The position numbers and the translations under genes were made by a program. The notes beneath the pieces were generated by a model. The model had not been told where the DNA came from. It worked only from the letters and a program-made list of their open reading frames with translations, and ran no database searches. Below, in pieces: positions 1 through 64,000 of a stretch of DNA of 64,000 bases (position 1 is its first letter; each line of letters begins with the position of its first letter). Source of the stretch: Arcobacter ellisii (lineage in GTDB: Bacteria; Campylobacterota; Campylobacteria; Campylobacterales; Arcobacteraceae). The stretch covers positions 2,232,001 to 2,296,000 of the forward strand of contig NZ_CP032097.1 in NCBI RefSeq assembly GCF_003544915.1. The letters are read 5' to 3'.

Positions 1-307
1 CTGAGCTAAAATCATGCATAGTTCCCCAAATAAGCGCATCTTGAAAAAGACCTAAATTTGGTTTATTTAAATCAAATGTTTCTTTTGTTTTACCATTATC
101 TAAAGTAACTTTACAACTACCATTTACAGCTACTAAAAACTGTTTAGTTTTATAATGTGAATGATTTCCTCTTGGAATACCCTCTTGTGTTCCATAGATA
201 TAAAATACTCTTTTTACATCAAAAGGTATTTGTTTATTTGCTTCAAGAGCTACTAGTTGACCCCTATGGTCTCCTAAAACTTTAAATTCCTCTAATCTTG
301 TTATCAT
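1..307 (-). CDS. fdtA: dTDP-6-deoxyhexose 3,4-ketoisomerase (FdtA/WxcM-like), 3' end outside window
   Basis: About 102 residues are visible and the frame runs off the left edge. Seen: a cupin-type domain with the signature YGTQEGIPRGNHSHYKTKQ followed by a VNGSCKV strand, typical of the WxcM/FdtA family. Family knowledge: these enzymes convert dTDP-4-keto-6-deoxyglucose to its 3-keto isomer, the precursor of 3-amino-3,6-dideoxyhexoses such as Fuc3NAc or Qui3NAc. The ATG overlaps the rfbB stop by 4 bp (ATGA), so translation is probably coupled. Its substrate is the product of the two genes just upstream in the operon, which supports the call. Fuc3NAc and Qui3NAc branches (FdtA versus QdtA) cannot be told apart from this fragment. 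Confidence 0.8.
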   Translation of the reverse strand, partial: MITRLEEFKVLGDHRGQLVALEANKQIPFDVKRVFYIYGTQEGIPRGNHSHYKTKQFLVAVNGSCKVTLDNGKTKETFDLNKPNLGLFQDALIWGTMHDFSS

Positions 308-1353
308 TTCTTGATTCCATATTTAATTAAATACCACTCAATAGTCTTAATAATTCCACTATCAAAGTTCTCATCAGCTTTCCATCCAAGCTCATCCTCT
401 AACTTTGTTGCATCTATTGCATATCTTCTATCATGTCCTGCTCTATCTTCTACAAATGTAATTAATTCTTTATATGAAGAATTATCAGCTTTTGGAACTT
501 CTTTATCTAGAATCGTACAGATAGTGTTAACTATTTGAAGATTTGTTCTTTGATTTCTTCCACCGATATTATAAGTTTCACCTTTTTTACCATTATGGTA
601 AACTATATCAATACCTTTACAATGGTCAAGTACATACAACCAATCTCTAATATTTTTCCCATCTCCGTAGATTGGAATATTTTGATTTGAAAGAGCTTTT
701 CTTATAATTGTTGGAATTAATTTCTCATCATGTTGTTTTGGTCCATAATTATTCGAGCAGTTTGTTATTACTGTATTTAATCCATAAGTTTCATTATATG
801 CTCTAATTATCATATCACTTGAAGCTTTAGAAGCTGAATATGGAGAGTTTGGTGCGTATGGAGTATTTTCAGTAAACAAATCATTTGGATTTTCCGAAAG
901 TGTTCCATATACTTCATCAGTTGAGATATGATGAAATCTTGAGTTTTGATATTTTTCTTTATATTCAAATGGTTTATTCATCCAGTATTTATAAGCTACA
1001 TCAATTAGAGTAAAAGTTCCATTTACATTTGTTTGAACAAATACACCTGGATTTTTAATTGAGTTATCAACATGAGATTCAGCAGCAAAATGAATAACAC
1101 CCGTTATATCATATTCAGTGAATATAAACTCTACTAATTCTCTATTACAAATATCACCCTTTATAAATTTATATCTTGTATTATTTTCACACTCTTTTAG
1201 GTTTTCTAAGTTTCCAGCATATGTTAAAAGGTCAAGATTAATTAAATTATAATTTGGATATTTTTCTAAAAAATAAGGTACAAAGTTTGAACCTATAAAT
1301 CCAGCTGTTCCCGTTAATAGTATATTTTTATTTGAATTACTAAACATCATCAT
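304..1353 (-). CDS. rfbB: dTDP-glucose 4,6-dehydratase
   Basis: 349 residues, normal family length. It converts dTDP-glucose to dTDP-4-keto-6-deoxyglucose in the cytoplasm. Seen: an N-terminal Rossmann motif TGTAGFIGS near residues 14-22, [11 protein letters not shown] near 89, the catalytic ISTDEVYG segment near 144, and YSASKASSD (Tyr and Lys of the extended SDR pair) near 173. The gene opens with three consecutive ATG codons and overlaps the end of rfbA by 14 bp, so the exact start is uncertain by two codons. No rfbC or rfbD follows; an FdtA-like isomerase does, so the product probably enters a 3-amino-sugar branch and not rhamnose. Confidence 0.95.
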
Positions 1354-2215
1354 CTTTCACTAAATCATAAAGGTATTGTCCATAACCATTCTTTGAAAGT
1401 GGTTCTGCAATTTTTAAAACTTGTTCTTTAGAAATCCATTTATTGTTATAAGCAATCTCTTCCAAACAAGCCATTTTATAACCTTGTCTATGTTCTATTG
1501 TTTGTACAAATTGTCCTGCATCAAGTAAACTATCATGAGTTCCTGTATCAAGCCAAGCGAATCCTCGACCTAAAAGTTCTACTTTTAGTTTTGCTTTTTT
1601 AAGATATTCTTGATTTACAGATGTTATTTCAAGTTCACCTCGTTCACTTGGTTTTACATTTTTTGCGATTTCTATCACATCATTATCATAAAAATATAAT
1701 CCAGTAACTGCAAAATTTGATTTTGCTTTAGTTGGTTTTTCTTCTATACTTATTGCATTTCTATCTTTATCAAATTCAACAACACCAAATCTTTCTGGAT
1801 CCTTTACTTGATAACCAAAAACTATTGCACCATCTTTTATTGAAGCAGCACTTTTAAGCATAGGAGAAAATCCTTGTCCATAAAAAATATTGTCCCCAAG
1901 AATTAAACAAACACTATCTTTCCCAATAAACTCTTCTCCTAAAATAAATGCTTGTGCTAAACCATCAGGATTTGGTTGAATTTTATATTCTAATTTTATT
2001 CCCCAATCACTTCCATCTCCTAAAAGTTCTTCAAACTTATTCATATCTTGTGGAGTTGAAATAATAAGTATTTCTTTAATACCTGCTAACATTAAAACAG
2101 AAAGAGGATAATAAATCATAGGTTTATCATAGATTGGAAGTAATTGTTTACTTATACTTCTTGTTATAGGATAAAGTCTTGTTCCACTTCCACCTGCTAG
2201 AATAATTCCTTTCAT
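1340..2215 (-). CDS. rfbA: Glucose-1-phosphate thymidylyltransferase
   Basis: 291 residues, normal length. It makes dTDP-glucose from dTTP and glucose-1-phosphate, the first step of dTDP-sugar synthesis. Seen: the N-terminal nucleotidyltransferase signature [14 protein letters not shown] (residues 5-18), the [11 protein letters not shown] segment near 29-39, ILGDNIFYG near 106, and EEKPTKAKS near 158, all standard for RfbA/RmlA. The start overlaps the end of the fucose synthase gene by 4 bp, and its own 3' end overlaps rfbB by 14 bp. It is therefore in the middle of a translationally coupled operon. No oddities were seen. Confidence 0.95.
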
Positions 2216-3267
2216 TTTTCTGTTTCCTTTAAATACCAGTTATACATAGTTTTTATTCCATCTTCAAGCTCAACTTTATGCTTCCAACCTAAACTATGAA
2301 GTTTACTTGGATCTGTTAGTTTTACCATTGTTCCATCTGGTTTTTGTGCATTAAACACAAGTTCACCATTAAATCCTATAATTTTTTGTATTAATTCTGC
2401 TAATTCTTTGATAGATATATCTATTCCTGTTCCAATATTTATATGAGTATTTATAATTTCTTTTGTATTATGTGCATATGTATCTGTAAAATTTCTATTC
2501 TCTAATAAAAACACACAGGCATCAGCCATATCTTCTGAGTATAAAAACTCTCGTCTTGGTTTCCCTGTTCCCCAAATTTCTACACTATTTTCATTTACAC
2601 CAAATTTTAAAAGATAAGTTTTTACTTCTTCTAAAGTAGAAAGTTTTAAATCATTTAATACCTCTTGAACTTTACCCTCATTTAAAAGCTTTGCACAATG
2701 TATTTTTCTAATAAGTGCAGGTAAAACATGAGATTTTTCTAAATCAAAATTATCATTAGGTCCATATAAATTTGTAGGCATTACAGATATAAAATTTGTA
2801 CCATATTGAATATTATAACTTTCACACATTTTGATACCAGCTATTTTTGCAATTGCATAAGGTTCATTTGTATATTCAAGTGGAGAAGTTAATAAACAAT
2901 CTTCACTCATAGGCTGTGGTGCATTTTTTGGATAAATACATGTACTACCTAAAAACAATAGTTTTTTAACTCCATGTACATAACTTTGATGAATAACATT
3001 ATTTTGAATAGCAAGATTTTCATATATAAAATCTGCTCTGTAAGTATTGTTTGCTATTATCCCACCCACTTTTGCAGCAGCAAGTATCACATATTCTGGT
3101 TTTTCTTTTTCAAAAAACTCTTCTACAACTTTTTGATTAGTTAAATCCAGTTCTTTATGTGTTCTGTAAACTAGATTTGTATAACCTTTTAGTTGTAAAT
3201 TTTTTACTATAGCAGAACCAACTAATCCCCTATGTCCTGCTACATATATTTTACTATTTTTATTCAT
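2212..3267 (-). CDS. fcl: GDP-L-fucose synthase
   Basis: 351 residues. It converts GDP-4-keto-6-deoxymannose to GDP-L-fucose (epimerase plus NADPH reductase). Seen: the Rossmann motif [10 protein letters not shown] at residues 11-20, the AAAKVGGI segment near 64-71, the [11 protein letters not shown] catalytic Ser region near 105-115, and [11 protein letters not shown] (Tyr and Lys pair) near 137. An extra stretch around residues 195-225 makes it somewhat longer than the usual 310-320 residues, as also seen in some other bacteria. It lies 8 bp downstream of gmd, whose product it uses, and overlaps rfbA by 4 bp. Confidence 0.93.
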
Positions 3268-3275
3268 AATCTTAA

Positions 3276-4421
3276 TTACTCAAAATAACTCATAGTTTTA
3301 TATCCACCATCTTTTAGGTAAACATCTTTTGTCATAAGTTTTAAATCTGATTTCATCATATCATTTACTAAATCTTGTAGATTGTATTCTCTATTCCATC
3401 CAAGTTTTTGTTCAGCTTTTGTTGGATCTCCTAAAAGTAAATCAACTTCTGTTGGTCTAAAGTATCTTGGGTCTACACAAACAACTGTTTGTTCTAATTT
3501 AAGGTGAGAAATATCTATATTTGATGCTTTTGCTTTTTCTAAATCTAAAGAATCAACGATACCAACTTCATCAACTCCAACACCTTCAAATCTTAAGTTA
3601 ATTCCAGCATATGCAAATGAAAACTTTACAAAATCTCTTACTGTTGTTGTTTGTCCAGTTGCAATAACCCAATCTTCAGGTTGTTCAGCTTGTAGAATCA
3701 TCCACATCATTCTTACATAATCTTTTGCATGACCCCAATCTCTTTTTGCATCAAGGTTACCTAAGTACAGTTTATCTTGTAAACCTAATGCTATTTTTGA
3801 AGCTGCACGTGTAATTTTTCTAGTTACAAATGTTTCCCCTCTAACTGGTGATTCATGATTGAAAAGTATCCCATTACACGCAAACATTCCATAAGCTTCT
3901 CTATAATTTACTGTTATCCAATAAGCATACATTTTAGCAACTGCATATGGGCTTCTTGGATAAAAGGGAGTTGTTTCTTTTTGAGGAGTTTCTTGTACTT
4001 TTCCATATAACTCTGAAGTTGATGCTTGATAGATTTTTGTTTTTTTAGTAAGTCCAAGTAATTTCACAGCTTCAAGAATTCTTAAAGTTCCAGTACCATC
4101 TGCATTTGCTACATATTCAGGAGTTTCAAACGATACAGCAACATGGCTCATTGCAGCTAAATTATAGATTTCATCAGGTTGAGTTTCTTGGATTATTCTT
4201 GTTAAATTCATACTATCAGTCATATCACCATAGTGTAAGATAAGATTTCTATTTTCTACATGTGGATCTTCATATAAATGGTCAATTCTATCTGTATTAA
4301 ATAAAGAAGTCCTTCTTTTTATACCATGAACAATATAACCTTTTTTTAGTAAAAATTCAGCAAGATAACTTCCATCTTGTCCAGTTATTCCTGTTATTAG
4401 TGCTACTTTTTGTTGTGCCAT
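3276..4421 (-). CDS. gmd: GDP-mannose 4,6-dehydratase
   Basis: 381 residues. It converts GDP-mannose to GDP-4-keto-6-deoxymannose using bound NADP. Seen: the Rossmann motif [15 protein letters not shown] near residues 9-23, the loop [15 protein letters not shown] near 36-50, [12 protein letters not shown] near 133-144, and [10 protein letters not shown] (catalytic Tyr and Lys) near 158-167. These are diagnostic for GMD and separate it from RfbB. It is placed between a Nudix gene and fcl and is followed directly by fcl, giving the complete two-step GDP-fucose route from the ManC product. Confidence 0.95.
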
Positions 4422-4422
4422 A

Positions 4423-4884
4423 TTATTCGTTTTCCCCTCTTATTTTAAAATATTCTTTTACATATTTATGAACTACTTTTGAGTTCATTATTTCATACAA
4501 GCTTAACCATGTATATTCATTGTGTTGTTCTTTTGGTAAGTCTTGTATATAAGATACATTTATCTCATAGGCAAGATTTACATAGTGTGTAGTTATATTA
4601 TCATCTGCAAAACTATCATCATAAAAATGTTCAAAAATTCCAATAAATTTTAGATTGTATTCTTCTATATTTAATCCAATTTCATCTTTTAAAATTCTTT
4701 TTTTTGCATCATCTAATTTTTCATTTTTATAAACTCTTCCACCAAGAGTAAATAAAAAATTACATGCTGGTTTATTTACTCTTTTTCCAAGAAGTATTTT
4801 ATTTTTTTTATTTCTTATCACAAAATCTATAGAGATCAATGGGGTATTTTCAACTATTGTTTTAAAAGTTTCTATATTTAACAT
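4423..4884 (-). CDS. gmm: GDP-mannose mannosyl hydrolase-like Nudix protein
   Basis: 153 residues, right for the Gmm subfamily. Seen: a Nudix box beginning [17 protein letters not shown] and continuing into KDEIGLNI, with the variant spacing of Gmm. An N-terminal [12 protein letters not shown] strand and a [13 protein letters not shown] segment are also Gmm-like. Family knowledge: Gmm hydrolyses GDP-mannose or GDP-glucose to GDP and free sugar, and the gene usually sits in GDP-fucose/colanic acid-type clusters. Here it lies exactly between manC and gmd, 1 bp before gmd and 3 bp after manC, so a role in tuning the GDP-mannose pool is likely. Substrate choice is inferred. Confidence 0.82.
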
Positions 4885-4887
4885 ATT

Positions 4888-6261
4888 TTAGTCCCTTTTA
4901 AAATCATCATCAATTCTAACAATATCATCTTCACCTGTATATTCACCTACTTGTGCTTCTATAAGAACTACTGGAATTCTCCCTTCATTCTCTAGTCTAT
5001 GAACTTCTCCCATTTTTATATATGTACTCTCATTTGGTCTTACATATCTTGTTTCATTTCCTACTGTTACAGTAGCTGTTCCACTTACTACTATCCAGTG
5101 TTCATTTCTATGAAAATGTTTTTGCAAACTTAATCTTTTCCCTGGTTTTACTTCTATTCTTTTTATTTTATATCCATTAGATTCTTCTAAAACAGTATAT
5201 GTTCCCCATGGCCTATGACCTGTTAGATGAATATTATGAAGTTGTGAATTTGTTTCTTTTAATTTTTCCACAACTCTTTTTACTTTTTGAGAGCTTCCTT
5301 TTTTAGATACTAAAATTGCATCTCCTGTATCTATAATTATTAAATCTTCTACATCTACTGTTGCAATTACTCTTTCATTTCCATATACTAGATTATATTT
5401 AGAGTCTATTGATATATGTTTATCATTTTTTGTATTACCATTTTTATCTTTTGGAAGTTCTTCAAATAAAGCATCAAAGCTTCCAACATCTGACCAATTT
5501 ATATTAGAAGGAATAACTTTTACAATATCAGATTTTTCCATAACAGCGTAATCAATACTATCTTCAGGTATTGACATCATATCATCATGTTTTATTCTAA
5601 TTATTTCATCTTTAGAAGCATTATCAAAAGCGTTTTTAGATTGATTATAAATTTCAACAGAGTATTTTTCTAATTCATCTAAGAACACACCTGCTTTAAA
5701 CATAAACATTCCACTATTCCAGTAATAATTTCCTGCTTTTAGATATGAAGTTGCTGTTTCAAAGTTTGGTTTCTCATGGAAAGCTTTTACATCAAATTCA
5801 TTTACACTTTCTATATATCCAAATCCTGTTTCAGCAAAAGTTGGTTTTATTCCAAAGGTTACAAGTTTATTATCACTTGCTAATTCTTTTGCTTTTTTTA
5901 ATACTTTTTCATACTCTTTTTCATCTTTAATTAGATGATCACTTGGAGTTACAATAACTATTTCATCATATTCTAAAGCCATACAAGCTAAAGCAATAGC
6001 AGGAGCTGTATTTCTTCCTATTGGTTCAAGAAGATATTTATTATTCTTTTTTCCTAATTCTTCTAGTTGATCTAAAGCCAGGAAATATTGTTCAGCATTT
6101 GAAACTATAAATTGAGATTTACATAATTTACTATTTCTTTCAACAGTTAACTGAAATAAAGATTTATTTAAAAAAAGTTTAACAAATTGTTTTGGAAGTA
6201 AAGTTCTACTTATTGGCCACAGTCTTGTGCCACTTCCTCCGCATAGGATTATATTTGTCAT
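4888..6261 (-). CDS. manC: Mannose-1-phosphate guanylyltransferase / mannose-6-phosphate isomerase
   Basis: 457 residues, the size of the bifunctional type II enzyme. Seen: the N-terminal pyrophosphorylase motif [15 protein letters not shown] (residues 4-18) with LPKQF after it, VTPSDHLI near 104-111, FHEKP near 160, and a C-terminal cupin with [30 protein letters not shown] and [15 protein letters not shown], the PMI domain. The two domains feed mannose-1-phosphate to GDP-mannose for gmd. The start overlaps the galE stop by 4 bp. No phosphomannomutase is present in the window, so that step must be encoded elsewhere. Confidence 0.93.
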
Positions 6262-7289
6262 TTATTTTCCCCTTTGTACCCATCTGGATTATTACTCTGC
6301 CATTTCCAACTATCAAAACACATATCATCAATACTTTTTTTTGCTTTCCAACCTAAAATCTCTTTTGCAAAACTTGGATCAGAATAACATGTTGCTATAT
6401 CTCCAGCTCTTCTATTAACTATTTTATATGAAATCTTTTTATTGCTTGCTTTTTCAAAAGCTTTTACCATGTCAAGAACACTACAACCAATACCTGTTCC
6501 TAAATTTACAATTAAAGGTTTCATTTCAATATTTGAGTTTAGATAATCAATAGCTTTTACATGTCCATGGGCTAAGTCAACTACATGTATATAATCTCTT
6601 ACTCCTGTTCCATCATGAGTATCGTAGTCTGTTCCAAAAACACTTAAAAATTCTCTTTTCCCAACCGCTACTTGAGAAACAAATGGCATCAAATTATTTG
6701 GTATTCCATTTGGGTCTTCACCGATCATTCCACTTTCATGTGCACCAACTGGATTAAAATATCTAAGAATAGCAATTTTAAAAGAGTTATCTGATATATA
6801 TAAATCTTCTAAAATTCGCTCTATCATATATTTACTTGTTCCATATGGATTTGTTGTTCCACCAACGGGAAAATTTTCTTTTATAGGATTTGATTTTGGA
6901 TTTCCATATACAGTTGCAGAACTTGAAAAAACTATTTTTTTGCAATCAAATTCTTTCATAACTTCAAGAAGTCTAAGAGTTCCAACTACATTGTTATCAT
7001 AATATTCAAGTGGTTTTTCTACTGATTCTCCAACAGCTTTTAATCCAGCAAAATGTATAACAGAATCAATTTCATATTTTTTAAAAACTTTTTTTAATGC
7101 CTCTTTATCTCTAATATCACCCTCTTCAAAAGATATATATTTATTTATGATTGCTTCTACTCTTTTAATACTTTCTTTTGAAGAATTTGATAAATTATCA
7201 TACACTACAAAATCATAACCTGCTTCACTTAAAGCAACAAGAGTATGAGAACCTATATATCCAGCTCCACCCGTGATTAGTATAGCCAT
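6258..7289 (-). CDS. galE: UDP-glucose 4-epimerase (or UDP-GlcNAc 4-epimerase)
   Basis: 343 residues. Seen: the extended-SDR start [14 protein letters not shown] at residues 3-16, [12 protein letters not shown] near 81-92, SSSATVYG near 123-130, the catalytic YGTSKYMIE near 149-157, and the [13 protein letters not shown] segment near 263. It interconverts UDP-glucose and UDP-galactose with bound NAD. In campylobacterotal surface-sugar clusters the same family often also handles N-acetylated sugars (Gne), so the exact substrate is open. It is the second gene of the operon: wzz ends directly before it, and it overlaps manC by 4 bp. Confidence 0.9.
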
Positions 7290-7871
7290 TTATTTAGTAT
7301 CTTCTTTTCTAATAGAGTTTATAAATTGCATAAAAAATACTATAAAAATAGATAATATAAATCCAGTTACAAATGATACTGCTACAATAAGTGATTTTTT
7401 AGGTTTATTTATTGGATTATTATCTATTTTGACATCTCCAATTTGTTTAGTCATTATTACATTTTCATAAAATTTTGCTTTTTCTTTATGTCTGTTGATC
7501 ACAAACTCTACTGCTTTTTCTAAATTGTTTTTTATCTCTTCTTTATTTTGATTATTTGAACTAATTTCAAGTAATTTCTGAGTTTGTTTTGGAATCTTTG
7601 TTTCAACATTTAATTCTAATTTTAAAATTTCTGATAAATCAATAGGATTGTCTAAAGAAGTTGGTTCAAAATTCTGACTATGAATTTGCCCTATTTCTAT
7701 ATAAGTTTTACCTTGGTATACAGGAATTGGATTTTTAAAAGAAACATACATTATGCTAATAATAGTAACAATACTTGTAAATAATAAAATAAAAATCTTT
7801 TTTTCCCAGATTGTTTTAAACAATTCTCTTAAATCTATTTCATCTTCTATTATTTGTTCTTTATTCTGCAA
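7290..7871 (-). CDS. wzz: Wzz-type chain length determinant protein, short form
   Basis: 193 residues, shorter than the roughly 320 of classic Wzz. Seen: an N-terminal membrane segment near residues 31-48 after an EIDLRELFKTIWEKK stretch typical of Wzz_N domains, a periplasmic helical part, a KPKKSLIVAVSF segment near 162 and a second membrane span near 165-187. The Pro-Lys-Lys motif just before the second span matches the polysaccharide co-polymerase family. It probably sets O-antigen or capsule chain length with a Wzy polymerase outside the window. It is the first gene of the minus-strand sugar operon; the long AT-rich space upstream would hold the promoter. Confidence 0.85.
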   Translation of the reverse strand: MQNKEQIIEDEIDLRELFKTIWEKKIFILLFTSIVTIISIMYVSFKNPIPVYQGKTYIEIGQIHSQNFEPTSLDNPIDLSEILKLELNVETKIPKQTQKLLEISSNNQNKEEIKNNLEKAVEFVINRHKEKAKFYENVIMTKQIGDVKIDNNPINKPKKSLIVAVSFVTGFILSIFIVFFMQFINSIRKEDTK

Positions 7872-8328
7872 TGTCTTTCCCTGATTAAAATTTTAGTTGG
7901 ATATTATATCAAATCAAATTACTCTTTTTTGACTCTTTTTTAATAAAAAAAGTAATTCAGATCTAAATCTCAATTAAATCTTATTTTTTGTGTAATTTTG
8001 TAACTATCATAATTTATATCTATCATTATATTCAAATAATGCTGATAATATGGTTATTTATTTTATTTGAGTTGCGTTTATAAAAATAAAATTACAGATA
8101 AACAAACAACTATAATTACAATAAAGATCCAATCTAATAAATCAAATTCCATTTTCATAGATTTTATTCATCCTAAATTAAATTTTACAACATAATACAA
8201 GACAAAAGACTCATAAAAGATTCTTTTTTTATTCTTAACAATAAAATTAATAAAAATTTTATCTGCGAAAAAACTTATTTATGAGTCATTTTATAGTTAT
8301 AATCTAGTTTTAAAAGAAAGGAAAATTT
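7872..8328. other. Intergenic region between divergent wzz and RNase H-like genes
   Basis: 457 bp of very AT-rich DNA separating two divergently read genes, so it should carry both promoters. I see no repeat array, no RNA gene and no insertion sequence. The only coding candidate is a 26-codon frame (8078-8158, minus) listed separately. A GAAAGGAA ribosome binding site at about 8317-8324 precedes the rightward gene. Confidence 0.6.
8078..8158 (-). CDS. Possible small membrane peptide (26 aa)
   Basis: Too short for normal gene calling. The frame encodes MKMEFDLLDWIF followed by an uninterrupted hydrophobic run (IVIIVVCLSVILFL) to the stop, a single membrane span with a short acidic N-terminus. 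An AGGA stretch lies 12 nt upstream of the ATG, a little far for an ideal site. It is located alone in the wzz upstream region on the same strand. I do not recognise it; AT-rich DNA readily produces such hydrophobic frames, so the call is weak. Confidence 0.3.
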   Translation of the reverse strand: MKMEFDLLDWIFIVIIVVCLSVILFL

Positions 8329-8808
8329 ATGGCTCAAGAAAAAAGAAGAATTGTATATGTTGATGCAGGACAAAACGAAAATAAAGAGTTTCAAATAGCA
8401 CTATTTGATCCAGATATAAATTTAACTTCAATTGTTAAACTTATAAATATTGATAATAATCATATAGCTGAAAAATATGCTGTAATAAATGCAATTACAT
8501 ATATCAAATCAAAAGCTCTAAAAAAAACAATTATTTTATGTGATAATGAACAAGCTGTAAGAGATGGTCATATTGTAAACTTATGTGAAAAACATAAAAT
8601 TAAACTATCTTGGATCCCAAGAGAAATAAATATTATTGCAGATAAAGTTGCAAAACTTACACCAACAAAAAAAGATGACACATTTTATACGATTGATTTT
8701 ATTTATGATTTAATATTTCCAAAAAAAATTGAAGAAACTCAACCTAAAAAAGTTGAAACTGAAACTGTAAAAAATAATAAAACTCCACAAAAACCAACAA
8801 AAGCATAG
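8329..8808 (+). CDS. Small RNase H-fold protein
   Basis: 159 residues. Seen: YVDAGQNENKEFQIALF (residues 10-26) as the first strand with the first acidic residue, AEKYAVINAITYI near 44-56 in the position of the RNase H Glu helix, IILCDNEQAV near 66-75 with the third acidic residue, and WIPREINIIADKVAKL near 94-109 carrying the final Asp and the xWVPRExNxxADxLA pattern. That arrangement matches the RNase HI/RVT_3-like fold. A charged, lysine-rich tail follows from about 133. It may act on RNA-DNA hybrids, but activity is inferred. GAAAGGAA precedes the ATG, and a strong hairpin overlaps its stop. It marks the last chromosomal-looking gene before the mobile element. Confidence 0.7.
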   Translation: MAQEKRRIVYVDAGQNENKEFQIALFDPDINLTSIVKLINIDNNHIAEKYAVINAITYIKSKALKKTIILCDNEQAVRDGHIVNLCEKHKIKLSWIPREINIIADKVAKLTPTKKDDTFYTIDFIYDLIFPKKIEETQPKKVETETVKNNKTPQKPTKA

Positions 8809-8832
8809 TCTTTTTCATAAGAAAAAGACTAT
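8805..8832 (+). terminator. Hairpin terminator after the RNase H-like gene
   Basis: A perfect 12-bp stem, ATAGTCTTTTTC paired with GAAAAAGACTAT around an ATAA loop. The stem includes the stop codon of the upstream gene. It is A/T-rich on both sides and may work in both directions. No long U-tract follows on the plus side. Confidence 0.7.
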
Positions 8833-8879
8833 ATAAAAGTTCTAAAAATAGAATCTCACAAAAACGAGAATATAAAAAA

Positions 8880-10604
8880 TCATCTCAATTTTTCATTTCG
8901 CTTTTTCCTATATTCACTTTTTTTCTCAATTTCACTAGAATAAACAACACTGTTTTCATAAATCTCTTCACAAACCCAAATCGCTTCTTTAGTACTCAAA
9001 TTTAATTCCTTTTGTAAAAAATCTATTACATTTTTTGGTTTTTGTTTATTTTTTAAGTTATCTATTTTATTATCATCTGTTATTGTAAAATTAGAAATAT
9101 CAAGTTTAAAATTCTTTTTTGCATATTCAAGGATTAAATTTGCATCAAGTTTTTCTTTTAGTTCTTGTAAATTTATTTTAGAATTAAGTTCTTCATTTTG
9201 TAATTTTACTTTTTCTTGTTGAGTTGGTGATTTTGCTCTTAAAATTTCTATATCAGTATTTTTAATTTGTTCTTTTTTATTTTTTAAAATTAAAGCAGCA
9301 ATTTGTCTATTTGCTTCATTTATAAAATTCTCATTTCCTGTTGGTTCTATATTTTCTAATTTCCAATTTTTTGCAAGGGCTATTTCAATCATAATTCTTA
9401 CTTCTTCTTGTAGGTTATTTGAATTAGAGTTAGAGATAATTTGATTTTCTAAATCAATAATTTTGATATTTTTTGAGAAGTTGTTAATGATTATTTGATT
9501 ATCTACTTTTTTTATATAATACCCTTGTAATTTGTCTTTAATTAGATAATCATAGTGTTCATAAAAAAGTTTTTGTTGATATGATTGGTAAGTAAGGGAG
9601 TTTATATTTTTTTTAATATTTTGATTTTCTAAGTGATGGATATTTTTTAATAGTTCTTTTGATTTATTTGATTTTCTTTTATAGATATTTTCAATTCTAG
9701 TTTCATAATAGCTTAGTAAAATATCTTCAAGTTCTTTTTTTGATTTATGTCTTGGAAAGGTTCTATTTTTATCATTTTTTAAAATAAATCTTGAAAAATC
9801 TTTTCCATTTAGATTCAAAGAGTTTGATTTTTTATTTCTTTCTTGTAAATTTAATATTTTTATATATTTATAGGTTTTACTTCCAGCTATTTTAAAATCT
9901 CTGTTTTCTTCTAATTTTAAATCATTTTGTAAAAAGTATAATAGTTCATTTGAAGTTTTTATATCTTTTAAAAGTTCTATCCAATTAGCTCTTGTAATTG
10001 CTATTTTACTTTTTATTTTATCTTCTAAATTATTTTCATCTTCAATCTTTTCATTAGTATCAGTTTCATCTTTTCTAGGAATTTCAAAGCCATATTTTTT
10101 ACAAACATAACTTTGTAAAACATCATCTAAAAAAGAGTTATTAAAAAATGGTGTTTTTAATTGAGTATCATCAAGTGGATTATATTTTGCAATAGCAATA
10201 TGAATATGAGGGAATCTTTGTCTGTTTTTTTCATTTATTTGAATTTTTGGAAGATGGGCTTCACTGTAAGCTATTACTTCATTTTTTAAATCATATCCAC
10301 TTGTGTGATGTTTAATATATATAAGAACTAACTCTTTAAAAAGTTCATCTCTAATTTTTTCATCTTCTATTTCATTTAATTTATCCATTTCCTCTTGTGA
10401 GAATGATAGGGTTATGTGAATATAATTACTTTCATAGTTTTTATATTTATTTAGATATTTTTCTGTTTGTTTAAAAATTTGAAGATTTCCATATAGTGTA
10501 ATGGTTCTATCTTTTTGATCTCTTGTATAAATACTATCTTTTCTAGTACCTGTTATTAAATAATCTGCAAATCCTTCTTTAGCTCTTGAAATTCTTACTA
10601 TCAT
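8880..10604 (-). CDS. Mobilization relaxase (HUH-type)
   Basis: 574 residues. Seen: an N-terminal part with YIHITLSFSQEEM near residue 61 and the metal-binding RFPHIHIAIAKYNP segment near 149-162, the two-His motif of HUH relaxases. Tyr9-16 region candidates such as DYLITG may supply the nicking Tyr. The remaining two thirds is Lys/Asn-rich and helical without a recognisable helicase or primase. It would nick oriT and pilot the strand into a conjugation channel supplied by another element. A MobC-like gene ends directly before it, giving the usual mobC-mobA pair. No coupling protein or type IV secretion genes are present, so the element is mobilizable and not self-transmissible. Confidence 0.8.
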   Translation of the reverse strand: MIVRISRAKEGFADYLITGTRKDSIYTRDQKDRTITLYGNLQIFKQTEKYLNKYKNYESNYIHITLSFSQEEMDKLNEIEDEKIRDELFKELVLIYIKHHTSGYDLKNEVIAYSEAHLPKIQINEKNRQRFPHIHIAIAKYNPLDDTQLKTPFFNNSFLDDVLQSYVCKKYGFEIPRKDETDTNEKIEDENNLEDKIKSKIAITRANWIELLKDIKTSNELLYFLQNDLKLEENRDFKIAGSKTYKYIKILNLQERNKKSNSLNLNGKDFSRFILKNDKNRTFPRHKSKKELEDILLSYYETRIENIYKRKSNKSKELLKNIHHLENQNIKKNINSLTYQSYQQKLFYEHYDYLIKDKLQGYYIKKVDNQIIINNFSKNIKIIDLENQIISNSNSNNLQEEVRIMIEIALAKNWKLENIEPTGNENFINEANRQIAALILKNKKEQIKNTDIEILRAKSPTQQEKVKLQNEELNSKINLQELKEKLDANLILEYAKKNFKLDISNFTITDDNKIDNLKNKQKPKNVIDFLQKELNLSTKEAIWVCEEIYENSVVYSSEIEKKSEYRKKRNEKLR

Positions 10605-10934
10605 TTAAAACTCTTTATCTAAAATTGAATCTAATTGATTTTCAATAATGATAAGTTTATTAATTAGATTTTTATAGTTATAAGAATCAAGTTTTTCCAT
10701 TTGGATTGAATAATTTAAACTATGAGCTAATTGATTAATGTTTGTACCAATTTTATTTATATTCCAGATCAACTCTTTTAAATCTTTTTTATTATTTGTT
10801 TTTACATTGATATTTGAAGATTCAATATATTTAATTAAAAACTGAGTACTATTCATATTAAGAGCTTTTGCTTTGGAATTAAGTAATTGTTTTTGTTGTT
10901 GTGATAATCTAAATTTAAACATTTTATTTTGCAT
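10605..10934 (-). CDS. MobC-like relaxosome accessory protein
   Basis: 109 residues from the ATG at 10934, chosen because AAAAGGA lies 6 nt upstream. The 6-codon longer TTG frame has no such site. Seen: an N-terminal MFKFRLSQQQKQLLNSKA stretch like a ribbon-helix-helix DNA-binding fold, then WNINKIGTNINQLAHSLN near residues 62-79, the hallmark pattern of MobC/MbeC-type proteins. These bind oriT and help the relaxase open the strands. It is followed immediately by the relaxase gene with no gap. Confidence 0.8.
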   Translation of the reverse strand: MQNKMFKFRLSQQQKQLLNSKAKALNMNSTQFLIKYIESSNINVKTNNKKDLKELIWNINKIGTNINQLAHSLNYSIQMEKLDSYNYKNLINKLIIIENQLDSILDKEF

Positions 10935-11048
10935 TAAAATCCTTTTATACAAATATTTATTTCATTTAATACATTCACAATTTTTTAATTTTAAAAGTAA
11001 AAGATAAATTTAGTTTTTTTGTTATAATTTTTTAAAAAGGATTATTTT

Positions 11049-11294
11049 ATGGAAAAAATTGATCTAAATAGAATGGTAGAACTTTTAAATAATTTTACTT
11101 TAGATAGTGACAATAACACTAATAGTAAAAATGAAAGTGAAATTGAAAATAAGATTGAAAGTGAAAACTTTAATTATCAGACAATAAAATGTGATAATAT
11201 GACACTTATTGTTCCTGATGAAATTTTAAATAATCTTTATTCACAAATGGATCCAAAAGCTTTAGAGAAAAAATTAGAAGAGTTAAATTGTTAA
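11049..11294 (+). CDS. Hypothetical acidic small protein
   Basis: 81 residues, not recognised. Seen: an Asn/Ser/Glu-rich central part (about residues 20-42) likely to be disordered, then a short hydrophobic TLIVPDEILNNLYSQM segment and an acidic/basic helical C-terminus. An AAAAGGA site sits 7 nt before the ATG, which supports real translation. It is divergent from the mobC-relaxase pair and the two share a 114-bp promoter region, so it may be a small regulator or accessory factor of mobilization; that is inference from position only. Confidence 0.5.
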   Translation: MEKIDLNRMVELLNNFTLDSDNNTNSKNESEIENKIESENFNYQTIKCDNMTLIVPDEILNNLYSQMDPKALEKKLEELNC

Positions 11295-11319
11295 AAATTT
11301 AATTTTTTAAAGTATAAAC

Positions 11320-11397
11320 TAAAACATCCCAAAATAGATGCAATACTATTTGAAACTGATTGTTTTTAAATTAAAAAAACAATCAAGAGATGTTTTA
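11320..11397. repeat. Nested inverted repeats (two-level stem)
   Basis: Outer arms TAAAACATC (11320-11328) and GATGTTTTA (11389-11397) pair perfectly over 9 bp. Inside them GATTGTTTTT (11358-11367) pairs with AAAAACAATC (11375-11384) around a 7-nt loop. The inner hairpin with its A/T runs could be a terminator for the 81-residue gene; the outer arms make the whole unit a larger fold. It lies in the 390-bp non-coding stretch of the mobile element, so an oriT or origin role is possible. Confidence 0.6.
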
Positions 11398-11501
11398 TAC
11401 CTGCATTTTAGCAAAAAGTTTTTTAGATTTTACAATTGTTTTTTTTTAATTTAGAGCTATATTTTTGGATTAAAATATTAAATTAGATTTGATTTGGGAT
11501 T

Positions 11502-11572
11502 TTTAAGGGAAGATTCCCTTAAAGAACGATGTCATGTGGGAAAACGTAGTGTACCCACAATGGCTGTCGTTC
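11502..11572. other. Strongly structured non-coding element (candidate oriT, origin or small RNA)
   Basis: Three pairings occur close together. TTTAAGGGA (11502-11510) pairs with TCCCTTAAA (11515-11523) round AGAT. GAACGA (11524-11529) pairs with TCGTTC (11567-11572). Inside that, TGTGGG (11535-11540) pairs with CCCACA (11554-11559) around the loop AAAACGTAGTGTA. The block is clearly more GC-rich than its surroundings. The loop contains TAGTGT, which resembles from memory the nick region of pMV158-type oriTs, a weak likeness. It is about 570 bp from mobC and 40 bp from the iterons. Function is inference. Confidence 0.55.
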
Positions 11573-11610
11573 CTATTTTGGTTTTCTTTAAAAGCATAGA
11601 TTTTACTTTA

Positions 11611-11690
11611 TTTGAATATTTTGGAAAAACTTTTCACCTTTTTTGAATAATTTGGAATGTTTTTCACTTTTATTTGAATTAATTTTACTT
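11611..11690. repeat. Three iterons with exact 31-bp spacing
   Basis: TTTGAATA-type units start at 11611, 11642 and 11673. The first two share TTTGAATA, then TTTGGAA, then TTTTCAC in nearly the same phase; the third (TTTGAATTAATTT) is partial and runs into the 3' end of the next gene. Spacing of 31 bp is close to three helical turns, as expected for protein-binding iterons of a plasmid origin or a partition site. A ParA-type gene lies just upstream on the minus strand. The DNA is AT-rich, but the exact periodicity is not expected by chance. Confidence 0.5.
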
Positions 11691-12203
11691 ATTTGTAATA
11701 ACCATAACAAAAGGATGCCCTTCTTTTATATCCCAAATTCTAACATGAACATCAGGAATTATATATTCAATTTTTATATTACCTAAAACATCACCTTCTT
11801 TAAATATTTGTCCTTTATAGATAAAAGTTTTATCTATAAATTGAAATTCATCAAATTTACTTTCAAACTCTTCCATATTTTCAAATCTGATTGAATTATT
11901 TAAAGTTTGAGCTTTTTGTACAGGAATATTTGTTTGTGTAATAGTTTTAGATTCTTTTACAATTGGTGGAGTTAAACCTAAATAAAAAATTGAACAACTA
12001 ATCCAACCTATAAAAAAAGATATAACACCAGATAAAATTAATTTAACAAGGTTATTTTTAGTTTTATTAGAGTTATATATTTGCATTTCATTTTTAATTA
12101 AATCTAATTCAAAAAGTAATCCACTCTCATGTGGATTACCTTTTAAAAGTTTAATTGTATTAACTAAGTCCTTACTTATAATATCTAGTTGATCTTGTGT
12201 CAT
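11685..12203 (-). CDS. Single-pass membrane protein of the mobile element, unknown function
   Basis: 172 residues, not recognised. Seen: a helical N-terminal part (1-50), one membrane span near residues 51-74 (LVKLILSGVISFFIGWISC), a polar linker, and a C-terminal domain of about 70 residues with KTFIYKGQIFKEGDVLGNIKI and a VRIWDIKEGHPFVMVI ending that looks beta-rich and extracytoplasmic. The gene lies 4 bp downstream of the ParA-like ATPase gene, so the two are probably co-transcribed. The C-terminal shape recalls type IV pilus or conjugation accessory proteins, but this is only an impression. Confidence 0.6.
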   Translation of the reverse strand: MTQDQLDIISKDLVNTIKLLKGNPHESGLLFELDLIKNEMQIYNSNKTKNNLVKLILSGVISFFIGWISCSIFYLGLTPPIVKESKTITQTNIPVQKAQTLNNSIRFENMEEFESKFDEFQFIDKTFIYKGQIFKEGDVLGNIKIEYIIPDVHVRIWDIKEGHPFVMVITNK

Positions 12204-12207
12204 TTTT

Positions 12208-12990
12208 TTACTTTAATTTATTAATAATTTTTTCAATACCAGGAAGAATATAATTCTTTTGCAAAAGTAAAGCACTTTTAACAATATTTCTTTTTTTAAT
12301 TAGTTGCATTAATTCATCATCTTGTTCATTTGTAATTTCATCAATCTTTTGATTAATTGCATCAAGATTAGTATCACATAACTCTTTAATTGTAATTGCA
12401 TTTCTTCTTGCATATTTTATAGGAAGTGAATCTTTAATTGCAAAGTAGTTAGATTCATTAGTTAGATCAACTTTATATTTTTTTTGAATAATTTTTGCAT
12501 TATCAAAAAATTGATCAAATTGATTCTGAACACTTGAATATTCATACTCATTAAATCTATTAAAAACAAATATTACTTTATTTTCCAAGTCAACATGATC
12601 TTTGATAGACTCTAAAAAATCCATAGCAACGTTGAAATCATCACTTCCATCCATGCAAGGAATTAAAAATAAGTCTACAAATTGGTATAAATCATTAGTT
12701 ACCATAGATTTATGAAAAGTTGATAGCTTATTGGCACCAACATCAATAATGATATTTTTATCAGATTTTCTTAAAATTCTTTCAAATTTAAAAAACTCAT
12801 CATCAAGTTCTGTTAAAAAATCCATCTGTATTGATTCATAATAATTTTTTGAATTAATTCTTTTATCACTTTGATTGATTGTATCCATCTCAATTAACAT
12901 AGAATTATGTAAATATGATGCAGTTGTTGAAGCTAGAGTTGTTTTCCCACTTCCGCCTTTAAAATTTAAAGCAAGTATATTTTTTGCCAT
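12208..12990 (-). CDS. ParA/MinD-family ATPase
   Basis: 260 residues from the ATG at 12990, preferred because AAAGGA lies 8 nt before it; the upstream ATG at 12999 overlaps that site. Seen: the deviant Walker A motif NFKGGSGKTTLAS near residues 9-21, a Walker A' Asp in LIEMDTINQ near 36-44, and the hydrophobic IIIDVGANKLS strand near 98. Family knowledge: such ATPases partition plasmid or island DNA, or position protein complexes. The C-terminal third is Lys-rich and unlike chromosomal ParA. A helical gene product lies upstream (13022-13426) and iterons downstream, a possible par cassette. Confidence 0.8.
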   Translation of the reverse strand: MAKNILALNFKGGSGKTTLASTTASYLHNSMLIEMDTINQSDKRINSKNYYESIQMDFLTELDDEFFKFERILRKSDKNIIIDVGANKLSTFHKSMVTNDLYQFVDLFLIPCMDGSDDFNVAMDFLESIKDHVDLENKVIFVFNRFNEYEYSSVQNQFDQFFDNAKIIQKKYKVDLTNESNYFAIKDSLPIKYARRNAITIKELCDTNLDAINQKIDEITNEQDDELMQLIKKRNIVKSALLLQKNYILPGIEKIINKLK

Positions 12991-13021
12991 TTTATTCATC
13001 CTTTTTACTTTATTTTTATAA

Positions 13022-13426
13022 TTATTTGAAATCTGATTTATCAGCTCTTTTTAGCTCACCATCATCTTTCAACTCTTTAACCTGTGCCAATTGAACTTGA
13101 CTATTTGAAATATCATTTCTTACTTCACTTTTATCTATTTGATTTTTTGAAGTAATATCTTCTTTTTTAGTATTGATTTTTGAAATCTTTATTTCATTAC
13201 TTTCAATATTTTTTACATACCACTTATAAAAATTGCTGTATTTTACTTTTGTTTCAAAGACAGAATTTATAAGCTCCAATATTTCTACTTTTGTGAGAAA
13301 ATCATCTAAATAAACTAACTCATTTCTAATGAGCTTTAAAAATTTAGTTGATTTTTTTATCTCTTTTAATTCTTTACCAAAAAGAGTTTCTAACTCTTTT
13401 TTACGTTTAAAAAGTAATTCTTCCAT
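13022..13426 (-). CDS. Hypothetical protein upstream of the ParA-like gene, possible DNA-binding partner
   Basis: 134 residues, not recognised. Seen: residues 1-75 are helical and basic with a FLTKVEILELINSVFETKVKYSNFYKWY stretch that could form a helix-turn-helix-like fold (given here as residues 44-71); residues 76-134 are polar and probably disordered. It is the first gene of the three-gene minus-strand unit with the ParA-like ATPase and the membrane protein, which is where a ParB-like or centromere-binding partner is expected. The 134-bp upstream space separates it from the divergent 13561 gene. Confidence 0.45.
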   Translation of the reverse strand: MEELLFKRKKELETLFGKELKEIKKSTKFLKLIRNELVYLDDFLTKVEILELINSVFETKVKYSNFYKWYVKNIESNEIKISKINTKKEDITSKNQIDKSEVRNDISNSQVQLAQVKELKDDGELKRADKSDFK

Positions 13427-13560
13427 TTATACCATCCTACTTCTCCTGGAATTTTTTTAAAGATTTTTTAATCTCATATAGGTATTCACAAAAATTCAAA
13501 AAAAGTAAAAATTAGTGAAATTGTGAATAGAGTAAATACAAATTAAAAAAAGGATGGAAA

Positions 13561-13818
13561 ATGGAAAACCTAGACTGGAAAAAAGCAAGTGATAAATTAG
13601 AAGAAACAATAAAGCAATTTGATTATTTTATTTTTGATATGAAATCGTCACATTTTAAAATGAAAATTGAAATGTTAAAAAACATTTATTTATTTCAAAG
13701 AAATGAATACGAATATATAAAAAGAATAAATGAACTTGAAGAAAAGTTAAATGACAAGAAATTTGAATATCCACCTATTTTAGGATATCCACCTATTATT
13801 GATGCGGAGGTGGAATAA
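13561..13818 (+). CDS. Hypothetical helical protein
   Basis: 85 residues, not recognised. Seen: a mostly helical, Lys/Glu-rich chain with a likely coiled coil near residues 50-67 (YEYIKRINELEEKLNDKKF) and a C-terminal repeat, PPILGYPPII, before the acidic end. An AAAAGGA site lies just 5' of the ATG. Its stop overlaps the next small gene by 1 bp (TAATG), so both are probably translated together. It is divergent from the ParA unit within the mobile element. Confidence 0.5.
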   Translation: MENLDWKKASDKLEETIKQFDYFIFDMKSSHFKMKIEMLKNIYLFQRNEYEYIKRINELEEKLNDKKFEYPPILGYPPIIDAEVE

Positions 13819-14000
13819 TGAAAAAATATGACGCTATTATATTATGTTATGGATCAATTGCTCTAAAACAAAAAATAGAAATAAAAATAAAACAAACAGT
13901 CTATACAAGCTGGATGATTGAAGGCATAGGTACAAAAAAAGAGCTTATAAAGATATATACTAAAAAACAAATAATAGCTATATACAATAGTGGAATATAA
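13818..14000 (+). CDS. Hypothetical basic small protein
   Basis: 60 residues, not recognised. Seen: a short beta-rich chain (YDAIILCYGSIALKQKI, then VYTSWMIEGIG, then Lys-rich TKKELIKIYTKKQIIAIY). It starts on the stop codon of the preceding gene, and GGAGGTGG at about 13806-13813 is a very strong ribosome binding site, which argues that this short gene is genuinely expressed. No function can be offered. Confidence 0.5.
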   Translation: MKKYDAIILCYGSIALKQKIEIKIKQTVYTSWMIEGIGTKKELIKIYTKKQIIAIYNSGI

Positions 14001-14567
14001 TACTATAAAGAGAGAATTTAGGCTAAAAAGGTGTATTTCCAAATAGTCATAGCCTGTTAAAATTGCTGTTTATAGGTAAAAAAATGTAGAAAAAAAATAA
14101 ACAATGCCATTGTGGAATGGGAGATTAACTCTTTCACAACTGGCGATATTTTCAAATAGAGATTAGATAATTATTTAAAGTTGTAGCAAATGGATATTTG
14201 TTACTTTAGGTGACTTGATACAGAATTTCTAACACTTCTTTTTTATAAGCATAAAATATAATCTTATCCCTACAATTTCAACAAATACTTACTTATCAAA
14301 TATAAAAATTATCTATACTTACAAAAAAAGATGAAATATAAAATAATTTAGAAATTTCACACAATATTTCTAGTTTTTCACTTTTATATTCCTATTTTGG
14401 GGAAATTTAAAATTACAATTCTAATTTTTATTTTTCTATTTAATCTACAATATTTTATATATTTTAGATAATTAATCTATTTTTAAATAGTAGTTTATTA
14501 AAAACTATTGACTTAAAAATAGAAAACTGATATTATTCTCTTATAAATTTACATTAGGAGATTAAAT
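14001..14567. other. 567-bp non-coding stretch before the HsdM-HsdS fusion gene
   Basis: No gene above 25 codons is convincing. The left part has an unusually GC-rich patch with a hairpin at 14106-14144: GCCA and TTGTG at its 5' side pair with CACAA and TGGC at its 3' side, with a single-base bulge. The right 250 bp is extremely AT-rich and includes TTGACT and TATTAT-like boxes near 14509 and 14530 that could form the promoter of the fusion gene. An AGGAG site lies 8 nt before the ATG at 14568. Confidence 0.5.
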
Positions 14568-16274
14568 ATGGAAATTTTAAAATTATTGGAAAATTTAGAA
14601 AATCATTCACTTGAAACTATTTATGTTTTGAAAGCATGGAAAAAATTATCAGATGAGAAAAAAATAGATAAAAAATATTCTTTCGAAAATTTTTATAATC
14701 AAGAGATCAATGTAGAAAATTTATTAAATATATTTAATAACTTATCAAAAACAGTTAAACTTTTTAATATTTATAAATTTAATCCAGAAATTTACAATAA
14801 AAAAGATTTAATTGAAATGTTAAATATAGTTAAAAAAGAAACTCTTCCAAATGTAAATGAGATTTTTTATAATTCAAAAACTGACGGATCTTATGTATCG
14901 GACCAAATTGCCGAACTTGGAATAAAATTACTTGATAATAATTTTGAAGAATTATATGTACCTTTTACACATAGCTTTTCATATGCAAATTTTACAAATA
15001 AAAAGATTTATGCTGATTTTTATATGACTAAAGCAGCAATTATTGCTGAACTTATAAATATACTTGAAAATAAAGATATTGAGTTTCATATGACAAATGC
15101 TTTAAAAGAACCAACATTTATAGATAAAAATGCTTCACATCTTTTAAGAAAATTCGATTGTGTATTATCATTTCCTCCAATTAGAGTTATTGAAGAACTT
15201 GATATTTCAAAAGATATTTTTGATAGATTTCATTTTCCAAAGAGTAAAGTTTTAGATATTGCTCACTTTGAACATGTTATTGCACAAACAAAAAATAAAG
15301 CATTAATTTCATTACCTGTTGGATTTACGTATCGAAGTAACAATGAAGAAAACTTTAGAAAAAAATTAATTGAAGAGAATCTATTAGAAACAATTATTAT
15401 TTTACCTAGAAATATATTATTAGGTACACAAACTGAAATGACATTTTTTATAATCAATAAGAATAAACTTGATAATAAAATATATTTTCTTAATCTAAAT
15501 AATGACTCATTTTTGATTAAAAGTGGTAAAAAAACTATATTTAAAGATATAAATGAAATTTGTGATGTTTACAATAATAGAAAAGAGATATCAAACATTT
15601 CAACTATTGTAGAAAAAGAACAAATAATTAATAATAATTACTCATTAGCAATTGATAGATATATACAAGATCCTATTTTTGAAAATATTCAAAATAAATT
15701 AGAAGGATTTGAGCTAATTGCTTTAGAAAAAATTGCCGATGTTAGAAGATCTCAATTATTAAAAGATGAGGAAAAAGGAATAAATGTTTATGAGATTTCA
15801 CCTTCAGATTTTATTTCTAGTAATTTTACTTTGGAATGTGGAAAAATTAAAAAAATTGATAAAAATATCAAAAAACTTGAATTATATAAATTAGAACCTT
15901 ACGATGTTTTACTGAGCACCAAAGGGACTATAGGTGGAGTTGCTATTATAGGAGAAATTAAAGAACCAATGGTAGCTTCTCAAGCTATACAAGTAATTAG
16001 AATAAAAGATACAAATAATAAAAAGAATAAAGCAATTACATTATATATGTTTTTAAAATCTGATTTAGGACAATCAATTTTATCTTCATTAGTTTTTGGA
16101 ACAGTAATGCCACAAATTTCTACTGATGAAATAAAACAATTGAATATTCCTATTTTATCAAAAGAACAAGAATTTAAATTAATAGAAAATTTTGAATTAG
16201 AAAACAGGCTAAATGAAGAGATTAATGAAATAAATAAAAAAATCAAACTAATTCATAGAAATTTTTTAAATTAG
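14568..16274 (+). CDS. HsdM-HsdS-like fusion protein with degenerate methyltransferase motifs
   Basis: 568 residues. Residues about 95-360 follow the type I N6-adenine methyltransferase pattern: FHFPKSK with a following HFEHVIAQ, ALISLPVGFTYRSNNEENFRKK, LLETIIILPRNILLGTQTEMTFFIINK. Residues about 381-568 resemble an HsdS target-recognition half: LEKIADVRRSQ, YDVLLSTKGTIGGVAI, FGTVMPQISTDEIKQLNIPI and a C-terminal coiled coil. Key motifs are altered: the SAM-binding DPxCGSG position reads VPFTHSFS (131-138) and the catalytic NPPF position reads SFPPI (201-205). No HsdR gene is in the window. It may be an inactive DNA-binding or decoy protein of the element. Family placement is good; activity and role are inference. 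Confidence 0.75.
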   Translation: MEILKLLENLENHSLETIYVLKAWKKLSDEKKIDKKYSFENFYNQEINVENLLNIFNNLSKTVKLFNIYKFNPEIYNKKDLIEMLNIVKKETLPNVNEIFYNSKTDGSYVSDQIAELGIKLLDNNFEELYVPFTHSFSYANFTNKKIYADFYMTKAAIIAELINILENKDIEFHMTNALKEPTFIDKNASHLLRKFDCVLSFPPIRVIEELDISKDIFDRFHFPKSKVLDIAHFEHVIAQTKNKALISLPVGFTYRSNNEENFRKKLIEENLLETIIILPRNILLGTQTEMTFFIINKNKLDNKIYFLNLNNDSFLIKSGKKTIFKDINEICDVYNNRKEISNISTIVEKEQIINNNYSLAIDRYIQDPIFENIQNKLEGFELIALEKIADVRRSQLLKDEEKGINVYEISPSDFISSNFTLECGKIKKIDKNIKKLELYKLEPYDVLLSTKGTIGGVAIIGEIKEPMVASQAIQVIRIKDTNNKKNKAITLYMFLKSDLGQSILSSLVFGTVMPQISTDEIKQLNIPILSKEQEFKLIENFELENRLNEEINEINKKIKLIHRNFLN

Positions 16275-16417
16275 TTTATACAACTAACTTAAAAACAAGG
16301 AGGTTATTAAAATATAAATATGATGGTTTTAATGATATAGGTGATTCTTCCTTATAATTGACCCTAGGAAAGTTATATAAAGAAGAATTTAATCAAAATA
16401 AATTTAAAGGAGCAATT

Positions 16418-17101
16418 ATGCTATTTAAAATTACTTTACTTGGTAAAAATTATAACCAAAATAAAAATAAAAATCAATTTTCATTTCTATTTAATTCATT
16501 CACTAGAAATGATTGGATAGAAGAATTAACAAATGTTGATTCAAATTTATACTTCTTGATTAAAGAAGAAGTTGAAGAGTTTTTTTACAATACAGGTGGT
16601 TATTTAACTTATTTAGATTTTGAATCATGTTATCAATTAGCTGTTGAGGCTACAATAAAACAAGTTAAAAAAAGTATCAGAAAAAATAAAAAATGTTTTT
16701 TTGAAATAGAAAATAATGATAATTCATTGATTTACAAGAAGATAAAAGAGAGATTGCTCTCAAATATCAGAAATCTATTTGATAAAAAAAGAAAAATTAA
16801 CGTTCTAAATATTGATTTATTGATAATGGATAATATTTATGAAAGTTATGAAGTAGATACTACTCTATGGGATTTAAGAAAATTAGTTAATACAAATCCT
16901 CAAATAATAATTGACAATATAATCAAACTAGCAAATAGTTTTGAAATTACATTAAGTGAGATTGATGAACTTGGTGAAAAATTAAATATGGATTTTTCTG
17001 CTATCCCTGAATTAAATTTATCTTTAGAATTCAGAAATTTAAAAAAAGCAGCTAATAGTCAGTTATATCTACATTTCAATGAAGAATTAATGGTGGCATA
17101 A
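16418..17101 (+). CDS. Hypothetical protein, possible replication accessory factor
   Basis: 227 residues from the ATG at 16418, which has AAAGGAG 5 nt upstream; a longer TTG frame from 16358 lacks one. Not recognised. Seen: a beta-like N-terminus (LFKITLLGKNY), then an acidic/basic helical body with VEATIKQVKKSIRKNKKCFFEI near 73-94 and ERLLSNIRNLFDKKRKINVLNID near 111-133. Its stop overlaps the helicase start by 1 bp, so the two are coupled. That position recalls helicase loader or initiator genes before replicative helicases, but no family motif proves it. A perfect AAGGAGG at 16297-16303 upstream serves only a possible six-codon frame. Confidence 0.5.
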   Translation: MLFKITLLGKNYNQNKNKNQFSFLFNSFTRNDWIEELTNVDSNLYFLIKEEVEEFFYNTGGYLTYLDFESCYQLAVEATIKQVKKSIRKNKKCFFEIENNDNSLIYKKIKERLLSNIRNLFDKKRKINVLNIDLLIMDNIYESYEVDTTLWDLRKLVNTNPQIIIDNIIKLANSFEITLSEIDELGEKLNMDFSAIPELNLSLEFRNLKKAANSQLYLHFNEELMVA

Positions 17102-18510
17102 TGAGTATAGCAATTAATATCGAGAAAGCTGTATTAAGCTCAATTTTATTCAATCCCGAAGAGTTTGAGAAAATAAATGAGATTCTAAAAGCAGATGATT
17201 TTTTTTCGTCTGCTCATCAAAAGATTTTTGAAGTAATGCAAAAACTTTATGATGAAGAAATGCCTATTGTTGAAGATTTTATTTCAAAAAGATTGAATAA
17301 TTCAAAATTAAATGATGTGTTAATTGATATTTTATCTGCTAATCCTATAACAAATTCTATTGCTTACGCAAAAGAAATAAAAAAAGATAGTTTAACAAGA
17401 CAAATACAACATTTAAGTTCTAAATTACAACATCAATTTGATATTAAAATCATTGATAAAATTTCAGAATTGAAAAATGAACTAGAAAATTTAAAATTTA
17501 TTAAAGAATTAAAAAACATAGATGAAATAAGTTCTTTATTTCAAAAATATGATTTAAATTATTTAGAAGTTGAGAATGTTAAATTTGAGTATTTAATTGA
17601 TAATTTACTTGTAAAAAATGAAATTACTATGATAGTGGCACGTCCTGCAATTGGAAAAAGTTTAACAACGTTTGCTTTTGTTAATATGATTCTTTTAAAT
17701 AGTAAAGTTTCCAAAATAATATATCTTGATGGAGATAATGGGCTTACTACTATAAAAGAGAGAAAAGTTCATATTGTAAAAGAAAATCATGGTGATAAAC
17801 TTATTTATTTACAAGGATTAAAAGCTTCAGAATTTAATATAGTGATTAAAAATTTATTAAAATCAAATTTAGATGATATATTAATAGTTTTTGATTCAAT
17901 TAAAAATTTCATGCAAGGTGGAGATAGAGACAAAAACAGAGATGTTTCTAAGGTTATGGAAATTTTAAAAACACTTAGAAACAATGGTGCGACTGTTATT
18001 TTTCTACACCATTCTAATAAACCATCAAAAGATATTGATGAATTGATGTATGCGGGATCTAGTGCTTGGGAAGAAGATTCCACAAATGCTTTTATTCTAA
18101 AGAATAATAAAGATAAAAAAGCATTTATCTTTATACCAATAAAAATGAGATCTGGAGATTTAAAAGAGATGGCATTTACATATTGTGAATATTCACATAC
18201 TCTAAATCAAATTGATTTAGATATAGCAAAAGAGACAAATGAAGAACTAGAAATAAGAAATGAAATCATTGATTTTATTTCAAATTCAAAAGAAGAGCCT
18301 AATTATAGTGAAATTCTAAATCACTTGATGAATAATGGATATCCAAAAATGAAAAGTACTGATGTACTAAAAAATGGTAAAGACAAATTTTGGGAATCAA
18401 AAAAATTGAAGCAATTTAATAAAACTATATTTTTATTAATAGATCAAAATAAAGATTTCAATAAACCAATCAAAATTGTTTTTGAAAATGAAGTACGTAA
18501 AGTAAGTTAG
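17101..18510 (+). CDS. DnaB/RepA-like hexameric helicase
   Basis: 469 residues. Seen: an N-terminal DnaB-type domain (IEKAVLSSILFNPEEF near 7-22 and AHQKIFEVMQKLYDEE near 37-52), then a RecA-like core with Walker A MIVARPAIGKSLT near residues 177-189, YLDGDNGLTTIKERK near 208-222, Walker B ILIVFDSIKNF near 260-270, and the HHSNKP motif near 302. The core is closer to plasmid RepA/AAA_25 ATPases than to chromosomal DnaB. It would unwind the element's DNA during replication or transfer. It overlaps the preceding gene by 1 bp. Confidence 0.8.
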   Translation: MSIAINIEKAVLSSILFNPEEFEKINEILKADDFFSSAHQKIFEVMQKLYDEEMPIVEDFISKRLNNSKLNDVLIDILSANPITNSIAYAKEIKKDSLTRQIQHLSSKLQHQFDIKIIDKISELKNELENLKFIKELKNIDEISSLFQKYDLNYLEVENVKFEYLIDNLLVKNEITMIVARPAIGKSLTTFAFVNMILLNSKVSKIIYLDGDNGLTTIKERKVHIVKENHGDKLIYLQGLKASEFNIVIKNLLKSNLDDILIVFDSIKNFMQGGDRDKNRDVSKVMEILKTLRNNGATVIFLHHSNKPSKDIDELMYAGSSAWEEDSTNAFILKNNKDKKAFIFIPIKMRSGDLKEMAFTYCEYSHTLNQIDLDIAKETNEELEIRNEIIDFISNSKEEPNYSEILNHLMNNGYPKMKSTDVLKNGKDKFWESKKLKQFNKTIFLLIDQNKDFNKPIKIVFENEVRKVS

Positions 18511-18516
18511 ATAACT

Positions 18517-18595
18517 TAGACAACTGGGGAAGTCCATTTTATGGGCTTTACTAGAGAACAATTTTTTTGGTGTTGTTTGGACAACCTGGACAACT
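18517..18595. repeat. GGACAAC-type direct repeats upstream of the AlpA-like gene
   Basis: Three 9-bp copies: TAGACAACT at 18517, TGGACAACC at 18578 and TGGACAACT at 18587, the last two directly in tandem. They lie in the leader of the small DNA-binding protein starting at 18627, so they may be its operator. A related ACAACTAAC word also occurs near 16280. Support is by eye only. Confidence 0.4.
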
Positions 18596-18626
18596 AACAT
18601 TTAATAATTTTTTTAAAGGAAATAAT

Positions 18627-18923
18627 ATGCAAAATCCAACTAGTAATGATAGATTAATAAGATTAGATGAAGTGTTAAAAGAAATAGGGATAAAAAAAAC
18701 AAATTTTTACGAAACAATTAAAGAACTAAAAAAAGGAGCCGAAAGGGAACAAAATGAAGCTAAAAAACAAGAAATTCTAACTCTATATGTCCTCGTAAAA
18801 CAAAAAAAATTCGGAAGAACATCGATCTGGTCATATAATCAAATTCAACAATTCATTTCCCATATAAAAACTGGATATGCTCAAAAAATTTTAGATTATA
18901 TTAAATATAAAAATGTAGCTTGA
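18627..18923 (+). CDS. AlpA/MerR-like small DNA-binding protein
   Basis: 98 residues from the ATG at 18627, chosen for the AAAGGA site 6 nt upstream; a longer TTG frame from 18567 would run through the upstream repeats. Seen: DRLIRLDEVLKEIGIKKTNFYETIKEL (residues about 8-34) is the AlpA/excisionase-type winged helix start, with RTSIWSYNQIQQFISHI near 71-87 resembling the second wing and helix. Family knowledge: AlpA-type proteins control integrase and excision of P4-like elements. It lies next to, and convergent with, the integrase gene at 18978-20204, which fits an excision/control role. Confidence 0.65.
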   Translation: MQNPTSNDRLIRLDEVLKEIGIKKTNFYETIKELKKGAEREQNEAKKQEILTLYVLVKQKKFGRTSIWSYNQIQQFISHIKTGYAQKILDYIKYKNVA

Positions 18924-18931
18924 TTATTTTC

Positions 18932-18965
18932 AAGAATAAATATACGATAATGTATATTTATTCTT
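18932..18965. terminator. Bidirectional hairpin between convergent genes
   Basis: A perfect 14-bp inverted repeat, AAGAATAAATATAC and GTATATTTATTCTT, around the loop GATAAT. It stands in the 54-bp gap between the convergent AlpA-like and integrase genes, where a shared terminator is expected. It is A/T-rich without a clear U-tract, so termination strength is uncertain. Confidence 0.65.
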
Positions 18966-18977
18966 ATTGACTTAAGC

Positions 18978-20204
18978 TTACACTAAATTATTCAACCAAT
19001 CTGCCCACCATTGCATAAGTTTTCTTTTTTCTTCTATATATTTATATTTTGATTCTCTATTATAAGCTGCTTTTACCCTGTTTGGCTCTGAATGAGCGAG
19101 ACAAGATTCTATGATATCACTATGTAAATGATGTTTAGCTACATTTTCATATGCATTTGTTGAAAACATAGCTCTAAATCCATGATTTGTATGTTTGTTC
19201 TTATATCCCATTTTATGAAGAGCATCATTTATTGTATTTCCACTAATACTTTTGGTATTTGTTGTAGGAGATGGAAAAACAAATTTTGAGGATTTAAATT
19301 TTTCGATTTCTTTTAATAATTCAAAAGCTTGATTAGATAAAGGTAAAACAAAATCTATAGACATTTTCATTTTATCTTTTGAAATTTCGATTGTTTTTGA
19401 TTCAAAATTAATTTCACTCCATTCTAAAGAAGTAAGATTAAATGGTCTTAAAGCAAGATAAGGAGCGAGTTTTAAAGCATATATAGTGCATATGTCACTT
19501 TTAAATTCATCACTATAACTATTTATATCTTCAAGCAACTTTTTTATATCTTCTTTTTTTGTAAGAGCAGGAAGATTTTTTGTTTTGCGCTTTTTTAGTG
19601 AGTTTTGCTTATCAATGTCAGATATTATATTTCGTTCTACATATTCATTTGTAATTGCATACTTATAGATTCTTTGAATATTATTTAAAAGTCTTGATGC
19701 ATATTCTATTGCATCACGATTCTCCATACTTTCAACTAAAGCTAAAATATCTTTTCTATTAATATCTTTAATATCCCTCTGACCTATAAAAGGATAGGCG
19801 TTTTTTTCTAAATTTCCTCTTATTTTTTCATAATTTGATTTACTCCAACTATCTTTCATTAAAGCTAACCATTTTTCACTTATTTGTTTAAAATTTACAG
19901 TAACTTCAAAATTTGATGATTTTGAGTCAATTGGATTTATTCCTCTTTCAATATTTTTTCTTGCCTTTTCTCTCTTTTGTCTTGCTTCTTTTAAACTGAC
20001 TTCATCATAAATTCCAAAACTCATACTCTTTCTTTTACCTAAAAAAGTAAAATCAAATCTCCACATTTTTGTTCTACAGGATTTTATGACTATATACAAT
20101 CCTCGACCATCACTTAATTTATAATCCTTTTCTTTATATTTAGCTGTTCTAATTTTTACATCACTGAGAGGCATAGAAATTTTTGGCATTTTATAATTAC
20201 TCAC
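18978..20204 (-). CDS. P4-type tyrosine integrase (copy 1)
   Basis: 408 residues. Seen: an N-terminal DUF4102 arm-binding domain (PLSDVKIRTAKYKEKDYKLSDGRGLYI near 12-38), a central core-binding part, and a C-terminal catalytic domain with Arg253 (ALRPFNL), His341 and Arg344 (HGFRAMFST), His371 (CLAHSEP) and the nucleophile Tyr381 (AAYNRES). All catalytic residues are present. It would insert and excise the element at a tRNA or tmRNA gene. It is clearly paralogous to the second integrase at 26644-27855, sharing for example DKMKMS and QWWADWL. No tRNA adjoins this copy. Upstream, TAACTG words near 20300 and 20380 might be arm sites; this is weak. Confidence 0.92.
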   Translation of the reverse strand: MSNYKMPKISMPLSDVKIRTAKYKEKDYKLSDGRGLYIVIKSCRTKMWRFDFTFLGKRKSMSFGIYDEVSLKEARQKREKARKNIERGINPIDSKSSNFEVTVNFKQISEKWLALMKDSWSKSNYEKIRGNLEKNAYPFIGQRDIKDINRKDILALVESMENRDAIEYASRLLNNIQRIYKYAITNEYVERNIISDIDKQNSLKKRKTKNLPALTKKEDIKKLLEDINSYSDEFKSDICTIYALKLAPYLALRPFNLTSLEWSEINFESKTIEISKDKMKMSIDFVLPLSNQAFELLKEIEKFKSSKFVFPSPTTNTKSISGNTINDALHKMGYKNKHTNHGFRAMFSTNAYENVAKHHLHSDIIESCLAHSEPNRVKAAYNRESKYKYIEEKRKLMQWWADWLNNLV

Positions 20205-20400
20205 AATTAATTTTTTATTATTTTATTGTTTTTTCACTTAGTTTAAATAGATTTTAAAATAAAACTGAAGTGATTTTTCTTCTATTATTTACAATTTTAC
20301 CTATTAACTGTTAATTCAATTTTTTTCTCTTTTTTTAATGCTTTTATTTTGTATAATAAAAAAATGTCAAAAATTTAGCTGTAACTGTCAACAAAAAAAT

Positions 20401-21399
20401 CTATTTATTTATTCCTAATCTTTTCATTCTATCTTTATAGCTTTCTATATAAAACTCTTTTGCTTCTTGGCTTAAAAATGATTTATTGATTAGTTCTTCA
20501 ACTTTTGGATAAGAATCTTCTATAAATCTCATAATTTTATTAAATCTAATTTCTGGTAAATCTATATATTTTGCAAAGGTTTTAAAATCATCATATGTGT
20601 AATATCCATATTTTTCATAAGTAGGTGTATAATCATCCAATAAATCTAGTGCCATGTCACCATATTTTTCATTTACATGAAATCTTGTATTTAGTAAATC
20701 ATAATTTGGAGTTAGAAAATATTCATTTGAATTTGGTTTACTATATAGTGAGAAGTTTTTTAGATGAGCATCACCATTACAAATTAGATAATTTAAAATT
20801 ATTCTTTTAAAAAAGTCTTCAATTGAAACCATACTTGTTGCAATATATTTTTTTATCATTCTTGCACAATCAAGATAACTACAAGCATCATATTTATAAT
20901 TCTCACCATGGGTAAAAGCAGATACTTCTAAAACTCCTGCAAAATCTTCTTGATCATATTTTATTCCTGTTTCATCATAATCAAATCTTTTAGTAATATA
21001 TGCAAGTTCTTTATCACTAAACTGAATTAATCCACAAGTTGCTGTTGGAATATTAAAAATATTTTTTGAAATAAGCATAGAGATATGTTCATTTGCAACA
21101 ATATCTTTTTCATTTTGGATATGTCCATCTCCACTTGTTATTGGTTTTAAAATATATTTTCCATTAGTTACAGTTGGAACTAAATCTTTTTTTTCAAAAA
21201 TTAAGGAGATTTTATCTTGAACTCCAGAAATTGACATTCTAGAAGATAATTCAGCTCTTTTTTTAGTAAATTCAACCCTATCAAAATTTAGTGGATTTGG
21301 AGTAATTCCATCAAAAAGTTCTTTTATACATTTAGAACAATAGTTATTAGTTAATTTTTTATTAGTTGCTAAACAACCTAAACAAGTATCATTTTGCAT
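20401..21399 (-). CDS. hipT: HipT-like serine/threonine kinase toxin (split HipA, C-terminal part)
   Basis: 332 residues, the size of HipT and shorter than HipA (about 440). Seen: an N-terminal four-Cys pattern (C6-x2-C9 and C21-x2-C24), the SIS phosphorylation motif at 56-58 in RMSISGVQDKISL, a YILKP lysine at 85, the catalytic NGDAHLKNF (N208, D210, N215) and the metal-binding PNYD at 231-234. Family knowledge: in E. coli HipBST, HipT phosphorylates tryptophanyl-tRNA synthetase and its SxS serines control activity. The gene follows a HipS-like and a HipB-like gene with spacing of 2 bp and a 1-bp overlap, the exact HipBST order. The target here is inferred. Confidence 0.85.
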   Translation of the reverse strand: MQNDTCLGCLATNKKLTNNYCSKCIKELFDGITPNPLNFDRVEFTKKRAELSSRMSISGVQDKISLIFEKKDLVPTVTNGKYILKPITSGDGHIQNEKDIVANEHISMLISKNIFNIPTATCGLIQFSDKELAYITKRFDYDETGIKYDQEDFAGVLEVSAFTHGENYKYDACSYLDCARMIKKYIATSMVSIEDFFKRIILNYLICNGDAHLKNFSLYSKPNSNEYFLTPNYDLLNTRFHVNEKYGDMALDLLDDYTPTYEKYGYYTYDDFKTFAKYIDLPEIRFNKIMRFIEDSYPKVEELINKSFLSQEAKEFYIESYKDRMKRLGINK

Positions 21400-21401
21400 A
21401 T

Positions 21402-21728
21402 TTATATCTCATCTTTTTCTATTGTAATTGAACCAATAGTATTCTCTTTTGTAGTAAGAATTAATCTTGAAAAATCATCATTTTTATCAATCCTAAGTTC
21501 ATGACATTGGATATCTTTCAATTTACCTTCAGCTAATAAATTATAAAAAAAAGGAAATAGATGATTTGATTTAAATTCATCCTCTTGTAATGGTAGTGTT
21601 AAACTAATAGATTTTATATTTGGTAGCTTTAAATACTCTTTATCATAAACAAAACTATATTCACTTTCACTAAACTTGCTAAGTAATCCAGCAAATATAT
21701 TGTTTCTAAAAACTTTAGCTCTTTGCAT
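21402..21728 (-). CDS. hipS: HipS-like protein (split HipA N-terminal subdomain)
   Basis: 108 residues. Seen: RAKVFRNNIFAGLLSKFSESEYSFVYDKEYL and SISLTLPLQEDEFKSNHLFPFFYNLLAEG, the pattern of the N-subdomain 1 of HipA (couple_hipA), ending in an ITTKENTIGSITIE strand. The chain stops where HipA would continue into the kinase. Family knowledge: in the tripartite HipBST system this small protein neutralises HipT, unlike HipB in the two-gene systems. It overlaps the Xre gene by 1 bp and stops 2 bp before hipT, so the three are one unit. Confidence 0.82.
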   Translation of the reverse strand: MQRAKVFRNNIFAGLLSKFSESEYSFVYDKEYLKLPNIKSISLTLPLQEDEFKSNHLFPFFYNLLAEGKLKDIQCHELRIDKNDDFSRLILTTKENTIGSITIEKDEI

Positions 21729-21940
21729 TATTTACTCACAACTTCAATATTTATTTCCATTCCAAGTACATCTAAAAGCTTTTCAAGAGTTTTAATTGTT
21801 GGATTTGCTTTTCCATTTTCAATATCTGAAATAGAAGCATAATTTATACCTGAATAATCTTGTAAATCTTTTAACTCAAGATTTAACTCTTTTCTTCTTT
21901 TTTTTATGATTTTTCCTATCTTATTAACCGTTGGTTCCAT
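21728..21940 (-). CDS. hipB: HipB-like Xre-family regulator of the hipBST operon
   Basis: 70 residues. Seen: a helix-turn-helix of the Xre/Cro type, IKKRRKELNLELKDLQDYSG with SISDIENGKANPTIKTLEKLL after it, and a short C-terminal EINIEVVSK strand. It is the first gene of the three-gene unit. Family knowledge: HipB of HipBST binds DNA and augments HipS, and represses the operon. Three 22-bp palindromes upstream (21964-22104) are the likely operators. Confidence 0.85.
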   Translation of the reverse strand: MEPTVNKIGKIIKKRRKELNLELKDLQDYSGINYASISDIENGKANPTIKTLEKLLDVLGMEINIEVVSK

Positions 21941-21963
21941 TTTTACTCTTTTATTAATACATT

Positions 21964-22104
21964 TATTTAGTATATAAGTTAAATATGACTAATTATATAA
22001 GTATTAAAATTAATATTTACTTTACATTTAGTTTATATACTAAATATAGTCTAATTATTATGAAATTTATAAAGTGTCTTAGTATTTAGTATATAAATTA
22101 AATA
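21964..22104. promoter_or_regulatory. Three 22-bp operator palindromes upstream of hipBST
   Basis: Units at 21964-21985, 22025-22046 (opposite orientation) and 22083-22104 share the core TTTAGTATATAA followed by (A/G)(C/T)TAAAT, an imperfect palindrome TTTAGT-6 bp-ACTAAA. Centres are about 61 and 58 bp apart. The DNA is otherwise unstructured and directly precedes hipB. A repeated palindrome in front of an Xre-type gene is the classic autoregulatory layout. Binding by this HipB is inferred. Confidence 0.7.
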
Positions 22105-22233
22105 AGTTTTTGTTTATTTGTTCAAGTGCAAGATTTAAAAAGTTTGAAAAGTTGATAAATCATTAAATGAATTTAAGCCCATTCAGCTAAGAATATTTAA
22201 ACTCTTAACCTAACGAACGCATTGAAAATATTA

Positions 22234-22611
22234 TTATTCAAACACATTTGGAATATAGACATCCGTATCATTTTTTTGTTTATCGTTACTAGATTTTGTA
22301 TCTTTCTTTTCCAGTGTCGTTTTCTTTACATCTCTTTTTTTATGAAAAAAATCTTCATCTTTTTTATTTAATAGTTTTTGTATATCTTCTAATACTTCTA
22401 GTCCTCTTAAAACATCAATGAATTTTTCTAAAGTTATCTTTCCACTTATTTCAAATTCTTGATATCTCCTACTAGTCATTCCTATATGTTTTGCAAAATC
22501 TTTTTGACTACCAAAATATTCTATTTCTCTTTTTCTTTTTTCTTTTGCTCTTTTGCCCAACTCTTTTAATATCTCTTCTGTTGTTGCTAGGCTGAAATCT
22601 AGTTCTGCCAT
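22234..22611 (-). CDS. Xre-family antitoxin partner of the second HipA
   Basis: 125 residues. Seen: a helix-turn-helix near residues 25-60 (EYFGSQKDFAKHIGMTSRRYQEFEISG, then ITLEKFIDVLRGLEVLE), followed by a Lys/Asp-rich disordered tail from about 85. It starts 1 bp after the end of the HipA gene, so toxin precedes antitoxin, the reverse of hipBST next to it. Probably the antitoxin/repressor of the pair; the disordered tail is a usual antitoxin feature, but which part neutralises the kinase is unknown. Confidence 0.75.
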   Translation of the reverse strand: MAELDFSLATTEEILKELGKRAKEKRKREIEYFGSQKDFAKHIGMTSRRYQEFEISGKITLEKFIDVLRGLEVLEDIQKLLNKKDEDFFHKKRDVKKTTLEKKDTKSSNDKQKNDTDVYIPNVFE

Positions 22612-22612
22612 T

Positions 22613-23893
22613 TTAAACTCCTTTAGTTAAAAGCTCATCTACAGCTTTTGTATCTTCGAGTATATGTTTTGCAAAACTTTCTGGCATATTATATTCTGAA
22701 AATATTTTAACTAATTGACTATGCTTTAAATCTATCATTTTTTTAATGTTCTCTTTTAAAAAAGACTCAGTAATATTAAAAGGTTTAAGGACTTCGTATA
22801 GTTTATTGTATGATATTCTATTTAGAACATTAACACCTACATACATCTGATGATAGCCATTACTTGCATATGTTAAATCATAGGCAGGAGCAAAAGCCCA
22901 TTTTCCAATATGATTCATAAGAAATGAGAAATTAGCTGCATGGTCATCCTTATTTCCAAATATTGCATTAAATAGCATTAGTTTTACAATTTGTTCTATT
23001 TGTGAACTTGATATGTTTAATTTATTGGCACATCTTAAAAGATCAATATAATCATTTGTTGTATCTGCTGGATCAATATGCATTAGACCAGCAAATGAGT
23101 GCATATGAAATCTTTGATTTTTTATTCTATCAAATCTATAAGTTAAGAAGTGAATATGTCCTTCACATTCTAGTAGTTGGCACTCACTCATTGTTATATC
23201 TAATTGTTTAGTAAATAAGTAGTATATATATTCTAGTTTCGTTGGTATAGACGCATCTTTATATTTATTATCTAACATAGGATACATAGAAATATCTTTA
23301 TCATCATATTTTATTATTACAGGTAAATATCCCTCTGGAAATTCATCTTGTTTTCGTAATAGACTAATAGTGTTATCTTTTTTATTAAAACCAACAGTTG
23401 CTTTTGCTCTAGCTCCACCACCTGCAGAATTTGAAATGGCAATTAATGTTTTTAAAGCTGCTTGAGCATTGTTAAGTTCTTTATTCTCTTTATCTAATAA
23501 ATTTTTAGATTCTTTATATAAATTAGAAATGCTTAGAATGTTTTTATACTCATCTGTATCATATTCTGAAGGATGAAACTCTAAAGCACCAATAGTGTGA
23601 GTTCCTAAAAATTTTAGTCTTTCAAGTATAGTAGGCTTTCTTTTTAAATGTTCAAATAAAAATCTATCCATGTATTCCATACCATATCTACCTGGTAAAT
23701 TATCACTTATAAGACCAGGTAGACCATATTGATATTTAATATGACTGAAATTTTGTACGCTTCTATTTCCTATTCGCATTTTAATAGGAGAAAATTCTAA
23801 AATATTCTCATCTGAATATTTAAATAAAATAGAACCTTTTTTATTATCAACAAGCTGTGCTACTTCTTTATCCCATGCTTTTACAATTACCAT
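22613..23893 (-). CDS. hipA: HipA-family kinase toxin, full length
   Basis: 426 residues, standard HipA length. Seen: an N-terminal couple_hipA-like part with YGLPGLISDNLPGRYGMEYMD and THTIGALEF, a GGGARAKATVGF segment at 158-169 in the Gly-rich loop position, VIIKYD at 192-197, the catalytic FGNKDDHAANF (about N314-N321) and the PAYD metal-binding residue at 336-339. Family knowledge: HipA kinases phosphorylate aminoacyl-tRNA synthetases and trigger growth arrest. The N-terminal part is unlike classical HipA and closer to YjjJ/HipA-like kinases, so the target is unknown. Its partner gene follows 1 bp later. Confidence 0.85.
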   Translation of the reverse strand: MVIVKAWDKEVAQLVDNKKGSILFKYSDENILEFSPIKMRIGNRSVQNFSHIKYQYGLPGLISDNLPGRYGMEYMDRFLFEHLKRKPTILERLKFLGTHTIGALEFHPSEYDTDEYKNILSISNLYKESKNLLDKENKELNNAQAALKTLIAISNSAGGGARAKATVGFNKKDNTISLLRKQDEFPEGYLPVIIKYDDKDISMYPMLDNKYKDASIPTKLEYIYYLFTKQLDITMSECQLLECEGHIHFLTYRFDRIKNQRFHMHSFAGLMHIDPADTTNDYIDLLRCANKLNISSSQIEQIVKLMLFNAIFGNKDDHAANFSFLMNHIGKWAFAPAYDLTYASNGYHQMYVGVNVLNRISYNKLYEVLKPFNITESFLKENIKKMIDLKHSQLVKIFSEYNMPESFAKHILEDTKAVDELLTKGV

Positions 23894-24342
23894 TGCTGCT
23901 CCACATATGCTATTATCTGCGTATTATTACATAAAATATTTAAAATATACATATTACTGCGTATTTTATCAATATTATAAAGCTTAATGTGAACTTACCT
24001 ATACGTGACACTCTGCCCTAAAGTTATCTAAATTATAAAATATCAAAAGGCTTTAACGGTAGTTCCTACCGCATTGTGAATATTTAAACTATCATTCTAA
24101 TCAATAGCAAGTTCTGTTTTGTAAACTTCACATTTGAATTTTGCTTGTATTTTTCTATTCTCTTTTGAAATGTGAATTTTCAATCAAAAAATTCACTTTC
24201 TTATCTTGATGGTATTTGGGGATATTCTTCAATCTCTCAATGTTTAAACTAATTTTACTAATTAAGTCAATAATTTTAGTTGTAATTTTGAATGGTGGTT
24301 TATAGCTCATTATTTACTCTTTATAAAATAATCTTATTAAAT
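23894..24342. other. Intergenic region upstream of the second hipA
   Basis: 449 bp without a convincing gene. TGCGTATT occurs at 23918-23925 and 23958-23965 in the same orientation close to the hipA start and may be an operator. A GC-rich hairpin CGGTAG-TTC-CTACCG lies at 24057-24071. GTGAATTTT pairs with AAAATTCAC at 24172-24196, and TTCACATTT at 24127 can alternatively pair with AAATGTGAA at 24169. The word GAATATTTAAACT near 24078 also occurs near 22187, on the other side of the HipA pair. Confidence 0.45.
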
Positions 24343-25557
24343 TTATTTCAAAAACCCAACAGGTACAGCATACATATTTTCATCAATTTGCAAAAATGTA
24401 TCTCCCATATAAAGCACAATCCCTTTATTAAATTCTTTGTTTATCTCTTCTTTTAATTTATATATATGTTTAAAATCATCTTTTTTAACTGTTTTAGAAG
24501 CTTTTATTTCAAGAGCTATAATTTTATTTGAATACTCTAAAATAAAATCTATTTCTTTTTTATCAGTTGTTCTGTAATAATACAGATTAGCTCTACTTTG
24601 AGCATAAGAGTTTGCTTTTAGTAATTCACTAAAAATAAATGTTTCAAGGATTTCACCTTTTAGTGGTGATTTATTAAACTCATCTTCTGTATTAATTTGT
24701 AAAAGATGACAAAGTACTCCTGTGTCAATGGAAAAGATTTTAGGAGTTTTTGCTAATCTTTTTAATTGATTATTAAAATATGGTTGAAGTTTTTGTATTT
24801 GGTAAGTATGTTCTAGAACACTAAAGTAACTATCAAATGTTTTTCCATCAAGTCCAACTTGTATTTGAATATCATTTTTATTAAAAATACTTCCACTTCT
24901 AAACATACAGTGTTTGTACATATTTATAAACTTATCCATATTTCTAATATTTGCCAATTCTTTAGCATCTGATTCTATATATGTTCTGATATAAGAGCTA
25001 AACCAAAGATATTTACCTTTTTGGCTATCAATTTTATTAATCTCAGGATATCCACCATCTATAATATCTTTTTCTACACTTATATTTTCATATTTAGTTA
25101 AAAGGTATTTATCTAAATCTTTTGAAAAAATATCTATTATATTATCACTGCTTTGATTTTTCTCTTTTAGTGAAAATGGATAAAGTTCAACTATTCCAAT
25201 TCTTCCAGCAAGTGAATCTGATATTTCTTTAAATCCTTGAAGTGAGGCTGAACCAGTTAAAATGAATTCTCCATTAATTCTGTCTTTATCCACATACTCT
25301 TTTATAGATATAAGAAGTTGTGGTAATCTTTGAATTTCATCAATAACAACTGGCTTATCTAGCGATTCAATAAACCCTTTAGGATTATTTTTAGCCATTT
25401 CATACATATTTATATCATCTAAAGTTATATAATTATCAATATTTAAGTGTAATGCTAAAGTTGATTTTCCAACTTGCCTAGCACCACTAATAAGTAAAAC
25501 TGGAAAAAAATTTTGATACTCTTTTATATCTTCTAAAATTAATCTTTGAATATACAT
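24343..25557 (-). CDS. AAA ATPase with DUF4143 C-terminal domain
   Basis: 404 residues. Seen: Walker A LLISGARQVGKSTLALHL near residues 21-38, Walker B KPVVIDEIQRLPQLL near 68-82, the sensor segment EFILTGSASLQGFKEIS near 97-113 and a LAGRIGIVELYPFSLKE stretch near 115-131. The C-terminal half matches DUF4143, with LKGEILETFIFSELLKAN and a nuclease-like YYRTTDKKEIDFILEYSNKIIALEIKAS segment near 319-350 (D/E-x-K arrangement). The family is widespread and its function unknown; it is common on islands. Start with RBS AAAGGA. It is a lone gene between two toxin-antitoxin modules. Confidence 0.88.
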   Translation of the reverse strand: MYIQRLILEDIKEYQNFFPVLLISGARQVGKSTLALHLNIDNYITLDDINMYEMAKNNPKGFIESLDKPVVIDEIQRLPQLLISIKEYVDKDRINGEFILTGSASLQGFKEISDSLAGRIGIVELYPFSLKEKNQSSDNIIDIFSKDLDKYLLTKYENISVEKDIIDGGYPEINKIDSQKGKYLWFSSYIRTYIESDAKELANIRNMDKFINMYKHCMFRSGSIFNKNDIQIQVGLDGKTFDSYFSVLEHTYQIQKLQPYFNNQLKRLAKTPKIFSIDTGVLCHLLQINTEDEFNKSPLKGEILETFIFSELLKANSYAQSRANLYYYRTTDKKEIDFILEYSNKIIALEIKASKTVKKDDFKHIYKLKEEINKEFNKGIVLYMGDTFLQIDENMYAVPVGFLK

Positions 25558-25830
25558 ATATAATCCTTTAAATTTATGGATTATAATACTATAATTTACA
25601 TATTTTTAATATGAAATATTTCTAATAATATAAAATTTTATTTGCATTCACTTACACATAATGATAAATCAGTTAAGTAAGAAAAAAAGCAGAGGAAATA
25701 TATCTAAAATTTTTGAGATAAAAAATTTAAAAATACCATTAGGATAAATTTAAATCTCTTCTCTCTCTTGTGCTTTTGGGATATAGTTCTTCATAAATTT
25801 TAGGATTATACATTAAGAAAAAGAATAAAT

Positions 25831-26115
25831 TTAGAATCTATCTTTTGTATTCTTGTAAATTTTATCTTTTTCTCTTTTTCCAACACTTAATACTAAAACA
25901 ACAATCTCTTCATCTTTAACTTGATAAGCAAGTCTATATCCCAAAGTTTTTAATTTTATTTTATAAACATTTTCATATCCACTTAGTTTATCTTTTTCTA
26001 CTTTTGGATTTTGTAATCTTTCTTCTAATTTCTTTTTAAATTGCTCTTTTATTGTTGAAGCTAATTTACTCCATTCTTTTAAAGCTTGAGGTTTAAATTC
26101 AAGATTATAAGTCAT
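25831..26115 (-). CDS. RelE/StbE-family toxin
   Basis: 94 residues. Seen: YNLEFKPQALKEWSKLASTIKEQFKKKL, then YENVYKIKLKTLGYRLAYQVKDEEIVVLVLSVGKREKDKIY, the RelE/ParE fold with the basic, Tyr/Arg-containing active-site strand (about residues 50-62). Family knowledge: RelE proteins cut mRNA in the ribosomal A site. It overlaps the antitoxin gene by 11 bp, the usual antitoxin-toxin coupling. The pair resembles StbDE/RelBE systems found on plasmids and islands. No active-site loss was seen. Confidence 0.88.
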   Translation of the reverse strand: MTYNLEFKPQALKEWSKLASTIKEQFKKKLEERLQNPKVEKDKLSGYENVYKIKLKTLGYRLAYQVKDEEIVVLVLSVGKREKDKIYKNTKDRF

Positions 26116-26356
26116 CTAAACTTACTTTAACTGGTTTTTCACCATCATTTAAAGCTTTTGCAACTTCTAATGACAAATGATAATCATCTATAATATCCAT
26201 CATTTTTTCATACAATTTACTTGGGACTAAATAGGCACAAGGGATATTATGATTTAATATTGCTATAACTTCATTATCAGCTTCATTTAATAATTGTGTA
26301 GGAGATTTTTTAAGTTCTGTTATACTTGCACTATAATTTGCTAAAATTGGTTGCAT
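26105..26356 (-). CDS. Phd/YefM-type antitoxin (StbD-like)
   Basis: 83 residues. Seen: SASITELKKSPTQLLNEADNEVIAILNHNIPCAYLVPSKLY, the Phd/YefM DNA-binding fold with the conserved Ser-x-x-x-Leu-Lys start and hydrophobic AYLVP strand, followed by a helical toxin-binding tail ending SLDDL. It is upstream of and overlaps the RelE-like gene. A palindrome inside its promoter spacer (26386-26401) is the expected autoregulatory site. Confidence 0.88.
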   Translation of the reverse strand: MQPILANYSASITELKKSPTQLLNEADNEVIAILNHNIPCAYLVPSKLYEKMMDIIDDYHLSLEVAKALNDGEKPVKVSLDDL

Positions 26357-26382
26357 TTTACATCCTTAATTAAATATGAAAT

Positions 26383-26412
26383 ATCATACTAAATATAGTA
26401 TCTTTTTGTCAA
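26383..26412 (-). promoter_or_regulatory. Promoter with embedded operator for the RelE/Phd pair
   Basis: On the minus strand TTGACA (26407-26412) and TATGAT (26383-26388) are separated by 18 bp. The palindrome ATACTA-AATA-TAGTAT (26386-26401) sits in the spacer and touches the -10 box. The antitoxin ATG follows 27 bp downstream. This is the usual autoregulated toxin-antitoxin promoter. Confidence 0.65.
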
Positions 26413-26643
26413 TATATAGAGTTTTATTATAGAAATAAAGAATCATTTAATTGTCAAATGAAGTGTAAAAATTAGCAACTTTTTGAGTATTCTTTTGTAA
26501 TTCCAGCATATATTTTTCAGTATTATTTTTTATCAGTTAATAAAAAGTAATAACTAATAATAAAGATAAAATTAAACAAATAAGATTTTCTAAATTTAAA
26601 ACTTAGCTCATAAGTTTAAGAATAAAAATATAACTTTTTTCTT

Positions 26644-27855
26644 TTATAGATCATCAAGCCAATCAGCCCACCATTGCATAAGTTCTCTTTTTTCATCTAA
26701 ATATTTGAACTTTGATTCCCTATTATAAGCTTTTTTAACGGTATTTAACTCAGCGTGAGCCAAACAAGATTCTATGATATCACTGTTTTTACCATGTAAA
26801 GGAACATTTTCATGAGCATTTGTAGAAAAACTGCTTCTAAATCCATGTACTGTATGTTTACCCTTATATCCTAATCTGTGAAGTGCATGATTTAATGTAT
26901 TTTCACTTATACATCTAAGACTTGTATTAGGACTATAAAAAACATATTTACTTGAAGTTCTAAAAACTTCAACATCCTTTATTATTTTCAAAGCCTGTTT
27001 TGATAATGGCATTACAAAATCTACAGACATTTTCATTTTATCTGCTGATATATTTATATACTTATTTTCAAAATCTATCTCTTCCCATTCCAAGAATCTT
27101 AAATTGTATGGTCTAAGAGCAAGATAAGGAGCTAATTTTAAAGCATATGATATGATAACATCTGTTTTAAAATCATCATTGTAATGTTTAATTGTATTAT
27201 GAAGTTCTTTTAATTCTTTTTTATCTGTAATTGCTGGAATACTACCCTTTTTTCTTTTCTTTAATGAATTTTTCTTATCAATATCAGCAATAACATTATG
27301 ATTGATATACTCTTTGGCTATTGCATATCTATATATTCTTTCTATATTATTTAACAATCTATTTGAATACTCAACAGCATTTCTATGCTCCATTTTCTCA
27401 ATTATTGTAAAAATATCTTTTTTTGTGATTTCACTCATTGCTTTATTGGCAATAAAAGGATAAGCATTCTTTACTAAATTACCTTTTATTTTTTCATAAT
27501 TAGAAGTACTCCAATCATCTTTCATAAGATGAAGCCATTTATCAGCAATAATCTGGAAAGTCATAGTTTGATCATCTTCATCATTTTTAGATACAGCAGG
27601 ATTAATTCCTTTTGATACTTTAAGTTTTAGTTCATCTTTTTTTTCTCTAGCTTCTTTTAAACTAATTTCAGGATAAGAACCAAAACTAACTGTATTTCTT
27701 TTGCTATTAAAAGTAAAATTACATCTCCAAAGTTTTGAGCCATTTTTTTTAATTAATAGACATAATCCTTCACCATCAAATAAATAGTAATCTTTCTCTT
27801 TAGCTTTTGCTTTTTTTATTTCAACATCACTCAAAGGTTTAATAATTTTTGCCAT
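26644..27855 (-). CDS. P4-type tyrosine integrase (copy 2) beside tRNA-Met
   Basis: 403 residues with the same DUF4102, core-binding and catalytic domains as copy 1. Catalytic residues: Arg248 (LALRPYNL), His337 and Arg340 (HGFRSSFST), His367 (CLAHAEL) and Tyr377 (KAYNRES). Everything needed for recombination is present. Its start is about 280 bp from the 3' end of tRNA-Met, and seven GCAGTAC motifs fill the gap, so this copy probably integrated the island at that tRNA. By eye well over half of the residues match copy 1, indicating descent from one family of related islands. Confidence 0.93.
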   Translation of the reverse strand: MAKIIKPLSDVEIKKAKAKEKDYYLFDGEGLCLLIKKNGSKLWRCNFTFNSKRNTVSFGSYPEISLKEAREKKDELKLKVSKGINPAVSKNDEDDQTMTFQIIADKWLHLMKDDWSTSNYEKIKGNLVKNAYPFIANKAMSEITKKDIFTIIEKMEHRNAVEYSNRLLNNIERIYRYAIAKEYINHNVIADIDKKNSLKKRKKGSIPAITDKKELKELHNTIKHYNDDFKTDVIISYALKLAPYLALRPYNLRFLEWEEIDFENKYINISADKMKMSVDFVMPLSKQALKIIKDVEVFRTSSKYVFYSPNTSLRCISENTLNHALHRLGYKGKHTVHGFRSSFSTNAHENVPLHGKNSDIIESCLAHAELNTVKKAYNRESKFKYLDEKRELMQWWADWLDDL

Positions 27856-27858
27856 TTA

Positions 27859-28021
27859 TTACAGTACCTCATTTATTTTTTAGCAGTACGGCAAATTTAT
27901 TTATTGCAGTACCACTTTTAATTTTTTTGATTGTACTACAAAGCCTATTTACAGGTAGCTCTATCATTTATTGCAGTACGTTATGTAATTTTTATTGGTC
28001 GTACTGCAAATCGTACTGCAA
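27859..28021. repeat. Seven GCAGTAC motifs between integrase copy 2 and tRNA-Met (candidate arm sites)
   Basis: Copies of TTGCAGTACG or near variants are at 27859, 27881, 27904 and 27971 on the plus strand, and in the opposite direction (CGTACTGCAA) at 27932, 28000 and 28012. Cores GCAGTAC or ACAGTAC are retained. Such a cluster of direct and inverted short repeats beside a DUF4102 integrase gene and its tRNA target fits the arm-type binding sites of the integrase and excisionase. Confidence 0.7.
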
Positions 28022-28131
28022 TTATGGTTTTATCTTGCTGAATTTTGATGTATTGAGATGAACAGTTAAAAGTAATGGATTTCGATTTTTAGGGGTTTTT
28101 GAACGTTTATAAACATAAGTAAATGAGTAAA

Positions 28132-28208
28132 TGGTGGGTCATGAAGGACTCGAACCTTCGACCACTCGGTTATGAGCCGAGTGCTCTAACCAGCTGAGCT
28201 AATGACCC
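28132..28208 (-). tRNA. tRNA-Met (anticodon CAT)
   Basis: 77 nt with an encoded CCA end (TGG at 28132-28134 on the plus strand). The cloverleaf is complete: acceptor GGGTCAT with ATGACCC, D-arm GCTCAGCTGGTTAGAGC, anticodon stem CTCGG/CCGAG with loop CTCATAA, and TTCGAGT T-loop. The CAT anticodon fits elongator Met; tRNA-Ile2 with a modified C34 cannot be excluded by sequence alone. Its 3' end faces integrase copy 2, so it is the probable attachment gene. Confidence 0.92.
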
Positions 28209-28212
28209 ACGA

Positions 28213-28303
28213 TGGCGGACAGTGAGGGATTTGAACCCTCGGTACCGTTGCCAGTACGTCTCCTTAGCAGGGAGGTGGTTTCAGCCAGCTCACCCAACTG
28301 TCC
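28213..28303 (-). tRNA. tRNA-Ser (anticodon GCT)
   Basis: 91 nt including the encoded CCA. It has the long variable arm of tRNA-Ser, an anticodon stem CTCC/GGAG with loop CTGCTAA, and the TTCAAAT T-loop. It reads AGC/AGT codons. It is 4 bp upstream of tRNA-Met on the same strand, so the two are probably co-transcribed. Confidence 0.92.
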
Positions 28304-28342
28304 ATGTTCAGCTGTCTGATTTATCATAAAATCAGGACGGTG

Positions 28343-28348
28343 ATTATA
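28343..28348 (-). promoter_or_regulatory. Possible -10 box of the tRNA-Ser/tRNA-Met unit
   Basis: TATAAT on the minus strand, 40 bp before tRNA-Ser. No good -35 is present; instead an inverted repeat AGTATGT/ACATACT (28351-28372) covers that position and could also serve as the pyrF terminator. A 7-bp hairpin CTGATTT/AAATCAG (28316-28335) follows, before the mature tRNA. Confidence 0.4.
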
Positions 28349-28392
28349 ATAGTATGTCACTTAAAACATACTTAAAATTATAAGAAGAGAAA

Positions 28393-29091
28393 TTAAATAT
28401 TTTTTAATATCTCTTCAACAACTTTTTTTGGATTTTCTGATTTGTAAATTGGTCTTCCAACTACTATAAAATCAACTAAATTTTCTTTAGCAAATGGAAT
28501 ATCAGCAACTCTTTTTTGATCTCCACTATCTTCACCAAAAGGACGTATTCCAGGACATAAAGTAATAAACTCTTTTGAAGTATTATTTTTAATATCTAAA
28601 CTTTCAAATGCAGAACAAACAACTCCATCAATTCCTGATTCAAAGGTATCAATTGCGAATTGTGTTGCTTTTGTGCTTATATCTTCGTTGTAGATTGCTT
28701 TAAAACTGTCATTATCAAAAGATGTAAGAGCAGTTACAGCTAAAACTAAAGGTTTATTTGGAATATCTTTGATTCTATTCATCACTGTTTTCATAGCTTC
28801 AACTCCAGAACTTGCATGAACATTAAACATATCAACAAGTCCAAAGTTAGCTATTTCTTCTGCTGCATCTGCCATTGTATTTGGAATATCGTAAAGTTTT
28901 AAATCTAAAAATATTTTAAAATTTGGATTAATTGCTTTTAAATCTTCTAAAAACTTTTTCCCATCTCTTATATAACTTCTAAAACCAACTTTTAGCCAAA
29001 CATCAAAATCTTTTATTTGTTTTACTAATTCAAGATTTTCTTCAGTAGTTGATAAATCTAAAGAGACACACAATTTCATAGAACTACTCAT
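28393..29091 (-). CDS. pyrF: Orotidine 5'-phosphate decarboxylase
   Basis: 232 residues, normal for bacterial PyrF. It makes UMP from OMP, the last step of de novo pyrimidine synthesis. Seen: LCVSLDLSTTEENLEL at residues 7-22, the catalytic segment FLDLKLYDIPNTMADA near 61-76 (Asp-x-Lys-x-x-Asp), HASSGVEAM near 95-103, and the phosphate-binding VVGRPIYKSENP near 212. It is the last gene of the kdsA-ribH-nusB-pyrF run and starts 3 bp after nusB ends. Confidence 0.95.
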   Translation of the reverse strand: MSSSMKLCVSLDLSTTEENLELVKQIKDFDVWLKVGFRSYIRDGKKFLEDLKAINPNFKIFLDLKLYDIPNTMADAAEEIANFGLVDMFNVHASSGVEAMKTVMNRIKDIPNKPLVLAVTALTSFDNDSFKAIYNEDISTKATQFAIDTFESGIDGVVCSAFESLDIKNNTSKEFITLCPGIRPFGEDSGDQKRVADIPFAKENLVDFIVVGRPIYKSENPKKVVEEILKNI

Positions 29092-29094
29092 AAC

Positions 29095-29490
29095 TTAAGC
29101 CTTTACAACTTTGTCAAGTAATCCATTTACAAACTTTGGAGCACCATCACTTGCTAATTTTTTTGATAGTTCAATTGCTTCGTTTATAACAACAGCTTTT
29201 GGTAAATCTTCAAATAAAATTTCAAAAATTGCTAATCTTAAAATTGATTTTTCTACAGAACCTATATCTTCTAAAGTTCCTTGGTTTAAGTGGCTAACTA
29301 TTTCTGCATTGATTCTTTCTAAATTTTCTATTGTTCCATTAAATAATTTTAAAGCAAAATCTTTTTGGTTATTTCTTATCTTTTTCTCTTCTAAAATTTC
29401 ATCAAGAAATTTTGCAATTCCTTCATTTCCTAAATCATAAGCGTATAATAAACCAATTACAGACTCTCTTGCTTGTGTTCTAGTTGCCAA
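29095..29490 (-). CDS. nusB: Transcription antitermination factor NusB
   Basis: 131 residues, standard length. An all-helical protein that binds boxA RNA together with NusE to keep polymerase going on rRNA operons. Seen: N-terminal TRTQARESVIGLLYAYDLG, SVEKSILRLAIFEILFEDLPKAVVINEAIELSKKL in the second half (residues about 78-112) and the final KFVNGLLDKV motif, all diagnostic. It lies directly after ribH (gap 2 bp), an order common in many bacteria, and before pyrF. Confidence 0.95.
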   Translation of the reverse strand: MATRTQARESVIGLLYAYDLGNEGIAKFLDEILEEKKIRNNQKDFALKLFNGTIENLERINAEIVSHLNQGTLEDIGSVEKSILRLAIFEILFEDLPKAVVINEAIELSKKLASDGAPKFVNGLLDKVVKA

Positions 29491-29492
29491 AT

Positions 29493-29963
29493 CTATTTCC
29501 CCATTTCACTATATAAGTCTAACATCTCAATGATTGTAACCATTGCTTCTGCACCTTTATTTCCAACTTTTGAACCAGCTCTTTCAATTGCTTGCTCAAT
29601 TGTATCAGTTGTTAAAACTCCATTAGAAACAGGTTTTCCATATTTTAAACCAACTGTTGCTATACCTTTTGTAGCTTCTGCTGAAATATAATCAAAATGA
29701 GGTGTTGCTCCACGGATAACTGCACCAACACAACAAACTGCATCATATTTTCCACTTGATAATGCTTTTTCTAAAGCAAATGGTATTTCAAAAGCACCAG
29801 GAACTAAAATTAAATCTAAATTATCTACATTTCCACCATGTCTTTTGAAAGCATCTTGCGCACCTTCTACTAATCTATCAGTAATTATATGGTTAAATCT
29901 ACCATTAATAATTGCAACTTTTTCTGTCCCTTTTAGTCTTAAAACACCTTCAATTACTCTCAT
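29493..29963 (-). CDS. ribH: 6,7-dimethyl-8-ribityllumazine synthase
   Basis: 156 residues, normal length. It condenses the RibA-derived uracil with dihydroxybutanone phosphate, the penultimate step of riboflavin synthesis. Seen: [17 protein letters not shown] at residues 19-35, the [14 protein letters not shown] segment near 53-66 (substrate binding), [13 protein letters not shown] with the catalytic His near 82-94, and [18 protein letters not shown] near 113-130. It starts between kdsA and nusB. The partner ribF is also in the window (41722). Confidence 0.95.
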
Positions 29964-29992
29964 CTAATTCTCCAAATTTTTCTAAATAGTTA

Positions 29993-30793
29993 TTAATTAT
30001 ACCCTAAAGCGTCTTGTATTGCAAAAATGTCACCAACAAGCTTATACATATCATCCACTTTAAGCATATTTGGTCCATCACTAAGTGCTACTGATGGGTT
30101 AATATGTGTTTCAAAGAAGAAACCATCAACCCCAACCGCTGCTGCTGCTTTTGCCATAGTTGGAACAAAAGCCGAGTTTCCTCCTGTTGTTCCACCAGTG
30201 CTTGGAATTTGCACAGAGTGTGTTGCATCAAAAATTACAGGAGCATAGTTTCTCATTAAAACTAAATTTCTCATATCAACTACTAAAGCACCATATCCAA
30301 AAGTATTTCCTCTTTCACAAAGCCAAACACCAGCTTTATCTGAGTTTTCATAGTTTACTTCTGTAATTCCTCTTGTATTTAAAATCTTTTCAACTGGATG
30401 TTTCATAGCATCTGCTGCTAAGAATTGTCCTTTTTTGATATTTACTTTTGCAGGTGTTTTTGCAGCTGCAACTAATAAATCCGTTTGTCTACATAAAAAG
30501 GCAGGAATTTGTAAAATATCAATTATTTCTCCAGCAGGAGCTGCTTGATATGATTCGTGAATATCTGTTACAACTTTATATCCAAATTGCTCTTTTATCT
30601 CTTGGAATATTTTTAATCCTTCATCAAGTCCAGGTCCTCTAAAAGAACTTAAACTTGTTCTGTTTGCTTTATCAAATGAAGCTTTAAAATAAAATTCAAC
30701 TCTTTTATCTTCACTTAATGGTTTTAATTTTTCAGCAATTCTCATTACTGTATCTCTATCTTCAAGTACACAAGGTCCTGTTAAAATTTTCAT
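29993..30793 (-). CDS. kdsA: 3-deoxy-8-phosphooctulonate synthase
   Basis: 266 residues. It condenses PEP with arabinose-5-phosphate to KDO-8-phosphate for lipid A-core synthesis. Seen: GPCVLEDRDTVMRIAEKL at residues 6-23, FKASFDKANRTSLSSFRGPG near 36-55, DIHE near 77, IPAFLCRQTDLLVAAA near 96-111, DATHSVQIPS near 194 and FFETHINP near 226. The Asn42-containing KANRTS motif and a Cys near residue 6 place it in the usual KdsA family; metal-dependent and metal-free forms cannot be decided with certainty. The start overlaps the K+ channel gene by 4 bp. Confidence 0.95.
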   Translation of the reverse strand: MKILTGPCVLEDRDTVMRIAEKLKPLSEDKRVEFYFKASFDKANRTSLSSFRGPGLDEGLKIFQEIKEQFGYKVVTDIHESYQAAPAGEIIDILQIPAFLCRQTDLLVAAAKTPAKVNIKKGQFLAADAMKHPVEKILNTRGITEVNYENSDKAGVWLCERGNTFGYGALVVDMRNLVLMRNYAPVIFDATHSVQIPSTGGTTGGNSAFVPTMAKAAAAVGVDGFFFETHINPSVALSDGPNMLKVDDMYKLVGDIFAIQDALGYN

Positions 30794-32478
30794 AAAATTC
30801 CTTTTAAAATTGTTTGTTTTTCTTTACCTGTTAATGCATAATAAAATTCATAAATATTTTTACAGATATATTCAATATCATTTTTTGCGTGTTCATCACA
30901 AGCAAGTAAGATTTTATCGCCTATTTTTATCTCTGTTTCCCATTCAGGGAGAAGCATTATATCATTTTCTCGTTGAAGTAACAAAGGCACAACATTATTT
31001 CTTAACTCTTTATTATGTAATGAAGTACCAAACAGACTTAAAAAAAGTGATTGATTTTTCAATAAATAGTTGTAAACCTCAGGAGCATAAAGCTCTGAAA
31101 TTTCAAATTCTATCAAAAGTGGTTTTTCATCAATTTCTCTTACTAATCTACTTACTAATTTTGAAGCCCATTCATTATCTTTTTTGATTATTAATCTTAA
31201 AAACTTATCACTTAAAGGCATTACTAAAGCATTTGTGATTTTATTTACTAAAATTTTAGATGGAGTAAATATATGATTTATATTTGCATTTCTAAATAAA
31301 AAATCATCTATCATCTCATTTTCTCTAACTATAGTTACAATATTTGGATTTAATTTTTTTGCAGTTGCTAAAATTGATAAATTTGTAGTATCATCATCTG
31401 TAACAGCAGCAATTGCAACAGCTTCTTTAATACCTATATTTAATAATAACTCTTTATCATCAGCATTTCCATAAACTATATTTGAAATTTCATCTTTTGA
31501 ATATTCAACATTTTTATTTTTGTCAATTTCAATTAATTTAACTCCAATATCATTTTCATTTAACTTTTCAAAAATCTTTCTTCCCATTCTTCCATAACCA
31601 CAAACTATGTAAAGTCCTTTTGGAAATATTGGTAAAGATGCGTTTAGATTATCTATTCCATAAAGCCATTTTTCAAGTTTAAATAGATTTGGAGACCAAA
31701 GAGCTAGATTTATTTCAGAAGAAATTATTGAAAATGGATTTACAACTATTTCAGCATCTAAATCTTTAAGATTTTCTGTATGATTAGTTGTAGTTGATTT
31801 AACTGCTACTTTTATATTTTTATTTAATGCTTTTGCAATAAGTGTTATTTTTAAATTTAAAGCATCATCTTCAAATAATGAAACTATTGCTTTACAATTT
31901 CTTTTTTTTAATCCAGCTATTTCTAAAACTTTTACAGAATAACTTTCACTATATAAAACAGGAACTGTTGGAGTAAAATTTTCCAATATTAAATTATGAA
32001 TTTTTGTTTTATCTTTTTCTATTACAACTGTTCTAAGCCCTTGGTCCATAGCTTTCATTATTATTTTTCTTGTAATTTGGTTATATCCTAAAACAACAAT
32101 AAATTTTTCATTTAGATTTTTTATCTGTCTTAAAAATTTTGCTTTTTCTATCTCTTGCAAAAATTGTTTATCTTGAAATAAAGATATTAAAGAACCAATA
32201 CTATATAACCATCCTAAAACACTTAAATATGTAGAAAAAGTAACCCAAATTCTTTGAGGATAAGTAAAGGTATAAGGTAATTCCCCAAAACCAATTGTTG
32301 TTGCGGTATAAGATACAAAATAGAAAGCATCAAAAATTGTCATATGATAAACATTTCCTGATGAATCTTTTCCCTCAATTAAGAGGAAACCTATTATTGA
32401 AATCGTATAACTAATTAAAATTACTAAAAAAGGTTTCCTCATTTTTTGTAAAATGATAAATAATGAATTATTTCTCAA
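30790..32478 (-). CDS. Potassium channel with two TrkA-N (RCK) domains
   Basis: 562 residues. Seen: two membrane helices (about 16-33 and 80-100) flanking a pore loop with the filter TTIGFGELPY (residues 60-69), then two Rossmann-type RCK domains: FIVVLGYNQITRKI near 111 and GLYIVCGYGRMGRKIFEKL near 290, each followed by TrkA-C-like parts. It is probably a ligand- or nucleotide-gated K+ channel of the inner membrane. The N-terminal hydrophobic helix and a filter reading GFG where classical channels have GYG are noteworthy but known in some bacterial channels. It ends in a 4-bp overlap with kdsA. Confidence 0.88.
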   Translation of the reverse strand: MRNNSLFIILQKMRKPFLVILISYTISIIGFLLIEGKDSSGNVYHMTIFDAFYFVSYTATTIGFGELPYTFTYPQRIWVTFSTYLSVLGWLYSIGSLISLFQDKQFLQEIEKAKFLRQIKNLNEKFIVVLGYNQITRKIIMKAMDQGLRTVVIEKDKTKIHNLILENFTPTVPVLYSESYSVKVLEIAGLKKRNCKAIVSLFEDDALNLKITLIAKALNKNIKVAVKSTTTNHTENLKDLDAEIVVNPFSIISSEINLALWSPNLFKLEKWLYGIDNLNASLPIFPKGLYIVCGYGRMGRKIFEKLNENDIGVKLIEIDKNKNVEYSKDEISNIVYGNADDKELLLNIGIKEAVAIAAVTDDDTTNLSILATAKKLNPNIVTIVRENEMIDDFLFRNANINHIFTPSKILVNKITNALVMPLSDKFLRLIIKKDNEWASKLVSRLVREIDEKPLLIEFEISELYAPEVYNYLLKNQSLFLSLFGTSLHNKELRNNVVPLLLQRENDIMLLPEWETEIKIGDKILLACDEHAKNDIEYICKNIYEFYYALTGKEKQTILKGIL

Positions 32479-32488
32479 AATTAAATCT

Positions 32489-32869
32489 TTATCTTTTTGA
32501 TTTTAAAGTATCACCAACATAAAGTGCAACTGAAGTAAGATTTGCTAACAATGCACCACCTGATAACGAAACAATTACCGCCATGATTTCAGGATTTAAT
32601 CCTCCTGTACTATAAACAGCCACAGTCCATACAACAGCAGCAGCGATTAATTGAATATCTGCCACTAAAGAAGTTGCAAGTAAAACTGAACCTAATTGTG
32701 TTTTATCTCCAAGTTTTAAAATTGTTGCTATTAAATTTATAACTATTGCTGCAAATAATTCATATTTACTATGACTCTCAACTGAGTGAATGTCTCCATA
32801 AAAAAAACCAAAATTTAGCGTCATTGCTAAAATTATAAAAAATCCTGAAATAACCTTATCTAAGTTCAT
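32489..32869 (-). CDS. DUF6394-like membrane protein
   Basis: 126 residues from the ATG at 32869; GGAGG lies 9 nt upstream. A longer frame to 32896 places its ATG on or before that site and would overlap the preceding gene by 41 bp. Seen: four hydrophobic segments (about 5-20, 35-52, 60-80, 95-115) with ELFAAIVINLIATILKLGDKTQLGS in the second loop region and VAVYSTGGLNPEIMAVIVSLSGGALLANL near the end. I believe this is the small family named DUF6394 in campylobacterotal genomes, with unknown function. It is next to the K+ channel, which may suggest an ion-related role. Confidence 0.7.
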   Translation of the reverse strand: MNLDKVISGFFIILAMTLNFGFFYGDIHSVESHSKYELFAAIVINLIATILKLGDKTQLGSVLLATSLVADIQLIAAAVVWTVAVYSTGGLNPEIMAVIVSLSGGALLANLTSVALYVGDTLKSKR

Positions 32870-34592
32870 GATATTCATCCTCCATATCTTTTCCAATTTT
32901 TAATTTTCTTTTAAATACCTCATCCATATTATCAAATACTCTTGAGTTTTTATCCACAAAAATCAATCTATGTTTATTTAGTTGACTTATACTTTTAAGT
33001 CCCATTATTGCTAACAAACCTTTTACATTTTTTAAAAGATTTTTATGATAATTTGCCACATAATTTGCATGTTTAAATACAAAATATTTTCTTCTTTTAC
33101 TCTTATTTTGAGTAGCAAGTCCAACTGGACACTCTCGTCCTGTTGTTCCAGAACAATATCTTGCTCTAATACATCCTGCACTCATCATAAATCCACGAGC
33201 AATTTGAACAAAATCTGCACCTAAACTCATAATTATAACAATATCATCAGGAGTTAATATTTTACCACTTGCAACAAGTTTAATTTTATCTCTTATTCCA
33301 TAATCACTTAACACTTTATCTACTAAATAAATAGAATCTCTTATTTCAAGACCAACTCTTTCCATCATCTCTAATGGTGCTGTTGCACTTCCACCACTTC
33401 CACCATCAATAGTTATAAAATCAGGATAAGCATCATTTTGCGAATCTATTCTTCTTTTTATCTCTTTTGCATATGGTTCAATATTTTCTAAATCTGAAAT
33501 TACGATTTTCATACCAACAGGTTTTTCTGATAACTTTTGTAATTCACCAATAAAATCAAACAACTCTTCTATTGAGTTTCCATAAGGAAATCTATTTGGA
33601 GAAAAAACATCTTTATAAGCTTCTACATTTCTATAATAAGCAATTGCAGGAGTTACTTTATGACCTGCTAGTTTTCCACCTGTTTGTTTTGCACCTTGAG
33701 CTATTTTGATTTCTGTCATTCGACAAAATCTCATAACTTTTTGATATCTATTTGGGTCAAAATTTCCAGCTTTATCCCTAGCTCCATATAATCCTGAACT
33801 TATTTGAAACACAATATCAGGCATATCAGAAGGTACATCTTTTGGAAAATTTTCCAAAGGGGCATCCCAATTTGGTCTAAAAAACTGTTTTTTCTTTAAA
33901 TCTAAAATATATGTTTCAGCTTCAGGGTCATTTTTAAAAACTAATTTTCTATAAACATCAGCTGCTAAAGCTCCATTAAAAAAGAATTTTGCAACTTTTT
34001 TAAAGGTTTTATTTAATGATGAACTATCAACAACTGTCATAAATGAAGAATCATAACTTTCATAGGTAGTAAAAAAATTTGATGTTACTCCACCCTCACC
34101 TGAATTTATAGGAAACCCTCCTAAATATGCACCTTGAACAAATGCCCGTGTACCCTCAGGAGAAATAGAACCATCACTCATAGCAGACCTTGCAATGATA
34201 CTTTTTGCTTTAAAAGGTTTTTTTCTATTTTCACCAAAAACAACTTCAAATTTTTCATCTACTTCATTATCGTTTAAAACAATATTTGAATGTCTAATCA
34301 TAAATTTTGGTTTTGGTAAAGGTTGAGAGGGAGAAAAAGAGGCGTAATTTGGTAAATCACGTGCTGCTTTATAAACCCAATCTAACTTATCTTTTGATTC
34401 ATAAAACTTTTCATCACCAAAATATTGTCTAAAAGGTTCCCTTGCTTCTTCAAACAAATATCTTAATCTTCCAATTATTGGATAATTAACTAAAAGTTGA
34501 TGTTTTCTTTGTACATATTTATCATGAATAAACCACGCAATCATAATTACAACAAAAACAATCCAAAAATCTTCCCAAAATGTTAAATCCAT
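32856..34592 (-). CDS. FMN-binding glutamate synthase family protein
   Basis: 578 residues. Seen: an N-terminal membrane helix (about 5-22), then the FMN domain of glutamate synthase large subunits: RSAMSDGSISPEGTRAFVQGAYLGGFPINSGEGGV near 133-167, the long KQTGGKLAGHKVTPAIAYYR stretch, FITIDGGSGGSATAPLEMMERVG near 396, LVASGKILTPDD near 446, and a C-terminal Cys cluster CIRARYCSGTTGREC near 484. The amidotransferase domain of GltB is missing. Such membrane-anchored versions are common but their substrate is unknown. The 3' end overlaps the DUF6394-like gene by 14 bp. Confidence 0.85.
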   Translation of the reverse strand: MDLTFWEDFWIVFVVIMIAWFIHDKYVQRKHQLLVNYPIIGRLRYLFEEAREPFRQYFGDEKFYESKDKLDWVYKAARDLPNYASFSPSQPLPKPKFMIRHSNIVLNDNEVDEKFEVVFGENRKKPFKAKSIIARSAMSDGSISPEGTRAFVQGAYLGGFPINSGEGGVTSNFFTTYESYDSSFMTVVDSSSLNKTFKKVAKFFFNGALAADVYRKLVFKNDPEAETYILDLKKKQFFRPNWDAPLENFPKDVPSDMPDIVFQISSGLYGARDKAGNFDPNRYQKVMRFCRMTEIKIAQGAKQTGGKLAGHKVTPAIAYYRNVEAYKDVFSPNRFPYGNSIEELFDFIGELQKLSEKPVGMKIVISDLENIEPYAKEIKRRIDSQNDAYPDFITIDGGSGGSATAPLEMMERVGLEIRDSIYLVDKVLSDYGIRDKIKLVASGKILTPDDIVIIMSLGADFVQIARGFMMSAGCIRARYCSGTTGRECPVGLATQNKSKRRKYFVFKHANYVANYHKNLLKNVKGLLAIMGLKSISQLNKHRLIFVDKNSRVFDNMDEVFKRKLKIGKDMEDEYHELR

Positions 34593-34593
34593 T

Positions 34594-35520
34594 TTATTCC
34601 TTTTTCCCTGATACTAAAAACCCACTAAAAATAATCAATAGTATACCTAAAACAATTAAAAATGAAGGGAAAGAATCTCCTAAAATAAGTCCTAAAATTA
34701 TCGAAAAAACTATATTACTATAAGAAATTGTTCCAATAATTCCAGCTTTTGCAAAAGAGTATGCTTTTGTCATATATATTTGTGCAAGGGTTGCAAATAT
34801 TCCTAATAAAATAATAAATATCCAATCTTCATTTTTAGGCATAGTAAAAGTTCCTAACATAAAATCCAAATGGGGATTTGAATAAAAACTTCCAATTATT
34901 AATAAAATCATAGGTCCTATTGTTCCTATTGTCATAAAAGATAAAACAATTGCTCTTGAATCATAATATGTTCTAAGTTCTCTAACTGATGTATAAGCAA
35001 GAGCTGCACCAACACCTGAAAGTATCCCTAAATAATCAGTTTTTTCTAAATTACTTCCATCAAATTCTGTTATAAAAACAATTCCTATAAATCCTACAAA
35101 AACTCCAAGCCAACCTTTAAATCCAAGTTTTTCTTTTAAAAATATATATGCAAATATTGCTGTAAAAATTGTTGAAGTTTTTGAAAAAGTCATAGCTTCT
35201 CCAAGTGAAATCTCTGAAATATTATAAAAGAAAAATAAAAGTGCTACAAAACCAGCGACTCCTCTAAAAACCAATAACCAAAATTTTCCACCAATTTGCT
35301 TCAAAGGAGAATTATAAATTGAAATTAAAATAAAAAATACACCAAAAACATTTCTAAAAAAAACTACTTCAACTGAACTCATACTATCACTTAACTCTTT
35401 AGCAACAGCTCCCATAAGTGCGAATAAAAATGAAGCAAAAAGCATATATTTTATGCCTTTATTAACCTGTTCTTCCATCAAATTCCTTATAATAAAAGAA
35501 AGATTGTAGTTATAATCCAA
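34594..35520 (-). CDS. EamA/DMT-family transporter
   Basis: 308 residues. Seen: about ten hydrophobic helices in two EamA repeats of roughly 140 residues, with the repeat signatures EVVFFRNVFGVFFI near 49-62 and EAMTFSKTSTIFTAIFAYIFLKEKLG near 107-132 in the first, and QIYMTKAYSFAKAGIIGTISYSNIVFSIILG in the second. The RNVFGV and KTSTIFT motifs resemble the RhaT/SAM-transporter-type group. Substrate unknown; probably a small-molecule exporter. It ends 1 bp before the glutamate synthase-like gene. A long N-terminal start (MDYNYNL) is possible but a start at the MEEQVNK Met is equally plausible. Confidence 0.85.
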   Translation of the reverse strand: MDYNYNLSFIIRNLMEEQVNKGIKYMLFASFLFALMGAVAKELSDSMSSVEVVFFRNVFGVFFILISIYNSPLKQIGGKFWLLVFRGVAGFVALLFFFYNISEISLGEAMTFSKTSTIFTAIFAYIFLKEKLGFKGWLGVFVGFIGIVFITEFDGSNLEKTDYLGILSGVGAALAYTSVRELRTYYDSRAIVLSFMTIGTIGPMILLIIGSFYSNPHLDFMLGTFTMPKNEDWIFIILLGIFATLAQIYMTKAYSFAKAGIIGTISYSNIVFSIILGLILGDSFPSFLIVLGILLIIFSGFLVSGKKE

Positions 35521-35604
35521 TTAAAAAAAGATTATTACATTCATATCTTAAAGCTTGTTTTAGATAATATAATTGCTTTATATCACTAATTTTGTAGGGG
35601 AAAT

Positions 35605-36870
35605 ATGGAATACTTAAAAATTATTGGAGGTAAAGATATTTCAGGTAGTGTTGAAATATCTGGAGCAAAAAATGCAGCTTTACCTTTAATTGCTTGTACT
35701 ATCTTAGGAAAAAATGAAATAACTATTGGAAATCTACCAAATGTTGTAGATATTAACACTTTTTTAAAACTTATAAAAAACCTTGGTGGAGATTTTGTAA
35801 AAGATAAAAATTCTGTAAAAATAAGTACTTCAACAATCAACAACACTAAAGCTACTTATGATATTGTAAAAACTATGAGAGCTTCTATTTTAGTTTTAGG
35901 ACCAATTTTAGCTAGATTTGGTCATTGTGAAGTTTCACTTCCAGGTGGTTGTGCAATTGGTCAAAGACCTGTTGATTTACACTTAAAAGCTTTAGAGCAA
36001 ATGGGTGCAAAAATAGAGATTTTACATGGATATATTCGTGCTACGGCACCTGAGGGTTTAAAAGGTGCAAAAATTGTATTTGATAAAGTAACAGTTGGTG
36101 GAACTGAAAATACAGTTATGGCAGCAGCTTTAGCTTATGGAACAACAACTATAATAAATGCAGCAAAAGAGCCTGAAATCGTACAACTTTGTGAAGTTCT
36201 TGCAAATAGTGGCGTTAAAATAGAAGGTATTGGAACTTCAAAAATTATAATTGAAGGAACAGGTCAAAAACTTCTTGATATTAAACCATTTGATGTAATT
36301 CCAGATAGAATCGAAGCTGGAACTTATATGTGTGCAGCAGCTATTATGAATCAAAAACTAAAAATAGATAAAGTTATTCCTCTACATTTAGAAGCAGTTA
36401 TTTCAAAACTTGAAGAGATGAATTTTGAAGTATTACAAGATGAAAATAGTGTTACTATTATGCCCACAACTGAAATAAAACCAGTAAATATAATCACAAC
36501 TGAATATCCAGGTTTCCCAACAGATATGCAAGCCCAATTTATGGCACTTGCAACTCAAGCAAATGGAACAAGTACAATAGATGAAAGATTATTTGAAAAT
36601 AGATTTATGCACGTTAGTGAACTATTAAGACTTGGTGCTGATATTCACTTAAATGGAAACATTGCGACAATCAATGGAAAAAGAGGAACATTAAATGGAA
36701 CTGATGTTATGGCAACTGACTTAAGAGCCTCTTCAGCCCTTGTTTTAGCCGCTTTAGTTGCAAGTGGTGAAACAAATATCCATAGAATTTATCACTTAGA
36801 TAGAGGTTATGAAAATCTTGAAGGAAAACTATCTCTTATTGGTGCAGATGTAAAAAGGTTTGCAGAATAA
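35605..36870 (+). CDS. murA: UDP-N-acetylglucosamine 1-carboxyvinyltransferase
   Basis: 421 residues, normal length. It adds enolpyruvate from PEP to UDP-GlcNAc, the first committed step of peptidoglycan synthesis. Seen: [25 protein letters not shown] (starting at residue 6) with the catalytic Lys in [20 protein letters not shown] near 113-126 in which the fosfomycin-reactive Cys115 is present, [13 protein letters not shown] near 231, and the [12 protein letters not shown] ending. GGGGAA lies before the ATG. A strong terminator follows at 36879-36917. Confidence 0.96.
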
Positions 36871-36878
36871 CCCATCTT

Positions 36879-36917
36879 AAAAAATGATAAGTAAAAATCA
36901 TTTACTTATCATTTTTT
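36879..36917 (+). terminator. Rho-independent terminator after murA
   Basis: A 17-bp perfect stem, starting AAAAAATGATAAGTAAA, closes around AATCA and runs into a T-run at 36912-36919. It sits 9 bp after the murA stop. Confidence 0.85.
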
Positions 36918-36968
36918 TTAAGTATAAATTTACTAAAATCCGAACAACAACGAAAAAAGGTACTATTA

Positions 36969-38063
36969 ATGAAACTAGAAATCTCTTTATTTAAGTTTGA
37001 TAAAAACTCAGATTATCTACCATATTACACTAAACATTTTTTAAAAATTGAAAATGAAAAAAATTTATTAGATATTTTAAACACTTTAAATAAAAGTGAA
37101 AAATTAGGATTTGAAAACTCTTTAGATTTTGATTTAGTTGTAAATAATATCTATGTAAAAGCTTCATTAACTTTAGAAGAGCTTGTTGAAAACTTTGGAA
37201 AAGAGTTAACTATCGAACCTATTTCTCAAAGAAGAGTTTACAATGATTTATTGATTGATGATAAAGATTTTATTGAAAAAATCGAAATTTTCAAAGATTT
37301 TATTGATGAAGAAGATAGAAAAAATTACTTTAATCTAAAACAATATTTTTATGCTTCAAATACTTTAAATTATAGAAGTGATTATATTGGAGATTCAATT
37401 TTGCTTTTAGCTTATGATTTAATTCAAAAAAATCCAAAAATAGAAAGTTATATATTATCACTATTAGATGATGTTGAAATTGGTGCTTCATTTCATACAA
37501 GTTTAAAAAATAGAATTTATAAATTTGAAGATATTATTGAAACAAAAATTCAAACTATTCAAAGTGAATTAGGTTATTTTGAAGAACTTGAAAAACAAAA
37601 TTTCAGAATAAATAAAACACTAATCATTGATTTTGGTGAATTTGAAGAAAATTTTGAAGTTTTACATGATTTTAAAGATTTTAATATTGCCTATTATCCA
37701 TCAAATAACTCTAAACAAACAATAGAATTATTAAATAAACTAAAAGCAAATATATTAAATCTTGATAGTATGAAATTAGATTTAGCAAAAAATAGTTTTA
37801 ATAAAAATCCAATAATTACATATCATGTTGCTTCTACAATTTTACTTGATGCATTTGATAATAACGCTGATTTTTTAGTAGTTGATACAAATGAAGATTT
37901 TTATATTTTTGATTACAATAGAAAACAGATTCAAAAGCTTTGTGGAAGAGAAATTTTACTTCCAATAATCCATAAAAATGAGTTACAAAAACTTATTTCA
38001 GGTGATTATAAAGAAGCAAAGAAGACATTAGAAAAACATCAAATTAACCCTGAAATTATATAA
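36969..38063 (+). CDS. DUF5644-type protein with HdrB-like C-terminal part
   Basis: 364 residues. Seen: an N-terminal ubiquitin-like/beta-grasp portion (LEISLFKFDKNSDYLPYYTKHFLKIE, residues 2-27), helical middle, then KTLIIDFGEFEENFEVLHDF and a second half with ITYHVASTILLDAFDNNADFLVVDTNEDF near 289-317 and REILLPIIHKNELQKLISG near 335. I recall this as a campylobacterotal family annotated as DUF5644 plus an HdrB-like C-terminal domain. The Cys-rich motif CCG of true HdrB is absent, so iron-sulfur chemistry is unlikely. An AAAAAGG site precedes the ATG. Confidence 0.65.
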   Translation: MKLEISLFKFDKNSDYLPYYTKHFLKIENEKNLLDILNTLNKSEKLGFENSLDFDLVVNNIYVKASLTLEELVENFGKELTIEPISQRRVYNDLLIDDKDFIEKIEIFKDFIDEEDRKNYFNLKQYFYASNTLNYRSDYIGDSILLLAYDLIQKNPKIESYILSLLDDVEIGASFHTSLKNRIYKFEDIIETKIQTIQSELGYFEELEKQNFRINKTLIIDFGEFEENFEVLHDFKDFNIAYYPSNNSKQTIELLNKLKANILNLDSMKLDLAKNSFNKNPIITYHVASTILLDAFDNNADFLVVDTNEDFYIFDYNRKQIQKLCGREILLPIIHKNELQKLISGDYKEAKKTLEKHQINPEII

Positions 38064-38072
38064 GGCTAAATT

Positions 38073-38696
38073 TTGAGATTAGATATAGAGTTCATAATTT
38101 ACGCAAGCTTATTAATTGTTTGCTTATTACCTCTTTATATCTATAGAAAAAAGATTTTTTCTTCTTCAAAACCTCAAAAGGGGGATTTTGATGCTTTTTT
38201 AAAAGATTTAAAAATCCATATGAAAACTAATCATCCTAAAATAGATATTGATTATTCAATTATTGAAAAAACAAAAAATGAATCAAATTTAACATTTAGA
38301 GAAACTTTTATAATTGAAAAAGTTGTTGAACAATTTTTTAACTTTGAATATAATAAGAAAACTCAACCTTCAGTTCCAAGAGATAAACTTTGGGTAAATT
38401 ATGATGAAAAATCAATTCCTAGTGCAAAATTACCAAGTGATTGGCAACAAAGAAAAGAGTTAGCTTCTAGAAGAGATAACAAATGTTGTAATAGATGTGG
38501 TTGTAATCTTCCTTCATTAAATGAAACTTACACAACTTTTGTTAAAGATATAAAAGATGGTGGAAGTTATACATTAGAAAATATAATTATCTTATGTATA
38601 GATTGTAATAAAGTTTTAAATTCTACAAATCCAAAAAACACTATGGATTCACTTATTTTAAATGATAAACTCCTACATTTAATAAAAACAAAATAA
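38073..38696 (+). CDS. Membrane-anchored protein with degenerate HNH-like zinc domain
   Basis: 207 residues, starting at TTG (38073) with AAGG 7 nt upstream. Seen: one N-terminal membrane segment (about residues 6-22, IIYASLLIVCLLPLYIY), a polar linker, then a C-terminal domain with C139-x2-C142 and C175-x2-C178 separated by TYTTFVKDIKDGG...LEN. The spacing and the DGG and LEN pieces match HNH nucleases, but the usual VDHI position reads VKDI, so the catalytic His appears to be lost. Possibly a structural zinc protein. The gene follows the DUF5644-like gene by 9 bp and is probably co-transcribed. Confidence 0.6.
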   Translation: MRLDIEFIIYASLLIVCLLPLYIYRKKIFSSSKPQKGDFDAFLKDLKIHMKTNHPKIDIDYSIIEKTKNESNLTFRETFIIEKVVEQFFNFEYNKKTQPSVPRDKLWVNYDEKSIPSAKLPSDWQQRKELASRRDNKCCNRCGCNLPSLNETYTTFVKDIKDGGSYTLENIIILCIDCNKVLNSTNPKNTMDSLILNDKLLHLIKTK

Positions 38697-38705
38697 AAAG
38701 CTAAA

Positions 38706-40412
38706 CTATTGTCCTAAAATCTCTTTTACTCTTTTTTCATGTTCGTTTTTATCAACTACAATTTTATTTTCACCACTTAAATCTTTTAACTGTTCATTTA
38801 ACTCTTCAATCTTTTTTTCTCTTTTTTGTATTTCAAGTTTTTTCTTAATAGCATCTTCTTTTAATCTAATTAAAGAATCTTCTAAATATCTATCTTCAAT
38901 AGCTTTTAATTGAGCTAACTGATTTCTAACAAAAGTAATATCTTTTGATTTTGGAATCATATAAGGAGTAACAATTACCACTAAATTATTTTTTTTAGTT
39001 GTGGATAAATCATTTGTAAATAAATTTCCAAAAATAGGAATTTCACCAAGAACTGGAACTTTTTGGATTTTTGATTCATTTTTATTTTCTATTAATCCTC
39101 CAATAATCACACTCTCACCATTATTTAAAATAGCAGTTGTTTTAATCTCTTTTTTTAAAGTATCAGGATTTCCACTACTTGTTTGTGTAGTTTTTACGCC
39201 TTCTAATAAAGTGTTAATTTCTAAAGTAACTTTTGATTCACTTGATATTCTTGGTTTTACTTTTAGTGTTAACCCAACATCTTCCCTTTGATAGTTTGTT
39301 CTTTGAGTTCCACCATCAGTTACAGAACTTGAAGTTTGCACAGAAATTTTTTCTCCAACATATATAGAACTCTCTTTGTTATTAACAGCTAAAATTGAAG
39401 GTTCTGAAACAATATCTAAAGCTCCATTTTGTTTCAAAAGATTAAGTGAAGCTCCAAGAGCAAGTCCTGATTTTATATCAGGAATATTCAAATCAATAAC
39501 ATTTAATACATCATTAATTGATGTTGAACCACCATTTAGATTTGAAGAAAAAGTTGCAAGTCCATTACTTCCAGCACTTCCTCCAAAAATTCCATATTGA
39601 ACTCCTATGTTATTTACTAATTCATCATTAACTTCAATAATTCTTGCTTGTACATAAACTTGTGTTTTTTCTTTATCTAATTCATCTATTAATTTATTTA
39701 TATATTCAAGTTCATCAGCAGGTCCCATAACAATAATTGCATTTGTCTCTTCATCAAAAGAGAGTAAAGGTTTTTTATTTTGTTCAGTATATGTTTTTTT
39801 ACCAATAACTGAATCAAGAATTTTTATCACATTTGTTGCTTCTATATTTTTTAAAGAAAATATTTTTATCTCTGTTTTTATTAAAGAGGTGTCATTATCA
39901 ACATTTTTTATATAATTTGCTAAATAACTAATATTCTCTTTTTCTCCAATAATTACTAAAGTATTATTCTCTTTATTTTCTACAATTGAAATTTTTTCAT
40001 TTTCTAGTTTGTCGTTAAATTTTGATTTTGCAATTGCTTCTAAATTTTTTTTTGCTTCATTTACATCAATATTTTTAAGTTCAACTATAACACTATCTTT
40101 TGTTATAAAGTTATCTAACTTAACAACTCTTAAAATTCCACTATCTTGAACTAAAGAGAAACCTTTATCTTCAAGAACAAATTCTAAAATTTTGATTAAT
40201 TCCTCTTCATTTAAAGGTTTATTTGAAATAAAATCAACATTTCCTTCTATCTCTTCATTGATTAAAATATTTTTATTTATGATTTTTGAAGTTATTTTTA
40301 TCAACTCCATTATCTGTAAATCTTTAAAATTTATATTGATTTTTTCACTACTTAAAACATTTAATTCTAAAACAAAAAGCCATAAAAACAAAAGATTACA
40401 GACAAATTTCAT
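38706..40412 (-). CDS. Secretin of a type II secretion/type IV pilus-like system (GspD/PilQ family)
   Basis: 568 residues. Seen: a signal peptide (about 1-21), two short KININ/secretin N domains (INFKDLQIMELIKITSKII near 26-44), repeats TKIKI/FSLKNIEATNVIKIL near 182-199, the YVQARIIEVNDELVNNIGVQYG start of the secretin core near 255, NGALDIVSEPSILAVNNKESSI near 331, and VPVLGEIPIFGNLFTNDLSTTKKNNLVVIVTPYMI near 470-504. A Lys/Glu-rich coiled coil (about 505-568) ends the chain. It would form the outer membrane gate. Other Gsp genes are not adjacent, so the system is not identified. The signal peptide has no clear lipobox. Confidence 0.85.
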   Translation of the reverse strand: MKFVCNLLFLWLFVLELNVLSSEKININFKDLQIMELIKITSKIINKNILINEEIEGNVDFISNKPLNEEELIKILEFVLEDKGFSLVQDSGILRVVKLDNFITKDSVIVELKNIDVNEAKKNLEAIAKSKFNDKLENEKISIVENKENNTLVIIGEKENISYLANYIKNVDNDTSLIKTEIKIFSLKNIEATNVIKILDSVIGKKTYTEQNKKPLLSFDEETNAIIVMGPADELEYINKLIDELDKEKTQVYVQARIIEVNDELVNNIGVQYGIFGGSAGSNGLATFSSNLNGGSTSINDVLNVIDLNIPDIKSGLALGASLNLLKQNGALDIVSEPSILAVNNKESSIYVGEKISVQTSSSVTDGGTQRTNYQREDVGLTLKVKPRISSESKVTLEINTLLEGVKTTQTSSGNPDTLKKEIKTTAILNNGESVIIGGLIENKNESKIQKVPVLGEIPIFGNLFTNDLSTTKKNNLVVIVTPYMIPKSKDITFVRNQLAQLKAIEDRYLEDSLIRLKEDAIKKKLEIQKREKKIEELNEQLKDLSGENKIVVDKNEHEKRVKEILGQ

Positions 40413-40455
40413 AACTCAACTCCATTTATATTTTAAATATAAATAATAAATTGAA

Positions 40456-41028
40456 TTATTTTATAATAATATTTCTTGAAAGTAAAGGTAAAAGTAAATC
40501 AAATTGTTCGCTTGTAAGTTCTATTTGTAAACTCACATTTGTAGAAAAATCTTTCGATTTTATATTAATATCTTCTTGATTTAAAAGATATTCAAGAAGT
40601 GAAAGTTTATTATACTCACACTCTAATGTTTTATTTATTAGTTTTTTATACTCTTTAAAAGTTGCTATTTTAATAACTTCATTTACACTATCACCATATG
40701 CTCTAACTAATCCTCCAGTTCCAAGTTTTACTCCACCAAAATATCGTACAATAATAACTGCACAATTAATAATTTCAGCCCCAGCTAAAACAGCAAGTGC
40801 TGGTTTTCCACTTGTTCCTTTTGGTTCTCCATCATCACTACTATTTTCAACTATTTGTTCAAACTCATTAAAATATCTATAAGCATAAACAAAATGAACT
40901 GCTTTTGGATGTTCTTTTCTTAATCTAGCCATTACTTCATCAAATTTTTCATAAGGCATTAAAAAAGCCATAAATTTTGACTTTTTTTCTTCAATTGAAC
41001 AACTAAACTCTTTTTGAACAAACTTCAA
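40456..41028 (-). CDS. YigZ/IMPACT family protein
   Basis: 190 residues from a TTG codon at 41028, with GGTGG about 9 nt upstream on the minus strand. Seen: FVQKEFSCSIEEKKSKFMAFL, then ENSSDDGEPKGTSGKPALAVLAGAEIINCAVIIVRYFGGVKLGTGGLVRAYGDS (pieces near residues 61-114), the conserved core of the UPF0029/IMPACT N-terminal domain. The second DUF1949-like domain follows. Role unknown; the eukaryotic relative binds Gcn1. Only 14 bp separate its start from tlyA, with which it is divergent. Confidence 0.88.
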   Translation of the reverse strand: MKFVQKEFSCSIEEKKSKFMAFLMPYEKFDEVMARLRKEHPKAVHFVYAYRYFNEFEQIVENSSDDGEPKGTSGKPALAVLAGAEIINCAVIIVRYFGGVKLGTGGLVRAYGDSVNEVIKIATFKEYKKLINKTLECEYNKLSLLEYLLNQEDINIKSKDFSTNVSLQIELTSEQFDLLLPLLSRNIIIK

Positions 41029-41029
41029 C

Positions 41030-41035
41030 TATAAT
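41030..41035 (+). promoter_or_regulatory. TATAAT -10 box immediately before tlyA
   Basis: TATAAT ends 7 nt before the tlyA ATG, so transcription would begin at or next to the first base of the start codon, implying a leaderless mRNA. It lies inside the leader of the divergent IMPACT gene. No consensus -35 at the right distance. Confidence 0.45.
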
Positions 41036-41042
41036 TCCACCC

Positions 41043-41753
41043 ATGAGATTAGATTTATATTTAACTACAACTTTTAATGTCCAAAGCCGAAATAAAGCGA
41101 GCGAACTAATAAAATCCAATAAAGTTAAATGCGATGGTGTGATTATAACAAAACCATCTTTTAATGTTGAGGAAAATCATAAAATTGAACTTTTAGAAGA
41201 AGATTTTTACGTATCAAGAGCTGCTTATAAACTAAAATATTTTTTAGAAGAATTAAAAAATTTTGATTTAAAAAATAAAAATGCTTTAGATATTGGAAGT
41301 AGTACAGGTGGATTTACACAAATTTTACTAGAAAATAAAGTTTCAAAAGTTACTTGTGTGGATGTTGGAAGTAATCAACTACATGAAAAAATAAAAAATG
41401 ATAAAAAAATATCATTTTTTGAAAACACCGATATAAGAAATTTTCAAAGTAATGAAATATTTGATGTTATTACTTGTGATGTTTCATTTATCTCTATTTT
41501 AAATATTATTGAAGATATAAATAGATTAGCTTCAAAAGATATTATTATTCTTTTCAAACCTCAATTTGAAGTTGGAACAAAAGTTAAAAGGGATAAAAAA
41601 GGTGTTGTAAAAGATAAAAATGCTATAAAAAAAGCAAGAGAAACTTTTTTAGAAAAAACAGAAACTTTAAAGTGGAAACAAATATATACAAGTTTTAGTA
41701 AATTACAAGGAAAAGATGGAAATGAAGAAGAACTCTTCTACTTTAGTAAATAA
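41043..41753 (+). CDS. tlyA: TlyA-family rRNA 2'-O-methyltransferase
   Basis: 236 residues. Seen: an N-terminal S4 domain (LDLYLTTTFNVQSRNKASELIKSNKVKCDGV), then an FtsJ-like Rossmann methyltransferase with ALDIGSSTGGFTQILLEN at about 81-98, VDVGSNQLHEKI near 108, DVITCDVSFISI near 142-153 and LFKPQFEVG near 175-183 (K-D-K-E-type catalytic residues). Family knowledge: TlyA methylates 16S C1409 and/or 23S C1920; the shorter campylobacterotal form lacks a longer N-terminal part and acts on 23S. It overlaps ribF by 32 bp and is probably one transcript with it. Confidence 0.9.
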   Translation: MRLDLYLTTTFNVQSRNKASELIKSNKVKCDGVIITKPSFNVEENHKIELLEEDFYVSRAAYKLKYFLEELKNFDLKNKNALDIGSSTGGFTQILLENKVSKVTCVDVGSNQLHEKIKNDKKISFFENTDIRNFQSNEIFDVITCDVSFISILNIIEDINRLASKDIIILFKPQFEVGTKVKRDKKGVVKDKNAIKKARETFLEKTETLKWKQIYTSFSKLQGKDGNEEELFYFSK

Positions 41754-42567
41754 AAATACAATCACATCTATTGCTATTGGAGGATTTGATGGTATGCATG
41801 TTGCCCATCAAGAACTTTTTAAAAACCTAGATGAAAATGGTGCTATTGTATCAATCGAATCAGGATTTGCAAATCTTACTCCAAAAGTTTATAGACAAGA
41901 GTATAGTAGTTATCCAATCTATTATTATGTACTTGATAATATAAAACATCTTGAAGGTGACCAATTTATAAAACTATTAAATGAAGAGTTCCCAAATTTA
42001 AAAAAAATAGTTGTTGGTTATGATTTTTGTTTTGGTAAAAATAGAAGATATTGTATTGAAAAATTAAAAGAACTTTTTCATGGAAATGTAAAAATTATTG
42101 ATGAAATAAAAATAGATGATATTGCTGTTCACTCAAGAGTTATTAGAGAATATTTAAAAGATGGTGAAATTGAAATTGCAAATAAACTTTTAGGCAAAGA
42201 GTATAAAATTTATGGGCATCAAATCAAAGGGCAAGGACTTGGCACTAAAAGTTTTGTTCCAACAATAAATCTAAAAGTGGAACAATTTTTACTTCCAAAA
42301 GAGGGAGTTTATATTACTAAAACTATTTTAAATGAAATAGAATATAACTCAGTTACTTTTTTAGGTCATAGAGTTACAACAGATGGAAGTTATGCCGTTG
42401 AAACACATATTTTAGATGAAAATATAATAAATGACACATATACAATTCAGATAAAATTTATAAAAAAAATCAGAGATAATCTAAAATTTGATAGTTTTGA
42501 TGAGTTAAAAAATCAAATAGATAAAGATATAGAAACAACAAAAAATTACTTTATTAATGTTTATTAA
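41722..42567 (+). CDS. ribF: Bifunctional riboflavin kinase/FAD synthetase
   Basis: 281 residues from the ATG at 41722; AAGGAA lies 9 nt upstream, while the ATG at 41716 is only 3 nt from it. Seen: the N-terminal nucleotidyltransferase start IAIGGFDGMHVAHQELF with the HxxH, VVGYDFCFGKNRRYC near 96-110, VHSRVIREYLKDGEIEIANKLLG near 125-147, and the C-terminal flavokinase with GQGLGTKSFVPTINLK and EGVYITKT. It makes FMN and FAD from riboflavin. The fusion is somewhat shorter than the 300-310 residues usual elsewhere. Confidence 0.9.
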   Translation: MKKNSSTLVNKNTITSIAIGGFDGMHVAHQELFKNLDENGAIVSIESGFANLTPKVYRQEYSSYPIYYYVLDNIKHLEGDQFIKLLNEEFPNLKKIVVGYDFCFGKNRRYCIEKLKELFHGNVKIIDEIKIDDIAVHSRVIREYLKDGEIEIANKLLGKEYKIYGHQIKGQGLGTKSFVPTINLKVEQFLLPKEGVYITKTILNEIEYNSVTFLGHRVTTDGSYAVETHILDENIINDTYTIQIKFIKKIRDNLKFDSFDELKNQIDKDIETTKNYFINVY

Positions 42568-42591
42568 TATGCATTTAGATAAAATATTAGA

Positions 42592-43302
42592 ATGATAGAT
42601 AAAGTATTTAATAAATCAATTACCAAACAGTTTGAATTTGATGAAGAAGTAGCATCAGTATTTGACGATATGTTAAATAGGTCAGTTCCTTTTTACAAAG
42701 AGATGCAAAGATTATCAATAAATTTTGCTTGCAATTTTTTAAATGAAAATGATAAAGTTTATGATTTAGGTTGTTCAACTGCTTCAACTTTAATAGAATT
42801 AAGCAAACACTGTATTCATAACTTACAACTAATTGGTATAGATAATTCAGAAGCTATGTTAAATCGAGCAAGTAAAAAAGCTAAAGCATTTGGAGTTGAT
42901 ATAAACCTTATAAATGCTGATTTACATGATGTTTCTTATGATGATGCAAAACTAATTCTTTCAAACTACACTTTACAATTTATCAGACCTTTACAAAGAG
43001 AAAAATTAGTAAAAAAAATATATGATTCTTTACAAGAAAAAGGTATTTTTATCTTTAGTGAAAAAGTAATCTCTTCAAATTCTACTTTAAATAAACAATC
43101 TATTGATGAATATTATGAGTTTAAAAAAACTCAAGGATATAGTGAATTTGAAATATCTCAAAAAAGAGAAGCTTTAGAAAATGTATTGATTCCATATACA
43201 GAAGAAGAAAATAAAAAAATGATTTTAGATGCTGGATTTAGTCATTGTGAAACAATTTTCAAATGGGTAAATTTTGCAACATTTATAGCAATAAAAAAAT
43301 AG
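42592..43302 (+). CDS. cmoA: Carboxy-S-adenosyl-L-methionine synthase
   Basis: 236 residues. It makes carboxy-SAM from SAM and prephenate, used by CmoB to form cmo5U34 in tRNAs. Seen: [30 protein letters not shown] (about residues 15-44), the SAM-binding [12 protein letters not shown] near 59-70, [13 protein letters not shown] near 82-94, [15 protein letters not shown] near 123-137 and the ending [13 protein letters not shown], all typical of CmoA. No cmoB is in the window. The upstream leader has no obvious strong Shine-Dalgarno. Confidence 0.9.
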
Positions 43303-43319
43303 ATAAAAGGATTTTTAAT

Positions 43320-43826
43320 ATGTTAAAAGTTGGAGATATAGCACCTAGTTTTTGCGCACCAAATCAAGATGACGTAGAAATTTGTTCAAGAGATTTAGCA
43401 GGAAAATGGATAGTTCTATACTTTTATCCAAAAGATTTAACTCCAGGTTGTACAACACAAGCTTGTGATTTTACAGATAAACACTCATTTTTTGATGATT
43501 TAGATGCAGTAATTTTAGGTGTTAGTGCTGATGATACTGAAAAACACAGAAAATTTATTGATAAATATGATTTAACAATAACTCTTTTATCTGATACAAA
43601 TAAAAAAATGTGTGAAGATTATGGAGTTTGGCAATTAAAACAATTTATGGGTAAAGAGTTTATGGGCGTAGTAAGAAGCACTTTTATCATAAATCCTGAA
43701 GGAAAAATTGCTGCAATTTGGGATAAAGTTAGCGTTAGAAAGAAAAAAAGTGTAAAAGGTGAAAAAATAGAGATTTTACATGTAGATGAAGTTAGAGAAA
43801 AACTTCAAGAATTACAATCAAATTAA
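43320..43826 (+). CDS. bcp: Thioredoxin-dependent peroxiredoxin of the Bcp/PrxQ type
   Basis: 168 residues from the ATG at 43320, with AAAAGG about 10 nt upstream; a longer frame from 43263 lies within cmoA and is rejected. Seen: LKVGDIAPSFCAPNQDD at the start, YFYPKDLTPGCTTQACDFTD near 38-57 with the peroxidatic Cys in TPGCT and the resolving Cys five residues on, ADDTEKHRKFIDKY near 76 and VVRSTFIINPEGKI near 120. It reduces hydroperoxides. The Cys arrangement is the classic PrxQ pair. Confidence 0.92.
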   Translation: MLKVGDIAPSFCAPNQDDVEICSRDLAGKWIVLYFYPKDLTPGCTTQACDFTDKHSFFDDLDAVILGVSADDTEKHRKFIDKYDLTITLLSDTNKKMCEDYGVWQLKQFMGKEFMGVVRSTFIINPEGKIAAIWDKVSVRKKKSVKGEKIEILHVDEVREKLQELQSN

Positions 43827-43837
43827 TAGGAATAAAA

Positions 43838-44836
43838 ATGGGAAAGATATTTAATAAAGTTTTATTATTAGGTGCTGTTTCTTTAATGTCAAATACTTTA
43901 TTGGCACAAGAAACTATTTGTTTCAAAAATGGTGTTGATAAACCTTCAATGATAGAAGAAGTTGCACTTGATGGAGATGTTTGTAAAGGAACTTTAACTG
44001 TTAATGATATGAAAAGTAATGGTTGGGATGTTTTAGATATAAAAATTTCAACTTCTCAAAATAAACTTAATTATTCATACTATTTTTATAAAGGGAATAC
44101 TCCTACTTCAAAAACTCTTTTAACAACTTCAGTTTCACAAGAACCAACAACAAATACAAGTGAATTTTCAGTAAAACCAATTGGTACAAAAATCACAAAT
44201 GTTGAAAATAACAAAAGTACAATAAATATTGGAAATTTAATAGTTGGTCAAACAGGAATTGTTGTTCATATTTATGATAATGATAAAAGACAAATCGTTT
44301 CAAATACAAAAGTTATTAGTACAAATGCAAACTCTTCTGTAATAGAATTCTTCCCATTTGATGACCTTTTACAAGAAGCACTTCCAACATCAAATAGACA
44401 AGTTTCAATAAACGATGTTGTTGTATTAAATTATATGTATAACTCTTCGCTTTTAATTGCTCCATCACTTGATTCTTTTCAGGCAGTAAGAAGTAATTTC
44501 AAATCAAATAACTTTATACACTCAGACATTTTTGCTGCAAAATTAAAAGTTACAAATACTCCATTCCCAACAAAAGAAGATATACAAAAGTTTGCAATTG
44601 AGCAAAATTTAGGAACAATTTTCTTTGTATTAAATAATAAAGTATATGTTGTTGATACAAAAACTTTTACTATTCTTGCAAAATATAATTTTGCATATGA
44701 AAATAAAGAGTATCAAATGCCATTTTACACAAGAGTTGAAGAAATTGAAGGTTCAATATTTGATTTCTCATTCTTCTCAAGTAATGAAGATTTAACTTAT
44801 GATGAATATTATGAAAAAGTTTTAGGATTAAAATAA
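43838..44836 (+). CDS. PgbA-like protein (plasminogen-binding N-terminal domain family), exported
   Basis: 332 residues. Seen: an N-terminal signal peptide (about 1-23) ending LLAQE, a repetitive beta-rich part with INIGNLIVGQTGIVVHIYDNDKRQIVS near 128-154, LQEALPTSNRQVSINDVVVLNYMYNSSLLIAP near 180-211 and a conserved ending NNFIHSDIFAAKLKVTNTPFPTKEDIQKFAIEQNLGTIFFVLNNKVYVVDTKTF (pieces between 223 and 280). This matches my memory of Helicobacter PgbA N-terminal domains. The next gene is glcD, as in H. pylori, which supports the assignment. Plasminogen binding itself is not shown here and may not be the ancestral function. Confidence 0.72.
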   Translation: MGKIFNKVLLLGAVSLMSNTLLAQETICFKNGVDKPSMIEEVALDGDVCKGTLTVNDMKSNGWDVLDIKISTSQNKLNYSYYFYKGNTPTSKTLLTTSVSQEPTTNTSEFSVKPIGTKITNVENNKSTINIGNLIVGQTGIVVHIYDNDKRQIVSNTKVISTNANSSVIEFFPFDDLLQEALPTSNRQVSINDVVVLNYMYNSSLLIAPSLDSFQAVRSNFKSNNFIHSDIFAAKLKVTNTPFPTKEDIQKFAIEQNLGTIFFVLNNKVYVVDTKTFTILAKYNFAYENKEYQMPFYTRVEEIEGSIFDFSFFSSNEDLTYDEYYEKVLGLK

Positions 44837-46224
44837 TGATTGATAAAAAACATTTAGATTACCTTACTTCTATTGTAGGTGAGGAAAATATAAAAAGCGA
44901 TAAAGCTCACTTAATCGCTTTTTGTTATGATGCAACAAGAACAAGATTTGAACCAGATGCTGTTGTTTTTCCAAGACATGAGCAAGATGTAAGTGATATT
45001 TTAAAATATTGTAATGAACACAAAATTATAATCGTGCCAAGAGGTGCAGGTTCAGGATTTACTGGTGGTGCATTACCTGCAAATGGTGGAATTATTTTAA
45101 GTCTTGAGAGACACATGAATAAACTTCTTGAAATTGATATGGAAAATATGGTTGGAGTTGTTCAACCAGGACTTATAAATATGCAATTTCAAAAAGCAGT
45201 AGAAGAAGTTGGATTATTTTATCCACCAGATCCTGCAAGTGAAGAGTATTCTACACTTGGTGGAAATGTAAGTGAAAACGCAGGTGGAATGAGAGCAGCT
45301 AAATATGGTATTACAAAAGATTATGTAATGGCTTTAAGAGCAGTTCTTCCAAATGGAGATATTATAGTTGCTGGTAAAAAAACTATTAAAGATGTTGCTG
45401 GTTACAACACAGCTGGAATTTTAATAGCAAGTGAAGGAACTTTAGCAGTTATCACAGAGATTACTTTAAAACTAATTCCAAAACCAAAATACAAAAAAAC
45501 ATATATGGGAGTTTTCCCTTCAGTTGATAGTGCAATGACAGCTGTGTTTAAATCACTTGCAGCTGGTGCAAATCCAGTTGCTATGGAATTCTTAGATGCA
45601 CTTGTAATTAAAGCTTTAAGACAAAAATTCCCACAAATTTCACTTCCTGAACATGCTGGTGGAATTTTAGTTGGTGATGTTGATGCAAGTAGTGAAGCTG
45701 AAATTGAATCACAACTTCAAACTTTAAAAGAGTCATTTGCTGCAAATGGTTCAATTGATTTTATCATAGCACGTGATGAAGAAGAAGGTAAAAAACTTTG
45801 GTTTGCAAGACGAAATGCAAGTCCAGCAACAATGATTTATGGAACAAAAAAATTAAATGAAGATATTTCAGTTCCAAGAAGTAAACTTCCAGTTGCATTA
45901 GAAGGAATCTATAAAATTGGTGAAAAATATGGATTCAACGTTCCTTGTTTTGGCCATGCAGGTGATGGAAATATTCATGTAAATGTTATGGTAAAAGATA
46001 AAAACAATGAAAAAGAGATGGAAGATGGACATAAAGCTATTGAAGAGATTTTCCAATATGTTGTTGATTTAGGTGGAACTTTAAGTGGTGAACACGGAAT
46101 TGGAACTTCAAAAGCTCCATTTATGCATATAGCATTCACAGAAGCTGAAATGAATCTATTTAGAAGTATAAAAAAAGCATTTGACCCAAATAATATTTTA
46201 AATCCATTTAAAATGGGACTTTAA
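44836..46224 (+). CDS. glcD: Glycolate/lactate oxidase subunit GlcD (FAD-linked oxidase)
   Basis: 462 residues, normal length. Seen: the FAD-binding type 4 domain with VFPRHEQDVSDILKYCNEHKIIIVPRGAGSGFTGGALPANGGI near 40-82, the TLGGNVSENAGGMRAAKYG segment near 140-158, and a C-terminal cap with CFGHAGDGNIHVNVMVKD near 371 and LSGEHGIGTSKAPFM near 416-430. It oxidises 2-hydroxy acids such as glycolate or D-lactate. Its ATG overlaps the preceding stop by 1 bp, so the two are co-translated. No glcE or glcF is adjacent. Confidence 0.92.
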   Translation: MIDKKHLDYLTSIVGEENIKSDKAHLIAFCYDATRTRFEPDAVVFPRHEQDVSDILKYCNEHKIIIVPRGAGSGFTGGALPANGGIILSLERHMNKLLEIDMENMVGVVQPGLINMQFQKAVEEVGLFYPPDPASEEYSTLGGNVSENAGGMRAAKYGITKDYVMALRAVLPNGDIIVAGKKTIKDVAGYNTAGILIASEGTLAVITEITLKLIPKPKYKKTYMGVFPSVDSAMTAVFKSLAAGANPVAMEFLDALVIKALRQKFPQISLPEHAGGILVGDVDASSEAEIESQLQTLKESFAANGSIDFIIARDEEEGKKLWFARRNASPATMIYGTKKLNEDISVPRSKLPVALEGIYKIGEKYGFNVPCFGHAGDGNIHVNVMVKDKNNEKEMEDGHKAIEEIFQYVVDLGGTLSGEHGIGTSKAPFMHIAFTEAEMNLFRSIKKAFDPNNILNPFKMGL

Positions 46225-46230
46225 TGATAA

Positions 46231-47025
46231 ATGAATAATATAGGAGAAGAAAAAAGCTTTTTAAAGAAGTTTATAAAAGGTTTAGATTCATTTTTTAATG
46301 ATGACACAACTTATTATGCAGCTTCTTTAAGCTTTTTTACTATCTTCTCTATTTTACCTATCATTGCACTTATTATTGCAATAATCTCAAATTTTTCTGA
46401 ATTTAACAACTATTTAGATATTTTTATAAACTACATTTTTAGCCTTATTAATCCTACACACTCTACAGATATTGTAGAAGCTTTAAAAAAATATATATCA
46501 AACTCTAATCAATTGGGATTTTTAGGTATAGTTTATATGATTTTTGTATTTATAATGTTTTTCAAAGATTATGAATATATTGTAAATAAAATACATCATG
46601 CAAAAAGAAAATCTATTCATTTTTCATTTATATTTTATACTTTATATCTAATTGTTGTTGCTTTATTATTCACAGCTTCAAATATTTTAATCTCTTTATA
46701 TAATAATGCAATTTTAACTATTGTTTTATCATATATTTTTGCATGGCTTATTTTTTTTAGTTTATTTAAACTTAGTGTTAATAAAAAGATTGATGATAAA
46801 GCTGCTATTATCTCTTCCCTTTTAACATTTATTGTTTTAACTGTTACAAAAAATTTATTTATCTATTATGTAATCTATAATAAAACTTATGCAACGATTT
46901 ATGGTTCTCTTGCAACTTTATTATTTACATTTTTTTGGATATATATTTCTTGGATTATTTACCTTTATGGCATAAAAATGTGTCATAAATTAAATATGAT
47001 AGAAGAATTAAAGAAAAAAATTTAA
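46231..47025 (+). CDS. YihY/UPF0761-family inner membrane protein
   Basis: 264 residues. Seen: YYAASLSFFTIFSILPIIALIIAIIS near 28-53, the YihY signature, followed by further membrane segments, about six in all (near 28-53, 70-90, 97-115, 130-150, 160-180 and 225-250), ending with LYGIKMCHKL. The family was once named ribonuclease BN but is not a nuclease; its function is unknown, perhaps transport of amphipathic molecules. It starts 6 bp after glcD and closes in a bidirectional terminator. Confidence 0.88.
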   Translation: MNNIGEEKSFLKKFIKGLDSFFNDDTTYYAASLSFFTIFSILPIIALIIAIISNFSEFNNYLDIFINYIFSLINPTHSTDIVEALKKYISNSNQLGFLGIVYMIFVFIMFFKDYEYIVNKIHHAKRKSIHFSFIFYTLYLIVVALLFTASNILISLYNNAILTIVLSYIFAWLIFFSLFKLSVNKKIDDKAAIISSLLTFIVLTVTKNLFIYYVIYNKTYATIYGSLATLLFTFFWIYISWIIYLYGIKMCHKLNMIEELKKKI

Positions 47026-47048
47026 AAGAGTAGTAAAACTACTCTTTT
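47024..47048. terminator. Bidirectional terminator between yihY-like and adhesin genes
   Basis: AAAAGAGTAGT pairs over 11 bp with ACTACTCTTTT around AAA. A T-run follows on the plus strand and an A-run precedes it, giving a U-tract for minus-strand transcripts too. It ends two convergent genes. Confidence 0.8.
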
Positions 47049-47055
47049 AGTTTTT

Positions 47056-48825
47056 TTAGTCAGCTGGTAAATCTATTTGAATAGTATTTTGAATTAATAC
47101 TTTATAACTCGTATCTTCACTATTTGAATATACGTTATAGTCAATACTGTCAATATTTTGTGTTCCAACTGAACTCCATATTCCACTATCACTAACCAAA
47201 CTAACACTATCTGAACTATCTCCCATAATTCTTAAAATACTATCCCCTCCTGAATCTGTCATTTCAACTACATCTGAAAAAGACAATTTTGTTAGGTAAT
47301 TTGAATCAGAATCCCTTGATAAATCAATTTGTTCAATATCTTTAATATTTGAAGTATCGACAGTTGAAAAATCAATATCACTTCCACCTGTCAATCTCAA
47401 AGTATCAACCCCATCATTAGAATCAACATAAGCAAATGTTTCAAATGTATCACCGCCATTTGATTCAGTTGAAATTACTGAAGCCTCTATGCTATCTTTT
47501 GGGATTTGGTCGTCACTTGTATATAAATATTCACCATGACCATTTTCATCTAATGGAATTATTATTGTTTCTCCACCAATATTAACACTAACATCAGATA
47601 AAGTCTCACTACCATCTGTATCTGTTGATAAAGCATCAAGTGAAATATCATACTCATAAGAGGTAACTATATTATCAATCTCTTTTGTATATGGTTCAAC
47701 TTCTTGCATAATAGTTGCTTCATAAGCATCTATGTGTATTGAAGAAGAGCCATTACCAGAACTTCCTGTATGTATCACTTCAAATGTATCAAATAAATAT
47801 TCCGTCGCATAAGAATATTTTCCATCTACCAAAGCAAGACTTCCTTGTGGTTCTCCATCATTATAAAATATAATTTCACCATTAGCTTGACTTTGTCCAT
47901 GACCATTTTCATTACCTGTTAAATCAACAGTTAATGATAGTGTGTTTGTATCTCCACCTAAAGTCAAATTCCCTGTAGATTCTTTACTTCCTTTATTAAG
48001 AATTATTTTATCATTTCCATTTAACAATACATCAATATCAATATTTTTATAGTAATTATCTCCTATACTAAAGATACCTTCTTCTTCATTCTTATCAGTA
48101 TCAATAACGGTAGTAGTTCCTATTTTATTATATTTAATTGTTTCATTTACAACAATATCTAAATTTGGTTCAGATGCAGTTAAATCGGGAACTGGTTCTT
48201 CTGGTTCATCTGGTTTATCTGGTTTATCTGGATTATCTGAATTATCTAGTTCATCATCTATTGGTGCTTCTGTTAAAATTTCACCTAAAACAGTATTATC
48301 AGCTTCCACAGTGTCATCAATAACAGCTAAAGTTTCTTCAGCATCTCTTAAATCTGTAACAACATTAGTTTCACCAGCTGTTCTATCTTCTAATCTTAAA
48401 GGTACAATTCCAACTGGTTCAGTTGTAGTTTGATCAGCACCAGCTGCTGCTACATCTAAATTTTCGATTTGAGCTAAAGTAAGAGTAGCTTGTTCGTTAT
48501 TTTGGTTAGGATCTTGTTGATTATTTGTTGCTTGTTCTAATAAGTCACCAACTTGACTATTTGGAACAACTGTATCTTCTGGGATTTCCCCTGATAATAA
48601 TGTAATATCAAAAAGTTGTTCATTACTTCCAACTACTTTTGTTTGACCTAGATTATTTACTAATGAAATTAAGATTGAATCTTCATTACTATTTGATGAA
48701 CTACCAATTAACTTATCACCTTCAAATAATGTACTTCCAACTTTGGCAACTTCTAAAGTTCCATCTGGATGTTTTATAAAAAACGATCCATTTCCTGATA
48801 CTATTTTTCCAATTATATTTGCCAT
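47056..48825 (-). CDS. Short LapA-like retention-module adhesin
   Basis: 589 residues, tiny compared with LapA-type adhesins of several thousand. Seen: N-terminal retention module (GKIVSGNGSFFIKHPDG..., residues about 1-125) with a di-alanine AAAG at 126-129, the kind of site cut by LapG proteases; a proline/aspartate linker (196-213); one or two Ig-like stretches (about 215-430); and a C-terminal region LRLTGGSDIDFSTVDTSNIKDIEQIDLS with further ...TDSGGDSILRIMGDSSDSVSL that resembles the T1SS C-terminal target domain. No long tandem repeats. Probably a cell-surface adhesin exported by a type I system. LapG/LapD/LapB homologues are not in the window. Confidence 0.72.
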   Translation of the reverse strand: MANIIGKIVSGNGSFFIKHPDGTLEVAKVGSTLFEGDKLIGSSSNSNEDSILISLVNNLGQTKVVGSNEQLFDITLLSGEIPEDTVVPNSQVGDLLEQATNNQQDPNQNNEQATLTLAQIENLDVAAAGADQTTTEPVGIVPLRLEDRTAGETNVVTDLRDAEETLAVIDDTVEADNTVLGEILTEAPIDDELDNSDNPDKPDKPDEPEEPVPDLTASEPNLDIVVNETIKYNKIGTTTVIDTDKNEEEGIFSIGDNYYKNIDIDVLLNGNDKIILNKGSKESTGNLTLGGDTNTLSLTVDLTGNENGHGQSQANGEIIFYNDGEPQGSLALVDGKYSYATEYLFDTFEVIHTGSSGNGSSSIHIDAYEATIMQEVEPYTKEIDNIVTSYEYDISLDALSTDTDGSETLSDVSVNIGGETIIIPLDENGHGEYLYTSDDQIPKDSIEASVISTESNGGDTFETFAYVDSNDGVDTLRLTGGSDIDFSTVDTSNIKDIEQIDLSRDSDSNYLTKLSFSDVVEMTDSGGDSILRIMGDSSDSVSLVSDSGIWSSVGTQNIDSIDYNVYSNSEDTSYKVLIQNTIQIDLPAD

Positions 48826-48978
48826 TGTAATCTCCTAGTAATATTTTTATTCATATACAAGTATATTCCATTTTTGTATAAATTGTCTATTGTACTTAGG
48901 TGCAAAAAGGGGTAAAGCTAAAAACCGAAAAGAAAGCAAGGAGTAAAAAGGCTAGGTGTTTAGGGGGGGTGTAAAAAA

Positions 48979-49031
48979 AAAGCTTCTTCCAAGAAGAACT
49001 TGAGTAAGGAGTTCAAATTGGAAAAAGCTTT
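48979..49031 (-). terminator. rRNA operon terminator
   Basis: On the minus strand AAAGCTTTTTCCAA pairs with TTGGAAGAAGCTTT (14 bp with one wobble) and encloses a GAACT/AGTTC inner pairing; a U-tract of about nine follows at 48973-48981. It lies 20 bp past the 5S gene. Confidence 0.8.
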
Positions 49032-49050
49032 GTGTGTAAAAAACTCAAGA

Positions 49051-49165
49051 GCTGGCAGCGGCCTACGTTTCCACCAGGGGACCCGGCAGTATTATCGGCG
49101 ATGAAGTGCTTGACTTCCAGGTTCGGAATGGGACTGGGTATTTCCACTTCTCTATAGCCACCAGC
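49051..49165 (-). rRNA. rrf: 5S ribosomal RNA
   Basis: About 115 nt. The ends GCTGGTGGC (5') and GCTGCCAGC (3') pair as helix I, and the internal CCTGGAAGTCAAG and ACTGGGTATTTCC-type parts fit bacterial 5S. It is the last gene of the operon. Ends are set from the helix I pairing and may be off by a base or two. Confidence 0.93.
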
Positions 49166-49311
49166 AAAGTTGAGTATTAAATCTAAAAAAAATAAACTTA
49201 ATACTCAACTCGTAAGGAGTTAAGAAAAAATAATGTTAAAGTCTTTCACAATTTTTGTCTATCAAATATATAAGATATACATTTAATAAGATAGTAAACC
49301 AAAGAATTTGT

Positions 49312-52224
<2,913 letters not shown>

Positions 52225-52541
52225 AAATAGAGTTAAACTCTATCGCATTTTTGATAATATTCTTTGGCTACTATCTTATTAAACATATTATTTAAAATAT
52301 ATCCAATAAAATAATGTTGTGTTCTATCTAATTTCTTAGATATGAAATTTTTTTTGTTTTAAATTATTTAATCTATATAAAAATCTCTTTTTATATCTAT
52401 TATTTAATTCTTACGAAAAAATTAAAGACTTTAACATTATATTTTTAAATATCGTTTTGATTTTGAAAATCAAATATAAATTCAATCTCTTATTGAACTT
52501 ATATTTAACTTCTTAAATCTGATGAACTTATTAGTTATAGG

Positions 52542-52617
52542 TGGTGGAGAATAGCGGGATCGAACCGCTGACCTCCTGCGTGCAAAGCAGGCGCTCTCCC
52601 AGCTGAGCTAATTCCCC
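52542..52617 (-). tRNA. tRNA-Ala (anticodon TGC)
   Basis: 76 nt with encoded CCA. Anticodon stem CCTGC/GCAGG with loop TTTGCAC, D-arm GCTCAGCTGGGAGAGC, T-loop TTCGATC. It stands in the 16S-23S spacer directly after tRNA-Ile, the usual pair. Confidence 0.95.
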
Positions 52618-52648
52618 AACCTAAATTAATCTTTACTAGATTATTTAA

Positions 52649-52725
52649 TGGTGGGCCTATCAGGACTTGAACCTGAGACCTCACGATTATCAGTCGAGCG
52701 CTCTAGCCAGCTGAGCTATAGGCCC
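52649..52725 (-). tRNA. tRNA-Ile (anticodon GAT)
   Basis: 77 nt with encoded CCA. Anticodon loop CTGATAA, acceptor stem GGGCCTA with TAGGCCC, D-arm GCTCAGCTGGCTAGAGC. First of the two tRNAs in the 16S-23S spacer. Confidence 0.95.
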
Positions 52726-52806
52726 CTTTACTACCTATTTAAATAATCTTTATAAACCGAATATAAAATCTCTGGAAGTAAGAAACGAATCTTACTTCTC
52801 TCTCTG

Positions 52807-54325
<1,519 letters not shown>

Positions 54326-54612
54326 TATAGAGTTTTTGAAACTGACAAATTTTATAACTCTTCAATTACAAAATTATCACTCAAATTTTATAGACAAGTA
54401 TTTGTTTTACCAAATTTTCTTGTTTTTATATTTTTTAACATTTATTCTTATTTTTAATCTAAATAAACATAGATTTTTTATAAGAGTTCTATATTCGGTT
54501 TATAAAGATTACTTTACAAACTTTCATTCATTTTTAAAGATCATTCCAGACTCGATTGAATCGTTTCTCTTCAAGCTTTTCGTTTGAAGCGTTCCAGTCA
54601 AATTGGACGGGA
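54326..54612 (-). other. rRNA leader region
   Basis: About 280 bp between the rRNA promoter and 16S. It holds a short hairpin with CTTCAA and TTGAAG arms near 54571-54592, which may be part of the processing stem, and otherwise AT-rich DNA. A short open frame within (54336-54587) is judged to be an artefact. Confidence 0.6.
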
Positions 54613-54641
54613 ATTATAATAGATTTTTATTTACTTGTCAA
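54613..54641 (-). promoter_or_regulatory. Near-consensus sigma70 promoter of the rRNA operon
   Basis: On the minus strand TTGACA (54636-54641) and TATAAT (54613-54618) are exactly 17 bp apart. The rRNA genes start about 280 bp downstream. Exact consensus boxes are unusual in campylobacterotal DNA, where -35 boxes are generally weak. Confidence 0.8.
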
Positions 54642-54828
54642 TACCTTACAGCTTAAATCTAGCTAAAATTTTTAAATTTATGCTTTTTACTATTCTTTTA
54701 TTGCCTTTTTCTCTCCCATTTTCTCTTTTACTAGGTTTTTATTGTATTGTTTTGTCTTTTTTATGAAAAGTAATTTATAAGTATTATATAAAAGGTAAAA
54801 ACCTTTTATATTTTTAATTGTAGATGAA

Positions 54829-55467
54829 TTATAAGTTAGAGATAAATGTAGCTAATGCATCAATTTCTGCATCAGTTTTTGAATCAATTTGTGTTTTCAT
54901 TATATTTTTCATAACTCCACCATAAGTTCCAGCTTTATAACCATTTAATGCATTAATAGTTTTTTCTTTATCCCAACCTGCAATAATTTGAGATTTTCCT
55001 AAAGCTTCTTTTTCACCTTTTTGACCATGACAAGATGCACATGCTTTAAATAATAGTTCGCCATTAGGTCCTTCTTCAACTTTAACTACTTCTTGAACTT
55101 CATTTGTTGCAGTTGATATTACTTCTTTCACATCATTTTGTGTTTCGTTTACTTTTTCAGCTACATTAGATACTTGAGTTGTAATTGTTTCTTTAACTTC
55201 TTGAGCAACTGGTACAATCGCTTCTTTTACATCTTGAACAGTATTTTCAGTTACTTTATTTGTTGCTTCTTCAACTGTTTTTGAAACTTCTGTTGCAGCA
55301 GTTGTTACTGTTTGTGCTACTTCTTTTGCTGCTTCATTTACAACTTCTTTTGTTGTTTCTTGTTTTGTTGTAACCTCTGCTGTTGCTTGTTCTGTTTTTT
55401 TATCATCACCACATCCACTTAATAGTAATACTGCAATTGCAGCTGAACTTAATAAAATTTTATTCAT
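54829..55467 (-). CDS. Lipoprotein cytochrome c with long helical spacer
   Basis: 212 residues. Seen: a lipoprotein signal with LLSGC lipobox (Cys19), then about 110 residues of Thr/Val/Glu/Lys-rich heptad-like sequence (AAKEVAQTVTTAATEVSKTVEEA and similar, about 20-130) likely to form a long helix or coiled coil, and a C-terminal class I cytochrome c domain with CASCH at 143-147 and a likely distal Met at 186 or 190. It would tether the haem domain to the outer or inner membrane at a distance. No c-type partner or oxidase is adjacent. The domain itself is like cytochrome c553. Confidence 0.85.
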   Translation of the reverse strand: MNKILLSSAAIAVLLLSGCGDDKKTEQATAEVTTKQETTKEVVNEAAKEVAQTVTTAATEVSKTVEEATNKVTENTVQDVKEAIVPVAQEVKETITTQVSNVAEKVNETQNDVKEVISTATNEVQEVVKVEEGPNGELLFKACASCHGQKGEKEALGKSQIIAGWDKEKTINALNGYKAGTYGGVMKNIMKTQIDSKTDAEIDALATFISNL

Positions 55468-55539
55468 TCTTTTTCCTTTTTCATTAATTGTTAAAAATCA
55501 TATTTTTTATTATAACTAAACTATTGTATAAAAATTGTG

Positions 55540-57768
55540 TCAAAGACTTTTATATGTAAATACAAAGTCATTATCAAAATCAATTTTTACAATTCCACCT
55601 TTTTTAAGTTTTCCAAATAATATCTCATCTGTTAAAGGATTTTTAATTCTTTCGGAAATAACTCTATTAAGTGGTCTTGCACCCATAGCTTTATCATAAC
55701 CAAGTATTGCTAACTCTTTTTTAGCTTTTGCACTAATTTCAATTTTTATTTTTTTATCTACTAATTGTTTTTCTAAATCTTCTATAAATTTACCTGCAAC
55801 TTTAGCAACAATATCCATACTTAATGAATCAAATGTTACAACAGCATCAAGTCTATTTCTAAATTCTGGAGCAAAGAATTTATTTATTGCTTTATTCTCA
55901 TTTAATTTTTCATTTTTTGCAAATCCCATTACATTTGCTTCTGTTGCACCTAGATTTGATGTCATTATTAAAACTACATTTTGGAAATCTGCTTTATTTC
56001 CACTATTATCAGTTAATTCAGCATTATCCATAACTTGAAGTAAAATTGACATTAAATCAGGATGAGCTTTTTCAATCTCATCTAATAATAAAACTGTATG
56101 AGGATGTTTTCTAATAGCTTCTGTTAAAAGTCCACCTTGTTCAAATCCAACATACCCTGCAGGTGCTCCAATTAATCTTGAAACTGTATGAGCTTCCATA
56201 TATTCACTCATATCAAATCTTTCAAAATGAATTCCTAATTGAGTTGATAACTCTTTTGCTACTTCAGTTTTACCAACTCCTGTTGGTCCACTAAATAAGA
56301 AACTTCCTATTGGTTTTTTATCAAGTCCAAGTCCAGCTTTATTTCTTTTTATTGATTGAACAATAGTTGTTATTGCTTTATCTTGTCCAAATACTCTTTT
56401 TTGCATATTTTTTTCTAATGATTTTAAAAGAGTTAAATCTGATTTTGTTGCACTTCTTTCAGGAATATGTGCCATTTTTGCAATAGTTGATTCAACATCT
56501 TTAGAAGTAATTGTTATATTTGATTCAGATTTTGTTTTTAAAGATGTTGATAAACTAATTTTTTTAGAAGCCCCAACCTCATCAATAACATCAATAGCAC
56601 AATCAGGTAAAAATCTATCAGTGATATATTTTTTACTAAGTTCAACTGCACTAGAAATTGCACTTTTTGAATATTTTACGCCATGATACTCTTCATATTT
56701 TGATTTTAAACCCTCTAAAATTAAAATTGAATCTTCAATACTTGGTTCTTCAACATCTACTTTTGCAAATCTTCTACTTAAAGCCTTATCTTTTGCAAAA
56801 TCATTTCTAAATTCACTAAAAGTTGTTGCACCAATACATCTTAATTTTCCATTTGCAAGCATTGGTTTTAAAATATTTGAAGCATCCATAGCACTTCCAC
56901 CAACACTTCCAGCGCCAACAATAGTGTGAATTTCATCTATAAATAAAATTGCATTTTTTATTTTTGATACTTCTTTTAAAAGAGTTTTTAATTTTTTCTC
57001 AAAATCTCCTCTATATTTAGTTCCAGCTAACATAGAACCCATATCTAAAGAAAAAACTTTTGATTTTAATAAAAATTCTGGAACTTGTTCTTGTGCAATT
57101 TTTAAAGCTAATCCTTCTGCAATTGCTGTTTTCCCAACTCCTGGTTCACCAACAAGTATCGGATTATTCTTTTTTCTTCTACTTAAAATCTCAATTACTC
57201 TTGAAACCTCTTTTTCTCTTCCAATAACAGGGTCAATTTCACCTTTTTTTGCAAGAGCAACAAGTTCAGTAGAATTTTTATCTAAAACTTTATTATCATT
57301 ATCTGCGCTATTTTCTAAAGTTTCATCTTCATCATCTAACTCTTTATGTGAAATCTCTTCAAGTATATCAACTCTTTGAATCCCTAATTTTTTCAATAAA
57401 TATGTAGCATATGAATTTTCATCTTTTAAAATAGCAACAAACATATCTTCAACATTTGCATTTGTTTTTCCACTTGTTTGTGTATGGGAAACCATATATT
57501 CAATAGTTGAAGCTAAAGATAAAGTTTCCATTGGTTCTTCATTTATATTTTGATCTGCTGGGAATTTTGGAGTATTTTCATCAATATATTTTTTTAATTC
57601 TTCAAATAGTTTATTTGTATCAACTCCCAAATCTATAAAAAGATTTTCTATTGTTTGGTCATGTATTAACATTAAAAAAATATGTTCTACTGTTAAATAC
57701 TCATGTTTACTACTTTTTGCATAACCAACAGCTTGTGCAAAAATATTTCTTAATTCTTTACTTATCAT
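55540..57768 (-). CDS. clpA: ATP-dependent Clp protease ATP-binding subunit ClpA
   Basis: 742 residues. Seen: an N-terminal Clp_N domain, AAA-1 with Walker A PILVGEPGVGKTAIAEGLA near 208-226 and Walker B ILFIDEIHTIVGAG near 273-286, and AAA-2 with FLFSGPTGVGKTEVAKEL near 494-511 and LLLDEIEKAHPDL near 564-576. The IGF/IGL loop region for ClpP docking is not obvious by eye in this reading. It unfolds substrates for ClpP, aided by ClpS. It lies 2 bp downstream of clpS; together they set N-end-rule degradation. Confidence 0.93.
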   Translation of the reverse strand: MISKELRNIFAQAVGYAKSSKHEYLTVEHIFLMLIHDQTIENLFIDLGVDTNKLFEELKKYIDENTPKFPADQNINEEPMETLSLASTIEYMVSHTQTSGKTNANVEDMFVAILKDENSYATYLLKKLGIQRVDILEEISHKELDDEDETLENSADNDNKVLDKNSTELVALAKKGEIDPVIGREKEVSRVIEILSRRKKNNPILVGEPGVGKTAIAEGLALKIAQEQVPEFLLKSKVFSLDMGSMLAGTKYRGDFEKKLKTLLKEVSKIKNAILFIDEIHTIVGAGSVGGSAMDASNILKPMLANGKLRCIGATTFSEFRNDFAKDKALSRRFAKVDVEEPSIEDSILILEGLKSKYEEYHGVKYSKSAISSAVELSKKYITDRFLPDCAIDVIDEVGASKKISLSTSLKTKSESNITITSKDVESTIAKMAHIPERSATKSDLTLLKSLEKNMQKRVFGQDKAITTIVQSIKRNKAGLGLDKKPIGSFLFSGPTGVGKTEVAKELSTQLGIHFERFDMSEYMEAHTVSRLIGAPAGYVGFEQGGLLTEAIRKHPHTVLLLDEIEKAHPDLMSILLQVMDNAELTDNSGNKADFQNVVLIMTSNLGATEANVMGFAKNEKLNENKAINKFFAPEFRNRLDAVVTFDSLSMDIVAKVAGKFIEDLEKQLVDKKIKIEISAKAKKELAILGYDKAMGARPLNRVISERIKNPLTDEILFGKLKKGGIVKIDFDNDFVFTYKSL

Positions 57769-57770
57769 TT

Positions 57771-58070
57771 TTATTCTTCTTCCATTACAGCTTTTAAAGG
57801 AAAGCCTTTTTCTCGAGCCATAGTTTTTACTTGTGCAACTTTTGTTGAAGCAATTTCATACGTATAAGTTCCACATAACTCTTTTCCATTATTATGAATG
57901 TTTAACATTATAACTGAAGCTTCATCAACAGATTTTCTAAATACTCTTACTAATACATCAATCACAAAATCCATAGTTGAAAAATCATCATTTAAAAGAA
58001 AAACATTATATTTCTTTGGCTCTTGTAAATCTAAATCATCATTTAATTCTATTTCTATTTCATTACTCAC
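57771..58070 (-). CDS. clpS: ATP-dependent Clp protease adaptor ClpS
   Basis: 99 residues. Seen: the YNVFLLNDDFSTMDFVIDVLVRVF segment (about residues 21-44), LNIHNNGKELCGTYTYEIASTKVAQV near 57-82 and the MAREKGFPLKAVMEEE ending, diagnostic of ClpS. It delivers N-degron substrates to ClpA. It is translated just before clpA. It is divergent from bioD, with 72 bp between the two starts that should hold both promoters. Confidence 0.94.
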   Translation of the reverse strand: MSNEIEIELNDDLDLQEPKKYNVFLLNDDFSTMDFVIDVLVRVFRKSVDEASVIMLNIHNNGKELCGTYTYEIASTKVAQVKTMAREKGFPLKAVMEEE

Positions 58071-58142
58071 TTCAAACCTTTGTTTTGATAAAATCTCATT
58101 TGTTAATAAAAAACAACCAATTATAACAAAAAAGAGATAATT

Positions 58143-58778
58143 ATGAAAAAAGATGCTAATTATTATATAAACAAATCAATATTTGTAACTGCAACAAACA
58201 CTGATGTAGGTAAAACTTACGCTTGTGAAAAATTTTTAAAATATTTTGCAAAAGCTGGACTTAAAGTCGGTTATTTTAAACCTTGTGAAACAGGAGTTAT
58301 TGATAAACCACTAGATGGTTCAAAAATGTTTGAACTAACAAAAGAGTTAAATAAACATTTCGAAAATGTAACTTTAAATGATGTTGTTCCATATCAATTT
58401 AGACTTCCTGCTGCTCCTTATGTTGCATCAAAAGATACTATTATAGATATAGAATTTTTAAAAGAGAAAAAAAAGTATCTTCAATCTTTTTGTGATATTT
58501 TGATTATTGAAGGTGCTGGTGGACTTATGGTTCCTGTTAAAAAAGATTTGTTTATGATAGATTTAATAAATATATTTGATAGTTCTGCTTTTTTAATCAC
58601 TCCTTCAAAACTAGGTTGTATAAATGACACCCTACTCTCATGTGAAGCTTTAAAAAATAAAAATATAGATTTTGAGTTTTTTATAAACTTATTTCAAGAT
58701 ATTGATACATTTGATGAAGTTTCAAAACCATTTTTAATTGACTATTTTGGTGAGTTAAATTTCTTACAAGATTTGTAA
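58143..58778 (+). CDS. bioD: Dethiobiotin synthetase
   Basis: 211 residues. It forms dethiobiotin from DAPA, CO2 and ATP. Seen: FVTATNTDVGKTYACEKFLKYF near 14-35 with the P-loop TNTDVGKT, YFKPCETGVI near 44-53 with the active Lys, and EGAGGLMVPVKKDL near 121-134. An AAAAGAGA site precedes the ATG. No other bio gene is adjacent. The ending NFLQDL is normal. Confidence 0.92.
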   Translation: MKKDANYYINKSIFVTATNTDVGKTYACEKFLKYFAKAGLKVGYFKPCETGVIDKPLDGSKMFELTKELNKHFENVTLNDVVPYQFRLPAAPYVASKDTIIDIEFLKEKKKYLQSFCDILIIEGAGGLMVPVKKDLFMIDLINIFDSSAFLITPSKLGCINDTLLSCEALKNKNIDFEFFINLFQDIDTFDEVSKPFLIDYFGELNFLQDL

Positions 58779-58787
58779 AAAATAGAA

Positions 58788-58816
58788 AAATTGGAAAAAT
58801 TTTCCAGTTTTTTTTT
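58788..58816 (+). terminator. Terminator after bioD
   Basis: AAATTGGAAA pairs with TTTCCAGTTT (10 bp, one wobble) around AAT, followed by a run of T ending at 58816. Confidence 0.75.
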
Positions 58817-58973
58817 AAATTACGATTTTTTTACTCTTAATTTTCACTAGCTTTTTACTACTTTTTTACATTTTTTTGACATAACTTTAAGTTTTGTTTC
58901 CCTTATTATAGGCTTTAAAAGAACTTTTTTAATTCTAAACTTAAATTTATTTACTATTTCAAAAGACATAAAA

Positions 58974-59024
58974 ACAATTCATTTTAAATTGTGTATAAAT
59001 TCTCTATTAGTTTTCATGTATAAT
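58974..59024 (+). promoter_or_regulatory. Promoter region of the CitE-like operon with upstream palindrome
   Basis: An extended TGTATAAT -10 box has its TATAAT at 59019-59024, giving a leader of about 55 nt before the ATG at 59087. Upstream, ACAATT and AATTGT (58974-58992) form an inverted repeat around a 7-bp spacer, a possible operator. No clear -35. An AAAGG site lies before the ATG. Confidence 0.5.
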
Positions 59025-59086
59025 ATTACGTTTACTAAACATGGAACAAATAGCATTAAAATCAAATTATGAAAGGTAGATAAAAA

Positions 59087-60217
59087 ATGACTTCTGCAAT
59101 AGATTTATCTAAATTAACAGCAAATGATGATTTAACACCAATTTTAGGTGGATATTGGCCTGGTATCCAAATTTATTACCCACCAATTAAATTCAATCCA
59201 TTAGATGGAACATATGAGAGTATGGAACAAGCAAAACTAAGATTACAAAAACACGCTTATAAAACAAAAGCTCATACTGTATTATTTGACTTAGAAGATG
59301 GATGTAGACAAAAAGCTATGTCAAGAGAACTTTTAATTCAAGAGTTACCAAAATTTCCTGAAAGAAATTTTCAAATAGCTGTAAGAATAAATCCATTCAG
59401 AACTGATGAGTATGAAGAAGATTTAAAAATGTTAAAACAAATTCACCAATATATAGATGTTATCGTTTTAGCAAAAGCTGGAGAAGTTTATGGTTCAGCT
59501 GAAATCAGAGATTTATCTTCTTGGTTAGTATCTATTGGAAGTAAATTAACAATTCAGCCAATCGTAGAGCACCCAAAATCTTTACAAATTGCTGATAGAT
59601 TAATGGAACATTCAACTGTTAAACACATCGTATTTGGTATTCACGATTTTTCAAAAGCAATGGCTTATAAAATCACTCCAAAAGGATGGATAGATGAATT
59701 AGAAACTTTCTTTAATATGCTTACAATGGAAGCAAGAATTAAAGGAAAAGGAGTTATTGGAGGAGTTGAAGTTATGTTAACACCTCACTCATTACCAGAT
59801 TCTTGTGTTGAGAAAAAAGACATTAGAAGATGGTTAGATTTACACGGTGACGAAGCTAGTAGACATGTTTACGCTCATGCAATTAGAGAAAATGCAATGG
59901 GATTAACTGGAAAACAAGTTATTACTCCAAATCATATTAATGTTTGTAAAGTTGCATTTACACCAAGTCCAAATGAAATTGCAAAAGATGTATCAATCTT
60001 AAAAGCTGCTATTGAAGCAGATGCTTTATTAAGTGGAGCAATTAGATACGAAGGTGAAATGTTAGATCCACCAATGTTCGGTAAATCTCTACAAAATATC
60101 TTAAGAGCTTATGCTTTAAGAAGTTTAGAAAAAGAAGATGAACTATTTGCATTATCTGTATTAAATAGAATGCCAATTCATACGTTTAAAGAAAACTGGC
60201 CATACGGTCAACTGTAA
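59087..60217 (+). CDS. CitE/HpcH-family lyase, (S)-malyl/citramalyl-CoA lyase-like
   Basis: 376 residues, larger than classic CitE (about 290). Seen: TVLFDLEDGCRQKAMSR near 64-80 (FDLED, metal and CoA chemistry), Arg100 in VRINPFR, the IQPIVEHPKSLQIADRL stretch (Glu161) and FGIHDFSKAM near 183-192 (Asp187), so the expected acidic metal ligands are present. C-terminal extension from about 300 on. Probably cleaves or forms a CoA thioester of malate, citramalate or a related acid. It heads an operon with an acyl-CoA ligase/CitE fusion 19 bp downstream and a MaoC gene. The true substrate is not determined. Confidence 0.75.
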   Translation: MTSAIDLSKLTANDDLTPILGGYWPGIQIYYPPIKFNPLDGTYESMEQAKLRLQKHAYKTKAHTVLFDLEDGCRQKAMSRELLIQELPKFPERNFQIAVRINPFRTDEYEEDLKMLKQIHQYIDVIVLAKAGEVYGSAEIRDLSSWLVSIGSKLTIQPIVEHPKSLQIADRLMEHSTVKHIVFGIHDFSKAMAYKITPKGWIDELETFFNMLTMEARIKGKGVIGGVEVMLTPHSLPDSCVEKKDIRRWLDLHGDEASRHVYAHAIRENAMGLTGKQVITPNHINVCKVAFTPSPNEIAKDVSILKAAIEADALLSGAIRYEGEMLDPPMFGKSLQNILRAYALRSLEKEDELFALSVLNRMPIHTFKENWPYGQL

Positions 60218-60236
60218 TTTCGTAAGGAGATTTATT

Positions 60237-62756
60237 ATGAGTGAAACAATTAAAATAGAAGTACCTGAATTTTTAAATATTGGGGTAGCTTGTACATCAT
60301 CACATGTTGGAACAGCAAAAGAGAACAATATTGCGATGGTTATTGAAGATGATAAACTAGGAACAGATGAAATAACTTATAAAGAGTTAGCAAAAAAATC
60401 TGACCAAGTTTGTAATTTCTTTACAGGAATTGGACTAGAGCCAAGAGATAGAGTATTAGTTTGTTTAAAAAACTCTTTAGCTTACCCTATTTCGTTTTTT
60501 GGAACTATGAAAGCTGGAATTATTGCAGTTCCTACTTCAACACTTTTAAGTGGTAGTGAAGTTAAATATCTTGCAGAAGATTCACAAGCAAGAGCAATTG
60601 TATTAAGTGCTACTATGTATGAAAACTTAGTTCCTTACTTAGAAAATTGTGATAATTTAAAGACTATTGTTGTTGCTGGAATTGATAGTGTTGAAGAGTT
60701 AAAAAAACCAAAAGATATTAATGTTTATTCATTAAATGAAATCTTTGCAAATACTGATACAACACCAAATCATTATAATTCAAAATCAGGTGAGCCTGCG
60801 TATTTAGTTTATACATCAGGAACAACTGGTTATCCAAAAGGTGTTTTACATTCACATAGATCACTAATTGGAAGAAAACCAGCAACTGATTATTGGTTTG
60901 ATTTTAAAGAGAATGATAGAATCATGCACTCTGGTAAATTTAACTGGACTTACGTTTTAGGTTCAGCTTTAATGGACCCATTATTTAATGGTCATACAGT
61001 TATTGCATATGAAGGAGCAAATGATGCCTCAACTTGGATTGATTTAATTAAAAAACACCAATGTACAATTTTCATTGGAGTTCCAACAATTTATAGACAA
61101 ATCATCCAAAAAACAGATTTCACACTTGATGATTGTCCATCATTAAGATATTGTATGAGTGCAGGAGAGCATTTATCAGATGAAATGTTAGGATTATGGA
61201 GAGAAAGATTTAAACAAGATATTTATGAAGCAATTGGAATGTCTGAGTGTTCTTATTATATTTCTCACTCTAAATATAATCCAATTAGACCAGGAAGTGC
61301 GGGATTCCCACAACCAGGACATATCGTAAAACTTTTAGACCCTGAAACTTTAGAAGAAGTTGGTGTTGAAGAAGAAGGTATGATTTGTATTGGAGAAGAT
61401 GACCCAGGATTATTCTTAGAGTATTGGCAATTAGAAGAAGAAACTGCAAAATCAAGACATGATGGATACTTCTTCACAGGAGATTATGCTAGACGTGATA
61501 AAGATGGATATATTTGGTTTATTGGAAGAAAAGATGATATTATCAATACATTTGGATTTAGAGTATCTCCACATGAAATCGAAAGAGTTGTAAAAACTCA
61601 TGATGCAGTTGCTGATTGTGTTGCTTTTGGTTTAGATATTGGTAAAGATAAAACAATAGTTGCAATTGCAGTTATTGGACATGAAGAGTTAAGTGAAGAA
61701 AAACAAGCGGAAATTTTAGCATTTGCTCAAGCAAATCTTGCAAAATATAAAGCTCCAAAAGAGATTTTTGCAATGCTTGATTACCCAAGAACAAAAAATG
61801 GAAAAGTTTTAAGAAAACAACTTGTAAAACAATTACATGAAAAATATCATGCAATTGAAACAGGAACAAAAATTGTTGAATATAAAGCTAGACGTTCTAT
61901 GTTATTTGTTCCACCATATAACAAACATAATGTTGAAAAAGCAAAAACTGTTTTAGCAGATAGTGTTATTTTTGACTTAGAAGCAATTTTACAAGAACAA
62001 AGAGAAGTTGGAAGACAAACTATTAAAGAAGTTTATAAAGATAGTGGTTCTAAATTTGGGGAAAGTGAAAGAGTTTTAAGAATTAATAATCTTGGAACTG
62101 AAGATCTTAAAAAAGATTTAGAACTTGCTCGTGAAATTGAAATTGATGGTTTATTATTCTCTAAAATCCAAACAAAAGAGGATGTTTTAGAAGCAGTTAA
62201 ACTAATTGAAGAGATTAATCCTAATCTAACTTTAATGATTATGATTGAAACTCCATTATCAGTTTTAAATATTCATGAGATTTGTGCAGCTAGTCCTAAA
62301 GTTGAAGTTGTAGTTGTTGGTTCAAACAAACTTGCAAATAGACTTCAAATTGATATCAAAAAAGGTTCAAAAGCGATGTTTAATTACTTATCGCAAATTG
62401 CACTTGCATCTAAAGCATATGGAAAAACTGTAATTGATGGACCACACTTTGATGTTCATGATGAATTTGCTTGTGAAGATTCAACAAAAGATGCATTTAA
62501 TTTAGGATTTGATGGTAAATCATTAATTCATCCAATTCAAATTGAATATATCAATGATATTTTCACTCCAAAACAATCTGAAGTTGAAGATTATGAAAAT
62601 ATGATTGCAAAATATGAAGAAGCTGCAAAAGAAGGGAAAGAAGTTATTTTACATAATAATAGATTAGTTGACTCTTCTAAAATTAAATGGGCAAGAAAAA
62701 TGATTACATTGTATGAAACATACAAATCATTAGGTCAAAATTTATTTGGTAAATAA
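60237..62756 (+). CDS. Acyl-CoA ligase fused to a degenerate CitE-like domain
   Basis: 839 residues, a two-domain fusion. Residues about 1-535: AMP-dependent acyl-CoA synthetase with VYTSGTTGYPKG (191-202), ISHSKYNP-type region near 342, TGDYARRDKDGYI near 414-426, GRKDDIINTFGFRVSPHEIE near 430-449 and catalytic Lys523 in NGK. Residues about 545-839: CitE/HpcH-like, with RRSMLFVPPYN, IFDLEAIL (579-585) in place of FDLEDA, Glu671 in IETPLSVL, and GSNKLA (695-700) where an Asp metal ligand is usual, so lyase activity may be lost. It would activate a carboxylic acid for the neighbouring lyase. RBS AAGGAG. Fusion limits are inferred. Confidence 0.8.
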   Translation: MSETIKIEVPEFLNIGVACTSSHVGTAKENNIAMVIEDDKLGTDEITYKELAKKSDQVCNFFTGIGLEPRDRVLVCLKNSLAYPISFFGTMKAGIIAVPTSTLLSGSEVKYLAEDSQARAIVLSATMYENLVPYLENCDNLKTIVVAGIDSVEELKKPKDINVYSLNEIFANTDTTPNHYNSKSGEPAYLVYTSGTTGYPKGVLHSHRSLIGRKPATDYWFDFKENDRIMHSGKFNWTYVLGSALMDPLFNGHTVIAYEGANDASTWIDLIKKHQCTIFIGVPTIYRQIIQKTDFTLDDCPSLRYCMSAGEHLSDEMLGLWRERFKQDIYEAIGMSECSYYISHSKYNPIRPGSAGFPQPGHIVKLLDPETLEEVGVEEEGMICIGEDDPGLFLEYWQLEEETAKSRHDGYFFTGDYARRDKDGYIWFIGRKDDIINTFGFRVSPHEIERVVKTHDAVADCVAFGLDIGKDKTIVAIAVIGHEELSEEKQAEILAFAQANLAKYKAPKEIFAMLDYPRTKNGKVLRKQLVKQLHEKYHAIETGTKIVEYKARRSMLFVPPYNKHNVEKAKTVLADSVIFDLEAILQEQREVGRQTIKEVYKDSGSKFGESERVLRINNLGTEDLKKDLELAREIEIDGLLFSKIQTKEDVLEAVKLIEEINPNLTLMIMIETPLSVLNIHEICAASPKVEVVVVGSNKLANRLQIDIKKGSKAMFNYLSQIALASKAYGKTVIDGPHFDVHDEFACEDSTKDAFNLGFDGKSLIHPIQIEYINDIFTPKQSEVEDYENMIAKYEEAAKEGKEVILHNNRLVDSSKIKWARKMITLYETYKSLGQNLFGK

Positions 62757-62766
62757 GGAGTTTAAT

Positions 62767-63825
62767 TTGTCTAAGATAAATATGGGTAATTTTTTTGAAG
62801 ATTTTTCAATCGGTCAAAAAATAGTTCATCCACTTCCTAGAACAATAAGCGAAGGAGATGTATCTTTATACATCGCTTTCACTGGTTCTAGATTTGCCCT
62901 ACACTCTTCTGATGTAGTTGCAATTGAGATGGGATATGATAAAAGACCAATTGATGATATTTTAATGTTCCATTTAACATTTGGAAAATCTGTACAAGAT
63001 ATCTCTTTAAATGCAATTGCAAATTTAGGATATGCAGAAATGGCTTTCCCAAATCCTGTATATGTTGGCGATACAGTAAGTATGACTTCAACTGTTATTG
63101 GATTAAAAGAGAATTCAAATGGTAAAAGTGGAGTTGTTTATGTTCACTCTGTTGGTGTAAATCAAAATGGTGCTGTTGTACTTGATTTCAAAAGATGGGT
63201 AATGGTTCATAAAAAAGACCACTCTAATTTAAGTGGTGTTAATGAAGTTCCAACTTTTGCAAAAACAACACCTATTTCACAAATTAATATTCCAACTATT
63301 AAATGTGTTGATACAGATTCAACTGGTGGAAAATATTTCTTTGAAGATTATGTTGAAGGTGAAAGATTAGACCATCCAGAGGGAATTACAGTTGATAATA
63401 GTGACCATACATTAGCTACTAAGTTATATCAAAACAATGCAAAAGTACATTTTAATGACCATATGATGAAAAGTACACCAATGGGTCAAAGATTGATGTA
63501 TGGTGGAATCATTATTTCAATGGCAAGAGCTATTTCATTTAATGGTTTACAAAATGCTCAATGGGTATGTGCTATAAATAGTGGAGCTCATGCAAACCCT
63601 ACATATGCAGGTGATACTATTTATGCTTATACTGAAATTTTAGAAAAAATTGAAGTAAATAGAGATGATATTGGATTATTAAGAGTTAGAACTATTGGTT
63701 TAAAAAATCAAACTCCTAAAGAAACTCCAACTCCAAAAAGTGAAGATGGTAAATATTTACCAAATGTTGTACTTGATTTAGATTACACTATTGTAATTCC
63801 AAAAAAAGTTACTGAAAAGAAATAA
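62767..63825 (+). CDS. Double-hotdog MaoC family protein, mesaconyl-CoA hydratase-like
   Basis: 352 residues from TTG at 62767, which has AAGGAG 6 nt upstream; an ATG at 62746 would lie upstream of that site and within the preceding gene. Seen: two hotdog halves, FFEDFSIGQKIVHPLPRTISEGDVSLYIAFTGSRFAL near 8-44 and KYFFEDYVEGERLDHPEGITVDNSDHTLATKLYQNNAKVHF near 183-223, each with MaoC hydratase residues, plus NPVYVGDT and NPTYAGDT. This resembles Mch (mesaconyl-C1-CoA or mesaconyl-CoA hydratase) enzymes. It would hydrate an enoyl-CoA and suits a lyase producing or using methylmalyl-CoA. Substrate inferred. Confidence 0.78.
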   Translation: MSKINMGNFFEDFSIGQKIVHPLPRTISEGDVSLYIAFTGSRFALHSSDVVAIEMGYDKRPIDDILMFHLTFGKSVQDISLNAIANLGYAEMAFPNPVYVGDTVSMTSTVIGLKENSNGKSGVVYVHSVGVNQNGAVVLDFKRWVMVHKKDHSNLSGVNEVPTFAKTTPISQINIPTIKCVDTDSTGGKYFFEDYVEGERLDHPEGITVDNSDHTLATKLYQNNAKVHFNDHMMKSTPMGQRLMYGGIIISMARAISFNGLQNAQWVCAINSGAHANPTYAGDTIYAYTEILEKIEVNRDDIGLLRVRTIGLKNQTPKETPTPKSEDGKYLPNVVLDLDYTIVIPKKVTEKK

Positions 63826-63857
63826 AACAAATTTAATTTTAACAAAAAGGAAAAAAT

Positions 63858-64000
63858 ATGACACACCCAAGCGAAGCTTTATTTGAAAATGGTAAATCTT
63901 TACCAATTATCCCAACTTGTGAACACTTTGCAGGAAGCGAAAAGCTAATCCTAAAAGGTTTTGAAATGCAAAAAAAACTTGGACCTGTTTTTGATATTAC
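63858..64000 (+). CDS. Further CitE/HpcH-family protein, 3' end outside window
   Basis: Only 47 residues are visible. Seen: HPSEALFENGKSLPIIPTCEHFAGSEKLI with FEMQKKLGPVFDIT, which I recall from malyl-CoA lyase/thioesterase-type aldolase family members. AAAAAGG lies 7 nt before the ATG. It appears to be the fourth gene of the operon, 32 bp after the MaoC gene. The catalytic part is not in the window. Confidence 0.65.
   Translation, partial: MTHPSEALFENGKSLPIIPTCEHFAGSEKLILKGFEMQKKLGPVFDI

Follow-up and report, generated by a model that had tools for sequence, protein, structure and literature searches.

What remains for a DNA methyltransferase to do when its catalytic motifs have been lost and its gene is nevertheless kept intact? 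The question is raised by a gene in the 64,000-nucleotide stretch of Arcobacter ellisii DNA analysed here (the window; contig NZ_CP032097.1, positions 2,232,001 to 2,296,000), which encodes a type I methyltransferase subunit (HsdM) fused to half of a specificity subunit (HsdS). An earlier note, made from the sequence alone, took the protein for one that recognises a DNA site without methylating it, and that might act on host type I restriction-modification (RM) systems as an inhibitor or decoy, or regulate the mobile element carrying it. We propose, with a probability of roughly 0.7, that the dead fusion forms a homodimer which binds the interrupted palindrome AGT-N9-ACT and autoregulates its own operon, as a controller of type I RM. 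The computed evidence that bears on this proposal comprises the motif losses and their conservation, purifying selection in relatives, the placement and recurrence of the sites, and linkage to RM genes.

The fusion protein

The gene and its two degenerate motifs are placed as follows.

14568..16274, + strand: HsdM/half-HsdS fusion gene, 568 aa, catalytically dead (open reading frame, Pfam, predicted structure, alignment)
14958..14981, + strand: degenerate motif I, VPFTHSFS, codons 131-138 (open reading frame, alignment)
15168..15182, + strand: degenerate motif IV, SFPPI, codons 201-205 (open reading frame, alignment)

The frame is indeed intact, being open throughout its 568 codons. Residues 166-368 match the Pfam family N6_Mtase (5.6e-27), and since this match begins at profile position 102, the motif I part of the fusion is left unmatched. 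Type I methyltransferase and specificity subunit models match the two parts of the protein (PADLOC). Structure prediction, built on an alignment of 8 sequences, gave a best model of five with mean pLDDT 79.3 and pTM 0.67 (58.9 for the weakest model), in which residues 1-366 resemble HsdM (7vru_A, Z 25.6, rmsd 3.4, 351 aligned residues) and residues 372-568 resemble half of HsdS (8vsq_A, Z 19.2, rmsd 2.9, 190 aligned). The fusion has this single half, whereas type I HsdS contains two target-recognition domains.

That motifs I and IV are broken was confirmed by alignment to canonical HsdM, in which VPFTHSFS and SFPPI fall in the columns of DPxCGSG and NPPF. Comparison with HsdM structures, proposed in the earlier note as a check, placed the predicted folds in their usual order, with no motif seen relocated elsewhere. 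Within the 568 aa, Pfam returned no helix-turn-helix family of the kind present in RM controller (C) proteins. It is probable, as had been supposed, that the window fusion recognises DNA without methylating it.

Conservation of the motif losses

Homologues, sought in whole genomes, plasmids and named genome contigs, were found in 5 of 104 genomes of the family and in 132 of 398 genomes of the order, the latter count at a loose threshold which includes ordinary HsdM. Named genome contigs gave seven loci; L056, L059 and L060 are the same loci as G277, G073 and G323. The records G453, L024 and L052 were dropped, as they were taken to be the same plasmid as NC_014756 (equal record length, identical fusion protein), and L066 (a split gene) and L065 (ordinary HsdM) were left uncounted. 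A pattern-based search with the single protein detected no relatives in genome contigs and one weak relative in viral contigs; an alignment-based search of viral contigs detected none, and phage records contained partial matches only, none spanning 80% of the fusion protein.

Among the homologues, loss of the motifs proved to be a family trait. In alignment, NPP[FY] is kept in none of 24 fusions, as against all 11 HsdM proteins of the same operons; the motif IV asparagine is replaced by phenylalanine in 18 of the 24, and the Salimicrobium sequence reads NFPF. In 20 of the 24, the window copy included, motif I is destroyed; four Firmicutes members retain part of it (e.g. DATAGTAG). In a tree of the methyltransferase region, a branch (100/99) sets the 20 fusions of Gram-negative bacteria and cyanobacteria apart from the rest; the four Firmicutes fusions fall near HsdM and may be of separate origin. 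A distinct clade of HsdM/half-HsdS fusions occurs in the same order (L029, L030, L033, L034, L041), in which NPP[LMV] is retained along with an almost complete motif I.

The supposition that selection keeps the gene is supported for the family. Among three relatives, G323, G349 and L062, whole-gene dN/dS values are 0.128, 0.105 and 0.109 (Nei-Gojobori) and those of the pseudo-enzyme core are 0.08-0.09, indicating purifying selection at a ratio of about 0.1, although the values are rough because dS is high (0.70-1.65 over whole genes).

Genomic neighbourhood

In agreement with the reading of the region as a mobile element, the fusion is surrounded by genes for mobilisation, partition-type, replication and integration proteins:

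8880..10604, - strand: proposed relaxase of the carrier element, adjoining the NikA/MobC-like gene; no Pfam match
10605..10952, - strand: NikA/MobC-like mobilisation protein
12208..12999, - strand: ParA-like ATPase, weak (Pfam match just under the cutoff)
17101..18510, + strand: DnaB-N / AAA_25 protein, probably for replication of the element
18978..20204, - strand: tyrosine integrase of the element

The proposed relaxase has an 83% identical homologue in G010, where a related element shows 85% DNA identity to the window in two blocks, 8895-10983 and 11461-14001, beyond which the DNA does not match. No fusion was found in the G010 genome at E 1e-25. As this related element is without the fusion and the DNA match stops before it, the window gene is probably solo cargo on an integrated mobilisable element. 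At the integrase end of the element, HipA-like genes lie at 20401-23893, one recognised by Pfam and the second by reading; an Aliivibrio fusion (L010, plasmid pCG103-32) likewise adjoins annotated HipA genes.

The remark that no HsdR is nearby holds for the window; it does not hold for many relatives, which lie in type I clusters. Gene names there come from reading translations, with HsdM checked by alignment and HsdS by BLAST, and HsdR named from reading alone. Among 14 close loci, ten are in or beside type I RM clusters with hsdM (G012, G073, G091, G277, G323, G349, G279, L058, L062 and Sulfuricurvum kujiense pSULKU03; in G073 and G277 the contig ends within hsdM). Three look solo, namely the window, G032 and L061, the last on a contig of 7 kb, and the L057 sequence stops before its neighbourhood can be read. 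At most loci the fusion is the first gene of the cluster, and in G091 it stands at the far end. Many relatives thus occupy the place of a C protein at the head of an RM operon, which the solo window copy does not. HsdR-like genes are present in several fusion-bearing clusters, and none lies close by in the window or the G032 stretch. Of ten more diverged loci, five are clearly beside a type I cluster (L012, L013, L014, L015, L063).

In L019 and L020, the fusions of G032 and G091 seemingly occupy one and the same region of the chromosome, to judge from a reading of the similar flanking genes; the G091 region has a full type I cluster and the G032 region none. A small gene stands between promoter and fusion in L017, L008, L055, L013 and L015, annotated as DUF4258 in the last two. 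A helix-turn-helix regulator gene precedes the fusion in L062 (6948-7829) and L051 (705-1592), which suggests a second layer of control; the helix-turn-helix genes upstream of the fusion in G277 and L062 we take to be of the WYL type.

Promoter sites at close loci

Directly upstream of the window fusion, a motif scan revealed a candidate operator adjoining a promoter:

14492..14506, no strand: proposed operator AGTTTATTAAAAACT (AGT-N9-ACT)
14508..14513, + strand: -35 box TTGACT, 1 nt after the operator
14531..14536, + strand: -10 box TATTAT, after a 17-nt spacer

AGT-N9-ACT occurs within 450 nt upstream of the fusion in all 14 close loci. At 12 of them TTGAC follows 1-2 nt past the palindrome, and then come a 17-nt spacer and a T-initial hexamer; a second copy of the palindrome lies 48-60 nt past the first in ten of these 12. 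The window and L058 have one linked copy, and L057 and L058 each have an additional copy that overlaps the spacer. The two loci with no adjoining TTGAC are G032, with two palindromes 71 nt apart, and G091, with three, one of them 63 nt ahead of the start codon. Across 20 distinct sites the nine inner bases vary, AGT and ACT being fixed by the selection rule.

The motif was defined from the upstream DNA of six loci. At the eight inspected afterwards (G277, G323, G349, G279, L057, L058, L061, L062), it was found at TTGAC in all eight and with a second site in seven. Because the promoters of close loci share descent, the loci count as only partly independent. The palindrome is kept in the window, G073, G323 and G349, where the small gene is absent and there is no room for it, which leaves the fusion as the constant partner of the site.

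Nine loci (G349 was omitted as a near twin of G323) were compared with 300 dinucleotide shuffles. Mere presence of AGT-N9-ACT in 9/9 is not significant, some motif having reached it in 117 of the 300, and the case is therefore carried by pairing and by the place at -35. Paired sites occur in seven of the nine loci, more than for every other half-and-gap motif scanned; in the shuffles, the top-scoring motif attained five paired loci on one occasion and never seven. Across the 398 genomes of the order, the extended pattern AGTN9ACTACTTGACA gave 11 exact matches, spread over nine genomes, and its reversed control gave equally many. Fusion promoters account for six of these matches, distributed over five genomes, and at every one a second site follows at 58-60 nt; the remaining matches, five in number, have no second site within 110 nt. 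The five fusion promoters were known beforehand, and the scan thus demonstrates exclusiveness of the pattern rather than its discovery; the fusion genomes G000, G091 and G453 carry another form of the pattern, unmatched in it. None of 22 control loci gave a match, a result of little weight because the pattern is rare by chance and the flanks are short.

By itself AGT-N9-ACT is not clearly enriched in the window (22 sites against 16.5 expected; 10 of 100 shuffles had as many), and only its promoter placement counts. Being common, such chromosomal sites could titrate the fusion protein. A wider regulon was considered and rejected: the motif plus -35 box is found at 3 places in the whole genome, one of them the fusion promoter, against 10 for the reversed control.

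Palindromes of diverged relatives

The ten diverged loci were tested against 150 shuffles each. Three have a repeated palindrome that only 0-1 of 150 shuffles equalled: ACTAT-N3-ATAGT in L009, TAGTAT-N5-ATACTA in L014 and AGTAAT-N3-ATTACT in L063, each present twice. L015 has one long palindrome (1/150), its two apparent copies being the arms of that palindrome, and GTAC-N3-GTAC, present twice in L013, is borderline (8/150). Repeats in L010, L012, L016 and L064 were no better than those of the shuffles, and the best repeat of L011 (10/150 as good) differs from its proposed site; AGTA-N5-TACT is, by eye, common to L011 and L016. The sites of L014 and L063 also fit AGT-N9-ACT, and L064 has one such site upstream. 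These three are Firmicutes fusions that keep part of motif I, and the palindrome may have arisen there by convergence.

Specificity of the fusion and of neighbouring HsdS

The C-terminal halves of the fusions of G323, G349 and L062 are 75-94% identical, whereas by BLAST the HsdS proteins of G323 and G349 share 42% identity and the other pairs are not significantly similar. Conservation of the fusion half beside differing HsdS indicates that the site read by the fusion is most likely a fixed one and not the RM target. The contrast is weaker between G012 and L062 (67% for the fusion half, 39% for HsdS) and absent between L058 and S. kujiense (37% and 33%); across the close loci compared, fusion halves are 34%-94% identical. 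Three of 11 fusions match the HsdS of their own operon at E 0.01, with 25-28% identity.

Discussion

From these observations we infer dimerisation, binding, repression and a role on the element. By analogy with homodimeric gamma-methyltransferases, two fusion molecules would pair with their identical target-recognition domains facing opposite ways, and such a dimer would bind AGT-N9-ACT near -45. The second site, where present, would lie just downstream of the start, so that two sites would flank a near-consensus promoter. The bound dimer would most likely block RNA polymerase, and by this means the fusion would keep down its own production and also, in those relatives where it heads a type I RM operon, expression of that operon. 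Binding at the upstream site may, instead, activate. Of the functions suggested in the earlier note, that of a regulator fits best, but the evidence points to the promoter of the fusion itself as the target, together with a type I RM operon in the case of relatives.

Several known systems offer parallels. The homodimeric gamma-methyltransferases M.AhdI, M.DrdI and M.XmnI act on interrupted palindromes as dimers whose subunits are oppositely oriented, and dimers of truncated half-HsdS bind such sites too (PMC3874165). Half-sites of type I enzymes are 5-9 bp apart (PMC12707154), in keeping with the N9 and N5 spacings at fusion promoters. Like the homodimeric gamma-methyltransferases, the fusion would be associated with interrupted palindromes, its recognition of them being putative; those enzymes are active, whereas the fusion has lost motifs I and IV and has its site at its own promoter. 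The gene of a C protein heads an RM operon, as the fusion gene does in many relatives; C proteins bind their own RM promoter (PMC12707154; PMC5282649), and the fusion has a candidate site at its own promoter. C proteins are, however, small helix-turn-helix proteins, described as similar to regulators of the lambda cI kind (PMC12255303), while the fusion has 568 aa and no such Pfam family.

HsdC of Mycoplasma gallisepticum acts on a type I operon (PMC12707154; PMC5282649), and RptR is a repressor of its own type I RM promoter, where it uses short palindromes present in repeated copies (PMC12255303). RptR is described as compact, with one domain made of four helices and a site of 6 bp, and the fusion differs from it in size and domains. 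Ecl18kI and similar type II methyltransferases repress their own gene (PMC3874152); they are working enzymes that bind through an N-terminal helix-turn-helix domain, unlike the fusion. Since DNA binding by HsdC, RptR and the self-repressing type II methyltransferases relies on parts of other kinds, the fusion would represent a new form of such control. An HsdM-HsdS fusion of EcoKI was made by removing a frameshift (PMC3510504) and, like the window protein, unites both subunits in one chain; it derives from mutagenesis of a working system and has a complete HsdS, compared with the half HsdS of the window fusion.

To our knowledge, few transcriptional controllers of type I RM have been described. 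Among the titles and opening lines of abstracts searched, with few subscription journals represented, no description was found of a dead HsdM-HsdS fusion as a regulator. If correct, our proposal would provide a type I RM controller that occurs in several phyla and reads DNA with a type I recognition domain, and it would show a modification enzyme losing catalysis and becoming a switch. Recognition domains are modular, and regulators of this kind could therefore be redirected to other sites.

Other functions have to be weighed against autoregulation. A poison subunit, which joins host HsdM, HsdS and HsdR or occupies their sites and so blocks restriction, would account for retention of the HsdM and half-HsdS folds and for carriage on a mobile element. 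We consider the inhibitor or decoy of the earlier note unlikely, since the family resides mostly within type I clusters (in or beside them at ten of 14 close loci), a setting in which a poison subunit would be hard to understand, since its recognition half is only distantly similar to that of the neighbouring HsdS, as the three weak matches among 11 illustrate, and since the matching site at its own promoter would be left unexplained. It is quite improbable that another protein binds the palindromes, the fusion doing something else. Candidates would be a host factor or the small or helix-turn-helix genes seen at several loci, such as those just upstream in G277 and L062; yet the sites are also kept at loci too tight to hold the small gene, and a general host factor would not restrict the second-site pattern to fusion promoters in 398 genomes.

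The fusion could also be a working methyltransferase with unusual motifs, for which AGT-N9-ACT would be the substrate and the promoter sites methylation-sensitive switches. The site does resemble a type I target, the fold is intact and motif I is partly preserved in four Firmicutes members, but with asparagine changed to phenylalanine in 18 fusions, NPP[FY] absent from all 24 and motif I destroyed in 20, we regard this as very improbable. Least probable of all would be a targeting subunit bringing HsdR to AGT-N9-ACT without methylation. HsdR-like genes do occur in several of the same clusters; against this, none is close by in the window or the G032 stretch, and the complex would cut its own chromosome, in which the window count of AGT-N9-ACT shows no avoidance.

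Apart from autoregulation of its own operon, we see a rather unlikely further use of the fusion: solo copies on elements that enter a cell might repress, in trans, a type I RM operon headed there by a related fusion with AGT-N9-ACT, which would be anti-restriction borrowing the RM system's own operator code. A type I operon with AGT-N9-ACT exists in the same genus, in G012, where the C-terminal half of the fusion is 60% identical to that of the window. The resident type I operon of the host has no AGT-N9-ACT just upstream of hsdM, which makes trans-repression of that operon unlikely; six sites elsewhere in the 15-kb resident type I stretch are at chance expectation. As a variant, the fusion might serve as bait, with DNA-mimic anti-restriction proteins (Ocr, ArdA) attacking it, freeing the operator and raising RM expression. 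Ocr and ArdA bind type I methyltransferases, and complexes of the Ocr/ArdA type are among the structure matches of the predicted fusion model.
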